From Bacteroidota bacterium (lineage in GTDB: Bacteria; Bacteroidota; Ignavibacteria; UBA10030; UBA8401), in contig JAGVPT010000151.1 in assembly GCA_020052095.1 (NCBI GenBank), positions 1 to 52,834 on the forward strand: a stretch of DNA of 52,834 bases. Reading direction: 5' to 3'. A model generated the notes under the pieces. The model was not told the DNA's origin. It ran no database searches and saw only the letters and a list, made by a program, of their open reading frames with translations. A program made the position numbers and the translations under genes. Within the stretch, counting starts at the first letter, position 1; the number at the start of each line of letters is the position of its first letter. Below, piece after piece: positions 1 through 52,834 of the stretch.

Positions 1-73
1 ACGGAGACAATTAAATTGATGAATTTGTGAAAAATATTCCCCACTGAAATTTTTTGACGGTACTTTTTACACA
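1..73 (-). repeat. Truncated copy of a MITE-like element ending in CTTTTTACACA
   Basis: The first 73 bases closely match, in inverted orientation, one end of the complete element at 31973-32132. They share the stretch around ATTCCCCACTGAAATTTTTT and the terminal CTTTTTACACA (63-73). The window edge cuts the other end off. Similarity continues a little past the terminus: AGTCTGGATCC here and AGTCTGCATCC after 32132. The element carries no gene in either copy. A non-autonomous element is inferred from its terminal inverted repeats; no transposase was found for it. Confidence 0.6.
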
Positions 74-76
74 GTC

Positions 77-118
77 TGGATCCCTTCGGGAGCGGTTCAT
101 CTTTCATTCAATGAGGGT
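77..118. repeat. Partial copy of the repeat at 2341-2415, overlapping the end of the outer-membrane gene
   Basis: On the minus strand this stretch reads GAAAACCCTCATTGA, then AAAGATGAACCGCTCCCGAA and GGGATCC. The same words occur on the plus strand at 2341-2420, where about 30 bases containing a small palindrome are inserted between them. The last four codons and the stop codon of the outer-membrane protein gene (108-956) lie inside this copy. The present C-terminus of that protein is therefore repeat-derived. Confidence 0.6.
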
Positions 119-956
119 TTTCCAATATCGCAAAATCAAATCCAACGACCAACTCAGCCCCGTTGGAATTGTCAGACGGAGCGAATGATCTGACGCCGAG
201 AAATTTCCATGAAAGGCCGGCGAACAATGCCTGAGCTCCCACTTTTGCATTCGCCAATCGGTACACGCCGATTCCATCGTGCCCGGTTCGTCCTGCTGTC
301 TCGAACACAAGCATCGACCGCTCACCAACGGGTATGTAGCTGCCAAACGCAAAAATGAATGTATCGTGTTGATCGCTCAGCGTGGCCGGGTCCCCCAGTA
401 TTCCGAGACCCGTGTTCACAACCCATCGAATGCCGGCGTAGTGTTTTTCAAACAAGAACGAAGAATAGAAGTTAAACTCATCGATGCCGAGCCCTGATTC
501 GTTGCTCGCATTGGGAAGTTGAACTCCGAATCGAATTGAGGCCAATGAAAAAAACCTGTACTCGGAGATCAACCGGAACTTTGTCCAAATCGTGAAGTCG
601 CCTATATCTGCTGTGACCGAATTCGCCGACGCAATCGCGCTATTGAATGCAGCCTCCCTGCTCTTAACGCGCAAGATGTCGAGAAGTGTGCCGTCGAATT
701 GAAGCTCGACATTTCCATCGTACGAAAAACCGAAATGCAGCATACCGAGCTTTGTTAAGTTGCCGTCGAGGCCGGAAAGGGGAAACGATTGATCGAAGTA
801 TTCTCCCACGCCAACTTCGGCACGTGCTGTGCCTGCCGGAATAATCGAAGGTGTTTCGGTAGTGACAGGATATTGTTGGGAGAGGAGCGAGACCGGAATG
901 ATGAACACGAAACAAAAAACGGCGCAGAATCTTTGAAAGGCGGTGAGGAAAATCAT
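108..956 (-). CDS. Putative outer-membrane beta-barrel protein
   Basis: A 282-residue protein with an N-terminal signal peptide (hydrophobic residues about 9-25, ending near LLSQQ). It is followed by alternating hydrophobic and polar strands rich in Gly, Phe and Tyr, such as LGMLHFGFSYDG and YIPVGERSMLVFETAG. This is the pattern of a transmembrane beta-barrel of roughly 10-12 strands. I do not recognise a named family, so the substrate or role is unknown. It lies 39 bases downstream of nuoF on the same strand, but it has no visible functional tie to complex I. The usual terminal Phe is missing: the protein ends in ILENPH, and those codons belong to an intergenic repeat. The original 3' end has probably been replaced. 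The ATG at 956 has no clear Shine-Dalgarno sequence. Confidence 0.7.
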   Translation of the reverse strand: MIFLTAFQRFCAVFCFVFIIPVSLLSQQYPVTTETPSIIPAGTARAEVGVGEYFDQSFPLSGLDGNLTKLGMLHFGFSYDGNVELQFDGTLLDILRVKSREAAFNSAIASANSVTADIGDFTIWTKFRLISEYRFFSLASIRFGVQLPNASNESGLGIDEFNFYSSFLFEKHYAGIRWVVNTGLGILGDPATLSDQHDTFIFAFGSYIPVGERSMLVFETAGRTGHDGIGVYRLANAKVGAQALFAGLSWKFLGVRSFAPSDNSNGAELVVGFDFAILENPH

Positions 957-995
957 TAAGCAAATGATTGATGGTGGCGTAGTCCGGAAGACTAC

Positions 996-2303
996 TTACA
1001 AAGAGACCGTCGCGGTTTTTTCGGCGTGTCGATTCCGATCTGATGGCTCTGGTGAGCCGTTGGGCGTCTTCGACACTCGCTTTTCAAACTCATCGCGGAA
1101 GCGGCGAATCATACTTTGCACGGGCCAGGCCGCAGCATCGCCCAGCGCGCAAATGGTGTTGCCTTCAATGTTGTTGGCGATATCCATCAGCAAGTCGATG
1201 TCTGACGTTTGCCCGTCGCCGGTTTCAAAGCGCTTCAAAATCTTCCAAAGCCAACCCGTTCCTTCGCGACAAGGAGTGCATTGTCCGCACGATTCATGGT
1301 AATAGAATTTCGCGATTCGCGTAATGACACGAATTAAGTCGGTATTCTCATCCATCACGATCATTCCAGCCGTGCCTACGGAAGACCCGGCAGCTTTCAA
1401 AGATTCTGCATCCATCCGAACGCCTTCGAGTGCGTCGCCGCGAAGTATCATCGTCGACGAGCCGCCGGGAATCAGCGCTTTAATCTTGGTATCCCCCGGT
1501 ATTCCCCCCGCATAACGGTAGATAAGATCTGTGAGAAGTTCTCCGGTAGCAACCTCATAGACCCCGGGCTTATTCACATGTCCGCTCACGCCGACGAGGA
1601 TTGGTCCGGGATGTTTCGGCGAACCGATCTTCGAGTACCATTCCCAACCCCGGTTGATAATGAGGGGGACGTTGCTGATGGTTTCAACATTATTGATCGT
1701 CGTCGGGCATCCCCATACTCCATTTTGTGCGGGGAAAGGTGGCCTAACGCGAGGATATCCACGTTGACCTTCGATCGAATTCATCAGTGCAGACTCTTCG
1801 CCGCAAATGTACGCCCCCGCGCCTTTGTGCAAATAAATATTTGTCGAGAATCCGGAGCCGAGAATATTTTCACCCACGTATCCTTTTACGTACGCGTCGT
1901 CGAGCGCCTTTTGCAGCATCTTTATCCACTTGCCATATTCGCCGCGAATGTAGATGTACGCTGTCGTGATCCCCATGGCGCAACACGCGATCGCCGTTCC
2001 TTCGATCAACAAATGCGGATTGAATTCGAAGATCTGACGGTCTTTGAAGGTCCCCGGTTCCGATTCGTCGCCGTTTACGCAGAGATACTTCGGCTTTGTG
2101 GTCTGCTTCGGCATGAATGTCCATTTCAATCCCGTGGGGAAACACGCGCCGCCGCGCCCGCGGAGATTTGATTTCTTCACCTCGTCCGTGACTTCTTCCG
2201 GCTTCATGCCAAGCGCTTTTTTCAACGCGGCGTATCCGCCGTGCTGCTCGTAGACTTCGAGCTTGTGATAGTCGGGGATTTCGGGGAGGATGTATCGTTC
2301 CAT
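996..2303 (-). CDS. nuoF: NADH-quinone oxidoreductase subunit F
   Basis: NADH-binding flavoprotein of the peripheral arm of respiratory complex I (435 residues, a normal length). It passes hydride electrons from NADH through FMN to the N3 iron-sulfur cluster. Visible motifs are the glycine-rich FMN loop GRGGACFPTG (residues 49-58), the NADH-site segment NGDESEPGTFKDR, and the cluster ligands HESCGQCTPCREG with a later NTICALGD. It is the last nuo gene in this direction; nuoG does not follow. A 268-base gap holding a MITE-like element separates it from nuoE, so co-transcription passes through that repeat. The ATG at 2303 gives the standard start of the family, though no strong ribosome site is visible. 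Confidence 0.96.
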   Translation of the reverse strand: MERYILPEIPDYHKLEVYEQHGGYAALKKALGMKPEEVTDEVKKSNLRGRGGACFPTGLKWTFMPKQTTKPKYLCVNGDESEPGTFKDRQIFEFNPHLLIEGTAIACCAMGITTAYIYIRGEYGKWIKMLQKALDDAYVKGYVGENILGSGFSTNIYLHKGAGAYICGEESALMNSIEGQRGYPRVRPPFPAQNGVWGCPTTINNVETISNVPLIINRGWEWYSKIGSPKHPGPILVGVSGHVNKPGVYEVATGELLTDLIYRYAGGIPGDTKIKALIPGGSSTMILRGDALEGVRMDAESLKAAGSSVGTAGMIVMDENTDLIRVITRIAKFYYHESCGQCTPCREGTGWLWKILKRFETGDGQTSDIDLLMDIANNIEGNTICALGDAAAWPVQSMIRRFRDEFEKRVSKTPNGSPEPSDRNRHAEKTATVSL

Positions 2304-2328
2304 AATCTAAATAATCGTTTACTTGACC

Positions 2329-2536
2329 TAACAGGGTGTTGAAAAACCCTCATTGAACGTCGGCCATAGGCTGATGAGCCTACGGCTCAAAAGATGAACC
2401 GCTCCCGAAGGGATCCCTTTGGGACAAGACGCCAAGAACGCGAAGAAAAATTGTTGAAATGAGAAAGAAACAGTAGCTCTACTTTGATCTTGGCGTCCTT
2501 CGCGCCTTTGCGGTTTTCTTTTTCAACAGCCTGCTA
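2329..2536. mobile_element. MITE-like element with 18-base terminal inverted repeats
   Basis: The left end (2329-2346) reads TAACAGGGTGTTGAAAAA. The right end (2519-2536), reverse-complemented, reads TAGCAGGCTGTTGAAAAA, giving 16 of 18 identities. The 208-base interior has no credible ORF. It contains a palindromic GCCTACGGC region and a second internal inverted repeat (GACGCCAAGAACGCGAAG against CTTGGCGTCCTTCGCG). This is the architecture of a small non-autonomous transposable element. I see no clear target-site duplication. It sits between nuoE and nuoF without breaking either gene. Confidence 0.6.
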
Positions 2537-2541
2537 AACCT

Positions 2542-2564
2542 CCCGAAGGTTTGAAACCTTAGGG
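2542..2564. repeat. Palindrome with core CCCGAAGGTTTGAAACCTT
   Basis: A 23-base near-perfect palindrome with arms CCCGAAGGTTT and AAACCTTAGGG around a single G. Two hairpins at the far end of the window (52648-52728) have a very similar core, CCCGAAGTTTTGAAAACTT. It has no T-run and lies just 3' of nuoE. It is more likely an interspersed palindrome than a terminator. Confidence 0.5.
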
Positions 2565-2571
2565 CGGTATA

Positions 2572-3036
2572 TTATTTTAACGACTCAAGAAGTCGTTCAG
2601 TTTTATCCGGAGTAAGATTCTCGTAATACTCTTCGCCGATCGCGAGCATCGGCGCGCCGCCGCATGCGCCCATACATTCTACCTCGCTTACGCTCCACTT
2701 TCCGTCTGCGGAAGTTTGACCGGGCTTGGCCCCGCATCGATGTTCGACAGCTTCTAAGATCTTGTCCGAGCCTCGCAGCATGCATGAAACATTCGTGCAG
2801 ATCTCGATGTGGTACTTTCCTTTCGGTGCTGAGTTGTACATTGTATAAAACGTTACAACACCGAGCACGTGACCGAAAGGCAAGTTCAACATTGTGCCAA
2901 TGTGGCGCATCATGTCTTCGGAGATCCAACCCTCTTGTTCCTGCGCTATCCACAGCACAGGAAGAAGCGCGGCCTGACTCTTCGGGTACCGCTTCCGCAA
3001 TTCATCTACTTTTTTGAGATTTTCTTCAGTCAACAT
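2572..3036 (-). CDS. nuoE: NADH-quinone oxidoreductase subunit E
   Basis: The 24-kDa-type thioredoxin-fold subunit of complex I (154 residues), which carries the off-pathway [2Fe-2S] cluster N1a and forms the NADH module with NuoF. Its four cluster ligands are visible as CTNVSC and, some 40 residues later, ECMGACGGAP. The N-terminal helical part includes LLPVLWIAQEQEGW, typical of the family. It lies between nuoD and nuoF in the usual order. The 82-base gap to nuoD contains a run of heptad repeats. The ATG at 3036 starts the family-typical MLTEEN sequence. Confidence 0.95.
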   Translation of the reverse strand: MLTEENLKKVDELRKRYPKSQAALLPVLWIAQEQEGWISEDMMRHIGTMLNLPFGHVLGVVTFYTMYNSAPKGKYHIEICTNVSCMLRGSDKILEAVEHRCGAKPGQTSADGKWSVSEVECMGACGGAPMLAIGEEYYENLTPDKTERLLESLK

Positions 3037-3080
3037 GGAAACAATTAAAAATTAAAAGTGAGACGTTCGCCGGAGTATCC

Positions 3081-3115
3081 TTCATCCCTCATCTTTCATC
3101 CTTCACCTCTTCTCC
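3081..3115. repeat. Five-unit heptad repeat between nuoE and nuoD
   Basis: Five consecutive seven-base units in register, beginning TTCATCC (3081) and CTCATCT (3088), with TTCATCC recurring at 3095. This is a single pyrimidine-rich arm; no complementary arm is evident in the short spacer. It shares its seven-base period with the larger heptad elements listed below. Confidence 0.6.
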
Positions 3116-3118
3116 CCG

Positions 3119-4375
3119 TTACTTATCCGCTTCTCCCATCACCGGATCTATGCTGCCGATAATCGCCACAACGTCTGATATCATCCTTCCTTGGAGCAGC
3201 AGCGGAAGAGATTGGAGATTCATGAATGAAGGGGAGCGGATCTTCAATCGCCACGGATGTCCCTCTCCTTTGCTCTGGATGTAGAAACCGAGTTCCCCTT
3301 TTGAGCCTTCAACCGCATGATATACTTCACCGACCGGCGGATCGACGCCGAAATTGATGATCATGAAATCGTGAATCAGTTCTTCCATTTTCGTGTAAAC
3401 GCGTTCCTTCTTCGGAAGCACTTTCTTCGGCTCGAACGCATGAACTGGGCCTGCGGGAATTTTGTCGAGCGCTTGCTGGACAATGTTCGTGCTTTCTTTC
3501 ATCTCGTTGACGCGCACGTAGTATCGCGCGAGAGAATCGCCGTCGTTGTAGACCGGAACGTTGAAATCCAATTCGTCGTAAACGAGATATGGATTTGACC
3601 GCCGGATATCGTGATCGACGCCCGAAGCGCGCAAGTTTGGACCCGAGAACCCCATCGCAATAGCGTTCTCGCGCGACATCACGCCAACGCCGTCGGTTCG
3701 TCCTATAAAGATCTTGTTTCTATTGAGGAGACTTTCGCACTCGGCGAGCTTCGCCGGGAACTGATCGATGAAGTCTTGTATCATCTGCTTGGTTGCATCG
3801 GTCATATCCTGGGAAATGCCGCCGATGCGCGTGTAACTTGTCGTAAATCGCGCTCCGGTGAGATTTTCGAAAATGTCGTATAATTTTTCCCGCTCGCGAA
3901 ACGTCCACATAAATACGGTAACGGCGCCAATGTCCAATCCGAGCGCACCGACTGCCAAAAGATGCGACGAGATGCGCGCCAGCTCCGAAATGATGACGCG
4001 GATGAACTGAGCCCGGCAGGGCGTTTCGACGCCGAGCAATTTTTCCACCGCGAGGACGTACGCGGTATTGTTCATGAGCGGTGAAATGTAGTCGAGGCGG
4101 TCGGTGTGGGGGATGAACTCGTGATAACTGCAGTTTTCGGCGAGCTTCTCATATCCGCGGTGCAAATATCCAAGCTCCGGAACCGATGTAACGACCGTTT
4201 CCCCGTCGAGCTTAATGAGCAATCGGAGAACACCGTGCGTCGCCGGATGCTGCGGACCCATGTTGATGATCATTTCGTTCTCAAGTGGGTCGGTAAACTG
4301 CGCGCTCGTGTCTTTATCCTCGAGAGCCTGGAGAATTTTGCTTTTTTTCGGTTCTACGTCGTACACGGGGTCCAT
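3119..4375 (-). CDS. nuoD: NADH-quinone oxidoreductase subunit D
   Basis: The 49-kDa-type subunit of complex I (418 residues), which forms most of the quinone pocket together with NuoB. It is descended from the large subunit of NiFe hydrogenases. Diagnostic segments are NMGPQHPATHGVLRLL near the N-terminus, ELGYLHRGYEK, and the C-terminal IIGSIDPVMGEADK, which replaces the hydrogenase metal-binding tail. It is separate from NuoC here, not a NuoCD fusion, with 17 bases between the two genes. The order nuoC-nuoD-nuoE agrees with a single operon read from right to left. Confidence 0.96.
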   Translation of the reverse strand: MDPVYDVEPKKSKILQALEDKDTSAQFTDPLENEMIINMGPQHPATHGVLRLLIKLDGETVVTSVPELGYLHRGYEKLAENCSYHEFIPHTDRLDYISPLMNNTAYVLAVEKLLGVETPCRAQFIRVIISELARISSHLLAVGALGLDIGAVTVFMWTFREREKLYDIFENLTGARFTTSYTRIGGISQDMTDATKQMIQDFIDQFPAKLAECESLLNRNKIFIGRTDGVGVMSRENAIAMGFSGPNLRASGVDHDIRRSNPYLVYDELDFNVPVYNDGDSLARYYVRVNEMKESTNIVQQALDKIPAGPVHAFEPKKVLPKKERVYTKMEELIHDFMIINFGVDPPVGEVYHAVEGSKGELGFYIQSKGEGHPWRLKIRSPSFMNLQSLPLLLQGRMISDVVAIIGSIDPVMGEADK

Positions 4376-4392
4376 GAGATGTTACGCGGGAA

Positions 4393-4875
4393 TTATTTTC
4401 GTGGTAATGGAATTGAATCGGGGATGCCCATGAGAGGAAAATCTTTTCTCAGCGGGAAATACTCAAACTCTTCCGGCATGTACATTCGCCTGAGGTCTTT
4501 GTTACCGTCAAAGATAATTCCAAGCATATCGTACGCCTCACGCTCCGGCCACTCTGCTCCAGCCCACACAGATGTGACGCTCGGAACGTGCATATCCGTC
4601 TCGTCCGTGAAGACCTTGAGACGAAGACGTTGTTTGCTCGCCAGAGAATACAAGTTGTAAATCACTTCGAACCTGTTCTCAGGCGTGTACGCGTCAGCTC
4701 CGCAGAGATCGCTCAGGTAGTCGAATCTGCAATCCGGATCGTCGCGAAGAAATCCGCACACCGCTACGATATCTTCCTTCCTAATATGAAGTGTCGTCTC
4801 GGCGCGAAATTCCTTCGCTTCGAGGAGGCTCGCTGGAAATTCAGACTTTAACTTTTCTACAACTTTGGTTAGCAT
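4393..4875 (-). CDS. nuoC: NADH-quinone oxidoreductase subunit C
   Basis: The 30-kDa-type subunit of the complex I hydrophilic arm, a scaffold next to NuoD. The C-terminal signature is clear: WPEREAYDMLGIIFDG, then DLRRMYMPEEFEYFPLRKDF and GIPD. I place the start at the ATG at 4875 (MLTKVVEKL, 160 residues). The frame is open for 29 more codons upstream, but those codons lie in the heptad-repeat element and look non-coding. The start codon and its first five codons lie in a 50-base segment that recurs inverted at 6087-6136. Confidence 0.93.
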   Translation of the reverse strand: MLTKVVEKLKSEFPASLLEAKEFRAETTLHIRKEDIVAVCGFLRDDPDCRFDYLSDLCGADAYTPENRFEVIYNLYSLASKQRLRLKVFTDETDMHVPSVTSVWAGAEWPEREAYDMLGIIFDGNKDLRRMYMPEEFEYFPLRKDFPLMGIPDSIPLPRK

Positions 4876-4910
4876 GCTTCGCTTGTCAAATTCTAATTGC
4901 AGGAATACAG
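4861..4910 (-). repeat. 50-base repeat containing the nuoC start, inverted copy at 6087-6136
   Basis: Reverse-complemented, this stretch begins CTGTATTCCTGCAATTAG and ends ATGCTAACCAAAGTT, the nuoC start. The copy at 6087-6136 on the plus strand agrees at about 44 of 50 positions. The two copies are inverted relative to each other and enclose nuoB and nuoA. Confidence 0.75.
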
Positions 4911-5002
4911 GAGTCAGGATACAGGAGTCACGAGTAATGGTATAGCCACTCGCACGATGCATGTTATCCTGTCTCCTGACCCCTGTATTCTGAATTCTGT
5001 CT
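4908..5002. repeat. Heptad inverted-repeat element between nuoC and nuoB
   Basis: The left arm (4908-4935) is four exact seven-base units: CAGGAGT, CAGGATA, and again CAGGAGT, then CACGAGT. The right arm (4968-5002) is five units including CCTGTCT, CCTGACC and TCTGTCT, complementary in kind to the left arm. The 32-base centre contains GCACGATGCATGTTAT, which also occurs in the centre of the element at 6026-6098. There is no ORF. It lies in the leader of nuoC inside the operon, so it would be transcribed and could fold. Confidence 0.75.
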
Positions 5003-5013
5003 CCTCAAAAGAA

Positions 5014-5544
5014 TCATACCCCAATTTGCAGCAATTGCTGTTCCCGTCGTTCATCGGCGACGGTCATCGGTGTGCTTTTGCTTTCGCCGCGCTGTATCTT
5101 CTGCTGGATCAACATTATCGCATTGAGCAAATTGTCGGGCCGGGGTGGACAACCGGCAACATAGACGTCGACCGGCACAAACTGGTCGATGCCTTGCACG
5201 ACAGAATATGTACGGTACATTCCTCCCGTCGATGTGCAGACTCCCATCGCAATAACCCATTTCGGGTCAGGCATCTGGTCGTAAATCTTTCGCACGACTT
5301 TTGCCATCTTGTACGTCGTCGTTCCGGCGACAATGAGCAAGTCGCACTGTCGTGGAGAGAACCGCATAACCTCAGAACCGAACCGAGAGACGTCGAATCG
5401 GGGATCGACGAGCGCCATCATTTCGATCCCGCAGCAGGAAATTCCGAGCGGCATAGGCCAAACAGAATTTTTCCTGCACCAGTTGATGGCGGCGTCAATT
5501 TTTGTCGTGATGAGGCTGTCGCCCAATGCATGTTCTAATCCCAT
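5014..5544 (-). CDS. nuoB: NADH-quinone oxidoreductase subunit B
   Basis: The PSST-type subunit of complex I, which holds the terminal [4Fe-4S] cluster N2 that reduces quinone. The ligands are visible in [10 protein letters not shown] (the unusual tandem Cys pair), [10 protein letters not shown] and [16 protein letters not shown] use the ATG at 5544 ([10 protein letters not shown], 176 residues), which is preceded by a good ribosome site, GGAAGGGAG. A longer frame exists, but it merely reads through nuoA in another frame. The start overlaps the end of nuoA by 10 bases, which suggests translational coupling. Confidence 0.96.
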
Positions 5545-5891
5545 TTTAATGCTCCCTTCCTCAAAATATAGAAATATCCAATGAACAAGATGGTGATAAA
5601 GATGACCATCTCCACATATCCAAACAATCCCAACGCCCGAAAGTTCACAGCCCACGGATAGAGGAAGATCACTTCTATATCAAAGAGAATGAAGAGGACC
5701 GCCACCATGTAATACTTCACAGAGAAGCGTTCGCGAGCGGATCGGATCGGCTCCATGCCGCTTTCGTATGTGGAAGTTTTTTCGTCGTTGGGGCGATGGG
5801 GACCGAGCCACTGGTGGAGTTTCAGGAGCACAATCGCGAGAAACATCCCTGCCGCCAACATTAAAATAAGTGGGATATACGAAGCCATCAT
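5535..5891 (-). CDS. nuoA: NADH-quinone oxidoreductase subunit A
   Basis: Small membrane subunit of complex I (about 118 residues) with three predicted transmembrane helices: [38 protein letters not shown] and [18 protein letters not shown]. The conserved loop [20 protein letters not shown], followed by the acidic FDIEVIF in helix 2, is diagnostic. It is the first gene of the nuo operon. The likely start is the ATG at 5891 or the next codon at 5888. A promoter lies only about 15 bases upstream, so the leader would be very short. Confidence 0.94.
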
Positions 5892-5906
5892 AACCAAGAT
5901 CTCACA

Positions 5907-5935
5907 ATCCTATGCTGCACACAGGTCATTGTCAA
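5907..5935 (-). promoter_or_regulatory. Predicted sigma70-type promoter of the nuo operon
   Basis: Read on the minus strand: TTGACA (5930-5935), a 17-base spacer, then TAGGAT (5907-5912). The consensus -35 and exact spacing make it a good candidate. It would start transcription near 5900, just upstream of nuoA. Confidence 0.55.
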
Positions 5936-6025
5936 GCGCCAATTCCACAGAAAATTATCAAAAAAATGGGCGAAAGTCAATGAAAGCTTCGGGATAAGTG
6001 GAAAGGGAGGTGTGATTTGAGGATG

Positions 6026-6098
6026 CAGGAGTAAGAATACAGGATTCAGGAGTAAGGAAAGAGTCAATTGCACGATGCATGTTATTCTGTATTCCTGC
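6026..6098. repeat. Heptad inverted-repeat element between the acyl-CoA synthetase and nuoA
   Basis: The left arm (6026-6053) is four seven-base units in register: CAGGAGT, AAGAATA, CAGGATT and again CAGGAGT. The right arm (6085-6098) has two, TTCTGTA and TTCCTGC. Its centre shares GCACGATGCATGTTAT with the element at 4908-5002. It lies upstream of the nuo promoter and downstream of the synthetase gene, both read leftward. There is no ORF. Confidence 0.7.
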
Positions 6099-6136
6099 AA
6101 TTAGAATTGGATAAGCAAGATATGCTAACCAAAGTT
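6087..6136 (+). repeat. Inverted copy of the nuoC leader and start codon
   Basis: About 44 of 50 bases match the nuoC leader and first codons (4861-4910, read in reverse). It includes ATGCTAACCAAAGTT (first codons MLTKV). Here the frame runs only about 20 codons, into the 3' end of the neighbouring gene on the other strand, so it is a relic and not a gene. Confidence 0.7.
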
Positions 6137-6154
6137 ACTGATGTGGGGCGGCTG

Positions 6155-7975
6155 TCAGGCAACGTTTTTGTACATACCTTCTATTAAATGCGCGTAGCGT
6201 TCTTCGATGATTTTTCTTTTCACCTTAAGGGTCGGTGTGATTTCTCCTTCTTCCAGCGAAAACTGTCTGTCGAGGAGGACGAATTTGCGGACCCGTTCGA
6301 AGTTTGCCAGATCCTTTTGCAGGTTCTGGATATCCCTCTCTATAATAGAGACGATGACGGGATTCTTCACCAGCTCGCTCACTGAAGTGTACTGGATCTT
6401 GTTACGATCGGCGTACTCCTGGATTGCATCAAAATCAGGGACGATAAGTGCGCTCAAAAACATCCGCTTATCGCCGATCAAGACGAACTGATCAATATAC
6501 TTGCTTTGTAGGAAGAGATTCTCAATCGGCTGGGGTGCGATATTCTTCCCCCCCGAGCTGACGAACAGATGCTTCTTGCGATCCGTGATTACCAGCATCC
6601 CGTGCGCATCAAACGCTCCGATATCGCCCGTATGGAACCAACCCTCTTTGTCGATGACTTCCTCGGTCGACTTCTTATTATTGTAGTAGCCGAGCATGAT
6701 GTTCGGACCCTTGGCCAGAATTTCCCCGTCGTCCCCGATCTTGATGGAAACGCCGTGAATGGGCTTTCCAACGGTTCCAAACTCATAATCGTCGAGGCGA
6801 TTCGCGCAGAGGACGGGAGAAGTCTCGGTCAATCCATATCCTTCGATTATAGTGATCCCGACAGCTTCAAAGAACTCGCCGATCTGGCGCGGGAGGGCCG
6901 CGCCGCCCGATACGAAGTACCTGATTTTCCCGCCGGTACGTTCTTTCAGCTTCTGGAACACGAGCAACTCTGCAAGAGCGAACTGCGCTTTTAAGACCGG
7001 ATTGACGGCCCCCTTTTTCTTTGCCGCCACATATCGCCGGCCTGTGTTCACCGCCCAATAAAAGATCTTCTGTTTTGCTGCCGAACTGCCGTCAATTTGT
7101 TTCTGCAATCTGCTTTGAATGCGCTCGAAGAGCCGCGGCACGGTCGTGACAATTGTCGGGTGAATCTCCATCAAATTATCCCGAACAGTCTCTGCACTTT
7201 CGGCATACGCTACGGTAGCGCCGCATGCCATCGCCGTATAATAGCCTGCCATACGTTCAAAAGAGTGGCACAGCGGAAGAAAAGAAAGGAACACGTCTTC
7301 CGAGGTTATGGGAATTGCGTCAGCAGATGCAATAATGTTGGAGACAAGATTCGAATGGCTTAGCATGACGCCTTTGGGATTTCCAGTTGTTCCTGACGTG
7401 TAGATAATTGTGAGAAGGTCACCGGGCTTCACATGCGAGATTGCATTCTCAAAAAAGTCTCTGTTCTGTGCCTCAAATTCTTTCCCCTTCTCATAAATGC
7501 TGGAAAAACCGATTACCGAACCATCGGTCGGTGCATCAGTTTTTTCTGTCATCAGGATAATGGTCTCAAGGGTCTTCACCTGATCCTTTATTTTCATCAC
7601 TTTGTTCAACTGGGACTGGTTCGAAACGACCGCGATCGAGATCTGTGCGTCGTTGAAAATAAATTCAATTTGCTTTGCCGTGAGGGTCGGGTAGATGGGC
7701 ACGTCGACAGCTCCGAGGAGAACAATCCCCATATCCGCAATCACCCACTCAGGTCTGTTTTCGGAAATGATCGCGATTGCATCATTCTTTTTGACGCCGA
7801 GGGACGCAAGTCCGAGCGCGAACATTTCAACTTTTCTTCGGAACTCTGCGTAAGAAATTCCGCGGTACTTTTTATCTACTTTGTGCATGAGAATCGGACG
7901 CGACTCTGCATAGTACTTCTTGGTCACTGTGTCAAACATTTCAATGATCGTCGAAAATTGTGCAGCGACTCCCAT
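6155..7975 (-). CDS. AMP-forming long-chain fatty-acid--CoA ligase
   Basis: A 606-residue member of the ANL superfamily. It would activate a fatty acid with ATP to an acyl-adenylate and then transfer it to CoA; it is soluble or membrane-associated. The P-loop-like core motif IIYTSGTTGNPKGVMLSH lies near residues 190-207. It is followed by the acyl-AMP motif GYGLTETSP, then GWFHTGDIG and DRKKHLFVSSGGKNIAP, which are typical of the FadD15/ACSL long-chain group. The C-terminal lid is complete, ending in TPTLKVKRKIIEERY. The ATG at 7975 has a good AAGGAG site eight bases upstream. It is transcribed towards the nuo promoter, and nothing in the neighbourhood specifies its substrate. Confidence 0.9.
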   Translation of the reverse strand: MGVAAQFSTIIEMFDTVTKKYYAESRPILMHKVDKKYRGISYAEFRRKVEMFALGLASLGVKKNDAIAIISENRPEWVIADMGIVLLGAVDVPIYPTLTAKQIEFIFNDAQISIAVVSNQSQLNKVMKIKDQVKTLETIILMTEKTDAPTDGSVIGFSSIYEKGKEFEAQNRDFFENAISHVKPGDLLTIIYTSGTTGNPKGVMLSHSNLVSNIIASADAIPITSEDVFLSFLPLCHSFERMAGYYTAMACGATVAYAESAETVRDNLMEIHPTIVTTVPRLFERIQSRLQKQIDGSSAAKQKIFYWAVNTGRRYVAAKKKGAVNPVLKAQFALAELLVFQKLKERTGGKIRYFVSGGAALPRQIGEFFEAVGITIIEGYGLTETSPVLCANRLDDYEFGTVGKPIHGVSIKIGDDGEILAKGPNIMLGYYNNKKSTEEVIDKEGWFHTGDIGAFDAHGMLVITDRKKHLFVSSGGKNIAPQPIENLFLQSKYIDQFVLIGDKRMFLSALIVPDFDAIQEYADRNKIQYTSVSELVKNPVIVSIIERDIQNLQKDLANFERVRKFVLLDRQFSLEEGEITPTLKVKRKIIEERYAHLIEGMYKNVA

Positions 7976-8266
7976 AAAAAACTCCTTGGTGTAATGAATT
8001 CAAATGCAGAAAAAATATCTGAGGAAGATGATGATGAAAGTATGTCAACTGGCTGCAAAATGCAAGAGTTTCATCCGTAAGATTTGCGCACACTCGTCCA
8101 CGATTTCGTTTTGAGCCCCTGCCCGAGAATATTCGTGAAATTACATTTTAAACTCGTATCGTTAGTTTAATAACGGCATTATGTGGAAACAGTCAAACAA
8201 AACTACATCACATTCTACTGATGTCAAGCTGTTTTTTCACACGGCATTTTTTTTCTCATTTTTTAC
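7976..8266. other. AT-rich intergenic region between two divergent genes
   Basis: Together with 8267-8532 this makes a 557-base gap between the acyl-CoA synthetase (left) and nrdJ (right). I find no tRNA, known riboswitch or believable ORF. A perfect palindrome CGTTAGTTTAATAACG lies near 8158-8175. A TTGACA on the minus strand near 8040 lacks a matching -10. Confidence 0.4.
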
Positions 8267-8295
8267 TTGACTTGTATGCCTTAAGCGGCTATATT
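8267..8295 (+). promoter_or_regulatory. Predicted sigma70-type promoter of nrdJ
   Basis: TTGACT (8267-8272), exactly 17 bases, then TATATT (8290-8295). Transcription would begin near 8302, giving nrdJ an unusually long leader of about 230 bases. The leader lacks a recognisable cobalamin-riboswitch B12 box. Confidence 0.6.
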
Positions 8296-8532
8296 CACAA
8301 CCAGTTAGCTATTGATTTCCCACCGGCATAGTTCATCCTAATAAGTGGTTTGAATATCTAGCGCCCGTTCTTTCTGAAACTCAGCAATTGTTGAAGATTT
8401 GGCGGGATTGGAACAGAAAATTCACCGGTATTGATATATAATTCGGGATGCGAGAATTTTTTGGAATGAGTCTTTTTTTCCAGAATGAGCATCTCAATAC
8501 ATCGTTTGGCAAATTTGGAGAGGAAGTAAGAC

Positions 8533-11295
8533 ATGGCAGAGAGCGACATCACGGTTGCGGAAAAAAAGGGGAGCGCACGCTCAGGAAATGGCGCCGCGGC
8601 AGGGCAGGGATTGACTATCCAGCGCTATTTCACAAAGCCTGGTGTTCATCCGTTTGACGAGATTGAATGGGAACTGCGTTCTGCCTCGATCTCTAATGAG
8701 AAAGGAGAGAAGATTTTTGAGCAGAAGAATGTCGAGATTCCCAAATCATGGTCGATGACTGCGACGAACGTTGTTGTGTCGAAGTACTTTCATGGTCTTA
8801 TTGGAACACCCGAGCGCGAGACGAGTGTACGGCAATTGGTGGATCGCGTCGCTAAGGCGACGTCTGTATGGGGACGGAAAGGGGGCTACTTTGCGTCCGA
8901 GGAAGATGGGAAGATCTTTTATAATGAGTTGACATACCTTCTGGTGAATCAATACATGGCGTTCAATAGTCCTGTCTGGTTTAACGTCGGTGTTGAAGAG
9001 AGGCCACAGTGTTCTGCGTGCTTTATCAATTCTGTTCAAGACACGATGGACTCCATTCTTGAACTTGCACGAACGGAAGGAAGACTCTTTAAGTTTGGTT
9101 CCGGCACAGGGTCGAACCTCTCGACACTCCGCTCGTCGAGAGAAAATCTTTCCGGAGGAGGAACAGCTTCCGGTCCCGTCTCTTTCATGAAGGGTTTCGA
9201 CGCCTTCGCCGGCGTCATTAAGTCCGGAGGCAAAACCCGCCGCGCTGCAAAGATGGTTATTCTCAATATCGACCACCCCGATGTTGTCGATTTCATTAAT
9301 TGCAAAGCGGAAGAAGAAAAGAAAGCATGGGCGTTGATCGAAGCAGGATATAACGGCGGCTTCAACGTGCCCGGGGGCGCATACGATTCGATAGCGTATC
9401 AAAACGCAAATCATTCCGTCCGCGTCACGGATGAATTTATGAAAGCGGCTCTCGAGGACAAAGAGTGGACGACGAAAGCAGTCCGAGGCGGCAAGGTGAT
9501 GGATACGTTCCGTGCGCGCGACCTTTTGCGCCAGACGGCGGAAGCGGCATGGCTCTGCGGCGATCCGGGAATGCAGTATGATACGACGATCAACAATTGG
9601 CATACATCGTCCGCGACAGCGCGCATCAATTCATCGAACCCGTGCAGTGAATACATGTACCTCGACGATTCTGCCTGCAATCTCGCGTCGCTCAATCTTA
9701 TGAAATTCAGAAAGAATAACGGCGAGTTGGATGTCGAGTCGTTCAAGCATGCAGTCGATATCACAATCACCGCGCAGGAAATCTTCGTCGACAATGCAAG
9801 TTATCCGACGCCGGCGATCGAGAAAAACAGTCACGATTTCCGTCCGCTCGGACTCGGCTACGCAAACCTCGGCGCACTGCTGATGGCACGCGGTCTTGCC
9901 TATGACAGCGATGCCGGCCGAGAATACGCCGCTGCAATCACATCGTTGATGTGCGGCCAGGCGTACAAACAATCTGCCCTCATTGCAAGAGAAATCGGGC
10001 CGTTCAGAGGCTTCGCGGCGAACCGGGAACCGATGTTGAATGTCATGAACAAACACGGCTTGTATGCGGATAGAATCAGCGACAATTATGTCCCGAATGA
10101 ACTCCTCTTGGCGTCAAGCCAAGTGTGGAAGGAAGCCATCGTTGTCGGCAAAGAGTTCGGCTTCCGTAACGGCCAGGCGACGGTGCTCGCTCCGACAGGC
10201 ACAATCGGCTTCATGATGGATTGTGATACGACCGGCGTCGAACCGGATATCGCGCTCGTGAAGTATAAAAAACTCGTCGGCGGCGGGATGATGAAAATTG
10301 TGAATCAGACAGTTCCCGAAGCCCTGAGAAAACTCGGGTACGACAGCGAGCAGATCGAACACATCGTGAAGTTTATCGAGAAGAACGATACCATTGAAGG
10401 GGCGCCATATTTGAAAGAGGAGCATCTTTCCGTATTCGACTGTGCGTTTAAGCCGGCGAAAGGGGAGCGTTCCATACAATATATGGGCCATATCAAGATG
10501 ATGTCGGCCGCGCAGCCATTCCTTTCCGGCGCGATATCAAAAACGGTGAACATGCCTACCGAAGTAACGCCCGACGAGATTATGCAAGCGTATATCGAAG
10601 CATGGAAACTCGGCTTGAAGTCGATCGCCGTCTACCGCGACGGCTGCAAGCGGACCCAGCCCCTCAGTACGTCGCTGGAGAAGGGCGATAAGCAGAAGGC
10701 ACGTCCCGCCCGGCGCCGGCGACTGCCCGATGAACGCCAGGCGATAACCCACAAATTCAGCATTGCGGGACATGAAGGTTACATCACTGTCGGACTCTAT
10801 GAAGATGAAACTCCGGGAGAAGTGTTCATTACAATGTCCAAGGAAGGTTCTACTATTTCCGGTATCATGGACGCGCTGGCAACCTCCGTTTCGCTCGCCT
10901 TGCAGTACGGAGTTCCGTTGAAAGTCCTCACGGACAAATTCACACATATGCGGTTCGAACCGTCCGGTTTCACCAACAACAAAGATATTCCTATTGCGAA
11001 ATCAATCTGCGATTATATTTTCCGATGGCTCGGAATGAAATTCCTACCGAAAGAAGAACAACCCGCGACGACCCTCGTTGCTGATTCGCCGATGCTTGAA
11101 AAGACCGATGCCGGAAATCGATCCCTTCGGGAAAAGCTCGAATTGAAACGTGCGTCGGCAATCGAATCGAATGAGAAGGTCATTTTCCAGACTCAGGCGG
11201 ACGCGCCGCCCTGTTCGGAGTGCGGAAGTATCATGATTCGATCGGGCAGTTGTTACAAATGTCTGCAGTGCGGATCGACAAGCGGATGCTCGTGA
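8533..11295 (+). CDS. nrdJ: Vitamin B12-dependent (class II) ribonucleotide reductase
   Basis: Reduces ribonucleotides to deoxyribonucleotides with adenosylcobalamin as radical source, working with or without oxygen. At 920 residues it matches the long class II form. The radical-site triad is visible as NPCSE (Asn369, Cys371, Glu373), with Cys382 soon after. An upstream pair, CSAC (160, 163), lies in the substrate-reducing barrel. The C-terminus carries a four-Cys zinc-ribbon-like tail, CSECGS and CYKCLQCGS, ending GCS. The ATG at 8533 follows GGAGAGGAAG. The gene stands alone, with its own promoter (8267) and terminator (11317). No nrdAB is seen in this window. Confidence 0.95.
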   Translation: MAESDITVAEKKGSARSGNGAAAGQGLTIQRYFTKPGVHPFDEIEWELRSASISNEKGEKIFEQKNVEIPKSWSMTATNVVVSKYFHGLIGTPERETSVRQLVDRVAKATSVWGRKGGYFASEEDGKIFYNELTYLLVNQYMAFNSPVWFNVGVEERPQCSACFINSVQDTMDSILELARTEGRLFKFGSGTGSNLSTLRSSRENLSGGGTASGPVSFMKGFDAFAGVIKSGGKTRRAAKMVILNIDHPDVVDFINCKAEEEKKAWALIEAGYNGGFNVPGGAYDSIAYQNANHSVRVTDEFMKAALEDKEWTTKAVRGGKVMDTFRARDLLRQTAEAAWLCGDPGMQYDTTINNWHTSSATARINSSNPCSEYMYLDDSACNLASLNLMKFRKNNGELDVESFKHAVDITITAQEIFVDNASYPTPAIEKNSHDFRPLGLGYANLGALLMARGLAYDSDAGREYAAAITSLMCGQAYKQSALIAREIGPFRGFAANREPMLNVMNKHGLYADRISDNYVPNELLLASSQVWKEAIVVGKEFGFRNGQATVLAPTGTIGFMMDCDTTGVEPDIALVKYKKLVGGGMMKIVNQTVPEALRKLGYDSEQIEHIVKFIEKNDTIEGAPYLKEEHLSVFDCAFKPAKGERSIQYMGHIKMMSAAQPFLSGAISKTVNMPTEVTPDEIMQAYIEAWKLGLKSIAVYRDGCKRTQPLSTSLEKGDKQKARPARRRRLPDERQAITHKFSIAGHEGYITVGLYEDETPGEVFITMSKEGSTISGIMDALATSVSLALQYGVPLKVLTDKFTHMRFEPSGFTNNKDIPIAKSICDYIFRWLGMKFLPKEEQPATTLVADSPMLEKTDAGNRSLREKLELKRASAIESNEKVIFQTQADAPPCSECGSIMIRSGSCYKCLQCGSTSGCS

Positions 11296-11316
11296 CAATC
11301 AACAATGGACAATAAG

Positions 11317-11347
11317 AAAACGCCGATGATCAATTCATCGGCGTTTT
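11317..11347 (+). terminator. Rho-independent terminator of nrdJ
   Basis: A 13-base perfect stem, AAAACGCCGATGA with TCATCGGCGTTTT, around a five-base loop, 22 bases after the nrdJ stop. The flanking A and T tracts make it potentially bidirectional. Confidence 0.85.
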
Positions 11348-11365
11348 GCTTTGCGGCTCCTCCCC

Positions 11366-11394
11366 TTGAAACTCACTCAAAAATTTTGCATAAT
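11366..11394 (+). promoter_or_regulatory. Predicted promoter of the his operon
   Basis: TTGAAA (11366-11371), 17 bases, CATAAT (11389-11394), about 55 bases upstream of the hisB start. No His-rich leader peptide was seen in the short leader. Confidence 0.45.
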
Positions 11395-11450
11395 TACCTA
11401 CGGGACGTTCGGATGAACGTCCTTATTTTTTCCTCTACGAAAAGAAAACT

Positions 11451-12035
11451 ATGCGCAGCGCAACGATCCAACGCAAAACCAAAGAGACGAACATCTCCGT
11501 GACACTGGAGATAGATGGGAGCGGGAAGTATTCCATCTCGACCGGCGTCGGATTTCTTGATCACATGCTCGAGCTGTTTACGAAGCACGGCATGTTCAAC
11601 CTCCAACTGAAATGCAAGGGCGATCTCCATGTGGACGATCACCACACTACGGAAGATGTCGCCATTGCACTCGGGAAGGCGTTCGACAAGGCTCTGAAAG
11701 AGAGGGCAGGAATTTCACGCTACGGCTCAGCATATGTTCCCATGGATGAATCGCTGGCGCGCTGCGTAGTTGATCTCGGCGGGCGCTCGGCATTGGTGTT
11801 CAAAGCAGACTTCAACAGAAAAAAAGTCGGCGATCTTTCCACCGAGATGATCAAGCACTTCTTTCAGTCGTTCGCCGAGAATGTCAAAGCAAACGTCCAT
11901 ATCGAAGTTTTGTACGGCGTCAACACGCATCACAAAATTGAGGCATTGTTCAAGGCGCTTGCGCGGGCGATGTGTATTGCGTGTGAGAAGGACGCGAGGG
12001 TGAAAGGTGTGCTCTCGACTAAAGGAAGACTGTAG
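11451..12035 (+). CDS. hisB: Imidazoleglycerol-phosphate dehydratase
   Basis: Dehydrates imidazole-glycerol phosphate to imidazole-acetol phosphate, the sixth committed step of histidine synthesis. It is monofunctional (194 residues) and lacks the HisN-type phosphatase domain of the enterobacterial fusion. The manganese-binding repeats are visible: FLDHMLELFTKHG, DDHHTTEDVAIALG and the second half GVNTHHKIEALFKALARA. It is the first gene of a hisB-H-A-F-I run. A heptad inverted-repeat element occupies the 99-base gap to hisH. Confidence 0.96.
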   Translation: MRSATIQRKTKETNISVTLEIDGSGKYSISTGVGFLDHMLELFTKHGMFNLQLKCKGDLHVDDHHTTEDVAIALGKAFDKALKERAGISRYGSAYVPMDESLARCVVDLGGRSALVFKADFNRKKVGDLSTEMIKHFFQSFAENVKANVHIEVLYGVNTHHKIEALFKALARAMCIACEKDARVKGVLSTKGRL

Positions 12036-12046
12036 TTAACGCATGA

Positions 12047-12125
12047 GTTAAAAGTGAAAAGTTAAAAGTGAAAATTAATCCGGTCGTCTCATTGCTCTTT
12101 TAACTTTTCACTTAAAACTTTTAAC
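12047..12125. repeat. Heptad inverted-repeat element between hisB and hisH
   Basis: The left arm (12047-12074) is four exact seven-base units alternating GTTAAAA and GTGAAAA. The right arm (12098-12125) is four units, TTTTAAC, TTTTCAC, TTAAAAC and again TTTTAAC, almost perfectly complementary to the left arm. The centre is 23 bases. Transcribed within the his operon, it could form a 28-base-pair hairpin immediately upstream of hisH. It has no ORF. Confidence 0.8.
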
Positions 12126-12134
12126 TGTTGTTCC

Positions 12135-12731
12135 ATGATTGGTATCATCGATTACAAACTGAACAACCTCCGCTCCGTCCAGAAAGCCTTTGAAAAAGTT
12201 GGGGCGGTCTCGTTTATTTCGAGCGATCCGAAAGAGCTCGCGCGTTCGGACAAACTTGTGCTGCCGGGAGTCGGAGCGTTCGGGAAGGCGATGGAGAATA
12301 TTTACTCGCTCAATCTTGAAGAAACGATCCGAGCCCATGTCGCAGACGGTAAGCCCCTCATCGGCATTTGCCTTGGCATGCAGCTTCTTTTTACACGGAG
12401 TTATGAGAACGGAGCGCACAACGGCTTGAATTTCATTAACGGAGAGGTCAAACTGTTTCCGAGTTCCGTGAAGGTTCCGCATATCGGATGGAATCAGGTC
12501 GAGATACGGCGGCAATCGAAGATTCTCACATCCGTAGTAAACAACAGTTTTGTCTATTTTGTCCACTCCTATTATACGGAACCGAAGGAGAACGTTACCC
12601 TGACAACGACTGAGTACGGTTTTCATTTTGCATCCGTCGTTCAACGTGAAAATGTGTTCGGCATTCAATTTCATCCGGAAAAGAGCCAAGTTGCGGGTCT
12701 TCAAATGCTGAAAAACTTCTCAGAACTATAA
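12135..12731 (+). CDS. hisH: Imidazole glycerol phosphate synthase, glutaminase subunit
   Basis: Class I glutamine amidotransferase that supplies ammonia to HisF (198 residues). The catalytic triad is visible: Cys79 in GICLGMQLLF, and His180 and Glu182 in FHPEKSQ. The oxyanion region LPGVGAFG is also present. Its ATG follows the right arm of a heptad repeat by only nine bases, so the ribosome site is poor and translation could depend on how that hairpin folds. It is followed five bases later by hisA. Confidence 0.96.
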   Translation: MIGIIDYKLNNLRSVQKAFEKVGAVSFISSDPKELARSDKLVLPGVGAFGKAMENIYSLNLEETIRAHVADGKPLIGICLGMQLLFTRSYENGAHNGLNFINGEVKLFPSSVKVPHIGWNQVEIRRQSKILTSVVNNSFVYFVHSYYTEPKENVTLTTTEYGFHFASVVQRENVFGIQFHPEKSQVAGLQMLKNFSEL

Positions 12732-12736
12732 ATTTC

Positions 12737-13501
12737 ATGATCCTAATATTTCCCGCTATCGACATCAAAAATGGAAAATGTGTCCGGCTGGTCCAAGGAG
12801 AGCCGGGCACGGAGAAAATCTATTCGGATGATCCGGCGAAAATGGCGATTCTCTGGCGGGGTGAAAATGCAAAGACGCTGCACGTGGTCGATCTCGACGG
12901 CGCCTTCCAGGGACACCTGAAAAACCTTGAAGCAATACGAAGAGTTGTCGATGCGGTCGATATTCCGATTCAACTGGGGGGCGGAATCAGAACATACGAA
13001 GAAGTAAAACAACTCTTTGAGATCGGAATTTACCGCGTCGTATTGGGGACCGCGGCAATTGAAGATCCCGAGCTGGTAAGGCGTGTGATAAAGGATTTTG
13101 GGATCAGAAAGGTCGCGGTCGGTATCGATGCGAAGAACGGCGTCGTGATGACGCAGGGATGGAAGCACGATTCAGGGGTCGACGCGATTTCACTTGCGTT
13201 GACAATGAAGGAGTTAGGCGTCTGCAGGATTGTCTACACCGATATCGCGCGGGATGGAATGATGTCCGGCCCAAACTTCGACGCGATAAAAGAGATGGCA
13301 GTGAAGACGAGTATAAAGATAACCGCTTCTGGCGGCGTCTCGTGCTTCAAAGACCTGATCAGGATGCAGGAACTGGAAAAATTTGGTGTCGATTCGGTTA
13401 TCGTGGGAAAGGCTTTGTATGAAAATAGATTCCCGTGCCAGGCGCTTTGGCGGATGAACGAAAAGGAACTTGAAGACCTCGGTCCGACGAGGCGAATTTA
13501 A
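12737..13501 (+). CDS. hisA: ProFAR isomerase (HisA)
   Basis: The (beta/alpha)8-barrel isomerase converting ProFAR to PRFAR in histidine synthesis (254 residues). The two catalytic aspartates are in PAIDIKNGKCVRL (Asp9) and TDIARDGMM. The half-barrel phosphate loops LGGGIRTYEE and ASGGVSCFKD are present. The C-terminus has a tail of about 15 residues, rich in charge (KELEDLGPTRRI), slightly longer than typical. It lies between hisH and hisF, with a heptad element in the downstream gap. Confidence 0.95.
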   Translation: MILIFPAIDIKNGKCVRLVQGEPGTEKIYSDDPAKMAILWRGENAKTLHVVDLDGAFQGHLKNLEAIRRVVDAVDIPIQLGGGIRTYEEVKQLFEIGIYRVVLGTAAIEDPELVRRVIKDFGIRKVAVGIDAKNGVVMTQGWKHDSGVDAISLALTMKELGVCRIVYTDIARDGMMSGPNFDAIKEMAVKTSIKITASGGVSCFKDLIRMQELEKFGVDSVIVGKALYENRFPCQALWRMNEKELEDLGPTRRI

Positions 13502-13503
13502 AC

Positions 13504-13595
13504 AATGACCAATGATCAATGAGTAATGGGCAACGGGAAGAACATTCTCAATTCATCACCCATTATTCATCACCCATTATTCATTACTCATTAAG
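13504..13595. repeat. Heptad inverted-repeat element between hisA and hisF
   Basis: The left arm (13504-13531) has four seven-base units of the form AATGNNN, for example AATGACC and AATGATC. The right arm (13554-13595) has six units of the form CATNNNN, with CATCACC and CATTATT alternating, then CATTACT. The arms are partly complementary. The right arm ends three bases before the hisF start codon, so it covers the hisF ribosome-binding region. Confidence 0.8.
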
Positions 13596-13598
13596 AAA

Positions 13599-14360
13599 GT
13601 GTTGGCGAAGAGAATCATACCGTGTTTGGATGTCGACAAAGGCCGTGTGGTCAAGGGCGTGAACTTTGTCGGCCTTGTGGATGCCGGCGATCCTGTCGTG
13701 CAAGCGAAATTCTATGATGGCGAAGGTGCCGACGAACTTGTTTTTCTCGATATCACCGCTTCGTCGGACAACAGAGCAACGATGCTCGACGTAGTGCGAC
13801 GAACCGCTGAAGAAGTCTTCATTCCATTCACCATCGGCGGCGGGATACGATCTGTGGAGGATATGCGAGAGATTCTCCGCAGCGGTGCGGACAAGATCAG
13901 CATCAATACTGCCGCAGTCAAAAATCCCGCACTCGTTTCGGAAGGGGCTGAACGTTTCGGTGTGCAGTGTATCGTCGTAGCCATAGATGTAAAGCAGGTT
14001 CCCTCAGCACACAATTGGAAAGTGTATATCAACGGCGGGCGGACGGAAACGGAACTCGACGCAGTCGAGTGGGCGCGAAAAGCAGAGTCTCTCGGCGCCG
14101 GCGAAATTCTTCTCACGAGCATGGATCGCGATGGGACGAAGGACGGTTATGACATTGCGCTTCTGCGTGCAATCACTTCCGTTGTGAAAATTCCTGTCAT
14201 CGCCAGCGGCGGCGCAGGGACTCTTGAGCATTTCCATTCTGCCCTTCACGAAGGACGCGCCGACGCGGTTCTGGCAGCGTCGATCTTTCATTTCCGAGAG
14301 TACACGATCAGGCAAGCGAAGGAATATTTGTTATCGAAAAATGTCCTCGTACGAAATTGA
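13599..14360 (+). CDS. hisF: Imidazole glycerol phosphate synthase, cyclase subunit
   Basis: Partner of HisH; it closes the imidazole ring of PRFAR using ammonia and yields IGP and AICAR. It is a 253-residue (beta/alpha)8 barrel with catalytic aspartates at Asp11 ([17 protein letters not shown]) and Asp130 (VVAID), and with [12 protein letters not shown] later. The start is a GTG at 13599 giving [12 protein letters not shown], the family norm. No Shine-Dalgarno sequence is visible because a heptad repeat occupies the upstream bases. Confidence 0.96.
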
Positions 14361-14390
14361 ACTGTTCATCGCAGAGGCGCTGAGAAGAAT

Positions 14391-14780
14391 ATGAATATAC
14401 TGGACCAACTGAAATTCGATTCACAGGGGCTCATCGCTGCTATTGCGCAGGATGAGAACTCGGGGGCGGTATTAATGATGGCATGGATGAACAAAGAAAG
14501 CCTGCGAGTGACTATTGAAACTCGGCGGGCGACGTACTGGAGTCGATCGAGAAAAAAACTCTGGGCCAAAGGGGAAGAGTCGGGAAATATTCAGGAAGTC
14601 AGATCGGTTTACGTCGACTGCGATGGCGACGCTGTCCTGTTGAAGGTGCACCAGGTCGGCGGTGCAGCGTGCCATACCGGACATAGAAGCTGCTTCTATC
14701 GCGAAGTTGTCGACGCCGGGAAGGGTTTTAAGGAATCGGGGGAGATCCTGTTCAATCCGGACAACGTGTACAGGAAATAG
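14391..14780 (+). CDS. hisI: Phosphoribosyl-AMP cyclohydrolase
   Basis: Opens the purine ring of PR-AMP in histidine synthesis; zinc- and magnesium-dependent. It has 129 residues and is the cyclohydrolase only, with no HisE pyrophosphohydrolase domain fused. Key motifs are [30 protein letters not shown], the metal site [12 protein letters not shown], and the zinc cysteines in [15 protein letters not shown]. It is the last his gene here; hisG, hisD, hisC and hisE must lie elsewhere. The next gene begins three bases downstream. Confidence 0.96.
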
Positions 14781-14783
14781 AAA

Positions 14784-15707
14784 ATGAAATTCACTGTCAT
14801 CGGGCATCTTTGTTTAGATGTTATCCATCACCCGGACGGGACGGAGACGAAGAGCTACGGCGGGATTTATTTTGCCGTTGCCGCGTTGGCGAACATTGCA
14901 TCGAAGGACGACGTCATTTATCCCGTATTCGGTGCCGGTGAAGGGGAGTTCGAAACAGTGAAGCAAATTTTTTCGCGATATTCCAATGTTGACTCTGAAG
15001 GAGTATATCAAATCGCAGGAGAAACAAACCACGTCCATCTTTTTTACGGGGACAAAGGGACGAGGACCGAGTGTTCAAAACATATTGCACCGCCGATTCC
15101 ATTCCCGCGGATTGAACCGTATCTTTCGGTTCATGGGATTCTCCTCAACATGATATCAGGAACGGATATTACGCTGGACACGCTCGATCAGATCCGTCTC
15201 TCGGTGAGATCGAAGAACACTCCGATTCACCTCGACGTTCACAGCCTGACGCTCGGCGTCAATTCCGATGCTACGAGGTTTCGGCGGGCAGTATCGGAAT
15301 GGCGGCGATGGTGCTTCATGATTAACTCAGTGCAAATGAACGAGGAGGAGGCTGCCGGTCTCACGATCGAGAAATATGACGAGGAGTCCTTTGCAAAACA
15401 GATGCTGCCGTTGATGGTTAACGCATTGTTCATTACCCGCGGCGCGAGAGGTGCGACGGTGTTTCAACAAGAGCACAAACATTTGATACGAAAGGATATT
15501 CCCGGCATCGCAGCCGGCTCAACAGACCCGACAGGGTGCGGCGATGTGTTCGGCTCTGCTTTTTTCTATCAATATTGCCGGACGAAAAATTTTGACAGGG
15601 CGGCTGAGTTTGCCAATCAGGTCGCCGCGGCGAACAGCACATTCGCCGGTTCGGGGAGCATTGACGAGCTCTCTCGATTCAAAGCATCGAACGGAAATGG
15701 AAAATGA
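14784..15707 (+). CDS. PfkB/ribokinase-family carbohydrate kinase
   Basis: A 307-residue sugar-kinase-fold protein. The C-terminal PfkB signature DPTGCGDVFGSAFF (from residue 248) contains the catalytic base Asp254 and the anion-hole glycines. The N-terminus MKFTVIGHLCLDVI is the usual first strand. The substrate cannot be told from sequence; the central region is divergent from ribokinase and fructokinase. It begins three bases after hisI and overlaps the following reductase gene by four bases (ATGA). The three genes are probably co-transcribed, and the coupling hints that kinase and reductase work on nucleotide- or deoxy-sugar metabolism. Confidence 0.8.
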   Translation: MKFTVIGHLCLDVIHHPDGTETKSYGGIYFAVAALANIASKDDVIYPVFGAGEGEFETVKQIFSRYSNVDSEGVYQIAGETNHVHLFYGDKGTRTECSKHIAPPIPFPRIEPYLSVHGILLNMISGTDITLDTLDQIRLSVRSKNTPIHLDVHSLTLGVNSDATRFRRAVSEWRRWCFMINSVQMNEEEAAGLTIEKYDEESFAKQMLPLMVNALFITRGARGATVFQQEHKHLIRKDIPGIAAGSTDPTGCGDVFGSAFFYQYCRTKNFDRAAEFANQVAAANSTFAGSGSIDELSRFKASNGNGK

Positions 15708-16615
15708 AACGCATCCTCATTTGCGGCAGCAATGGTTTACTGGGACAGCGTTTGGCTATGATGCTGGGCCACGAGACTGAGTATGAAGTGCTCAATACGT
15801 CCTACCACAGGTCGTTTGTGCTCGACAATCATTTTTTTGACTACACACAACTTGACGTCACAAACAAAAGCGATGTGAAGAGTCTCATCACAAGTTTTCG
15901 TCCGGACATCATCATCAACGGGGCGGCGATGACGAACGTCGACGCGTGTGAAACGCAGCGGGAACTTGCGTGGAAGGTGAACGTCATGGGTGTCGAGAAT
16001 CTGGTCGAAGTCTCCCGGCGAATCGACTGCACACTATTTCATCTTTCGACGGATTATGTGTTCGACGGAAAGAACGGTCCGTATAAAGAAAGCGACCGAG
16101 TGAATCCGATCAATTATTACGGGAAGACAAAGCTGGCAGGAGAGAACGCAATTCTGGCCGGCGGAATTTCTTCCACAATTATTCGGACAATCGTTGTCTA
16201 CGGAACCGGCATCAACGTGAAGAATAATTTCGCGCTTTGGGTCGTCAACAGACTGCGAGCGGGTGAGGCTATCCGCTGCGTCGAAGACCAAATTGCCAAT
16301 CCGACACACGTGAGCGATCTCTCGGCCGGCATCCTCAAGGCGATCGAGCGCGAGCGTACAGGCCTGTATCATATCTGCGGCGCGGATGCAGTCAGCCGGT
16401 ACGAGTTTGCCATGAAAGTTGCCGAAGTATTCGGGCTCGATGCCTCACTGATCGAGGGTGTAAAATCCGACACGTTCCGACAGACCGCGCCCCGGCCGAT
16501 GATGACAGGGTTCATTACCTCGAAAGCTCAAAGCGAACTCGATTTTCATCCGATGACTGCGACCGAAGGACTCGAAACGCTAAAACGAGAATTGCTACAC
16601 TTGACTTTGAATTGA
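15704..16615 (+). CDS. RmlD-like NAD(P)-dependent sugar reductase
   Basis: A 303-residue extended short-chain dehydrogenase of the RmlD (dTDP-4-dehydrorhamnose reductase) group. It has the glycine motif GSNGLLGQRL (residues 8-17), STDYVFDG (about 115-122), and the catalytic YxxxK as Tyr139-Lys143 in NYYGKTKLAGE. RmlD reduces dTDP-4-keto-rhamnose in O-antigen precursor synthesis. However, no rmlA, B or C is nearby, so the exact substrate is open. It is translationally coupled (ATGA overlap) to the upstream PfkB-type kinase. Confidence 0.8.
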   Translation: MKRILICGSNGLLGQRLAMMLGHETEYEVLNTSYHRSFVLDNHFFDYTQLDVTNKSDVKSLITSFRPDIIINGAAMTNVDACETQRELAWKVNVMGVENLVEVSRRIDCTLFHLSTDYVFDGKNGPYKESDRVNPINYYGKTKLAGENAILAGGISSTIIRTIVVYGTGINVKNNFALWVVNRLRAGEAIRCVEDQIANPTHVSDLSAGILKAIERERTGLYHICGADAVSRYEFAMKVAEVFGLDASLIEGVKSDTFRQTAPRPMMTGFITSKAQSELDFHPMTATEGLETLKRELLHLTLN

Positions 16616-16631
16616 TAGGAGAATGGGAGCA

Positions 16632-17441
16632 ATGTTCCGAATCGCCGGCAAATTTCCGCTTGCACTATTTCCCTTACTTTTTCTTATTCTTGCAGTCGCG
16701 ATCGACTCTTGCGCGCCGTCGAAGGAAGCTGGGGTAACGCCTCCGGCCCCGAAAAAGGAACTTACGACAACGTTCAAAATTTTATCGCTCAATGTTCGTC
16801 ATACGTTGAAGGAAAAGAGTGATGTACGGAAGCTCACGAAATTCATAAAATCATCCGGAGCGGAAATAGTAGCAGTGCAGCAGATTGAACGGCCGACGGA
16901 GGGAAAAACAGGTTTCGATGCCGTCAAGGAACTTGCGAAGCAAACCGAAATGTACGACTTTTTCGGGAAGGCGCGGTTTCTGGAGGGATTCGATTCCGGC
17001 AATGCGCTTCTCAGCATCTATCCCGTGGAGCAGACGTCTGTCCGTTCGTTGCCTGTCGAGAAAGGGAAAGTCCGCCGTTCACTCGCGTTTGGCGTCGTTG
17101 ATGTCGGTTTAAAGGAACTGGGCGTGGCGTCGACAGAGTTGGATGATCAGTCGGCGCCTGAGCGACTCGCGCAGGCGGAAGAGATCTTTTCGATCGCCCA
17201 ATCGCTTTCTGACGTGTCTTTGGTTGTCTGCGGGGATTTCGGAGAATCGCTTTCGGGGAAAGCTTCGGCGAAGATGGCGGAACGATTTAACGCAGCAAAT
17301 TCGTTACAGGAAGCAGCCAAGATCTCTCAGCAACATGTCTATGCGATTAAGAATCCAAAAATCGAGCCGCTCTCAGTCGAGAAGCTGAAATTCAGCGGCT
17401 CATTCGACGCGATCCTAGTCACCATGCGAGTTACGCAGTGA
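16632..17441 (+). CDS. Lipoprotein with a degenerate endonuclease/exonuclease/phosphatase fold
   Basis: About 269 residues with an N-terminal hydrophobic segment (LALFPLLFLILAVAI) ending in DSCAPS, a probable though non-ideal lipoprotein cleavage site. The body resembles the EEP superfamily: FKILSLNVRH, then AEIVAVQQIERP, then VVCGDFGES. Several catalytic residues differ. The metal-binding Glu of the usual QE motif is Gln, GDFN is GDFG, and the C-terminal SDH motif is absent (GSFDAILVTM). It may be an inactive or repurposed member. I prefer the ATG at 16632, which AGGAG precedes by ten bases; an ATG at 16623 has the same motif too close. It follows the RmlD-like gene by 16 bases. Confidence 0.65.
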   Translation: MFRIAGKFPLALFPLLFLILAVAIDSCAPSKEAGVTPPAPKKELTTTFKILSLNVRHTLKEKSDVRKLTKFIKSSGAEIVAVQQIERPTEGKTGFDAVKELAKQTEMYDFFGKARFLEGFDSGNALLSIYPVEQTSVRSLPVEKGKVRRSLAFGVVDVGLKELGVASTELDDQSAPERLAQAEEIFSIAQSLSDVSLVVCGDFGESLSGKASAKMAERFNAANSLQEAAKISQQHVYAIKNPKIEPLSVEKLKFSGSFDAILVTMRVTQ

Positions 17442-17450
17442 ACAGCGAAC

Positions 17451-17600
17451 AGTAATCAGTAAGGAGTAAGCAGTAAGCAGTAAGCAGGATGCCTGACCCA
17501 CGACTCAGGACCACGGACCCAGGACCCATAACCCATAACCCATAACCCATAACCCATAACCCATAACAACGAACTCATAACTCCGAACTACTAACTCAAG
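17451..17600. repeat. Long heptad-repeat element between the lipoprotein gene and serS
   Basis: The left arm (17451-17485) is five units of AGTAANN, three of them AGTAAGC. After a small palindrome (CAGGATGCCTG), the right arm (17496-17600) is fifteen uninterrupted seven-base units, every one beginning with AC. Six consecutive units are ACCCATA (17524-17565); the others vary, for example ACTCCGA and ACTACTA. The right arm ends three bases before the serS start codon. No ORF is present. Confidence 0.85.
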
Positions 17601-17603
17601 ACA

Positions 17604-18869
17604 ATGCTGGACCTAAAATTTATTCGCGAACATACCGAACTCGTCAAGCAAGGCATCAAAGCGAAGCGTGAAGTTGACAACGTAGACAAAATTTTATTGC
17701 TCGACGAACAGCGCAGGGCATTCATACAGGAGGGGGAGACGTTAAAAGCGAAGCGCAACGATGTCTCGGCAAAGATCGGCCAAGTGAAAAAATCAGGCGG
17801 CGATGCAAGCAGCGCGATCACCGAGATGAACGAAGTGAAATCGCGCATTCAAGCAATAGACGAGGAATTAAAAGTCGTTCAAGAGCAAGTCGAGGCGTTG
17901 CTGCTAACGGTTCCCAATGTTCCCCACTCGTCGGTTCCTGTTGGAGCGACACCTGGGGAGAATAAAGAAGTTTCTGTTTGGGGGGAGAAGCTCTCCGTCG
18001 ACTTTGAGTTGAAGCCCCATTGGGATCTAACCGACAAACTCAGCATTATTGATTTTACGCGGGGTGCAAAGGTCACAGGCGCCGGCTTTCCGTTCTATGT
18101 CGGAAAGGGTGCGATTCTTGAGCGCTCTCTCATCAATTTTTTTCTTGACCAGGCGGCGGAACGAGGATACAAAGAATTGGCACCGCCGTTGCTCGTGAAC
18201 GAAGAGAGCGCCCGCGGCACAGGACAGATTCCCGATAAGGAAGATCTGATGTATATCGCAGAGCGCGAGGGGTACTATATGATACCCACAGCCGAAGTGC
18301 CGGTGTCGAACTTTCATAGGAAGGAAGTATTTGAGGAGAAGGAACTGCCCGTTCAATATGCCGCCTACAGCGCGTGCTTTCGTCGTGAGGCTGGTTCGTA
18401 CGGCAAAGATGTCCGCGGCCTGAACAGGCTTCATCAATTTGATAAAGTGGAGCTGGTTAAGTTCGTCTTGCCGACGAGGTCATACGAAGAATTGGAATCG
18501 CTTCGCAGCGATGCCGAGCATCTTCTGCAGTTGCTCGGACTTCCCCACCGTACATCGCTCATGTGCACTGGCGACATGGGGTTCACGCAAACAAAGAAAT
18601 ACGATCTGGAAGTCTGGGCTCCCGGTCAAAAGAAATGGCTGGAAGTTTCTTCGTGCAGCAACTTTGAAGCGTTTCAGGCCCGGCGTATGAACATTAAATA
18701 CAAAGTGAAAGAAACAGGCAAGCAAGAATTTGTCCACACGTTGAACGGTTCCGCCCTCGCGTTGCCGCGCGTCGTCGCCGCCCTCCTTGAACATTATCAA
18801 ACGCCGGAGGGGAAGGTCATTGTTCCGAAAGTGCTCCAGGCGTATACGAAGTTTGCAGTGATAGAATAG
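17604..18869 (+). CDS. serS: Seryl-tRNA synthetase
   Basis: Charges tRNA-Ser (and primes tRNA-Sec) with serine. It has 421 residues, the standard bacterial length. The N-terminal antiparallel coiled coil that grips the long variable arm spans about residues 25-105. The class II core follows, with TAEVPVSNFHR, motif 2 (CFRREAGSYGKDVRGLNRLH) and motif 3 (LNGSALALPRVVAALLE). Its ATG directly follows a 105-base run of heptad repeats, so the leader is wholly repeat DNA. A broken four-helix-bundle gene follows it. Confidence 0.97.
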   Translation: MLDLKFIREHTELVKQGIKAKREVDNVDKILLLDEQRRAFIQEGETLKAKRNDVSAKIGQVKKSGGDASSAITEMNEVKSRIQAIDEELKVVQEQVEALLLTVPNVPHSSVPVGATPGENKEVSVWGEKLSVDFELKPHWDLTDKLSIIDFTRGAKVTGAGFPFYVGKGAILERSLINFFLDQAAERGYKELAPPLLVNEESARGTGQIPDKEDLMYIAEREGYYMIPTAEVPVSNFHRKEVFEEKELPVQYAAYSACFRREAGSYGKDVRGLNRLHQFDKVELVKFVLPTRSYEELESLRSDAEHLLQLLGLPHRTSLMCTGDMGFTQTKKYDLEVWAPGQKKWLEVSSCSNFEAFQARRMNIKYKVKETGKQEFVHTLNGSALALPRVVAALLEHYQTPEGKVIVPKVLQAYTKFAVIE

Positions 18870-18878
18870 GGAGAGGGT

Positions 18879-19288
18879 TCTTAGCTCTTTGCCATTAGCT
18901 ATTGGGGGGACAAATGAGAAATTTCACAACACTCAATATTTGGCAACAGGGAATACAACTTGTTATTGATGTATACAAGTTGTCTGAAAAGTTACCAGCG
19001 GAAGAGAAGTACGGATTGAAGAGTTAGATATGCCGCGCGGCGGTTTCTATTCCTTCCAACATTGCCGAAGGTAGCAGTAGACCGAGCGAAGCAGAGTATG
19101 GACGCTTTTTGGAAATGGCGTTGGGATCTGCGTACGAAGTAGAAACCCAATTAATAACAATTCAAAGATTGCATTTAGTTTCCAGCGATCAAATAGAAAA
19201 ACCGCAAACCTTGTTGGATCTAGAGCAGAAAATGATCAACAGTCTAATAAGCAAGCTAAAGCCAAAAGCAAATAGCTAACAGCCAATC
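18879..19288 (+). mobile_element. Heptad-armed element enclosing a broken four-helix-bundle gene
   Basis: The left arm (18879-18906) carries heptads such as TCTTAGC, TCTTTGC and CATTAGC. The right arm (19254-19288) has five in register, including AGCTAAA, GCCAAAA and GCAAATA. Read in reverse, the right-arm heptads (TGTTAGC, TATTTGC) resemble those on the left, so the arms are an imperfect inverted pair around the gene at 18914-19279. The right arm overlaps the last codons of the gene and ends directly at the start codon of the ABC exporter gene. Calling it a mobile element is inference from this architecture and from the second example at 21054-21498. Confidence 0.5.
18914..19279 (+). pseudogene. 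Four-helix-bundle (S23/TIGR02436-type) gene with an internal stop
   Basis: Read through, the frame gives about 121 residues with the family hallmarks: NIWQQGIQLVIDVYKL, EKYGLKS, a stop, then [37 protein letters not shown]. The stop (TAG, 19025-19027, codon 38) falls where the family normally has Gln in the SQIRRAA stretch. A CAG-to-TAG change explains it, and Cys two codons later suggests another C-to-T change (CGC to TGC). The rest of the frame is intact, so decay is recent; readthrough cannot be excluded. It has a G6 ribosome site (18904-18909). The protein family is that of ORFs in 23S rRNA intervening sequences; its function is not established. Confidence 0.8.
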
Positions 19289-21052
19289 ATGAAATCCCTT
19301 CTGCGTCTCCGTTCCTACCTCGCAAAGTATAAAACCACGTTATTCTGGGGTATCTGTACGGTGATCGTCAGCAATCTGTTCATGGTCGCAACGCCTCTTT
19401 TTATCGGCAATGCGATCGACACAATCAAGCGCGGACTTGAAACTGGCGTGTTGCATCACACAGATTTACTGGCGTATGCCGGATTGATCGTCGGGTTTGC
19501 ATCGGTGTCTGGCTACATGACCTTTCTGACGCGGCAGACCATCATTGTTGTTTCGCGCAAGATTGAATATGACCTGCGCAATGATTTTCTTTCGCACATT
19601 CAAAAGCTACCCCTTAATTACTTTCAGAATACTCCGACCGGCGATCTGATGGCGCACGCAACTAATGACATCTCCGCGGTGCGCAACGCGCTCGGTCCGG
19701 GCATTATGTACCCATCCGATACATTCATGACATTTTCAATGGCGCTGACGCTCATGTTCATTATGGACTCATCGCTGACATGGATGGCGCTGGTTCCGCT
19801 CCCGCTTGTGTCGTACGCGGTCTATAAGCTTGGACAGATTATTCATGCCAAGTTCAACGAGAGGCAGGAGCAGTATTCTCTCCTGACCACGCGCGCCCAG
19901 GAAAATCTTTCGGGCATTCGTGTGGTAAAGGCGTATGTGCGCGAGGAGTACGAGATCGGACTTTTCGAAAAATTGAGTTGGGAGTATTTGAAGAAAAATC
20001 TCGTTCTCGCGAAGGCGCAATCGGTGATGTGGCCGTTAATGTACATGCTTGTGGGATTCTCATTGGTTATCACAGTGTATTTCGGCGGCCTTCAGGTGAT
20101 TGAGGGAAAAATCACCATCGGCACATTAACCGCATTCTTTACGTATCTCTCCATGTTGATCTGGCCGATGATCGCCTTCGGTTGGGTGACGAACATCATC
20201 CAACAAGGGGCGGCATCGATGGAAAGGCTTGGCAAAATATTTGACACGGTGCCGGAGATTCGGGATACCGATACAACGGATATTCTGATCAAACACCTCG
20301 ATGGCGGAATAGAATTCAGCAATGTCTCCTTTACGCACAAAGGGGCGCCAAAGCCGACGTTGCAGAACATTTCTCTGAAAATACCCAAAGGAACGACGCT
20401 TGCCGTCGTTGGCTATACCGGCTCCGGGAAGAGCACGTTTATCAATTTGATCTCCCGATTGTACGATGTAACTGAGGGAGAACTCCGTATCGATGGAGTT
20501 GACATAAGGAAAATTCCGCTTGAGGTGTTGCGCACACATATCGGCTACGTGCCGCAGGAGACATTTCTTTTCTCCGAATCCATATCGGAAAACATCAGTT
20601 ACGGCGCAGACGGGACTTCGCGGGAACAAATCCATGAAGCAGCGGAGATTTCCCAAATCGGCAAGGATGTTTCGGAATTTCCGCAGCAGTTCGACACCAT
20701 GCTCGGCGAGCGGGGCATCACATTGTCGGGCGGACAAAAACAGCGCACAAGCATTGCGCGGGCAGTGATGCGCAGGCCGAAGATCCTCATTTTGGATGAT
20801 GCCCTCTCGTCGGTCGATACGTACACGGAAGAGGCGATACTCGGTCGGCTTCGCCGCGTGATGGAAGACCGGACAAGCATTATTATCAGTCACCGTATCT
20901 CCACGGTGAAAGAAGCGGACATGATTATCGTTCTGGATAAAGGGCGGATTGTCGAGCAAGGATCGCACGATGAACTCGTGGAACGGGGAGGGATCTATGC
21001 GAATCTGCACTACAAGCAATTGCTGGAGAAGGAATTGGAGCAGCTCAATTAA
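19289..21052 (+). CDS. ABC exporter half-transporter with a non-canonical Walker B
   Basis: A 587-residue multidrug/lipid-type exporter subunit. It has six transmembrane helices in about residues 15-300, then a nucleotide-binding domain with Walker A GYTGSGKST, signature LSGGQKQRTSIARA, Walker B ILILDDALSSVD and H-loop ISHR. The catalytic Glu after Walker B is Asp. That is the mark of the degenerate-site subunit in heterodimeric exporters such as TM287/288, BmrCD and LmrCD. The partner is encoded at 21505-23274, with a four-helix-bundle gene between them. The ATG directly abuts the right heptad arm of the upstream element. The exported substrate is unknown. Confidence 0.9.
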   Translation: MKSLLRLRSYLAKYKTTLFWGICTVIVSNLFMVATPLFIGNAIDTIKRGLETGVLHHTDLLAYAGLIVGFASVSGYMTFLTRQTIIVVSRKIEYDLRNDFLSHIQKLPLNYFQNTPTGDLMAHATNDISAVRNALGPGIMYPSDTFMTFSMALTLMFIMDSSLTWMALVPLPLVSYAVYKLGQIIHAKFNERQEQYSLLTTRAQENLSGIRVVKAYVREEYEIGLFEKLSWEYLKKNLVLAKAQSVMWPLMYMLVGFSLVITVYFGGLQVIEGKITIGTLTAFFTYLSMLIWPMIAFGWVTNIIQQGAASMERLGKIFDTVPEIRDTDTTDILIKHLDGGIEFSNVSFTHKGAPKPTLQNISLKIPKGTTLAVVGYTGSGKSTFINLISRLYDVTEGELRIDGVDIRKIPLEVLRTHIGYVPQETFLFSESISENISYGADGTSREQIHEAAEISQIGKDVSEFPQQFDTMLGERGITLSGGQKQRTSIARAVMRRPKILILDDALSSVDTYTEEAILGRLRRVMEDRTSIIISHRISTVKEADMIIVLDKGRIVEQGSHDELVERGGIYANLHYKQLLEKELEQLN

Positions 21053-21053
21053 A

Positions 21054-21498
21054 AGTTGAAAATGAAAAGTTGAAAATTATAAATGATTAGGGGGGATCAT
21101 GAAAGAGAAGGATATAAAGATTTTAGATAGAAGTTATCAATTTGCGCTCAGGGTAGTCAAAATGGGGCAACAACTACCCGAGAATAATGGCGCCAGGATT
21201 ATTGGCAAGCAACTTCTCAGAGCGGGGACTTCAGTAGGTGCAAATATCGAAGAAGCAATCAGAGCATACTCAAAACCAGAATTTACCCACAGAATGAGTG
21301 TTGCACTGAAAGAGGCAAGAGAGACTCACTATTGGCTTCGTCTTCTCCGGGATTCATCAATAATAAAGCAGATAAGACTTCAAGCGATCATATTGGAAGC
21401 TGAAGAAATGAAGAAAATTCTCGGTGCAATTGTCCGCACCGCTCGCAAGAACAAAATATGTTGAATCATTTTTCACTTTCAACTTTTAACTTTTCACT
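21054..21498 (+). mobile_element. Heptad-armed element enclosing an intact four-helix-bundle gene
   Basis: The left arm (21054-21088) is five exact seven-base units, with AGTTGAA and AATGAAA first and AATGATT last. The right arm (21464-21498) is also five; reverse-complemented it reads AGTGAAA, AGTTAAA, AGTTGAA, AGTGAAA and ends AATGATT. The two 35-base arms are therefore an imperfect inverted repeat ending inward in the same heptad. They enclose exactly one gene (21099-21464). The left arm begins one base after the stop of the ABC gene, and the right arm ends six bases before the next ABC gene. Confidence 0.6.
21099..21464 (+). CDS. Four-helix-bundle protein (S23/TIGR02436-type)
   Basis: A 121-residue, wholly helical protein with the family core LLRAGTSVGANIEEAIRAYS (about residues 38-57). 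Heptad-like helices follow, FTHRMSVALKEARETHYWLR and LEAEEMKKILGAIV. The same family is found as ORFs within 23S rRNA intervening sequences (Leptospira, Coxiella) and as stand-alone genes of unknown function; crystal structures show a four-helix bundle that oligomerises. It uses a G6 ribosome site (21090-21095) three bases before the ATG. It sits between the two subunit genes of an ABC exporter and inside heptad-repeat arms, which looks like an insertion into the operon and not a functional partner. It belongs to a different subgroup from the broken copy at 18914. Confidence 0.85.
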   Translation: MKEKDIKILDRSYQFALRVVKMGQQLPENNGARIIGKQLLRAGTSVGANIEEAIRAYSKPEFTHRMSVALKEARETHYWLRLLRDSSIIKQIRLQAIILEAEEMKKILGAIVRTARKNKIC

Positions 21499-21504
21499 GT
21501 CTTC

Positions 21505-23274
21505 ATGCACGAAGAAGAAATCCTCGGAAAAGCGTACGACGGCACATTGATGAGGCGGCTGCTGCACTATCTCCGCCCGTACCAGTGGTACGTTCTCCTC
21601 GGTATCGCTTTAAGCATGGTGGTCTCCGGTCTCGAAGCGGTGCGGCCGTACTTCACAAAAATCGCAGTTGATGTCAATATCAAAAATCACGACGCGCACG
21701 GCCTGTTAGTGACCGCGCTCATGTTTCTGGGCGTGATGACGCTGCGCGGAATACTGCAATACTTCAATTCATACCTGGTCCAGTGGATCGGACAGCGCAC
21801 AATTTTTGATTTGCGGATGGAAATCTTCCGTCATCTGCAAAATCTCTCGCTCAAGTTCTACGACAAGAATCCCATCGGGAGACTCATTACGCGCGTGACG
21901 AACGATGTCGAGGTGTTGAACGAAATGTTTTCTTCCGGCATCGTGATGGTCTTCAGCGATGTGTTTATGATTATCGGAATCCTGTGGTTTATGTTTTCGA
22001 TGAACTGGCAGCTTGCGTTGGTGTCGCTCAGCGTTCTGCCTTTCCTTTTTTACGGAACGTTCCTCTTCCGGAAGAAAGCGCGCGAGGCGTACCGCGACGT
22101 TCGCATACAAATTGCGAAGATCAACACCTTCATGCAGGAGCACATTACGGGAATGATCGTTGATCAGATTTTCAATCGGGAGAAGAAAGCGTACGATCAG
22201 TTCGACAGGTTAAATGCAGCGCACCGGAATGCGAACATTCGCTCGGTTTTCTACTATGCCGTCTTTTATCCCTCCGTCGATATCATCGGCGCAGTCGCGA
22301 TCGGATTGATAATCTGGTATGCCGGCGGCAGAGCATTGGAGGGAAAAGTCACGATCGGAACGATCATGGCATTCCTCCAATTCAACGAAATGTTCTGGCG
22401 GCCGATTCGAGACCTATCGGAAAAGTACAACATCATGCAGACGGCGATGGCGTCATCCGAAAGGATCTTCAAATTGTTAGATGATAAAACCATCATTCAC
22501 GATTCGAATACTCCGTCGCCGCTTCCGTCGGTAAAGGGAAAAATAGAATTTCGCAATGTATGGTTCGCGTATAACGATGAAAATTGGGTGCTAAAAAATG
22601 TATCGTTCACCATCCAGCCGGGAGAAACCGCGGCATTCGTCGGACACACGGGGGCCGGCAAGACGACGATCATCAGCCTGCTCTCGAGATTCTATGATAT
22701 CCAAAAAGGAGAGATTCTCGTCGACGACCTGAACATCAAGGACCTGAGAAAAGAGGATCTGCGAAAACATATTGCGGTGGTGCTGCAGGATGTCTTCCTT
22801 TTTTCGGGAGATATCAAGGGAAATATTAGTCTCGGAAACAAGAAGATTCCGTTCGAGCATGTCCGGGCTGCTGCGCAGTTTGTCGGAGTGGATCAGTTCA
22901 TAGAAGCAATGCCGCGGAAATACGATGAAGAGGTGAAGGAACGGGGCGCGACCCTCTCCGTCGGACAGAAACAACTTCTCTCATTCGCCCGAGCGTTGGC
23001 CTACAACCCGAAGATATTGGTTCTCGACGAGGCGACTTCAAGCGTCGATACTGAAACGGAGTTGTTGATTCAATCCGCGATCAAAAAATTGCTTACAGGG
23101 AGAAGCTCGATCGTCATCGCCCATCGTCTCTCCACAATCCAAAACGCAGACAAGATTATTGTGATGCACAAAGGGGAGATCCGCGAGACCGGAACGCATC
23201 AGGAGTTGCTGGCTCTTGGCGGGATCTACTTCAAGCTGTACCAGCTGCAGTACAGGGAACAAGAAGTCAATTAG
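21505..23274 (+). CDS. ABC exporter half-transporter with canonical Walker B
   Basis: A 589-residue exporter subunit with an N-terminal six-helix membrane domain (to about residue 320) and an ATPase domain. Walker A is GHTGAGKTT, Walker B is ILVLDEATSSVD with the catalytic Glu present, and the H-loop is IAHR. The signature is LSVGQKQLLSFARA in place of LSGGQ. Paired with the subunit at 19289, whose Walker B ends in Asp, its changed signature would complete the degenerate ATP site, while the second site is canonical. This is the textbook asymmetric heterodimer. The N-terminus (MHEEEILGKAYDGTLMRRLL) also matches the second subunit of MdlAB/BmrCD-like pairs. A decayed duplicate of its 3' end lies downstream. 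Confidence 0.9.
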   Translation: MHEEEILGKAYDGTLMRRLLHYLRPYQWYVLLGIALSMVVSGLEAVRPYFTKIAVDVNIKNHDAHGLLVTALMFLGVMTLRGILQYFNSYLVQWIGQRTIFDLRMEIFRHLQNLSLKFYDKNPIGRLITRVTNDVEVLNEMFSSGIVMVFSDVFMIIGILWFMFSMNWQLALVSLSVLPFLFYGTFLFRKKAREAYRDVRIQIAKINTFMQEHITGMIVDQIFNREKKAYDQFDRLNAAHRNANIRSVFYYAVFYPSVDIIGAVAIGLIIWYAGGRALEGKVTIGTIMAFLQFNEMFWRPIRDLSEKYNIMQTAMASSERIFKLLDDKTIIHDSNTPSPLPSVKGKIEFRNVWFAYNDENWVLKNVSFTIQPGETAAFVGHTGAGKTTIISLLSRFYDIQKGEILVDDLNIKDLRKEDLRKHIAVVLQDVFLFSGDIKGNISLGNKKIPFEHVRAAAQFVGVDQFIEAMPRKYDEEVKERGATLSVGQKQLLSFARALAYNPKILVLDEATSSVDTETELLIQSAIKKLLTGRSSIVIAHRLSTIQNADKIIVMHKGEIRETGTHQELLALGGIYFKLYQLQYREQEVN

Positions 23275-23275
23275 T

Positions 23276-23324
23276 GATTGCGCGGATTCCTCAGATTTAT
23301 CGCAGATTGCAGATTGCGCAGATT
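23276..23324 (+). repeat. Left 49-base inverted repeat of the HNH/VapBC island
   Basis: Built of GATT/CAGATT-type units (GATTGCGCG at the start, GCAGATT repeated near the end). Its reverse complement matches 25356-25404 at 45 of 49 positions. It begins two bases after the ABC exporter stop codon. Confidence 0.75.
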
Positions 23325-23397
23325 AAAAGTGTGCTCTCCATCGCAAAGTGAATTGGGATTTTCGATGGTTCATAGTATACCCTGTTTTTGAGCTAAT

Positions 23398-23495
23398 GGT
23401 GGGCCAAAGATGAACAAGAGAAAGAACGGCGCGCACCAGAACTTTTCGCATTAGGCAGTATCTATATCAACTGCAGTAAAGGGAACAGGGTAGGA
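23398..23495 (+). pseudogene. Decayed copy of an ABC exporter 3' end
   Basis: Two frames of this stretch match the C-terminus of the exporter gene just upstream. PELFALGSIY corresponds to QELLALGGIY. In another frame YLYQLQ, a stop codon, then REQ corresponds to KLYQLQYREQ. Frameshifts and a TAC-to-TAA change have destroyed it. It suggests an old duplication, or an insertion that displaced the original gene end. It lies between the left island repeat and the HNH gene. Confidence 0.5.
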
Positions 23496-23516
23496 TTGAG
23501 CTGTATTTGGTACACA

Positions 23517-24449
23517 TTATTGGCTTGCTATTTTGAATTCCGCATAGCGTTTCTCAAGCAATATTTTACTTGGCGATAATTCGGAAGGTGTCGGTAAAAC
23601 AATTCTTTTCTCGCTAAGGTTTTTGAGTCCATGAAGCAACATTGGGCCGTCTTCTTCATCAAGAACATCTTTTCGTACCTCAATTATATAGTCAGGTCTA
23701 AGCCCCAACAAGTCAGAATCGAAGGCAGCGTGATGCAACTTGCAGAGAGCAATTCCATTTTGTACTGTAGGTATTCCTTCAGGTTCTGAGTCCGCGATGA
23801 TATGGGCAGCATCGAGCAATTCTGGATGTCTCAATCGGCAAAAAGAACATTGTTGCCTATATGCAAGAAGGACTCTTTCTCGAAACCCTCTTTGGTGCAA
23901 TCGCTGTTTTATCGTTGCAGTTATGTACGTTCTTCTTGCTTCATCGTTAGAATCAGCAACGAGCATTGCCCTTGAATTTCCTAGAAACGTTTTGAAATAT
24001 ACCGGATCGTCTGCCGCAACTTTGAATGTCAGACTGTGAAGCATATCACCAACTATAAATACTGGGAATATCACATAGTACTTTCCGGGAACAATACCAT
24101 GGAAGTAAATCAAAGGTATTTGTTCTTTCATTGCAGCACGCAATCCCTCATTGTCTTTGTGATTGGGGTTTGTCCCTCGATAGCGGTACAATAGCAAGCC
24201 GTTGTGATCGAAGCTGTCATCGTATGGTCCATCGGACGTTGTTGTGATAGACAATGGAATTTTGGACAGTGCCTGTGGTTTAAAGATTCCTTGTGGTCCG
24301 ACGAGTGGAACACGTTTTCCCTCGAACTCAAATCCTTGCGTCAACAGTTGCCGTTGCAGAACGTCTCCGTGAACTTTGATTTGTTTTGATAACCATGCGA
24401 ATGAAGCTAATCGGATTCTTTGGTCTAGACTAGATTCTTGTGAGTTCAT
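23517..24449 (-). CDS. HNH endonuclease with an N-terminal unassigned domain
   Basis: A 310-residue protein. The C-terminal third is a His-Asn-His nuclease domain: zinc ligands CSFC (Cys201, Cys204), DAAHI (His216), then NGIALCKLHHAAFD (Asn231, Cys236, His239/240). Residues 1-170 form a distinct domain with PLVGPQGIFKPQ, LLLYRYRG and IPLIYFHGIVPGKYYVIFPVFI. It resembles the SRA/PUA-like modified-base-reading domains fused to HNH nucleases of the ScoMcrA type, but I cannot confirm that without a profile search. A modification-dependent restriction enzyme is the best guess. It shares the island with a VapBC pair between inverted repeats and reads on the minus strand. Confidence 0.75.
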   Translation of the reverse strand: MNSQESSLDQRIRLASFAWLSKQIKVHGDVLQRQLLTQGFEFEGKRVPLVGPQGIFKPQALSKIPLSITTTSDGPYDDSFDHNGLLLYRYRGTNPNHKDNEGLRAAMKEQIPLIYFHGIVPGKYYVIFPVFIVGDMLHSLTFKVAADDPVYFKTFLGNSRAMLVADSNDEARRTYITATIKQRLHQRGFRERVLLAYRQQCSFCRLRHPELLDAAHIIADSEPEGIPTVQNGIALCKLHHAAFDSDLLGLRPDYIIEVRKDVLDEEDGPMLLHGLKNLSEKRIVLPTPSELSPSKILLEKRYAEFKIASQ

Positions 24450-24482
24450 TCTGAAGACTCTGAGGAGGTGTTAGCAAGCCCT

Positions 24483-24884
24483 TTATTTTATCCAGCGCAC
24501 TTTGATTTTATTTTCCACCTGCTTAAACTCTTTATCGCCGGTCACCAATTCGCACTTCTTTTTTATTGCCAGCGCTGCGGCAAAACAATCTGCGAAGGAC
24601 ATTTTATTGAAAGCTTTTAGCTCTGCAGCCGTGCGGGTCAATTCTTTATCTGCCTCGACTACGTGAATTGGCAGTGCCTTCAAAGTATCTTCTGCAAGCT
24701 TCGCTGTTTTTTCACCGCCGCTGCGATAACCGTGGTACAAAACTTCTCCCCAATTCACAACACACATGTATGCCATGCGGTCTTTTAATACGCACTCGTC
24801 AAGTACCGCAGAGACTTCATCGTAACCCTCTTCGCGTTCCAGAAATGATATCAGGGCATAGCTGTCTAAGACAGTCGCTTTCAT
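24483..24884 (-). CDS. vapC: PIN-domain toxin (VapC-like)
   Basis: A 133-residue PIN-domain ribonuclease. The acidic metal-binding residues are in place: Asp7 in LDSYALISFLE, Glu47 in VNWGEVLYHG, Asp99 in SFADCFAAALA and Asp117 in VTGDKEF. Proteins of this kind usually cleave tRNA or rRNA and are held inactive by the cognate antitoxin. It overlaps the antitoxin gene by four bases (ATGA), a typical translationally coupled arrangement with the antitoxin first. All catalytic residues are present, so it should be active. Confidence 0.9.
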   Translation of the reverse strand: MKATVLDSYALISFLEREEGYDEVSAVLDECVLKDRMAYMCVVNWGEVLYHGYRSGGEKTAKLAEDTLKALPIHVVEADKELTRTAAELKAFNKMSFADCFAAALAIKKKCELVTGDKEFKQVENKIKVRWIK

Positions 24885-25111
24885 AATTCCCGCTCCCGCT
24901 TCTTGTCTTCCATGAGCGACTTGAGCATTTTTCCTTCCGTCCCCAAAATTCCTGCCAGGCTTTCAAAATAGTTTTTGTCGAGGGGCTGGATCAGCAGCTT
25001 GCCGTTTTGTTCGATAAACGCGATCTTTGTTCCCTTTTTTATTCCGAACTTGCGGCGGATCTTTGCCGGTACAACAACCTGTCCCTTGACAGTGACAACT
25101 GATGTTTCCAT
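24881..25111 (-). CDS. vapB: AbrB/MazE-type antitoxin (VapB-like)
   Basis: A 76-residue SpoVT/AbrB swapped-hairpin DNA-binding protein: TVKGQVVVPAKIRRKFGIKKGTK is the diagnostic first half, followed by a strand (IAFIEQNGKLLIQPL) and a charged C-terminal tail that would bind the toxin. It precedes and overlaps the PIN toxin gene. AbrB-type antitoxins usually repress their own promoter; an eight-base palindrome, GGGTACCC (25112-25119), lies just before the start codon and could be part of the operator. Confidence 0.9.
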   Translation of the reverse strand: METSVVTVKGQVVVPAKIRRKFGIKKGTKIAFIEQNGKLLIQPLDKNYFESLAGILGTEGKMLKSLMEDKKREREL

Positions 25112-25131
25112 GGGTACCCTCTTTTTGTTTA

Positions 25132-25160
25132 AGGATACATAATTGTCAAATGTAAGTCAA
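25132..25160 (-). promoter_or_regulatory. Predicted promoter of the vapBC operon
   Basis: On the minus strand: TTGACT (25155-25160), 17 bases, TATCCT (25132-25137). The transcript would start close to 25125, just ahead of the GGGTACCC palindrome and the AGAGGG ribosome site. A second TTGACA lies within the spacer. Confidence 0.45.
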
Positions 25161-25200
25161 GTAAAAAATATAGCTTACGAAAAAGTAATTTGTACTACCC

Positions 25201-25404
25201 ATTGATTGCGCTGATTACGCTGATTGCGCTCAGATTGCTGATTTCTCAGATGGCGATGTACGCATCATCCCTCAACTCCTTATTCAAGAAAGTACAGCTT
25301 TCGTCTGAACTTTGGCCAATCCAAATTCACTTCTCATGGTCTATACCCTGCTTACAATCTGCGTAATCTGCAATCTGCGATAAATCTGAGCAATCAGAGC
25401 AATC
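25201..25404. repeat. Right-hand repeat region of the HNH/VapBC island
   Basis: 25204-25248 is five nine-base units such as GATTGCGCT and GATTACGCT. 25356-25404 is the right 49-base inverted repeat, which matches 23276-23324 at 45 of 49 positions when reversed. The two parts are also roughly complementary to each other, forming an element of its own. The bases between them contain AATCCAAATTCACTT, near-inverted to a stretch at 23340-23357, so the flanking homology may extend inward. There is no ORF in the 368 bases from vapB to fbp. Confidence 0.65.
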
Positions 25405-25479
25405 AACTTGTAAGTTCGCCCCATTTTTCCTACTTTTCCTTCAATAAATTTATCAATCAAAACGAGTTGGGAGTGGTGT

Positions 25480-26490
25480 ATGTCCAACAAAGTCATAACC
25501 ATTGAGCGCCACATCATCGATGGTGAGCGTCAGCATCCCGGGGCGACGGGAAATTTCTCCGCCGTTCTCCGCGACCTCACGCTGGCCATCAAAGTGATTT
25601 GGCGGGAAGTAAGCAAGGCGGGATTGGTGAACATCCTTGGAGTTGTCGGCAAGGAGAATATTCACGGCGATGTTGTGAAAAAATTGGACGTGTTCGCCGA
25701 CGAAGCAATTTACAAGGCAATGGACCATGGCGGGCATCTTTGCGTGATGGCGTCGGAAGAGAATGAAGACGTACTGCACATCCCCGACGATTATCCGAAG
25801 GGAAAGTATGTGCTTCTATTTGACCCGCTCGACGGATCGTCGAACATCGACGCCAATGTCAGTATCGGCACAATATTCTCCATCTATCGCCGCGTTTCTA
25901 ATTCCGGCAAAGGAACGCTTGCCGATTGCACACAACCCGGCTACAAGCAAATTGCGGCGGGATACGTGGTATACGGTTCAAGCACGATGATGGTGTACAC
26001 GACGGGCGACGGAGTGCACGGATTCACGCTCGACCCGAGCATCGGCGAGTTCTTGCTGTCGCATGAGAACATTCGCGTTCCGAAACGCGGGAGGATATAT
26101 AGTGTGAACGAAGGAAACTATCGTTATTGGGATGAGGGCGTGAAGAAATACATCAAATATTTGCAGGAGGAAGATAAGGGGACCAGCAGGCCTTACTCCG
26201 CCCGATACATCGGTTCGATGGTCGCGGATATTCACCGGACGCTGTTGTACGGCGGTATTTTCCTCTATCCGGGCGACACACGATATCCGAAAGGAAAGCT
26301 GCGCCTCATGTACGAAGCGAATCCGTTGGCGTTCATCATGGAACAAGCGGGAGGCGCGGCAAGCAACGGCGACCAGCGGATTCTCGATGTCATTCCATCG
26401 ACGCTGCACCAGAAAACGCCCCTCTTCATCGGCAGCGAAGAAGACGTTGCGTTATGCAAAGAATTCCTACAAGCGCGAACGGCCCGATGA
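25480..26490 (+). CDS. fbp: Fructose-1,6-bisphosphatase, class I
   Basis: Hydrolyses fructose-1,6-bisphosphate to fructose-6-phosphate in gluconeogenesis. It is the class I type (336 residues), with the metal-site motif FDPLDGSSNIDANVSIG (Asp115, Asp118) and the acidic pair SEENED. The C-terminal substrate loop YEANPLAFIMEQAGGAA is intact. The ATG at 25480 follows GGGAGTGGT. The stop overlaps the start of the following exonuclease gene, so the two are co-translated although functionally unrelated. Confidence 0.96.
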   Translation: MSNKVITIERHIIDGERQHPGATGNFSAVLRDLTLAIKVIWREVSKAGLVNILGVVGKENIHGDVVKKLDVFADEAIYKAMDHGGHLCVMASEENEDVLHIPDDYPKGKYVLLFDPLDGSSNIDANVSIGTIFSIYRRVSNSGKGTLADCTQPGYKQIAAGYVVYGSSTMMVYTTGDGVHGFTLDPSIGEFLLSHENIRVPKRGRIYSVNEGNYRYWDEGVKKYIKYLQEEDKGTSRPYSARYIGSMVADIHRTLLYGGIFLYPGDTRYPKGKLRLMYEANPLAFIMEQAGGAASNGDQRILDVIPSTLHQKTPLFIGSEEDVALCKEFLQARTAR

Positions 26491-27080
26491 CACAACCTTT
26501 CGACGACATCATGGATAAGACAATCGCGCAGACGACGTTCGTTGTTGTGGATGTTGAAACAACCGGGCTTTCTCCGCGCGATGGCGGCATCACCGAAATT
26601 GCGATGATCAAAGTCCGCAATGGATTAATGTGGGACGAATACTCGACACTTGTCAATCCGTTGATACCGATTCCGTTCGACATTACATCGCTGACCGGCA
26701 TTGACGACGAGATGGTTGCCGATGCGCCGACGGCGGAGGAAGTCGCGCCTGTCATCGCGGAATTTCTTGGCGACGGAGTATTCACCGCGCACAATGCGCC
26801 GTTCGATCTGGGGTTCGTGAACAGCACGCTCTCGAAAGGCCGCATCGACCGAATTCAGAACCCGGTTCTCTGCACGTGCAAATTGGCGCGCCGTTTACTG
26901 CCGAACCTGTTCAGCAAATCGCTCGGCCCCGTGGCGAAGCAACTCGGTATCAAGAACTCACACCGGCATCGTGCATCCGGGGACGCATATGCGACCGCGC
27001 AAGTTCTGATTCATTTCCTGAATAGACTTGAAAAGGACTTTGAGGTGAGCGACGTAAAGGGTTTGATGCGGTTTCAGTGA
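26487..27080 (+). CDS. DnaQ/PolC-type 3'-5' exonuclease domain protein
   Basis: A DEDDh exonuclease of about 197 residues, related to the proofreading domains of DNA polymerase III. Exo I is VVVDVETTGLSP (Asp22, Glu24), Exo II is FTAHNAPFDLGFV, and Exo III is HRASGDAYATAQVL with the terminal His and Asp. It stands alone, with no polymerase or UvrC-like domain, so its exact role (proofreading or RNA/DNA trimming) is open. I start it at the ATG at 26487, which overlaps the fbp stop codon (ATGA). The frame is open further upstream inside fbp, but that extension is not credible. Confidence 0.88.
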   Translation: MTQPFDDIMDKTIAQTTFVVVDVETTGLSPRDGGITEIAMIKVRNGLMWDEYSTLVNPLIPIPFDITSLTGIDDEMVADAPTAEEVAPVIAEFLGDGVFTAHNAPFDLGFVNSTLSKGRIDRIQNPVLCTCKLARRLLPNLFSKSLGPVAKQLGIKNSHRHRASGDAYATAQVLIHFLNRLEKDFEVSDVKGLMRFQ

Positions 27081-27103
27081 GCGTTCAATCACTGTGAAAA
27101 TAA

Positions 27104-27139
27104 AAAGACCGGCATTCAAATTTCTCGATGCCGGTCTTT
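27104..27139. terminator. Bidirectional terminator between the exonuclease and CpoB-like genes
   Basis: A 12-base perfect stem, AAAGACCGGCAT with ATGCCGGTCTTT, and a 12-base loop. A-rich and T-rich flanks serve both converging genes (stops at 27080 and 27159). Confidence 0.8.
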
Positions 27140-27158
27140 CTATGAACGTCAGGATTTC

Positions 27159-27983
27159 TTATTTCACCTTTGCCTGCGCGCGTTTTAGGTATTCGCTGTT
27201 GGGGTACATCTCAACAAACTTTCTATACTCCGCTTGTGACTGCTGGCGATTTCCCATGCGCTCGTAGCTTTGTGCGATCATAAATTGAGAATCGTCTTTC
27301 TTTTCTGAAACCTTGAATCTCTCTACGTCTTTGAAATGATCGATTGCTGTTTTGTAGTCGCGCAATCCGAAATAGCATAAGCCGATCCAGTAGTGGCAGT
27401 TGTCCGCGTAGTCGGCTTTAATGCCGGCGTCTAACAGCACCTTAAACTCTTCAATTGCCTCTTTGAGTTTCCTCTCCTTTGCAAGCCCGACAGCGCCTTC
27501 GTAGTGTTGAACATCTTCGTTCGTCGATGTGCCCGCGGGAGCTTTCCTTATTGAGGGTGACTTTTTCTCAGAGGAGAGTGCCCCTCCCGGTTTCATTCCC
27601 TTTTCTTGCGCCGTAATTTGTGCCGCTTCGAGATCGGATATCTTTGCCATCAACTCTTTGTTTTTCTGTTCCGCCGCATCGAATTTTTGCTTCAATTGAA
27701 TGTTCTCGGTCTTGATTTCCTCTATCTGCTGCTGCAGCATCTCTTCCTTCGTCGGAGGAGGCGCGGGTTCCACCGCAGTTGTTTCGGGCGCGGCGACTTG
27801 TGTGGTATCGGCCGCGATCGTCGTGCTGTCCGGCGGAACTGCCGTTAAGTCGGACTGTTCTGTTGTCTGTGTCGTCTCCGAAGAACCACCACATCCGACG
27901 AGGCTCAGGAATGCGATGAGTGCTGCCAAACCAACTGCCTGACGAGCGTTAAGTCTCGCCATGTTGGATACCCAGGAAATCAT
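27159..27983 (-). CDS. TPR lipoprotein resembling CpoB/YbgF
   Basis: A 274-residue lipoprotein. A long signal peptide ends in LSLVGC (Cys31), then comes a Thr/Ser/Pro-rich linker, a coiled coil over about residues 80-125 (EEMLQQQIEEIKTENIQLKQ), and C-terminal tetratricopeptide repeats (YWIGLCYFGLRDYKTAIDHF, QFMIAQSYERMGNRQQSQAEY). This order matches CpoB/YbgF, which in proteobacteria links the Tol-Pal system to cell-wall synthesis. No tol or pal genes adjoin, so the name is by architecture only. The ATG at 27983 has a strong GGAGG four bases upstream. Confidence 0.8.
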   Translation of the reverse strand: MISWVSNMARLNARQAVGLAALIAFLSLVGCGGSSETTQTTEQSDLTAVPPDSTTIAADTTQVAAPETTAVEPAPPPTKEEMLQQQIEEIKTENIQLKQKFDAAEQKNKELMAKISDLEAAQITAQEKGMKPGGALSSEKKSPSIRKAPAGTSTNEDVQHYEGAVGLAKERKLKEAIEEFKVLLDAGIKADYADNCHYWIGLCYFGLRDYKTAIDHFKDVERFKVSEKKDDSQFMIAQSYERMGNRQQSQAEYRKFVEMYPNSEYLKRAQAKVK

Positions 27984-28049
27984 AGATCCTCCAAATGATT
28001 ATTCAACATGTGGTGTGTCTTTGAGTAAGATTGCAACGTGTTGGATGTA

Positions 28050-28078
28050 AATGTATTAAAGGCTCGTTTGAAAGTCAA
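28050..28078 (-). promoter_or_regulatory. Predicted promoter of the CpoB-like gene
   Basis: On the minus strand: TTGACT (28073-28078), 17 bases, TACATT (28050-28055), giving a leader of about 60 bases. Confidence 0.5.
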
Positions 28079-28526
28079 GTATGCAATGAGAAATAGTTTG
28101 TTCATGAATTCTTTGGCACAAGTGCTGCTCAAAGAGTGCAAGCGAAGGAGTGAACGCCTCTTTGGAGGGAGGTATTAGTCGATTATCGGCTCTCGTCCGT
28201 TGACATTCTTTGGGAAAACAATTACTTTCTGTATGTATAATGAATGCGGGAATCGCTTTTCTGAGAGTGTGGTCGTATGATTCTGTTCCGGACTGCTCAT
28301 TCTGAGATCCTTCCCTCAACTTCCTTTCTTCATCGTTTCCATTTATGCTGGCGTATGTCCTTTGGTTATGAATTTTTGGTGATCGTCGATGACATAATGT
28401 GCGCGACACGCACAGTAAGTCTCGATCGCTGACCAGGGATTATCGTCCGACATTTTTGGGTACACGACGCCGGCACCATTCCATTTTTGAATTTACTATT
28501 TCATCATCGTTCAACGGAGTTGCTCT
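28079..28526. other. Intergenic region upstream of trpB2
   Basis: About 450 bases with no recognisable gene or repeat. A 117-codon open frame on the minus strand (28056-28409) shows no family resemblance, signal or ribosome site and overlaps the promoter above, so I treat it as non-coding. The trpB2 ribosome site GGAG lies at its right end. Confidence 0.4.
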
Positions 28527-29894
28527 ATGAGTGAACAATATAAATTTATGTTGGAGGAGAAAAAAATCCCGAAGGCATGGTATAACATCAATGCCGATAT
28601 GCCGGTACCGCCGGCACCTGTGCTGCATCCCGGCACGATGCAACCGGTGACGCCCGATTTCCTGAGCGTCCTGTTCCCGATGAGCCTCATCATGCAAGAG
28701 ATCAGCCAGGAGCGCTGGATTGAAATCCCGGAGCCGGTCCGTGAAATCTACAAGTTGTGGCGTCCAACACCTATGTATCGCGCCGTGCGACTAGAAAAAG
28801 CGCTCGGCACTCCGGCCCACATATATTACAAATATGAAGGCGTAAGTCCGGTAGGTTCGCACAAACCGAACACGGCGGTGCCACAGGCATTTTTCAATAA
28901 AGAAGCCGGCACAAAAGCATTGACGACAGAGACCGGCGCGGGTCAATGGGGGTCGGCGCTGGCAATGGCGTGCAATTTTTTCGGACTCGATCTCGAGATA
29001 TATATGGTGAAGGTCTCGTATCATCAGAAACCGTACCGCAGGGTAATCATGGAAAATTTTGGCGCCCAGGTCTACGCGAGTCCCAGCGACCGGACGCAGT
29101 TTGGCAAGAAAGTTCTGGCCGAGCATCCCGATTCACCCGGATCGCTGGGTATCGCAATCTCCGAAGCGGTTGAAGTTGCTGCGACAAGCGGCGGATCAAA
29201 AAAATACAGTCTCGGTTCAGTGCTCGGCCACGTGCTCATGCATCAAACAGTGATCGGCATCGAAGCGCTCGAGCAGATGGAAATGGCGGGAGAGTATCCG
29301 GATATCGTGATCGGCTGCGCGGGAGGCGGTTCGAACTTTGCAGGATTCGCCTATCCCTTCGTACATCAAAATCTTACGAACGGAAAAAAGGCGAGGATTA
29401 TCGCCGTCGAACCGGCGTCGTGTCCGAGTTTGACAAAAGGTAAGTACACGTTCGATTACGGCGATGCGGCAGCGATGGCGCCAATCGTAAAAATGCACAC
29501 TCTCGGCCACACATTCATCCCTCCGGGAATTCACGCCGGCGGGCTCCGCTACCACGGCATGGCACCGAGCGTGAGCGCGCTCGTTGATCATGGAGATGTT
29601 GAAGCGCAGGCGGTAAATCAATTGGAAACCTTTGAAGCCGCCGTCCGTTTTTCAAGATCCGAGGGAATTATTCCTGCGCCCGAGTCGGCGCATGCAATCC
29701 GCGTAGCGATCAACGAAGCGTTGAAGTGCAAGCAAACCGGTGAGAAAAAGGTGATCGCGTTCAATCTCTCCGGACACGGTCATTTCGATATGATGGCTTT
29801 CGAACAGTATCACCACGGACGGCTCACGGATTTCGAATATCCTGCCGCCGAGATCAACGAAGCGATGACACATCTCCCAAAGGTCGTTGTATAA
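28527..29894 (+). CDS. trpB: Tryptophan synthase beta chain, TrpB2 type
   Basis: A 455-residue PLP enzyme that condenses indole with serine. It belongs to the long TrpB2 branch and not the ordinary 400-residue TrpB1, as shown by the extended N-terminus ([14 protein letters not shown]) and the segment [18 protein letters not shown]. The PLP lysine is Lys113 in GSHKPNTA, and the phosphate-binding loop is [12 protein letters not shown]. TrpB2 enzymes do not bind TrpA strongly and are thought to salvage free indole or serve in other beta-replacements. No trpA or other trp gene is adjacent, which fits that idea. Confidence 0.93.
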
Positions 29895-29903
29895 TTGCAC
29901 CGC

Positions 29904-30020
29904 GTGGCCGTAGGCGCGGCCATGTGACCGTAGGCTTGGTCACGTGACCGTAGGCTTGGTCACGTCACCGTAGGCTTGGTCACGTCACCGTAGGCTTGGT
30001 CACGTGACCAAGCCTACGGG
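29904..30020. repeat. 20-base tandem repeats ending in an inverted half-copy
   Basis: Five units in register at 29904, 29924, 29944, 29964 and 29984. The typical unit is GTGACCGTAGGCTTGGTCAC, itself palindromic at its ends (GTGACC, GGTCAC). The first unit is divergent. 30004-30020 is an inverted copy, so units five and six together make a perfect palindrome of at least 30 bases centred at 30003/30004. The end of the ATP-grasp gene on the minus strand lies inside it. Confidence 0.9.
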
Positions 30021-30920
30021 TATTGTCACCTTTTTCGTCTCATCCGCGATCAACTCCTGAATTCTCTGCACAACATCATCCGGCACGCCGTCTATGTGTT
30101 TCGATTGCAGCCGCATGTCGCAAACTTCATTTACATAATCGACGACAACAAACTTGTTTTCACCAGTCATAACGATTTCGGAAGAGAAGAAATCAAGCTT
30201 ACATACTTTTTGGATGGACTTCGTCACATCATGGAGGGCTTCAATGCGGAAAGTTCGCTCCTCTTCAATCGTGACGCGGCGATAAATATGGGTGACGTCG
30301 TCCCACCAGCAGGGAATAATCTCGCCGAACGCGTGCAGCACACGAAACCAGGCCTTGTTTCCCTCAAGATATTTCGGCTTCACGGTCTCTTGCAACAAAT
30401 ATTTGTCATTTTTGTGATGCTGGCGTGTTTCGATGACATCCTTCAATGATTCCGCGCCGAGCACAACTCCCACGCCGCCTCCCGTTGTGTTTGCCGGCTT
30501 AATGATGAATGGCCGGCCCAGCATCGCAAGCTCGGAGAGGCTGAGTTCGATCTCCTTTTTCTTGTTGTAGGGAGAGACGATGATTGTGTACGGGACGTGC
30601 AAGCCGCTGGTAATGAATTCGAGGTGCATTGTTGCTTTGTCCACCGCATGTTCCACATGATCGAAGGCGTTGAATATTCGCGTGGGAGATTTCGTCAGGG
30701 ATTTCATTATCGGCGAAAACGATTCGTCGTCCGCTGCGCGGTCAAGAAACGCGCAGAAAGCAATTTCGCCTGCATATAACCGGCGGATAGTGTCGTGGAG
30801 GTTGTGAAGCACTATGCGGCATGTCGACAGCCCTCGTTTCGAGCACGCATATTCAATTCCGGCGATAAAATCTTCGTCGTATTCCCAATTCCAGGCTATC
30901 CCGAGAGAGAATGTCTCCAT
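30000..30920 (-). CDS. ATP-grasp-fold protein
   Basis: About 306 residues with an ATP-grasp core: the nucleotide-binding strand RPFIIKPANTTGGGVGVVLG, then KYLLQETVKPKYLEGNKAWFRVL, and the metal-site segment NKFVVVDYVNEVCDMR near the C-terminus. ATP-grasp enzymes join a carboxylate to an amine or thiol through an acyl phosphate; the substrate here is not predictable. I start at the ATG at 30920 (METFSLGIAW). A TTG nine bases further upstream would add three residues. The last residues (PVGLVT) and the stop codon are encoded by the adjacent 20-base repeat, so the C-terminus has been remodelled by the repeat. Confidence 0.75.
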   Translation of the reverse strand: METFSLGIAWNWEYDEDFIAGIEYACSKRGLSTCRIVLHNLHDTIRRLYAGEIAFCAFLDRAADDESFSPIMKSLTKSPTRIFNAFDHVEHAVDKATMHLEFITSGLHVPYTIIVSPYNKKKEIELSLSELAMLGRPFIIKPANTTGGGVGVVLGAESLKDVIETRQHHKNDKYLLQETVKPKYLEGNKAWFRVLHAFGEIIPCWWDDVTHIYRRVTIEEERTFRIEALHDVTKSIQKVCKLDFFSSEIVMTGENKFVVVDYVNEVCDMRLQSKHIDGVPDDVVQRIQELIADETKKVTIPVGLVT

Positions 30921-31062
30921 GGCGTGCAATTAGTGAAAATTGCGGAGAAGACGCAAGAGGTGACGCCCAGAGCGTGGGAACGAGAAAGGGCTGCGACCGT
31001 AACTACGCGGCGCGTGCGGGTACGAGAACGGCAGCCCTCTCAGTAGGAGAAAGGTAGATAGT
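30921..31062. other. Short spacer with a GC-rich hairpin
   Basis: Holds CCCAGAGCGTGGG (small hairpin) and an eight-base inverted pair AGGGCTGC (30987-30994) and GCAGCCCT (31031-31038), downstream of nagB on the minus strand. There is no T-run. It may be an interspersed repeat or a weak attenuator; no gene. Confidence 0.35.
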
Positions 31063-31875
31063 TTACTTCAGCAACGATTTCGGGTCGAGATTCATAGCTT
31101 CGATATCTTTGAAATATCGAACCGTGCCGACTCGCAGTTCATCGGTCGATTCATCGTCGCACACGATAATTCCGTGCGGATGCAACTGCAACGCGCTTAC
31201 CGTCCACATGTGATTCACGCTTCCTTCCACGACGTTCGCCAACGCGCGCGCCTTCTTGTGGCCGTTAATGATAATAAGAACCGTTCTGGCATCGAGCACG
31301 GTCGCCACGCCCACCGTCAATGCGGTCTTCGGCACTTTGGTAACGTCGTTATCGAAGAATCGGGAATTGGCAAGAATTGTATCGTACGTAAGCGTCTTGA
31401 TTCTTGTCCGAGACGAGAGGGATGAGCCCGGCTCGTTGAACGCAATGTGTCCATCCGGACCGATCCCACCGAGAAACAGATCGATCCCGCCGGCTTTCTT
31501 AATCCGCTCTTCGTACAGCTCGCATTCTTTTTCCAGATCTTTCGCATTGCCGTTCAGGATGTTGACATTTTCTTTGCGTATGTCGATGTGCTTGAAGAAA
31601 TTGTTCCACATAAACGAATGGTAACTCTCCGGATGGTTCTCGGGGAGCTTCACATACTCGTCCATGTTAAAGGTGATGACGTTCTTAAACGAAACCTTTC
31701 CCGCCTTATGGAGCGCGACAAGTTCTTTGTACGTGCCGAGCGGAGAAGAGCCGGTCGGAAGTCCAAGCACGAAGGGTTTCTTTGGGGTCGGGTCAAAGTC
31801 GCGGATCTTCTTTACAGCGTACGATGCTGTCCATTTGCTAACGAGTTCATAACTTTGCTCAATGATAACACGCAT
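31063..31875 (-). CDS. nagB: Glucosamine-6-phosphate deaminase
   Basis: Converts glucosamine-6-phosphate to fructose-6-phosphate and ammonia, the last step of amino-sugar catabolism. It has 270 residues, and its catalytic residues fall at the positions known in the E. coli enzyme: Asp72 in NMDEYVKL, and Asp141, His143 and Glu148 in [14 protein letters not shown]. The phosphate loop [16 protein letters not shown] is present. No nagA is adjacent. A GH20-type hexosaminidase at the far end of the window could feed the same pathway. Confidence 0.96.
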
Positions 31876-31972
31876 ACTGTTTCCTTTCGATGGTTGTCCT
31901 GTTAACTCATGTTCCGCAAAACGCCAATATTATTGCCACTTCCAAAGGGTTCCTTCGGAAAGGCATCGAGCT

Positions 31973-32132
31973 TGTGTAAAAAGGAGTCTCAAAAAATTTC
32001 AGTGGGGAATATATTTCACAGATTCATCTATTCAATTTTCTCCGTATACGAATTGTTCATATCGCTGTAACTTTTTCCCCACAGTGATTACTTTTTCCAA
32101 ATTGTGCATCGGAAATAATTACTTTTTACACA
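31973..32132 (+). mobile_element. 160-base MITE-like element with TGTGTAAAAAG termini
   Basis: Begins TGTGTAAAAAG (31973-31983) and ends CTTTTTACACA (32122-32132), a perfect 11-base terminal inverted repeat. The interior includes TTTCAGTGGGGAATAT and CAATTTTCTCCGTATACG, and a related arrangement is found at 1-73 in opposite orientation. There is no ORF, so it needs a transposase from elsewhere. It occupies most of the 310-base gap between nagB and the HMGL-family gene. Confidence 0.65.
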
Positions 32133-32169
32133 GTCTGCATCCTTTGAGAGTGGCAAGGCTTTTAAACTC

Positions 32170-32182
32170 TGCGTAACATCAG
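32170..32182. repeat. 13-base word repeated inverted at the right window end
   Basis: TGCGTAACATCAG here is the exact reverse complement of CTGATGTTACGCA at 52740-52752. It lies just before the stop codon of the HMGL-family gene. It may be the end of another dispersed element; the match is short, so the call is tentative. Confidence 0.35.
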
Positions 32183-32185
32183 CTG

Positions 32186-33568
32186 TTAATTTCGGCGATG
32201 TTTTTCGTAGTAGTCCTGCAAATTTGTCTTGACTTGCTCCTCCAACTCTTCATCGGTAATTGAAGACATGCGCCCTTCTTTTTCGTATTGATCCATTACC
32301 CATCGTTGGATCTTCGCGACTTTCGTAATGCTCAGCCGTTCGTCCCCCTTCAATCCCAAAAATTCATTTACCCACAACGCAATGCCATCTGTTCCTGATT
32401 TGTCGGTGATCGACACCCGCGGTGGTCGATTCAGAAGCGCCGTCGTGTCGAAAATATTGTAGATTTGTTCGAATTTCCGTAAGCCGCCTGCATGGATTCC
32501 GGCGCGGGTTGTGTTGAAGTCTTTTCCGACAAACGGATAATTTGTGGGGAGGTGTGTGCCGATGACTTTCTCATAGTACTGAACCATCTCCGTAATGACC
32601 GAGAGATTGATTCCGCTCAGGCTCCCTTTCAGCGCGATGTATTCAACAATCGCCCCTTCGAGAGGGGGATTGCCGCACCGCTCGCCGAATCCGAAAAGTG
32701 TTCCATTCAGTGCGTTGAGTCCGTAGATCCACGCACTCGCTCCGTTGATGTGAACTTTGTGAAAATCGTTGTGACCGTGCCATTCGAGTCGGTCGGGTGA
32801 GATGCCGCATTCGTTGCGGAGCCTCCAGATGAGTTTTGGAATTGAACGCGGTTCGGCAGCGTTAGGGTACGAGAGCCCGAAACCCATCGTGTCGCACAGC
32901 CGGATCTTCACCTTCATGTGCGCCGGCTGATTTTCCGTCAAGCGTTCGAGGCGCTGTACGAACGGAAAGACGAATCCGGGCAGGTCGGCGCGGGTGATAT
33001 CTTCGAGATGGCATCGCGGACGAATCCCGGCTTCAAGGGCGGCTTCCACGACTTCGACGTACTGGTCCATCGCTTGCTGGCGCGTCTGGTTTTGCTTATG
33101 GAAGATGTGGTAATCGGAAGACGAAGTCAGCATTCCGGTTTCTTTCAATCCCATTTCTTTCACGAGCCGGAAGTCGCCTTTGTTTGCGCGAATCCAACCG
33201 GTGATCTCGGGGAACCTCAGATTGAGGCTGCGACACGCATCGATTGTTTCGCGGTCATTCTTCGTATAAAGAAAGAACTCCGACTGACGGATGACACCGT
33301 TCGGTCCGCCGAGACGCGACATCATTTCATACAACTTCACCATGTGTTCTTTCTTGTACGGTGGACGCGCCTGTTGTCCGTCGCGGAATGTCGTATCGGT
33401 GATGTGAATGTCGCGGGTCTTCACTTCGTTTGGGTCGAACTCGACGGTCTTTCCATCGATCGTCTCCTGGATTTTTCCTTCAAACTTGATGAGCGGCGGC
33501 AGGGAGTAGGGAAAGATATTCTCCAGCAAATTCGGCTGTGACACATTCTGCAAAACGTATGTTCTCAT
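32186..33568 (-). CDS. HMGL-like condensing enzyme (isopropylmalate/homocitrate/Re-citrate synthase family)
   Basis: A 460-residue TIM-barrel enzyme of the family that condenses an acyl-CoA with an alpha-keto acid. It has the signature DTTFRDGQQARPPY (Asp58, Arg62, Asp63, Gln65), metal-binding histidines in EWHGHNDFHKV, and NTTRAGIHAGGL in the lid. Its length, without a LeuA-type regulatory domain, and segments such as GGPNGVIRQSEFFLY and ITGWIRANKGDF recall the branch containing Re-citrate synthase of Clostridium kluyveri. That comparison is from memory, so the product (citrate, homocitrate or another) is open. It lies 14 bases downstream of an acyl carrier protein gene. Confidence 0.8.
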   Translation of the reverse strand: MRTYVLQNVSQPNLLENIFPYSLPPLIKFEGKIQETIDGKTVEFDPNEVKTRDIHITDTTFRDGQQARPPYKKEHMVKLYEMMSRLGGPNGVIRQSEFFLYTKNDRETIDACRSLNLRFPEITGWIRANKGDFRLVKEMGLKETGMLTSSSDYHIFHKQNQTRQQAMDQYVEVVEAALEAGIRPRCHLEDITRADLPGFVFPFVQRLERLTENQPAHMKVKIRLCDTMGFGLSYPNAAEPRSIPKLIWRLRNECGISPDRLEWHGHNDFHKVHINGASAWIYGLNALNGTLFGFGERCGNPPLEGAIVEYIALKGSLSGINLSVITEMVQYYEKVIGTHLPTNYPFVGKDFNTTRAGIHAGGLRKFEQIYNIFDTTALLNRPPRVSITDKSGTDGIALWVNEFLGLKGDERLSITKVAKIQRWVMDQYEKEGRMSSITDEELEEQVKTNLQDYYEKHRRN

Positions 33569-33582
33569 GGCTTCAGTCCTTC

Positions 33583-33831
33583 TTATTGTTTGTTGAGTAA
33601 CTTGTCAAAGAAATCAATCGCGCTCCCCACGGATTGGACCTTCAACGCTTCTTCTTCAATTACGGAAACTTCAAACTCTTCTTCGAACGCTGCAACGAGC
33701 TCGATGGATTTCAGAGAATCGGCTCCGAGCTCCATTGCGAAATTGTCCGTTTCCTTAATATCCGCAGCATTCATATTCAACTCTCTCGCAGTGATCTTCA
33801 CAACTTGCTGCGCAATTTCCCTTCGTGTCAT
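33583..33831 (-). CDS. Acyl carrier protein
   Basis: An 82-residue acidic four-helix carrier protein with the phosphopantetheine site GADSLKSIEL (Ser39). It is shorter in similarity to the fatty-acid AcpP than usual (the helix-2 residues are LKSIEL, not LDTVEL), so it is likely a dedicated carrier. It is not in a fab cluster but between the DUF4954 gene and the HMGL-family gene, same strand, close spacing. That suggests that the condensing enzyme or the hexapeptide protein handles an ACP-bound intermediate. Confidence 0.92.
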   Translation of the reverse strand: MTRREIAQQVVKITARELNMNAADIKETDNFAMELGADSLKSIELVAAFEEEFEVSVIEEEALKVQSVGSAIDFFDKLLNKQ

Positions 33832-33865
33832 ACAGTATTCCTTCCACTCCTAGATAGTTACTTTA

Positions 33866-33959
33866 GTTGACCGTTATCTTCACTCTGTTTGAAAATTCAT
33901 TCCTCTGATCTGTGGTGGCCCGAACAGAAGTCCAACGGATTGAAAAGATAACGGTCAAC
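33866..33959. repeat. Inverted pair of RAYT-type palindrome arms
   Basis: GTTGACCGTTATCTT (33866-33880) and its exact reverse complement AAGATAACGGTCAAC (33945-33959) flank a 64-base spacer. The core ACCGTTATC/GATAACGGT is the same as in the palindromes around the RAYT transposase at 49177-49882. The right arm overlaps the stop codon of the DUF4954 gene. Confidence 0.65.
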
Positions 33960-35943
33960 CTGAAGTTGTTAGTTTGTTTTTGAAATGAGTATATCGTTGT
34001 CGGATTTCATTTCCTTCTTTGACGAGCTTTTGGACAACGCTGTTTGTTTCGCTGGAACCGCGGACCGCGGTAAAATCGCGTTCCATTGCCTCATCGGATT
34101 GGTCAATGCCATACCCGATTTTCGCAATCGGACCGAATTCCCGCTTCGAGTCTTCGAGTATCATAGAATGGAAAGAGATGGCCGCTTTCTGCCATTCTTC
34201 GATTGCAGCGAGCGCCTGTTCTTTCGTGATGGCGTCGAGCCGGATGTTGTATTCTTTGAAGAACGTCTCGTACACGTACTGCCACTCGTCGGCGCGGTAA
34301 TTGTCGTACATCGACTGAAATTCCTTGAGCAGATCGTCGTACGATCCGCACGAGCCGCACGCGACCTTCTCTTCGAGTGTAGCAAGACGTTCGCGTGGAG
34401 TTAGCAGACCACAGACGTCCGTCCACTCACCCAATTTTTTCAATCGAGAACGAGGCTTCAGCAATGAGATCGCAGAATTCCAATCGTCCGACTGTTCCAT
34501 CGCATCGGCAATACGTGCGCAGGCCTTGTCATTGAGGTAGCGGGCAATCGCCATCGAGTAATATTTTGCACCTTTGCGGAGGAGCAAACGATTCAGTTGA
34601 AGTCCTCCGTACGTTACATATGCTTTGTCTTTGGACGTTGACTCGCTCAGCGCGATGAGTTCGTCCCTGCCCCGCCGCATTTTTTCCACCGTGTAGGGAG
34701 AAAATACATCGAAGATGATCAAGTCGCGCTTCACCGGCGCTTTGCGGTTGTCGCGCTTGGGCCACTTCTCGCCGTCACGGACGGTACCGACAGAAAACAA
34801 ATTCATGCCGGGGATGATTTTGGAAATTCCTTCTCCCTCTTGAATGTATGAGAACGGAAGATTCGGAGCATCGATATTGGTAAAGTGCTTCCCGATGACG
34901 ACGCTGAAAGCGCCGATGTGACCTTCCAACAGTACATACGAAAACGATCCTGTTTTGCATCCGCGCTCGAAGACTCCTTGATGCACCGGCCCGAGCTTGT
35001 ACATATGATTACTCTGATTCGTTCCGCTCCCCGCATTGTAAAATGAAAAGATACCTGCGATCAGCAGCGTCGACTTGTGATGTGTAACGGTATACGGGCC
35101 CGCAAACAGTGATACTGCCTCGCCGTGAAAACCTTCACAGTTCGCGAAGAAAAGAGAATTCTCTGCCGAGAACTGCTTCCCCATTTTCACCGCTTGCCCG
35201 ACGTACACTTTGTCGAGGATCGCGCCGCTATCGACGCGGGCGCCTTCCGCAAGAATGAACGATTTTGCCTGGACCGCTTCACCGATTTCTGTCGGATGCT
35301 CTTTGCAACTGTTGACAGTCCCATTCTCCAGAGACTGCGCGCCATGGACGTATGCGTGCGCTCCAATATTCACGTTCGTGATCGCGCCGCAATGAACGAT
35401 GCGCGTGTGTGTCCCGATGTGTCCCGGTCCGGAGTGACTCTTCGCTTTCTTCTCGATGATCGTTGAGAGATTGCGAGTAAACGCATCGTTATGCTTCATC
35501 ATCGCCTGAACGTACGCAGTCTGCGCCGTCAGCTCGTTGATAATTTTTGTACCGCGCCCTCCCCCCTCGTTCACGACGTCAAGTTCAACGCCGTTGCCAA
35601 ATGTTGCATCGGCACCGGCAACGATCGAAGCGACGTTTTCGATGAGCGCGTTTTTGTCGATGAAATAGTTCGCAATGGCAGAACCGATATTGGCGATGCG
35701 AACGTCGTCTCCGACCGTGCAATCGGCGATCGCTGCATTGTAAATTCCGCACGGCATCTCCGTCCCGCCGTCAGAAAGAGAACCGCCGTTTTTTCCTACG
35801 GTAACTTTTCCGATGAAGGCGACATTGCGGAAACGAGAGAGGTCACATTGTGGCGAGAGTGTTACGGATTTCCAATTGTGAGCGGTGCATCCTTGCTGAC
35901 TGAGTTTCTTAATTTGCGACAGTGTTACGCGAGTTGATTTCAT
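33955..35943 (-). CDS. DUF4954-type protein with left-handed beta-helix
   Basis: A 662-residue protein; residues 1 to about 440 carry many hexapeptide-like turns ([LIV]GxxxxI: NVAFIGKVTVGKNG, CTVGDDVRIANIGSAIAN, ITNVNIGAHAYVHGA), which form a left-handed beta-helix. The last 200 residues are helical and charged. The whole resembles the uncharacterised family DUF4954 known from Bacteroidota. Hexapeptide folds are typical of acyl- and sugar-nucleotide transferases, but I cannot name a reaction. It is the first gene of an operon with an ACP and an HMGL-type condensing enzyme. An acyltransferase using the neighbouring ACP is a reasonable but untested guess. Confidence 0.8.
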   Translation of the reverse strand: MKSTRVTLSQIKKLSQQGCTAHNWKSVTLSPQCDLSRFRNVAFIGKVTVGKNGGSLSDGGTEMPCGIYNAAIADCTVGDDVRIANIGSAIANYFIDKNALIENVASIVAGADATFGNGVELDVVNEGGGRGTKIINELTAQTAYVQAMMKHNDAFTRNLSTIIEKKAKSHSGPGHIGTHTRIVHCGAITNVNIGAHAYVHGAQSLENGTVNSCKEHPTEIGEAVQAKSFILAEGARVDSGAILDKVYVGQAVKMGKQFSAENSLFFANCEGFHGEAVSLFAGPYTVTHHKSTLLIAGIFSFYNAGSGTNQSNHMYKLGPVHQGVFERGCKTGSFSYVLLEGHIGAFSVVIGKHFTNIDAPNLPFSYIQEGEGISKIIPGMNLFSVGTVRDGEKWPKRDNRKAPVKRDLIIFDVFSPYTVEKMRRGRDELIALSESTSKDKAYVTYGGLQLNRLLLRKGAKYYSMAIARYLNDKACARIADAMEQSDDWNSAISLLKPRSRLKKLGEWTDVCGLLTPRERLATLEEKVACGSCGSYDDLLKEFQSMYDNYRADEWQYVYETFFKEYNIRLDAITKEQALAAIEEWQKAAISFHSMILEDSKREFGPIAKIGYGIDQSDEAMERDFTAVRGSSETNSVVQKLVKEGNEIRQRYTHFKNKLTTSG

Positions 35944-36085
35944 ACATTCTGGTCATTTCAGTTTTCGTTCTTAGCGGTTGGATTGAACGCGCACGTATCT
36001 GCTACGCCACATGATGAAGAGAAAATTGCCGCTGGGAAGTAGAATGTAAGAAGATTGCAGGGCGTGATGCAATTGCGTCGGATTA

Positions 36086-36114
36086 AGTCTACGCAAAGAT
36101 TTAGAAAATGTCAA
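36086..36114 (-). promoter_or_regulatory. Predicted promoter of the DUF4954-ACP-HMGL operon
   Basis: On the minus strand: consensus TTGACA (36109-36114), 17 bases, TAGACT (36086-36091). The leader to the start codon at 35943 would be about 135 bases. The rest of 35944-36206 shows nothing else notable. Confidence 0.6.
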
Positions 36115-36206
36115 GAAGGGCAAAATTTTTGAGCATAATGTGTTTACTCTCGTACACTAACTAAAGATCACGGACTGCAAGAACCGCTTTTTTATTCCCT
36201 AAGTGG

Positions 36207-37028
36207 CTATTGAAATGATCGTTGATGCCGGGCTTCATATAACACTACGGCGCTTGCGCTTCCGACGTTGATGGAATCAACTCCGTTCATCATGGGGATT
36301 GTCACCGCTTCGTCGCAGACCGCGAGAACGGCTTCGGAAATGCCGTTGCCCTCGCTCCCGAACACTACACAGCAGTCACCGGCAAGATCAACCATGCTGA
36401 CGTCCTTGCTTCCTTCCCGCGGATGCGCGGCGATCAACTTGGTGCTGTAGGAAGAGCGGAGAATCGACAATTCCTTTGCAATATCTCTCAATTGCACAAT
36501 CGGCAGAACAAATACATTTCCCATCGAATTCCTCACTGCGCGCCGGAGATACGGGTCGCACGAAGTCTCGCCAACGAGGATCGCCTGCACTCCGAAGGAG
36601 GCACAGTTGCGCACGATGACGCCGAGGTTTTCCGAGTTCATAATTCCGTCGACTGCGGCAAAAAGGAACGGATGGTGCGTTGTCGCGACGATTTTCGCTA
36701 TCGTGGTCCTCTCGGGAATTTCCGCTAACGCCATGATTCCTTTATGCAACGGATAACCGACGATCGTCTCCATCAAGTCCTTATCGGCAATGTAGACTTC
36801 GATAGTCTCGCGACGCGACTGAAGAAGGGATTCGTACACCGCAAACCACTCCTTTGTGAGGAGGATGGATCGGACGCGCAGCGTACTTTCGGCCAAACGA
36901 CGAACGACCTTTTCCCCTTCGGCAATAAAAATGCCCTGCTGTTGGTGATCGATGGGGCGTTTGAGCGTCCGATACGGTTCGAGATCCGCATGGTGAACGC
37001 TTGTAATGTGGTGTAAAAGGAGTGCCAT
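36207..37028 (-). CDS. SpoU/TrmH-family RNA 2'-O-methyltransferase
   Basis: A SPOUT-class enzyme that methylates ribose 2'-OH in rRNA or tRNA. The three family motifs are present: NSENLGVIVRNCASFGVQAIL, VFGSEGNGIS and IPMMNGVDSINVGSASAVVLYE. The N-terminal 90 residues form the L30e-like substrate domain (GIFIAEGEKVVRRLAE). The target base cannot be inferred. I use the ATG at 37028 (273 residues); an extension to a TTG at 37085 has its G-rich site too close to the codon. It is divergent from the next gene. Confidence 0.88.
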   Translation of the reverse strand: MALLLHHITSVHHADLEPYRTLKRPIDHQQQGIFIAEGEKVVRRLAESTLRVRSILLTKEWFAVYESLLQSRRETIEVYIADKDLMETIVGYPLHKGIMALAEIPERTTIAKIVATTHHPFLFAAVDGIMNSENLGVIVRNCASFGVQAILVGETSCDPYLRRAVRNSMGNVFVLPIVQLRDIAKELSILRSSYSTKLIAAHPREGSKDVSMVDLAGDCCVVFGSEGNGISEAVLAVCDEAVTIPMMNGVDSINVGSASAVVLYEARHQRSFQ

Positions 37029-37074
37029 AAGAATACGTGCGCTCTCTTTGGATCGTGCGATGCGGTGAAATTTC

Positions 37075-37103
37075 TTGTTTCTCAAACTCCCAACGACTAT
37101 ATT
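37075..37103 (+). promoter_or_regulatory. Possible promoter of the envelope-protein gene at 37147
   Basis: TTGTTT (37075-37080), 17 bases, TATATT (37098-37103), about 40 bases ahead of the start codon. The -35 is weak. Confidence 0.35.
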
Positions 37104-37146
37104 TTACGTGAAATTTTCATTCTTTCAAAATATTTTGTAGGAATTC

Positions 37147-37992
37147 GTGGAAAAAAAAATCCTCTGCATTCTGATCGCCCTCGTTTGTTCGACCACAGGA
37201 GCGTTCCCGGGCGACAAAGTTGAATTTTCGCTTCTGCCAATGCGTCATCTCATCCCGGTCTGGTCCGCGAACAGCACGGCCCATCGTATTTCGGCTTCAA
37301 AAATCATGGAGAACAACAACTACATCGGAAGCATGGGGGGCGTTTTTCCTCTGATTTCGGCTGCCCAGGAGGAAAAGGTCGTGCAGGTGAGCATCGCAAG
37401 CACTCTTTATACACAGCTTGAGAGGCCGCCAAAGCATTTGCAGGTGATCAATGTCGATTTTTTTGTCGATCTATTCGTCGATGTTAGTTTAAATGAAAAT
37501 CTCGTTCTCAGAAGCGGATTCGGCCATACAAGTCAACATCTCACGGATGACGCTATTGAGATTTTGGGGTACGGCCGCTCGATCAACTACCTTCGCGATT
37601 ACTGCCAGTTATTCGGGATGCTCAAAGCCGAAGCCATCAAAGGATTCGTCTATGGTGGGGCGTACTACAACTACAAATTTAAGACGCAGGCAGCCGGAAA
37701 ATATGATGTACCGGACGACGCGCCCAACCCGATGATCTATGAAATGGGGACTGAGATCACACCGCTTCAAGTGGGAGCATCATCGTTTGTGTATGCGGGA
37801 GTTGACATTAAGTTGAGAGGAGAAGCTAAATTCGGCGCATCTCAAAATTATCAAATTGGAATCAAGCATGTGAACGACCTCGGCCGGACAATTCGATTTG
37901 CATTCAACCATCATGCGGGATTGGAAGAGCGGGGACAATTCTTTGTGTTGCACAATACCTTTAATACCTTCTCGTTGTATTTTGACTTCTAA
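37147..37992 (+). CDS. Putative outer-membrane protein (DUF1207-like)
   Basis: A 281-residue exported protein with a signal peptide (ILCILIALVCSTTGAFPGD). Long stretches of alternating residues such as LVLRSGFGHTSQHLTDDAIE, FVYGGAYYNYKF and IRFAFNHHAG suggest a beta-barrel; the C-terminal residue is Phe (SLYFDF), as in outer-membrane barrels. The GHTSQHL region recalls the DUF1207 family, a comparison made from memory. The start is a GTG at 37147 after GGAATTC. Its function is unknown. It is followed 99 bases later by another envelope protein on the same strand. Confidence 0.65.
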   Translation: MEKKILCILIALVCSTTGAFPGDKVEFSLLPMRHLIPVWSANSTAHRISASKIMENNNYIGSMGGVFPLISAAQEEKVVQVSIASTLYTQLERPPKHLQVINVDFFVDLFVDVSLNENLVLRSGFGHTSQHLTDDAIEILGYGRSINYLRDYCQLFGMLKAEAIKGFVYGGAYYNYKFKTQAAGKYDVPDDAPNPMIYEMGTEITPLQVGASSFVYAGVDIKLRGEAKFGASQNYQIGIKHVNDLGRTIRFAFNHHAGLEERGQFFVLHNTFNTFSLYFDF

Positions 37993-38091
37993 CGGGAGAG
38001 CTTTGATCGCAAAACGTTTGTTTCTCTTCTGAGCCGCGTGGCCGACAGTACAATGTATCGTAACATATCAGACAAGGATGAACACTTTTCA

Positions 38092-38973
38092 ATGAGAAGC
38101 TGGGCGGTATTACTTCTTATTTGCGTTGTTGCATTCTCGGAGCGGGCCGCTTCGCAGGTGGAGGCTCACACCGTGAAAGAAGACGCGACGCATTCGTTCC
38201 TCAGCCGGAAGACCGCAATTACCATCGGCGTCTCGGTCCATTCCGCACTGGCGATCGTTCTGGAATACCGCTGGTGGTGGCGAGGGAACTATCATCCCTT
38301 CCGTTTTGAAGTCGAGGGTTTCTTGAACGACTATAGCCTGGGAGTTGATAAGGTCGGACATTTCTTTACTTCATATTTCTATTTCAACGCGTTGTATCGC
38401 ACGATGAGGTGGGGAGGGTACGATGAATCGACTGCGACCTGGGCAAGCGTTGTCGTACCTGTCCTCTACGCTACATCGCTGGAGATAGGGGACGGCTTTT
38501 CGATATACCAATTTGGTCCCGATGACTTGGTGGCGAATTTCCTCGGCATTGGGTATGGAGTGCTCCAGTTGAAATACCCGATCTTACGGGACTTCAATTT
38601 TAAGTGGAGCTACTATCCCGCCGGGAAGTACGCTGCAAGCCTTGATCATCCGCTCTCAAACGATTACGACGGACACATTTATTGGCTGAGCTTCAGGATG
38701 CATAACCTTTTGCCGGAATCGATGAGTCGATATTGGCCGAAATTCCTGAATCTCGCAATCGGATACGGCGCAAAAAATTCATCGCTGGAATCGACCGGTC
38801 CAATGAAGCGGAAATATGCCATCGCGCTCGACTACAATCTCACCGAATTGCCGCTAACGGGTGAGACGTGGGAGACTGTTAAGAACATCTTCGATCTGCT
38901 CCATTTCCCGGCTCCCGGCGTAAGGAATGTTGAGGGGGAGCGCCCGCAATTCAAGCCATTACTTCTTAATTAA
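38092..38973 (+). CDS. DUF2279-like envelope protein
   Basis: About 293 residues. I choose the ATG at 38092 because it gives a standard signal peptide (SWAVLLLICVVAFSERAASQ); earlier starts at 38038 (GTG) and 38053 would put it 18 or 13 residues inside. The segment VDKVGHFFTSYFYFNALYR and the following ATWASVVVPVLYATSLEIGDG resemble the DUF2279/YfiM family of small predicted lipoproteins, extended here by a C-terminal region with barrel-like strands (AIALDYNLTEL). The role is unknown. It probably shares a transcript with the preceding outer-membrane protein. Confidence 0.7.
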   Translation: MRSWAVLLLICVVAFSERAASQVEAHTVKEDATHSFLSRKTAITIGVSVHSALAIVLEYRWWWRGNYHPFRFEVEGFLNDYSLGVDKVGHFFTSYFYFNALYRTMRWGGYDESTATWASVVVPVLYATSLEIGDGFSIYQFGPDDLVANFLGIGYGVLQLKYPILRDFNFKWSYYPAGKYAASLDHPLSNDYDGHIYWLSFRMHNLLPESMSRYWPKFLNLAIGYGAKNSSLESTGPMKRKYAIALDYNLTELPLTGETWETVKNIFDLLHFPAPGVRNVEGERPQFKPLLLN

Positions 38974-39016
38974 GTAGAATCCCCGACAGAGACATAAAGT
39001 ACTACGCGAGGTATCC

Positions 39017-39045
39017 TTGCCTTCCCCTGCAAAGTTTTGTATATT
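39017..39045 (+). promoter_or_regulatory. Predicted promoter upstream of the tRNA-Arg region
   Basis: TTGCCT (39017-39022), 17 bases, TATATT (39040-39045). The predicted start (about 39052) lies only eight bases before the first tRNA-like 5' fragment (39060) but about 200 bases before the intact tRNA. The original gene may have begun at 39060. Confidence 0.5.
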
Positions 39046-39059
39046 TCACGGCAAATTTC

Positions 39060-39258
39060 GCACCCATTGCTTAATCCTGCAGACAGGTCAGCGTGGTTGA
39101 GCAGAGTTTAATTTCGCCAATCACGAAGTGATGCCTTCGGCAAGTGCGGCGGGATTTCGCGCAGCATATGTGTTCGAAGACTAAGTATGCACCCATAGCT
39201 CAATCCCGCTAAAGAGCGGCGGGATTTCGCTTGACATATGTGCGACAAGTTTAAGTCT
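39060..39258 (+). repeat. Two partial 5' copies of tRNA-Arg with repeated flank
   Basis: GCACCCATTGCTTAAT (39060) and GCACCCATAGCTCAAT (39189) copy the first 16 bases of the intact tRNA at 39259. The stretch before the second copy (39147-39188) and before the intact gene (39217-39258) is also repeated: both have GCGGCGGGATTTCGC, then CATATGTG, then TAAGT. The second unit begins with a hairpin, AATCCCGC paired with GCGGGATT. Nothing after the first 16 tRNA bases is present in the partial copies, so they cannot form a tRNA. Confidence 0.8.
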
Positions 39259-39332
39259 GCACCCATAGCTCAATTGGATAGAGCATCAGACTTCGAATCT
39301 GAGGGTTGGGGGTTCGACTCCCTCTGGGTGCA
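39259..39332 (+). tRNA. tRNA-Arg (anticodon TCG)
   Basis: A complete cloverleaf: acceptor stem GCACCCA with TGGGTGC, discriminator A, D-arm AGCTCAATTGGATAGAGC, anticodon stem TCAGA with TCTGA around loop CTTCGAA, and T-arm GGGGGTTCGACTCCC. The anticodon TCG reads CGA. The 3' CCA is not encoded. It is preceded by two partial copies of its own 5' end. Confidence 0.95.
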
Positions 39333-39490
39333 CTAGATATGCAGAATAACAATTCTCACATAATTGTATTTGGATTTTTCTAAATTGCCAACTACCTATG
39401 TACTGCATGCTCAAGAGTTCAACGATGTCGCGTTGTTGACACGATGAGATAGAGAGGGCAGTTGGAACTATGCAATAGAAAACCGAGTAT

Positions 39491-40774
39491 TTGACCAACA
39501 TTCCCCAAAATACGGCAAAGAGCACTCCAGCGGTGGGTCCCGATAAAACGGCTGCCAAGCAATGCCTGTTATCGGCAGACCGTTTTCTAAAGGAGTCTCG
39601 TTTTCAGGATGCGCGGACAGAAATTGAAAAAGCAAAAAAGTTCGACCCTTCCAATGTGTATGTACTCGCATTCTTAGATCGAATAAACTATTTCGAAGCT
39701 CAGCAAAAGAAAGAGGCGCAAGTTAGCGCAGCGAAAGCTCATCCCTCGCCTGCGCCAGCCGCTCCTTCTCCTCAGCCGCATGCGGCCACTCCTCCGCCTC
39801 ATGCCGCAATTCCACAGCCGGTGAAACCAATTGTTCCGAATGTGCCGAAGCCAGCCCCGGCAACTACCGAAGTTCCGCTCGCGAGTGCTCCGCCGCCGCC
39901 GGTGAAACCGAAAGAGGCGCCCGAGCCCGTGGCTCCAGCGCGATCGGAACACAGGGGTGTTGAGACAACGCTTGAGGAAATGAAGCGCCAGATAGAAATG
40001 CTGACGCATTCATTGGAGCAGGAGAAAAAGGCGCGCGAGGATATGAGCAAGCAACAACTGCAGAGCACCGTGCTGCAATTGCGTACCTCGATGGAGAAGG
40101 CGTGGGCGACCGGTGCTCCGAACGAACAGGAAGAAGAAGCGCTCCATAAACTCGCGATCTCGCTTTCGATACCGGAAAATGTCGAGCTCTCCCTCCGGCG
40201 CGAAGTTAAGCTGAAAATGTACAGCACCGCCGTGAAGGAAGTGATCTCGAAACGGCAGCTCTTGCGAAGTTCTTCATCGACCCTTGAATGGCTGCGCAAA
40301 GTATACCAAGTGTCGATGGAAGAGTATCTTGAGTATGAGACAAAATTCCTGCTGGACCTTGTGGCCGACCAGTACAAAGGAACCTTGCTGTACGTAACGC
40401 CGAACGTGAAAACAAAAGACGAATTGATACCGCGGCTCAAAGCGGCCGGTTATGCAGTTGTGCTCTCAGGAACGCCCGAAGAAGCACTGGAAAAAATTGA
40501 AAAGATTAATCCTAATATCATTTTGTGCCACACGGAATTTTCTCCGGGGAGCCTCAGCGGAGTAAAATTTCTCCACCTGCTTCGCGCAAGCGCCAAATTC
40601 AATTTTATCCCCTTCCTTCTTCTCTGCGAGTCGCCCGAAGTTTCTCAACTGAAGTCGTCCGAGCTTCGCCAGCATGAAGGATTCTTGAAGAAGCCTGTAG
40701 ATGTTGACGAGCTCATGATCGCAATGAACGAAAAGCTTGCTCGTTTCCGTGATTATGTCTCTTCATTAAGCTGA
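39491..40774 (+). CDS. TPR and pseudo-receiver signalling protein
   Basis: A 427-residue protein, mainly cytoplasmic. Residues about 22-70 are a TPR-like helical pair (LLSADRFLKESRFQDARTEIEKAKKFDPSN); 75-150 are a Pro/Ala-rich linker; 155-200 a coiled coil. The final 125 residues have the receiver fold. In that domain the phosphoacceptor is lost: IILCHTEFSP replaces the usual ILLDxxMP, with His where Asp should be, while the Lys-Pro near the end (FLKKPVD) is kept. It should act as a phosphorylation-independent receiver. The start is a TTG at 39491 with a weak ribosome site. It is the first gene of the signalling cluster. Confidence 0.75.
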   Translation: MTNIPQNTAKSTPAVGPDKTAAKQCLLSADRFLKESRFQDARTEIEKAKKFDPSNVYVLAFLDRINYFEAQQKKEAQVSAAKAHPSPAPAAPSPQPHAATPPPHAAIPQPVKPIVPNVPKPAPATTEVPLASAPPPPVKPKEAPEPVAPARSEHRGVETTLEEMKRQIEMLTHSLEQEKKAREDMSKQQLQSTVLQLRTSMEKAWATGAPNEQEEEALHKLAISLSIPENVELSLRREVKLKMYSTAVKEVISKRQLLRSSSSTLEWLRKVYQVSMEEYLEYETKFLLDLVADQYKGTLLYVTPNVKTKDELIPRLKAAGYAVVLSGTPEEALEKIEKINPNIILCHTEFSPGSLSGVKFLHLLRASAKFNFIPFLLLCESPEVSQLKSSELRQHEGFLKKPVDVDELMIAMNEKLARFRDYVSSLS

Positions 40775-40832
40775 TGTCGAGAAGAGAAGGCATTATTGTT
40801 GTTTGCATTTGAAAACTGAAAGGAATGTAAAT

Positions 40833-41207
40833 ATGAGTAAAAAGATCTTGTTGGCAGAAGACGATGAGGATAATCGAGACCTGGTCTCGTTCGTGTTGCA
40901 GAGGAGTCGTCTCGGCGCCGAATTGATCGTGGCGGAAAATGGGCAGGAGGCTGTTGACAAAGCATTCGAGTCCATTCCAAATCTCATCCTCATGGATATG
41001 CAAATGCCCGTGATGGACGGATGGACCGCGATTCCCATTCTTAAGGGGGACAAACGGACAAAACATATTCCCATCATAGCGTTCACGGCTCAGGCAAAGC
41101 CGGAAGACAAGGTGCGGACGCTTGAAATCGGGTGCGCAGAGCATTATTCGAAGCCGATGGACCCTGAAGAACTCATCGCGCTTATCCGGAAATATCTTGC
41201 CGACTGA
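40833..41207 (+). CDS. CheY-like single-domain response regulator
   Basis: A 124-residue receiver domain alone. The acidic pocket (AEDDED), phosphoacceptor Asp55 (LILMDMQMP) and conserved Lys (SKPMDPEEL) are intact. The sequence PVMDGWTAIPILKGDKRTKHIPIIAFTAQA is that of the DivK group, phosphorelay intermediates without an output domain. It lies between a pseudo-receiver protein and a large hybrid kinase, so a role as shuttle among these kinases is likely. The ATG at 40833 is preceded by AGGAA; a frame extended to 40803 lacks support. Confidence 0.92.
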   Translation: MSKKILLAEDDEDNRDLVSFVLQRSRLGAELIVAENGQEAVDKAFESIPNLILMDMQMPVMDGWTAIPILKGDKRTKHIPIIAFTAQAKPEDKVRTLEIGCAEHYSKPMDPEELIALIRKYLAD

Positions 41208-41284
41208 CCTATGACACAGCCGACAATGAATTCACTATTCGCCGTCAGTCGATACGATTCTATTTTCTTAGGCAGGAGAAGACC

Positions 41285-44161
41285 ATGTTGAAGACTAAAT
41301 TGTACTGGAGAGTACTGGCGAACTTTGCCTTTTTGCTCCTTATTCTTACTGCAATGACGCTTCTGACGCTGTATCTTCTTGCTGAGATTGAAAAGAATTT
41401 CAGTTTTGCTTCGAGCGAGATCCGCGTGCTCACTAACGTCGAGAATGTTCGCCATGTGCTTGCCGATGCGCCGGAACAAATAAACCAGTATTTACTCACG
41501 GGGGAGGAGTCCTCCCGCCTCGGATATCTAACCACGATCAAGGAATTCGACGACGCCATGACGGCCGCCGAGCACAGCATAACAGATACTATAATGGCTC
41601 CATTGTTCGGCGAGATCAAGAGCCTCACGTACAAATGGATTGGAGAGATTGGTGAAAACAAGATGCGGCTCGGCGATGCCCATAAGAACGGCAAGGACAT
41701 CAGCGATGAGCTGGCATCTTTGGGTGCCGAGGAACTGCGAACGCAGTATCTTGATCGGGCCCGGGCACTGGTCCGGGAAATGACGAGACAATTGTCGACG
41801 TCGCAACAACGCAGTCTCGACCACGCGACCAATTTGGGCAAAGACCTTGGAGCCTTCATCGGTTTGGTCAATATCTTGCTGGCCGTGTTCGCAGTTGCGC
41901 TCGGGTTTGTGCTGACACGTTCAATTACGAACCCCGTACGCATTCTGAAAGAGGGGACACAGAACATCATGGCAGGTAAATTTGATCCGATAAATCTCAA
42001 TCGCTTTGACGAGCTCGGACAACTCGCCGCTGACTTTAACAAGATGTCGATGATGCTTGGCAATAACTACACTCGCTTGAACGCCTATTCCGAGCTGGTG
42101 ACCGCGCTGAACACGCACGCGGATATGGGTAACATCGAGCAGCGCAGCATGCAATTGCTTTGTCACCACGCACGCGCATCGGTCGGTGCCTTGTACCTGT
42201 TCAACACGGAGAAAAACGTCTTCGAACTTTCCGCGGGATATGCGCTGAAAGACAAAGGCGAAAAGGTAAAGACGTTTGCGATGGGTGAAGGTATTCCCGG
42301 CCAATGCGCAGCAGAGCAACGGGTACTTGAAGTCAAAAATATTCCCGTTCTCTCCCACTTTGCGGTTGATACAGGGCTCGTCGAAGTTGCACCGTACTGC
42401 GTTCTCGCCGTCCCGATTCTTTTTCAGGACAAAGTGCTCGGTGTGCTGGTGCTCGGATCGATGAATCGTTTTGACGACCTGCAAAAGGAAATTATTAACA
42501 ATTCAGTACCACAGCTCGGCGTCGCTATCACGAACGCACGCAACTTTGAAGCATCCCAGAAACTGACACGCGAGGTGGCCCAAAAGAACGAGGAGATGAA
42601 TGTAAAAAATATGGAGCTGGAAAAAGCCTACAGGGTGAAGTCGGATTTTCTCGCAAGCATGTCGCACGAGCTTCGTACGCCGCTGAATTCTATTATCGGA
42701 TTCAGTTCCGTGCTGCTCGGCCCGAGCGGCGACCAACTGACGGAAGACCAGCGTATGGCGTTGGAAAAGGTGCTGCGCAACGGGAAACATCTGCTCCAAC
42801 TCATTAACGATATTCTTGACTTCTCCAAACTTGAATCTGGAAGGATGTCGGTAAATATCGAGGCGGACGAAGTTGTCAACGTCGTCTCCAATTCAATTAT
42901 GACTGTCGAAGGTCTCATCAAAGGGAAAGAGGTCACGTTAAAACAAAACATCCCGCCGAATCTCGGCCTTTTGAAGACCGACGTCCTGAAGGTGAAGCAA
43001 ATACTCGTCAACCTTCTAAGCAACGCAGTGAAGTTCACGGAGAAGGGAGAAGTCTCGGTGACGGTAACGCAAAAGGGGCATATGATTGCATTTGCGGTGA
43101 AAGACTCCGGGATCGGAATCGAATCGAAGAATTTTCACAAGGTCTTCGAAGAGTTTCAGCAAATAGATAACAGCAATACACGGAAATATAAGGGAACTGG
43201 TTTGGGACTTCCGATCTCGCGCCGCCTCGCGCGCGTCCTCGGAGGAGATCTGACAGTCGAGAGCGGGTTTGGACACGGGTCAACGTTCACGCTGGAAATC
43301 CCTCAGGAATTTCCCGAGGAGCAGAAAGGAAAAATAGAGAAACCACCGGAACGACCCGTGGCGCCGGTCGCGGCGCGTCCGGCGGCGCCCCAATCGACCG
43401 TGCCCCGTCCGAGTATGCCGGCGCAGGGCTCGGGCACACGCGTTCTCTGCATTGACGACGACCCGGACGTGATCGAGATCCTGACCAAATACCTCGTGCC
43501 GGAAGGATATTCGGTGCTCGGCGCAAATTCGGGTGATGAGGGAATACGAATTGCGCTGGAACAGCGCCCTTCGCTTATCACACTCGACATCATGATGCCG
43601 CACAAAGACGGATGGCAAGTCCTTCGTGAGTTGAAGGCGAACCCCGAACTCCAGGATATTCCGGTGATCATTCACTCGATCATCGACAACAAGCCCCTGG
43701 CCATCTCGCTGGGTGCGATCGACGTTGTGGCGAAGCCGGCCGAACCAAAGCGGCTGCTGTCGCTCGTTCAACGCGCGGCCAACTCGCGCGAAAGCTTCGT
43801 TCTCGTAATAGATGACAATGAGGATTTCACGCTTGCCGTGAAGCGTTTGCTCGAAGCAGAGGGTTTTAAAGTTGAAGTTGCGAACAGCGGCATCCAGGCC
43901 CTCCAAATTCTCGAGAAATCGAGCCCATCGATAATCTTCCTGGATCTTGTCATGCCGCAGATGGACGGCTACGCCGTGATTCAACGATTGCAGGGCAACG
44001 AAACGTGGAAGAATATTCCGCTCGTTGTTCTTTCAGGCAAGGAGCTCTCGAACGAGGAGTGGGAAAAACTGAACTCGTACGCAAAAGAGCATCTTAAAAA
44101 GAGTGATTTTACGCAGGAAACATTGTCCACGACAATTAGACAGATCCTTCACAAGGCATAA
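41285..44161 (+). CDS. Membrane hybrid histidine kinase with two receivers
   Basis: A 958-residue sensor kinase. A transmembrane helix (about 12-32), an extracytoplasmic helical sensor of the CHASE3/4HB kind (33-185), a second helix (187-211), HAMP (to about 262), GAF (280-425) and coiled coil come first. HisKA follows with His461 in SMSHELRTPLNS, then HATPase_c (VNLLSNAVKFTEKG, KDSGIGI, KGTGLGL). After a Pro-rich linker come two receivers with Asp768 (LITLDIMMP) and Asp887 (IIFLDLVMP). It is soluble except for the two anchors. The signal is unknown. It lies in a run of kinases without any DNA-binding output gene. Confidence 0.93.
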   Translation: MLKTKLYWRVLANFAFLLLILTAMTLLTLYLLAEIEKNFSFASSEIRVLTNVENVRHVLADAPEQINQYLLTGEESSRLGYLTTIKEFDDAMTAAEHSITDTIMAPLFGEIKSLTYKWIGEIGENKMRLGDAHKNGKDISDELASLGAEELRTQYLDRARALVREMTRQLSTSQQRSLDHATNLGKDLGAFIGLVNILLAVFAVALGFVLTRSITNPVRILKEGTQNIMAGKFDPINLNRFDELGQLAADFNKMSMMLGNNYTRLNAYSELVTALNTHADMGNIEQRSMQLLCHHARASVGALYLFNTEKNVFELSAGYALKDKGEKVKTFAMGEGIPGQCAAEQRVLEVKNIPVLSHFAVDTGLVEVAPYCVLAVPILFQDKVLGVLVLGSMNRFDDLQKEIINNSVPQLGVAITNARNFEASQKLTREVAQKNEEMNVKNMELEKAYRVKSDFLASMSHELRTPLNSIIGFSSVLLGPSGDQLTEDQRMALEKVLRNGKHLLQLINDILDFSKLESGRMSVNIEADEVVNVVSNSIMTVEGLIKGKEVTLKQNIPPNLGLLKTDVLKVKQILVNLLSNAVKFTEKGEVSVTVTQKGHMIAFAVKDSGIGIESKNFHKVFEEFQQIDNSNTRKYKGTGLGLPISRRLARVLGGDLTVESGFGHGSTFTLEIPQEFPEEQKGKIEKPPERPVAPVAARPAAPQSTVPRPSMPAQGSGTRVLCIDDDPDVIEILTKYLVPEGYSVLGANSGDEGIRIALEQRPSLITLDIMMPHKDGWQVLRELKANPELQDIPVIIHSIIDNKPLAISLGAIDVVAKPAEPKRLLSLVQRAANSRESFVLVIDDNEDFTLAVKRLLEAEGFKVEVANSGIQALQILEKSSPSIIFLDLVMPQMDGYAVIQRLQGNETWKNIPLVVLSGKELSNEEWEKLNSYAKEHLKKSDFTQETLSTTIRQILHKA

Positions 44162-44188
44162 CGACGGCAACTTTAATAAGGTGCACTT

Positions 44189-45310
44189 ATGGACTATACA
44201 GACCCTACACTCTTGGTTGTTGATGATACCGAAGACAATCTTGACCTCCTCGAATTTGCGATGAAACGCAAGCCGATCAAGATGCTGCGTGCCAATAGCG
44301 GCAGGCAGTGTCTGGAAATCGCACAAGAAAAAAACCCGGACGTCATACTTCTCGATATCCAGATGCCGGAGATGGACGGGTTTGAAACGCTGATGCATTT
44401 GCGCGCAAATCCTGTCACGGCAAAAATTCCGGTCATTTTCCTTACTGCTCAACGCAAGGATGCCAGCAGCATTGAACAAGGATTAGAGCTTGGCGCCGAC
44501 GAGTATCTGACGAAGCCTATCGACACCGAAGAGCTGCTCGTGCGGACGAGAATGCTTGTGAGAGTGAAACGCGCGGAATCGGAACTTGAGCGGACGAAGG
44601 CGGACTTCATGGCGATGCTCGTGCACGATCTTCGCAGCCCGCTCAATGGCATCAAGAGCGTCATCGATTTCTTCAAAGAGTTGCGCGATCAGGGGAAGCC
44701 GTTTTCCGCCGAGCAACTCGGACTGCTCGACACCGCCGGAGAATCTGCAAAACGGATGCTAGAACTGATCAACGATATTCTCGACCTCTCGAAGTTTGAG
44801 GCCGGCAATATGTCTCTGGATAAACAGAAGATTGCGCTCCCCATTATTATTGATACCGTGGTCCGCGAATTGTCGCTCCAATTCAAACAAAAAAATATCG
44901 AAGTGGTGAAAAAGTACGGAGCGAATTTGCCGGAAGTCGTTGTCGATGCCGAGAAGGTCGGCCAAGTGACGATGAACATTCTCAGCAATGCAATGAAGTT
45001 CACGAAGTCCGGCGGTTCTGTCACGATCGCAACAAGTCTCCAGGTGGATCAGCCCGACGGCGTTGATGAGAAGAAAGACGTCGTTCAAGTGAGCGTCACC
45101 GATACTGGCGTGGGGATTGCGCAGGAGGAAATATCGCAGCTCTTCGAGCGCTACAAACAAGTCTCCTCCGCGAAGAGGACAAAGCAGAAGGGAACGGGGC
45201 TCGGTCTCTCAATCTGCAAATTAATCGTCCAGGCTCATGGCGGAAGAATGAGCGTCGAGAGCGAAGTGGGAAAATACACGACGTTCCATTTTACACTTCC
45301 CATTGCGTAG
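44189..45310 (+). CDS. Receiver-histidine kinase protein
   Basis: A 373-residue soluble protein with the domain order reversed relative to a normal hybrid: an N-terminal receiver (Asp56, [14 protein letters not shown]), then HisKA with His146 ([12 protein letters not shown]) and HATPase_c ([25 protein letters not shown]). Such REC-HK proteins are controlled by phosphorylation of their receiver, passing signals in a relay. It begins 27 bases after the hybrid kinase gene and precedes a similar protein, so the three kinases are likely co-transcribed. Confidence 0.92.
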
Positions 45311-45345
45311 ATAACTTAATCATATCACATTACTCGTGGATACGT

Positions 45346-46446
45346 ATGAAAGATAAAATCCTTGTTGTAGATGATGAAGACAGTCTGCGGATGACGCTGA
45401 AGATGCGTCTTCAATCCTCCGGCTTCGATGTTGAGACAGCAGCGGACGGAGAAGAGGCCTTGGAGATATTGAAGAGATTCAGTGCCGACCTCGTCCTTCT
45501 CGACATCAACATGCCCAAGATGGACGGCATCGAAACGCTCGGAAACATTGCTGAGATCTATCCAACGATCGAGGTAATCATGTTGACCGGATTTGCCGAC
45601 TTCTCCACGGCCATTGAATGCCTGAAGAAGGGGGCAGAGGATTATCTCGTCAAGCCGATCGAGGTCACTGAGCTGATCACGCGGGTCAAATCGACACTGC
45701 GGGCGAAAACTTCGGAGCGTGCGTATCACGAGCTGCAGCAGCAGTACATGTCGACGTTCTTCCACGACTTACTGGGACCGATCATGACCGTCGATTCGAC
45801 GATTGAGCACGTCATCGAAGGCAAGTCGGGAGCAGTCTCCAAAGAGCAGGCCGTGCTGCTTCGCTACGCCGGTGAATTGTCCGACAAAATGCTCGCGCGC
45901 ATCAAAGAAATGATCGACCTTTCCCTATTTGAATCCGGTTTGGTGAACCTGGAACGCAAGCCGCTGGATATCGGAATATTTGCCGACATGATGTGCATCC
46001 GCTATGAAATACTGGCGAAGGCGAAGGACATTACATTGGTAAAGAAGGTCGACAAGAATCTTCCCGCTGTGAATTTTGACTTCGATAAGGTCGCTCAAGT
46101 AGTGAACAATATTCTGGACAACGCCATCAAGTACTCACTGCGCGAGGGGAAAATCCACATCACCGTCTCAAAGAAAGTAGACGAAGTTCATGGGAAGAAA
46201 GAGGAGTTCGTGATGTTCACGATTAAAGACAACGGCGTTGGCATTCCGGCGGACGAACTTCCGCTTGTATTTAACAAATACAAAGAACAGCTCACACCAA
46301 AGCCTTCCGACCTAAAAACAACGGTACTCGGTCTCGCAATCTCAAAACATATTGTAGAAGCGCACGGCGGCAAAATTTGGGTTGAGTCGGAAGTCGGCAA
46401 AGGAAGCGCGTTCAGCTTTACATTGCCGGTGGCGGCTTCATCATAG
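45346..46446 (+). CDS. Receiver-histidine kinase protein
   Basis: A 366-residue soluble REC-HK. The receiver has Asp53 ([13 protein letters not shown]) and the kinase His140 ([12 protein letters not shown]), a less common form of the H-box, followed by HATPase_c ([37 protein letters not shown]). Overall similar to the preceding gene, but only moderately so in sequence; it looks like an old duplication with divergence of the phosphoaccepting helix. It is 35 bases downstream of its neighbour. Confidence 0.92.
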
Positions 46447-46569
46447 CTAGCCGATTATACGCGAGGCACATCGTTACCCCGAAGGAATTCTTCGGACGCG
46501 TGACGATGGGTCTCCGTGAATATCATTCCGGTCCGCGGTTTCGGCATCACTGTAGGCGTGGAGGATTGA

Positions 46570-47289
46570 ATGGTTCAAAATAGCACACCGGGGAATATTC
46601 GGTTCCGGTACACGTTCAAATTTGAAAATGGGAACTCCAAAACATTTGAGATTGTGCTGGACAACACTACGCTTGAGCTTGTTCCCGAAAAGGACATTCC
46701 TAAACCTGAATGGGCGAAGCTGAGTTTTTCCCCGTGTGAACATTGTCCTCTTGAGGCTCACACCGAATATTGTCCCGTTGCCGTAAACCTCTCGCACATC
46801 GTGTCGGAGTTCAAGGACTCCGTATCGCACGAGAAAACGCTGGTGACCGTTGAAACACCGGAACGCACGTACTTCAAGGAAACGACGCTGCAGAAAGGTC
46901 TCAGCTCCATTATCGGCATCTACATGGTAACGAGCAATTGTCCGGTGATGGATAAACTGCGTCCGATGGTGCGCTTCCATCTGCCGTTCGCGACGCCGAC
47001 GGAGACAATGTTCCGGACGGTATCGACATATCTTACGGGACAATTCATCGCAATGCGTGAGGGGAAGAAGCCGGACTGGGAATTGCACAAGCTAGTTGAA
47101 ATGTATAAGGCTGTCTCGGCGGTGAATAAAGGGATGTCGCGCAGAATCTCGAACGCATCGCTCAAAGATGCCAACGTGAACGCCGTGATCATCCTCCATT
47201 CGTTCGGCGATGCTGTGCCATACTTCATCGAAAACGGGCTTGCCGAGCTCAAATATTTGTTTGAAGTCTACACGAAAAACGAGATTTGA
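46570..47289 (+). CDS. Uncharacterised protein with CxxCP and CP cysteine motifs (DUF6901-like)
   Basis: A 239-residue soluble protein. It has a beta-rich N-terminal part (IRFRYTFKFENGNSKTFEIV), then a cysteine cluster, CEHCPL (Cys56, Cys59) and EYCPVAVNLSH (Cys68), and later SNCPVMDKLRPMVRFHLPF. The clusters suggest a metal site or redox centre. The whole pattern resembles an uncharacterised family I recall as DUF6901; this has not been searched. It follows the kinase genes on the same strand with a 123-base gap, and may belong to their regulon, but nothing in the sequence proves it. Confidence 0.75.
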   Translation: MVQNSTPGNIRFRYTFKFENGNSKTFEIVLDNTTLELVPEKDIPKPEWAKLSFSPCEHCPLEAHTEYCPVAVNLSHIVSEFKDSVSHEKTLVTVETPERTYFKETTLQKGLSSIIGIYMVTSNCPVMDKLRPMVRFHLPFATPTETMFRTVSTYLTGQFIAMREGKKPDWELHKLVEMYKAVSAVNKGMSRRISNASLKDANVNAVIILHSFGDAVPYFIENGLAELKYLFEVYTKNEI

Positions 47290-47626
47290 ATCCCGTCTCC
47301 ACCGCAGTCTATCTGCTTGAAAAATTTTTGCCGTTGCCGTATCATGTGTTGTGAATTAGCGACACGGAGTAAAGTGTCGTCTTCCTCGATCAGGAACAGG
47401 GAGTCTTGTTGGTTGACTAAATCTTCTCGTTAAGGACCACCCCTTTTTCCCCTCCTCGAAGGAGGAGGGGAAGGCCGGTAGGGCCAGGGGTGGTGACAAA
47501 CAATCCCGGCGTTGGCTCACTTTCCTTTGACCACAGAGTGATTATCAGTAGCATCTTCGTATCCGGTTTACTATATTTTTCGACGATTCAACAGCTTTAA
47601 TTCACTCATCAACTGGAGCATTACGA
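47290..47626. other. Intergenic region with a nested palindrome
   Basis: No gene. 47436-47494 is an interspersed-type repeat: outer arms ACCACCCCT and AGGGGTGGT, inner perfect hairpin CCCCTCCTC with GAGGAGGGG. It could stop transcription from the signalling cluster. No strong promoter was found for the permease; a TTGACC near 47536 lacks a good -10. Confidence 0.5.
47436..47494. repeat. Nested palindromic repeat, possible terminator
   Basis: A long outer inverted pair (ACCACCCCT and AGGGGTGGT) encloses a nine-base-pair inner stem, CCCCTCCTC with GAGGAGGGG, and a four-base loop (47449-47470). This is a purine/pyrimidine-strand-biased sequence type seen in many Bacteroidota-group genomes, a general impression and not a database result. 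Confidence 0.6.
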
Positions 47627-49156
47627 ATGGCAAACAATCTCTTTGCAAAAAAACCTCTCTCGTTGTTGTTGGAAGAAATGAAAGGAGAAAATCGGTTGCG
47701 TCGTGTGCTCGGGCCGGTTACGCTCACAAGCTTAGGCGTCGGGGCGATTGTCGGGACGGGAATCTTTGTTCTTACCGGTGTAGCGGCTCACGACAAAGCG
47801 GGTCCCGGACTTATCCTGTCTTTCGTCGCGGCAGGAATTGCCTGTATCTTTGCGGCACTGTGTTATGCAGAGTTCGCCTCGATGGCGCCTGTTGCCGGGT
47901 CGGCGTACACATATGCTTATGCGACGCTGGGAGAACTTTTTGCATGGATCATCGGGTGGGACTTAGTGCTTGAATACGCCGTTGGGTCTTCCACAGTCGC
48001 TCATGGATGGTCGGCGCACTTTCAGGATTTGCTAAATAGTTTCGGCATTCACATCCCGTACGCTTTTGCCAACGCTCCGTTCGATTACAATCTGGACACC
48101 GGCCAGTTCTTTGCCACCGGTGCGTACTTTGACGTCCCGGCGATCGTCATTACAGCGATCATCACGGCAATTCTTGTTTACGGCATTCGAGAAAGCGCCG
48201 GATTCAATGCGGGTATGGTCATTGTCAAGCTTGCCATCGTGCTCTTTGTGATCGTCGTCGGCGCGTTCTACGTCGATCCCGCGAATTGGCAGCCATTTGC
48301 ACCGTACGGCTATACGGGAATAAGTTTCTTCGGCTACACGTTGTTCGGGCAGACGGGGGCAGGCGGGGCGCCGATCGGTGTGCTGGCGGGTGCCGCAATT
48401 ATTTTCTTCGCGTATATTGGATTCGACTCGGTTTCCACCCATGCTGAAGAAGCCAAGAATCCATCGCGCGATGTTCCGATCGGGATCATTGCATCGCTCA
48501 TCATTTGCACCGTCCTTTATATCGCGGTCTCCGCGATCTTGACGGGAATGGTCCCTTATGACAAGATCAACATCAACGCACCCGTAGCCGATGCGTTTGC
48601 ACAGAAAGGTCTGCCGTGGGCGCGTCGCCTGATTGACGTCGGCGCAATCACGGGTATCACTTCAGTGTTGCTCGTGATGATGCTCAGTCAGCCAAGAGTA
48701 CTGCTTGCGATGGCCCGCGATGGAATGGTGCCTACCAGTTTCTTCGGTGCGGTCCACGAGAAATTCCGCACGCCGTGGAAGTCGACAATGCTCACCGGCT
48801 TTTTCGTTGCGCTCATGGCGGCATTTCTTCCGTTGCGAATTCTTGCCGAGTTAACGAACATCGGAACGCTGCTCGCTTTTACGATAGTCTGTGCGGCAGT
48901 GCTGATTATGCGTCGGACGAATCCAAAAGCGGAACGTCCCTTCCGCGCCCCATGGGTCCCGTTCGTACCTATTATGGGGATTCTCAGCTGCCTTCTGCTG
49001 ATGTTTTCGCTTCCTGTTGAAAATTGGTGGCGGCTCTTCATCTGGCTTGGTCTCGGCTTCCTGATCTATTTCGGATACGGACGCCGTCATAGCGTCATGG
49101 CGAAGATGCGCGCGACAGAGGCTGCGAACTTGCAGGCTGGCGAGGGGGTCAAGTAG
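47627..49156 (+). CDS. APC-family amino-acid permease (cationic amino-acid transporter-like)
   Basis: A 509-residue inner-membrane protein with about 12 to 14 hydrophobic helices. The first helix carries the substrate-binding loop LGVGAIVGTGIFVLTG of APC transporters, and the segment SMAPVAGSAYTYAYATLGELFAWIIGWDLVLEYAV is typical of the CAT/YfnA branch. FFAYIGFDSVSTHAEEAKNPSRDVP marks helix 6-7. It probably imports an amino acid by symport; the specificity cannot be told. The stop is followed by the palindromes of the RAYT region. Confidence 0.92.
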   Translation: MANNLFAKKPLSLLLEEMKGENRLRRVLGPVTLTSLGVGAIVGTGIFVLTGVAAHDKAGPGLILSFVAAGIACIFAALCYAEFASMAPVAGSAYTYAYATLGELFAWIIGWDLVLEYAVGSSTVAHGWSAHFQDLLNSFGIHIPYAFANAPFDYNLDTGQFFATGAYFDVPAIVITAIITAILVYGIRESAGFNAGMVIVKLAIVLFVIVVGAFYVDPANWQPFAPYGYTGISFFGYTLFGQTGAGGAPIGVLAGAAIIFFAYIGFDSVSTHAEEAKNPSRDVPIGIIASLIICTVLYIAVSAILTGMVPYDKININAPVADAFAQKGLPWARRLIDVGAITGITSVLLVMMLSQPRVLLAMARDGMVPTSFFGAVHEKFRTPWKSTMLTGFFVALMAAFLPLRILAELTNIGTLLAFTIVCAAVLIMRRTNPKAERPFRAPWVPFVPIMGILSCLLLMFSLPVENWWRLFIWLGLGFLIYFGYGRRHSVMAKMRATEAANLQAGEGVK

Positions 49157-49176
49157 AAGTTCAGCTTCGTAGGGAC

Positions 49177-49207
49177 GATGACCGTTACCTCCACGGTAAC
49201 GGTCATC
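49177..49207. repeat. Palindrome 1 upstream of the RAYT gene
   Basis: A perfect 13-base stem, GATGACCGTTACC with GGTAACGGTCATC, and a five-base loop. A GTAG tetranucleotide lies a few bases upstream (49169-49172), as in known REP sequences. Its T-run-free context argues against a terminator. Confidence 0.75.
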
Positions 49208-49217
49208 TTTCTAATCG

Positions 49218-49250
49218 AGGTAACCGTTATCCTGAAGATAATGGTTACCT
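49218..49250. repeat. Palindrome 2 upstream of the RAYT gene
   Basis: A 14-base stem with one mismatch, AGGTAACCGTTATC with GATAATGGTTACCT, five-base loop. It shares the core ACCGTTA/TAACGGT with palindromes 1 and 3 in the same orientation family. Confidence 0.75.
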
Positions 49251-49272
49251 TTTTTCAAAAAGGGGGGAATTC

Positions 49273-49845
49273 ATGTCGCAAAAAACCGCTCATCTTCTTT
49301 CTATTGGGGAATACTTTCATATCTACAATCGCGGTGTCGATCGCAAACTAATTTTTTTTGAAGAGGAGAACTACGAGTTCTTCCTTCGCCGAATCGACAA
49401 GTACTTAGACCCATCAAAGCTCACACTTCTTGTTTTCTGTCTCATGCCGAATCATTTTCATTTTGTATTTCGGCAAGATCAGCCCAACGCTTTATCTGAA
49501 TTCATGGGTAACATCTGCAAGTCGTACGCCAAGGCTATCAACAATCGTCTAGACCGGAGCGGGCATCTATTCGAAAGCAAGTATAAGCTCAAGCACATTG
49601 ACGAGGAAATGTACTTGCTGAATTTGTCAAGATATATTCATCTCAATCCGGTTGCCGCTGGTTTGGTAACCTCCCCAGTACAATGGCAATTCAGCAGTTA
49701 CGGGAGCTATTGTGGATTACATGGGCAAGCATTTGTTTCGACGAAGGAAATACTCTCGTTGATGAAGGGGAGTGAATACTACGAGGAATATGTGAATGGA
49801 TATAAAAAAGAAGACAGAAAAGTGATTGCGAAGTATCTCTTTTAA
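49273..49845 (+). CDS. REP-associated tyrosine transposase (RAYT/Y1 family)
   Basis: A 190-residue single-domain HUH transposase of the TnpA-REP type. The metal-binding HUH is in LMPNHFHFVF (His61, His63), the catalytic tyrosine is probably Tyr85 in KSYAKAINNRLDRSGHLFESKYK, and the conserved N-terminus is YFHIYNRGVDRKLIFF. RAYTs are single-copy enzymes thought to process and spread REP palindromes as single-stranded DNA. This gene is bracketed by palindromes with a shared core on both sides (49177-49250, 49850-49882). It has a G6 ribosome site (49262-49267), like the two four-helix-bundle genes. Confidence 0.92.
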   Translation: MSQKTAHLLSIGEYFHIYNRGVDRKLIFFEEENYEFFLRRIDKYLDPSKLTLLVFCLMPNHFHFVFRQDQPNALSEFMGNICKSYAKAINNRLDRSGHLFESKYKLKHIDEEMYLLNLSRYIHLNPVAAGLVTSPVQWQFSSYGSYCGLHGQAFVSTKEILSLMKGSEYYEEYVNGYKKEDRKVIAKYLF

Positions 49846-49849
49846 GGGG

Positions 49850-49882
49850 AGATAACCGTTACCTGCAAGGTAACGGTTATCT
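49850..49882. repeat. Palindrome 3 downstream of the RAYT gene
   Basis: A perfect 15-base stem, AGATAACCGTTACCT with AGGTAACGGTTATCT, and a three-base loop, beginning four bases after the RAYT stop codon and preceded by GGGG. With palindromes 1 and 2 it forms a REP-like pair arrangement around the gene. Confidence 0.8.
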
Positions 49883-49901
49883 TTAAACAATCCTCTACGC
49901 C

Positions 49902-49930
49902 TTGAATCCCTTCAATCGGTTCGTTATATT
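49902..49930 (+). promoter_or_regulatory. Predicted promoter of the GH20-type gene
   Basis: TTGAAT (49902-49907), 17 bases, TATATT (49925-49930). The leader to 50043 would be about 105 bases. Confidence 0.5.
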
Positions 49931-50042
49931 TATCGAAGTTATTTTTGCTGACGACCAATACATTCGAATCCCTCCCCGCCGAATGATAGCTTGTTCTTCA
50001 ATCGAACATCCTGAAAACCCAACTTTTACCATAGGGAAGCCA

Positions 50043-52595
50043 ATGAGGTATGTCTTTCAGCTTTTCCTGACAATATCGCTGTTCCTCGCAGTAGTGAATG
50101 CACAGGAGGAAAACCAGATGGTGCCGACAGTTATTCCAACGCCACAGCAGGTATCATCGAAGAACATCCATTTCAAAATCACTGCCGGAACGAAGATCAT
50201 CCTCGGTGCAAACTCGAAACAGGAGCAGTTCACGGCTCAGCAAATCAACGATGAGTTGGTAAACCTGAAGGTAGCTCAATTGAAAATCTCAGGTGAGAAT
50301 TCCCTCCGCAAACTTCCGGCGAGCTTCATTTTTATCGGAGGTCCATCCTCGGATTACGGCCGCCAGCTCTTAAGGGGCCGCAATGGAACGCTGACGCCCG
50401 CGATGAAGGACGAGGGATATTTTCTTGATGTCGATGCAAACGGTATCGTCATTATCGCGGAATCGGATAAGGGGAAATTTTATGGCATGATGTCGTTGAT
50501 GCAGATGATCCACCGGGAGAAGAGGAGCATGATAATAGATGGTGTGACGATTCACGATTTTCCACTTGAGAAAATACGCGGCATAACCGACGATATCAGC
50601 AGGGGACAGGTTTCAACGCTTGTTAACTTCAAAAAAATTATCCGCTTTCTTGCACGGTACAAACTGAACACGTACTCGCCGTACCTCGAGGATATGTTCG
50701 TATTCAAAAATCATCCCCTTATCGGCAAAGGCCGGGGAGCCCTGACGTCGCAGGAGGTCAAAGAACTCGATGCGTATGCGAAAAAATATTATGTCGAGCT
50801 CATTCCAATTTTTGAAACGCTCGGCCACTGGGAAAATATCCTGGCCATGCCGCAGTATATCGGCTACGGGGAATTTCCCGGAGCGCATACGCTCAATGTC
50901 TCCGATGAAAAGGTGTACGCTCTGCTCGACGAAATGATCGGCGAACTCTGCGCGTCGTTCAGCTCCCCCCATTTCAATATGGCGGCGGATGAATCGTGGG
51001 ACGTAGGTCTGGGCGCCAATAAGGAGCGTGTCGCCAAAAGCGATCTCGCCACTGTCCACGCAGAGCACTATAAACGCGTCGTAGAGATTTTAGCAAAATA
51101 CGGCAAGAAGCCGATGATGTACGGCGACATCATATTGAACAATCCGACTATTCTCGAGAAAATCCCGAAAGAGATCACAATTGTGGATTGGCATTACGAT
51201 GCATCGTTCAAGTACAGCAGTCCCGAAGTTTTCAAGAAAGCGGGATTTCCGTTCATCGCTTCGCCGGCCGTCTGGAATTTTACAGGACCGTTCCCCAATG
51301 TGCTGAACACGTTTGTAAATATTCAGAATTTCAACCGCCAAGGTTACGAAAATGGTTCGTCCGGATTGCTGACGTCGAACTGGAACGATTACGGCGGCGA
51401 AGCGCTGCGGGAGTTAAACTACTACGGCTACGCCTGGACAGCCGAATGCGCATGGCAGCCTCTGAAAGCCGACGTTGAGGAGTTTAATAGAGTATTTTTC
51501 ATGGAATTCTTCGGCGCAAAAGAATACGAAGTGTTTCAATCGGTGTACGCGATTCTTTCGAGCCCCGCAAACCAGTATAATTGGCAGGAACTTTGGCGCC
51601 ACCCGATGCTGCCGTTCCGGCCGCAGTCGCAATGGGACGCCTCCCTCCCCACCGTGATTCGTGTGCAAAGCATTAAAGCGACAATGCCCCTCGTGCTCTC
51701 GATGCTCGACAATGGAAAAAAGGTAGCCACGAAGAAAGAAGACCATCTGCGTTACCTGGAATTTATTGCGCGGTTAAGTCTCTGGTTTGCGAAAAAGATT
51801 GACGTGCAAGAGAAGGTAAAAGAATTAAGCACCTCGATAAGCGGCGTCACAAACAAGGACTCCGTTGCAAATGAAATCACTTCGCTTTGTCTGGATGTAT
51901 TGAAAGATCTCGCGGAGTTGAAATCCAGTTTTGAGAAACTCTGGCTTGCGACGAACAAATCCGCGGGACTTGAGTTTCTATTGATGCGCTATGACCGGCA
52001 GGCCGCGTTCTGGCAGGAGAAAATTGAGCAGGTGAAACGCGGCGAATACTGGGTTGATCCGACGGTCGAAAGCGCGTGGGTGTACCATCCGAAAGCAAAT
52101 CCGGGTAAGAAAGATTCGCTGCAGGTTCAGAAGGCGTATTTCAGAAAAACATTTCCCACGCCGAAGGGCGTTCGCTCCGCGACAATGCAGCTAATCGGTG
52201 ATACCTATGCGAAGGCGTCCGTGAATGGAAAAAATGCGGGAGAAGTGTATGTTCGCAGATCGTTGTCGCTAAGCCTCGAGCATCAGAGAATCAAGACGTT
52301 CAGTATTCTGCCGTTCCTTGGCGATTCGGTGAACGTCGTCGCAGTCGAGGCGCAGACTTTTTCCCCCACGGGGTCTGCAGGCATCAACATCTATTGCGAG
52401 TTGGAACTGGCCGACGGGTCGATCCAAACAATTATGACGGATAGTACATGGAAAGTTACTGAAACTGCAGCCGCGAACTGGACAATGGCGGCCTTAAGCG
52501 ATTCTTCATGGTTGAACGCCGCGCCTAAGATTTTTCCATTTACGGTCGTGCGGCCAAATTTCGCAACGGGAAGAAGTTCGTGGATGGAAAGATGA
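50043..52595 (+). CDS. Exported GH20-type beta-N-acetylhexosaminidase-like glycosidase
   Basis: About 850 residues with a signal peptide (FQLFLTISLFLAVVNAQ), a GH20b-type alpha/beta N-domain (residues 25-175) and a catalytic barrel beginning KIRGITDDISRGQVST. The expected Asp-Glu catalytic pair is Asp316-Glu317 in FNMAADESWDVG. The C-terminal 130 residues are beta-rich, like the auxiliary domain of rhamnosidases (RKTFPTPKGVRSATMQLIGD). The family removes terminal GlcNAc or GalNAc by substrate-assisted catalysis; the altered context of the pair (usually HxGGDE) marks a divergent branch. I start at the ATG at 50043, since upstream codons lack support and hide the signal peptide. nagB in this window could use its product. 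Confidence 0.82.
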   Translation: MRYVFQLFLTISLFLAVVNAQEENQMVPTVIPTPQQVSSKNIHFKITAGTKIILGANSKQEQFTAQQINDELVNLKVAQLKISGENSLRKLPASFIFIGGPSSDYGRQLLRGRNGTLTPAMKDEGYFLDVDANGIVIIAESDKGKFYGMMSLMQMIHREKRSMIIDGVTIHDFPLEKIRGITDDISRGQVSTLVNFKKIIRFLARYKLNTYSPYLEDMFVFKNHPLIGKGRGALTSQEVKELDAYAKKYYVELIPIFETLGHWENILAMPQYIGYGEFPGAHTLNVSDEKVYALLDEMIGELCASFSSPHFNMAADESWDVGLGANKERVAKSDLATVHAEHYKRVVEILAKYGKKPMMYGDIILNNPTILEKIPKEITIVDWHYDASFKYSSPEVFKKAGFPFIASPAVWNFTGPFPNVLNTFVNIQNFNRQGYENGSSGLLTSNWNDYGGEALRELNYYGYAWTAECAWQPLKADVEEFNRVFFMEFFGAKEYEVFQSVYAILSSPANQYNWQELWRHPMLPFRPQSQWDASLPTVIRVQSIKATMPLVLSMLDNGKKVATKKEDHLRYLEFIARLSLWFAKKIDVQEKVKELSTSISGVTNKDSVANEITSLCLDVLKDLAELKSSFEKLWLATNKSAGLEFLLMRYDRQAAFWQEKIEQVKRGEYWVDPTVESAWVYHPKANPGKKDSLQVQKAYFRKTFPTPKGVRSATMQLIGDTYAKASVNGKNAGEVYVRRSLSLSLEHQRIKTFSILPFLGDSVNVVAVEAQTFSPTGSAGINIYCELELADGSIQTIMTDSTWKVTETAAANWTMAALSDSSWLNAAPKIFPFTVVRPNFATGRSSWMER

Positions 52596-52605
52596 AGAGA
52601 TTTTA

Positions 52606-52638
52606 AGCTATCCGATTGCTCTGAGCAATCGGATAGCT
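52606..52638. repeat. Perfect 16-base-arm palindrome after the GH20-type gene
   Basis: AGCTATCCGATTGCTC (52606-52621) and GAGCAATCGGATAGCT (52623-52638) with a single central T. It begins ten bases after the stop codon, but no T-run follows, so an interspersed palindrome is likelier than a simple terminator. Confidence 0.7.
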
Positions 52639-52647
52639 GGTCCGAAT

Positions 52648-52678
52648 GACTCCCGAAGTTTTGAAAACTTCGGGAGTC
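52648..52678. repeat. Palindrome of the CCCGAAGTTTTGAAAACTTC family, copy 1
   Basis: GACTCCCGAAGTTTT and AAAACTTCGGGAGTC around a central G: a perfect 15-base pair of arms. The core equals that of the next palindrome and resembles the one at 2542-2564. Confidence 0.75.
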
Positions 52679-52695
52679 TGAGTTGTGATTCCCTG

Positions 52696-52728
52696 AGATC
52701 CCCGAAGTTTTGAAAACTTCGGGGATCT
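52696..52728. repeat. Palindrome of the CCCGAAGTTTTGAAAACTTC family, copy 2
   Basis: AGATCCCCGAAGTTTT and AAAACTTCGGGGATCT around a central G. The inner 23 bases match copy 1 but the outer arm bases differ on both sides in a compensating way, so pairing is kept while sequence changes. Confidence 0.75.
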
Positions 52729-52739
52729 GGATTACATAA

Positions 52740-52752
52740 CTGATGTTACGCA
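52740..52752. repeat. 13-base word, inverted relative to 32170-32182
   Basis: CTGATGTTACGCA matches the reverse complement of 32170-32182 exactly. The remaining bases to the window end hold no complete gene. Confidence 0.35.
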
Positions 52753-52834
52753 AAGAGACATTTTTTAGATAAAGCAATGGGCTGCAACAATCTGAGTTGT
52801 TGGAAAGCAGACTGCAGCGCTTGCATATAGATAT

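Follow-up and report, generated by a model that had tools for sequence, protein, structure and literature searches.

The window, the whole stretch of 52,834 nucleotides analysed from an Ignavibacteria genome of the Bacteroidota (G000), carries an intact tRNA-Arg(TCG) gene that stands behind two upstream units. Both units are built in the same order: tRNA bases 1–16, a GC hairpin and a spacer. The features of the locus are the following.

39017–39045, + strand: promoter-like pair TTGCCT / TATATT ahead of the first unit (9/12 matches)
39060–39188, + strand: distal unit of 129 nt, with a tRNA-Arg 5' fragment (39060–39075), a degraded inverted-repeat region, GGCGGGATTTCGC and a spacer
39189–39258, + strand: proximal unit of 70 nt, with a tRNA-Arg 5' fragment (39189–39204), a hairpin and a spacer up to the tRNA
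39197–39231, + strand: hairpin with a tRNA-derived 5' strand, AGC..AATCCCGCT / GGCGGGATT..GCT (from the fold and a 25-unit consensus)
39259–39333, + strand: intact tRNA-Arg, anticodon TCG (ARAGORN, Rfam)

The two upstream copies of the first 16 tRNA bases given in a preliminary description are confirmed: GCACCCATTGCTTAAT (39060–39075) matches tRNA-Arg(TCG) bases 1–16 at 14/16 positions, and GCACCCATAGCTCAAT (39189–39204) at 16/16. The repetition noted ahead of both the second fragment and the full gene is equally real, with 81% identity over 63 nt between 39142–39204 and 39212–39274. The 129- and 70-nt units contain only 5'-end copies of tRNA-Arg, and no GIY-YIG or other endonuclease open reading frame (ORF) lies within them. 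A covariance model of such units matches the proximal unit (39189–39243) with an E-value of 9.4e-13, the sequence itself being part of the training set. Rfam returns the tRNA alone from the leader, a Plastid-ycf2 match on the minus strand falling under the cut-off. The ORFs flanking the locus are assigned by Pfam to SpoU methylase, DUF1207 and DUF2279; the SpoU-type RNA methylase and the DUF1207 protein are encoded upstream (window 36207–37992), and the methylase is conserved beside tRNA-Arg(TCG) in the congener G001.

The promoter proposed near 39017–39045 is present as a hexamer pair (39017/39040–39045) but is weak: it has 9/12 matches, a quality expected 1.7 times in shuffled sequence, and taken alone it stands at about chance level. 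The first fragment begins 14 nt after the −10 hexamer and not about 8 bases past the promoter, as was first stated. Within the window array, the promoter-like site precedes the first unit only. A TAnnTT(T/G) motif occurs 22–23 nt ahead of unit-free tRNAs and ahead of first units, with a frequency of 48% at the former, 43% at the latter and 11% in the last spacer, between hairpin and intact tRNA (Fisher 0.003). Since the motif is common before first units and rare before the intact tRNA, the first fragment most likely marks the place where the tRNA formerly started. The entire array would be part of the tRNA transcript, as its long leader. When the window leader is folded as a whole, base pairing is possible between the distal fragment and the 3' strand of the intact tRNA, and from this model it may be conjectured that a self-closing unit hairpin could protect tRNA folding.

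The hairpin is a shared property of the units, as 25 short units have the form AGC..AAUCCC/GGGAUU..GCU. Two pairs are compensated across these units, from A-U to G-C in 8 and from U-A to C-G in 3; the A-U to G-C change follows tRNA isotype, so the number of independent events is small. Acceptor strands pair in some units (L016, Val-CAC and Met), and a mini-tRNA with a conserved acceptor stem in every unit was considered and rejected, because own acceptor strands do not fold better overall across arrays (p 0.09, not significant). The pattern ATCCCGC..GCGGGATTTCGC has four genome-wide occurrences, three of them in tRNA units; this form of the hairpin, the only one that the count covers, is not generally dispersed, and a genome-wide repetitive hairpin unrelated to tRNAs is not favoured. 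Two further candidates were set aside, namely a T-loop remnant as the origin of the TTTCGC segment, given that longer units keep more tRNA after TTTCGC (L180, L181 and L183), and group I intron-like splicing, given that the full tRNA is intact downstream.

Partial 5' duplicates at other tRNA genes, which the preliminary description proposed to search for, are frequent. Among tRNAs without another tRNA just upstream, a copy of the own 5' end (at least 13/16 within 400 nt upstream) is present at 9 of 30 in the window genome and at 8 of 36 in G001. The 5' ends of other tRNAs are found in the same DNA at rates of 1.6% and 0.7%, respectively (Fisher 9e-9 and 3e-9), and in shuffles at no more than 0.17%; a chance origin of the 5'-end copies is excluded. 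The arrays comprise one to five units and stand at different tRNAs in different species. The largest, at Val-TAC in G001, has five units with a period of 59, of which units 4 and 5 are identical; further arrays stand at Gly-TCC (three units), Asn (three), His (two) and Met (two). Copies of tRNA 3' ends are also present, mostly downstream, at Ala-CGC, Arg-ACG, Pro, Ser-CGA and Val. A pattern of D arm plus hairpin yields 17 sites in the family, while the reversed control pattern yields none.

The window array belongs to a far more widespread pattern. When 84,980 species were scanned, 13 stretches came up, in Ignavibacteriales and other Bacteroidota, in Desulfobacterales/Deltaproteobacteria and in Omnitrophota, and similar leaders are known also from Desulfobacterota and Omnitrophota. 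In ten of the 13 stretches, the unit adjoins an intact tRNA with the matching end (L182, the G007 locus, among them); the other three have a tRNA start after the unit that is broken off at or near the contig end. The covariance model, built from 25 units, finds matches in 18 of 60 relatives; almost every strong one is immediately followed by a tRNA with the same 5' end. In the Omnitrophota MAG JAUYEC01, three tRNA-Arg loci on different contigs (L179, L185 and L189) carry a near-identical unit of hairpin and spacer, a sequence similarity that suggests either that the unit passed from one tRNA gene to another or that the loci are recent paralogous duplicates.

Comparison with relatives reveals that the arrangement is not fixed. 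The orthologous G001 locus has the same flanking genes and promoter region with one unit where G000 has two: the 129-nt distal unit is absent from G001 with exact limits, the gap running from one tRNA base 1 to the next, and the proximal unit has a homologous unit there. Thr-CGT provides an empty/filled pair, in which the G001 tRNA lies directly behind the promoter region and the G000 tRNA is separated from it by one unit. Among arrays of at least two units, the distal fragment matches the tRNA worse in seven, better in none and equally well in seven, as expected if the intact gene and its adjacent unit are the newest parts.

The likely source of the units is a group of small GIY-YIG proteins (class-B) that match Pfam PF01541. 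Downstream of Pro-GGG, Pro-CGG and Ser-CGA in the window genome, such a protein is encoded between the tRNA and its displaced 3' end. Class-B relatives occur across the phylum in 82 of 148 genomes, often in tandem, with nine matches in the window genome. A same-strand tRNA lies within ~750 nt at 27 of the best 30 class-B loci in Bacteroidota, a proportion partly conditioned on the query having come from a tRNA-adjacent locus, versus none of 14 for the other small GIY-YIG group of the same genomes; this contrast describes one subfamily and not all GIY-YIG genes. The typical site of a tRNA-adjacent class-B ORF is between an intact tRNA and a displaced, hairpin-broken tRNA piece. Eight loci display the order 5' tRNA fragment, hairpin, GIY-YIG ORF, intact tRNA, with the isotypes Arg-TCG (L198), Arg-TCT (L211), Ala (L204), Pro and Ser, and other loci display the order intact tRNA, ORF, hairpin-broken 3' piece. 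The hairpins are located in the D loop (L198, L211 and L204), the anticodon loop or arm (L203, L207, L170 and L162) or the T loop (L212 and L149).

Individual class-B loci extend the range of forms. At L016 (G040:C16, 106–603), a full-length pseudo-copy of tRNA-Arg(ACG) with GC hairpins in the D, anticodon and T loops stands directly before a GIY-YIG ORF, which is followed by the intact tRNA-Arg(ACG). A tandem of about eight GIY-YIG matches set ~365 nt apart, all of them interrupted by one or two in-frame TAG stops (G110:C34:6988–9787), looks like a repeatedly stacked element. The GIY-YIG reading frames of L152, L165 and L170 extend into the adjacent tRNA or fragment, so that the protein tails are translated tRNA. 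At L147 (G007:C20, 1377–1800), an SRP RNA gene is followed by a class-B GIY-YIG ORF and then by a copy of the SRP RNA with two inserted segments; the element is therefore not limited to tRNA genes.

Units with and without an ORF also meet at the same tRNA. The tRNA-Arg(TCG) of G050 has a GIY-YIG ORF, an ORF-less unit and the intact tRNA in one array. In G031 the two forms flank this tRNA: an ORF-less unit stands on its upstream side, and on its downstream side there is a GIY-YIG ORF together with a 3' piece broken by a hairpin. A GIY-YIG ORF lies within 1 kb of 5 of 25 loci with ORF-less 5' units versus 6 of 92 loci (p=0.055). This co-occurrence is suggestive only, and that the short units descend from ORF-bearing ones is thus our best inference.

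Taken together, two insertions of a small unit that targets tRNA genes have probably displaced the window tRNA-Arg and rebuilt it each time, the short units being ORF-less descendants of a homing-endonuclease-like element. In every unit an earlier 5' part of the tRNA remains, which a GC hairpin closes; then come a spacer and a fresh 5' part, so that the intact tRNA stands downstream, and the promoter-like site keeps its place ahead of the oldest fragment. Relatives have units of this build that contain a small GIY-YIG ORF. A GIY-YIG enzyme, acting in cis or in trans, would cut the intact tRNA gene, and repair from an element-bearing copy would insert the unit, either by homing or by nuclease-driven tandem amplification. 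The hairpin may block the old cut site or silence the broken copy, and the short window units would be non-autonomous. Any effect on RNase P processing, which the preliminary description envisaged, would be a supposition of the same kind. Its first proposal, that successive insertions each restored the 5' end of the tRNA, has good support from the variable number of units between species, the Thr-CGT pair, the decay of distal fragments and the ORF-bearing relatives. Against the nuclease-based reading stands that the window locus has no GIY-YIG ORF of its own.

Its other proposal, tandem duplication of a flank, is not our main reading, and may still expand arrays once a unit exists. As a complete explanation, slippage or unequal recombination would have multiplied leader and tRNA, with decay of all but one copy and no dedicated element. 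This is unlikely, although it accounts for the regular periods and for the resemblance of units inside one array, such as the identical units 4 and 5 of Val-TAC and the 81% repeat shared by the 129- and 70-nt units, and ordinary unequal recombination can also grow tandem repeats. Against it speaks that one type of hairpin recurs in the same place (after TAGCTCAR) across tRNAs and across phyla, that broken copies keep an exact 5' or 3' end with GC hairpins inserted in the D, anticodon or T loops, and that GIY-YIG ORFs lie between two tRNA pieces. A fixed regulatory or processing leader, such as a device for RNase P action or attenuation in which a mimic of the tRNA 5' end is required, is improbable. 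The two compensated pairs of the hairpin, a window leader that folds better than shuffles (z −2.9) and the predicted co-transcription of the units with the tRNA would suit such a device, but the presence and number of units vary at the same tRNA between close relatives, most tRNAs have no units, distal units decay, and acceptor-strand closure across arrays is not significant.

Integrase islands at tRNA genes carry an integrase and a duplicated att site, usually the tRNA 3' end. A remnant of such an island, with the tRNA as attachment site, is very improbable at the window, where the pieces are 5' ends alone, 50–130 nt apart, and where the tRNA stands too close to its flanking genes, which the G001 locus shares, for an island to fit in; the displaced tRNA pieces beside a restored tRNA do correspond to the hallmark of such islands (Islander, PMC4383910). 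Chance or mis-assembly is hardly credible, as the chance rate is ~1% or lower and, fragmented as the window draft is (281 contigs), the same architecture recurs in the 20-contig assembly of the congener and in independent assemblies that span three phyla.

Beyond the window, there is about an even chance that these loci represent a class of bacterial mobile element, not described before, that resides in tRNA genes and, in at least one case, in an SRP RNA gene. In such a class, a small GIY-YIG endonuclease would split an essential RNA gene, the element would rebuild the displaced end, GC hairpins in tRNA loops would disable the displaced piece, and ORF-less units would spread and stack as tandem leaders. 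A search of the open-access PMC literature found no account of ORF-less arrays and of ends broken by hairpins at bacterial tRNA genes. The loci show that tRNA genes present in a single copy, which are usually taken to be invariant, are broken and rebuilt time and again in Bacteroidota, and probably in further phyla as well. They provide a natural series from the unit-free tRNA through the ORF-bearing element to the ORF-less tandem array, with which it becomes testable whether free-standing GIY-YIG genes are mobile within cellular chromosomes. They also explain odd tRNA-like tails on small GIY-YIG proteins, and the long leaders with broken tRNA copies are a warning for tRNA annotation and promoter studies.

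Several known systems share some of these properties. As in the integrative islands at tRNA genes (Islander, PMC4383910), the target tRNA is split and restored and a displaced fragment marks the event; unlike those islands, the units lack an integrase, measure ~50–400 bp, involve 5' as well as 3' pieces and form tandem arrays. In mitochondrial DNA, short hairpin-forming or double-hairpin elements invade repeatedly and differ between close relatives (PMC2800124), as the units do, whereas the hairpins of the tRNA units lie inside displaced tRNA copies and prefer tRNA loops. The phage GIY-YIG homing endonuclease SegB likewise adjoins tRNA genes and drives tandem amplification of a tRNA segment; it differs in residing in phage genomes, in amplifying intact tRNA and, as far as the available part of the source goes, in having no hairpin-broken tRNA fragments (PMC13096335). 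Gene-end replacement is known from the mORFs of fungal mitochondria (Allomyces atp6; Glomus atp6, atp9, cox2 and nad3), in which the native end is displaced behind an endonuclease ORF, that of Glomus atp9 being a GIY-YIG enzyme (PMC3630166). Its signs are seen at the window, where displaced ends stand beside an intact tRNA, the boundaries are exact and presence/absence polymorphism is found. The ORF-bearing tRNA loci resemble mORFs in that the endonuclease ORF lies between the rebuilt gene and the displaced native end and the inserted end restores the gene (PMC3630166); unlike mORFs, the units target bacterial tRNA genes, rebuild either the 5' or the 3' end, place a GC hairpin on the displaced piece and occur in ORF-less tandem forms.
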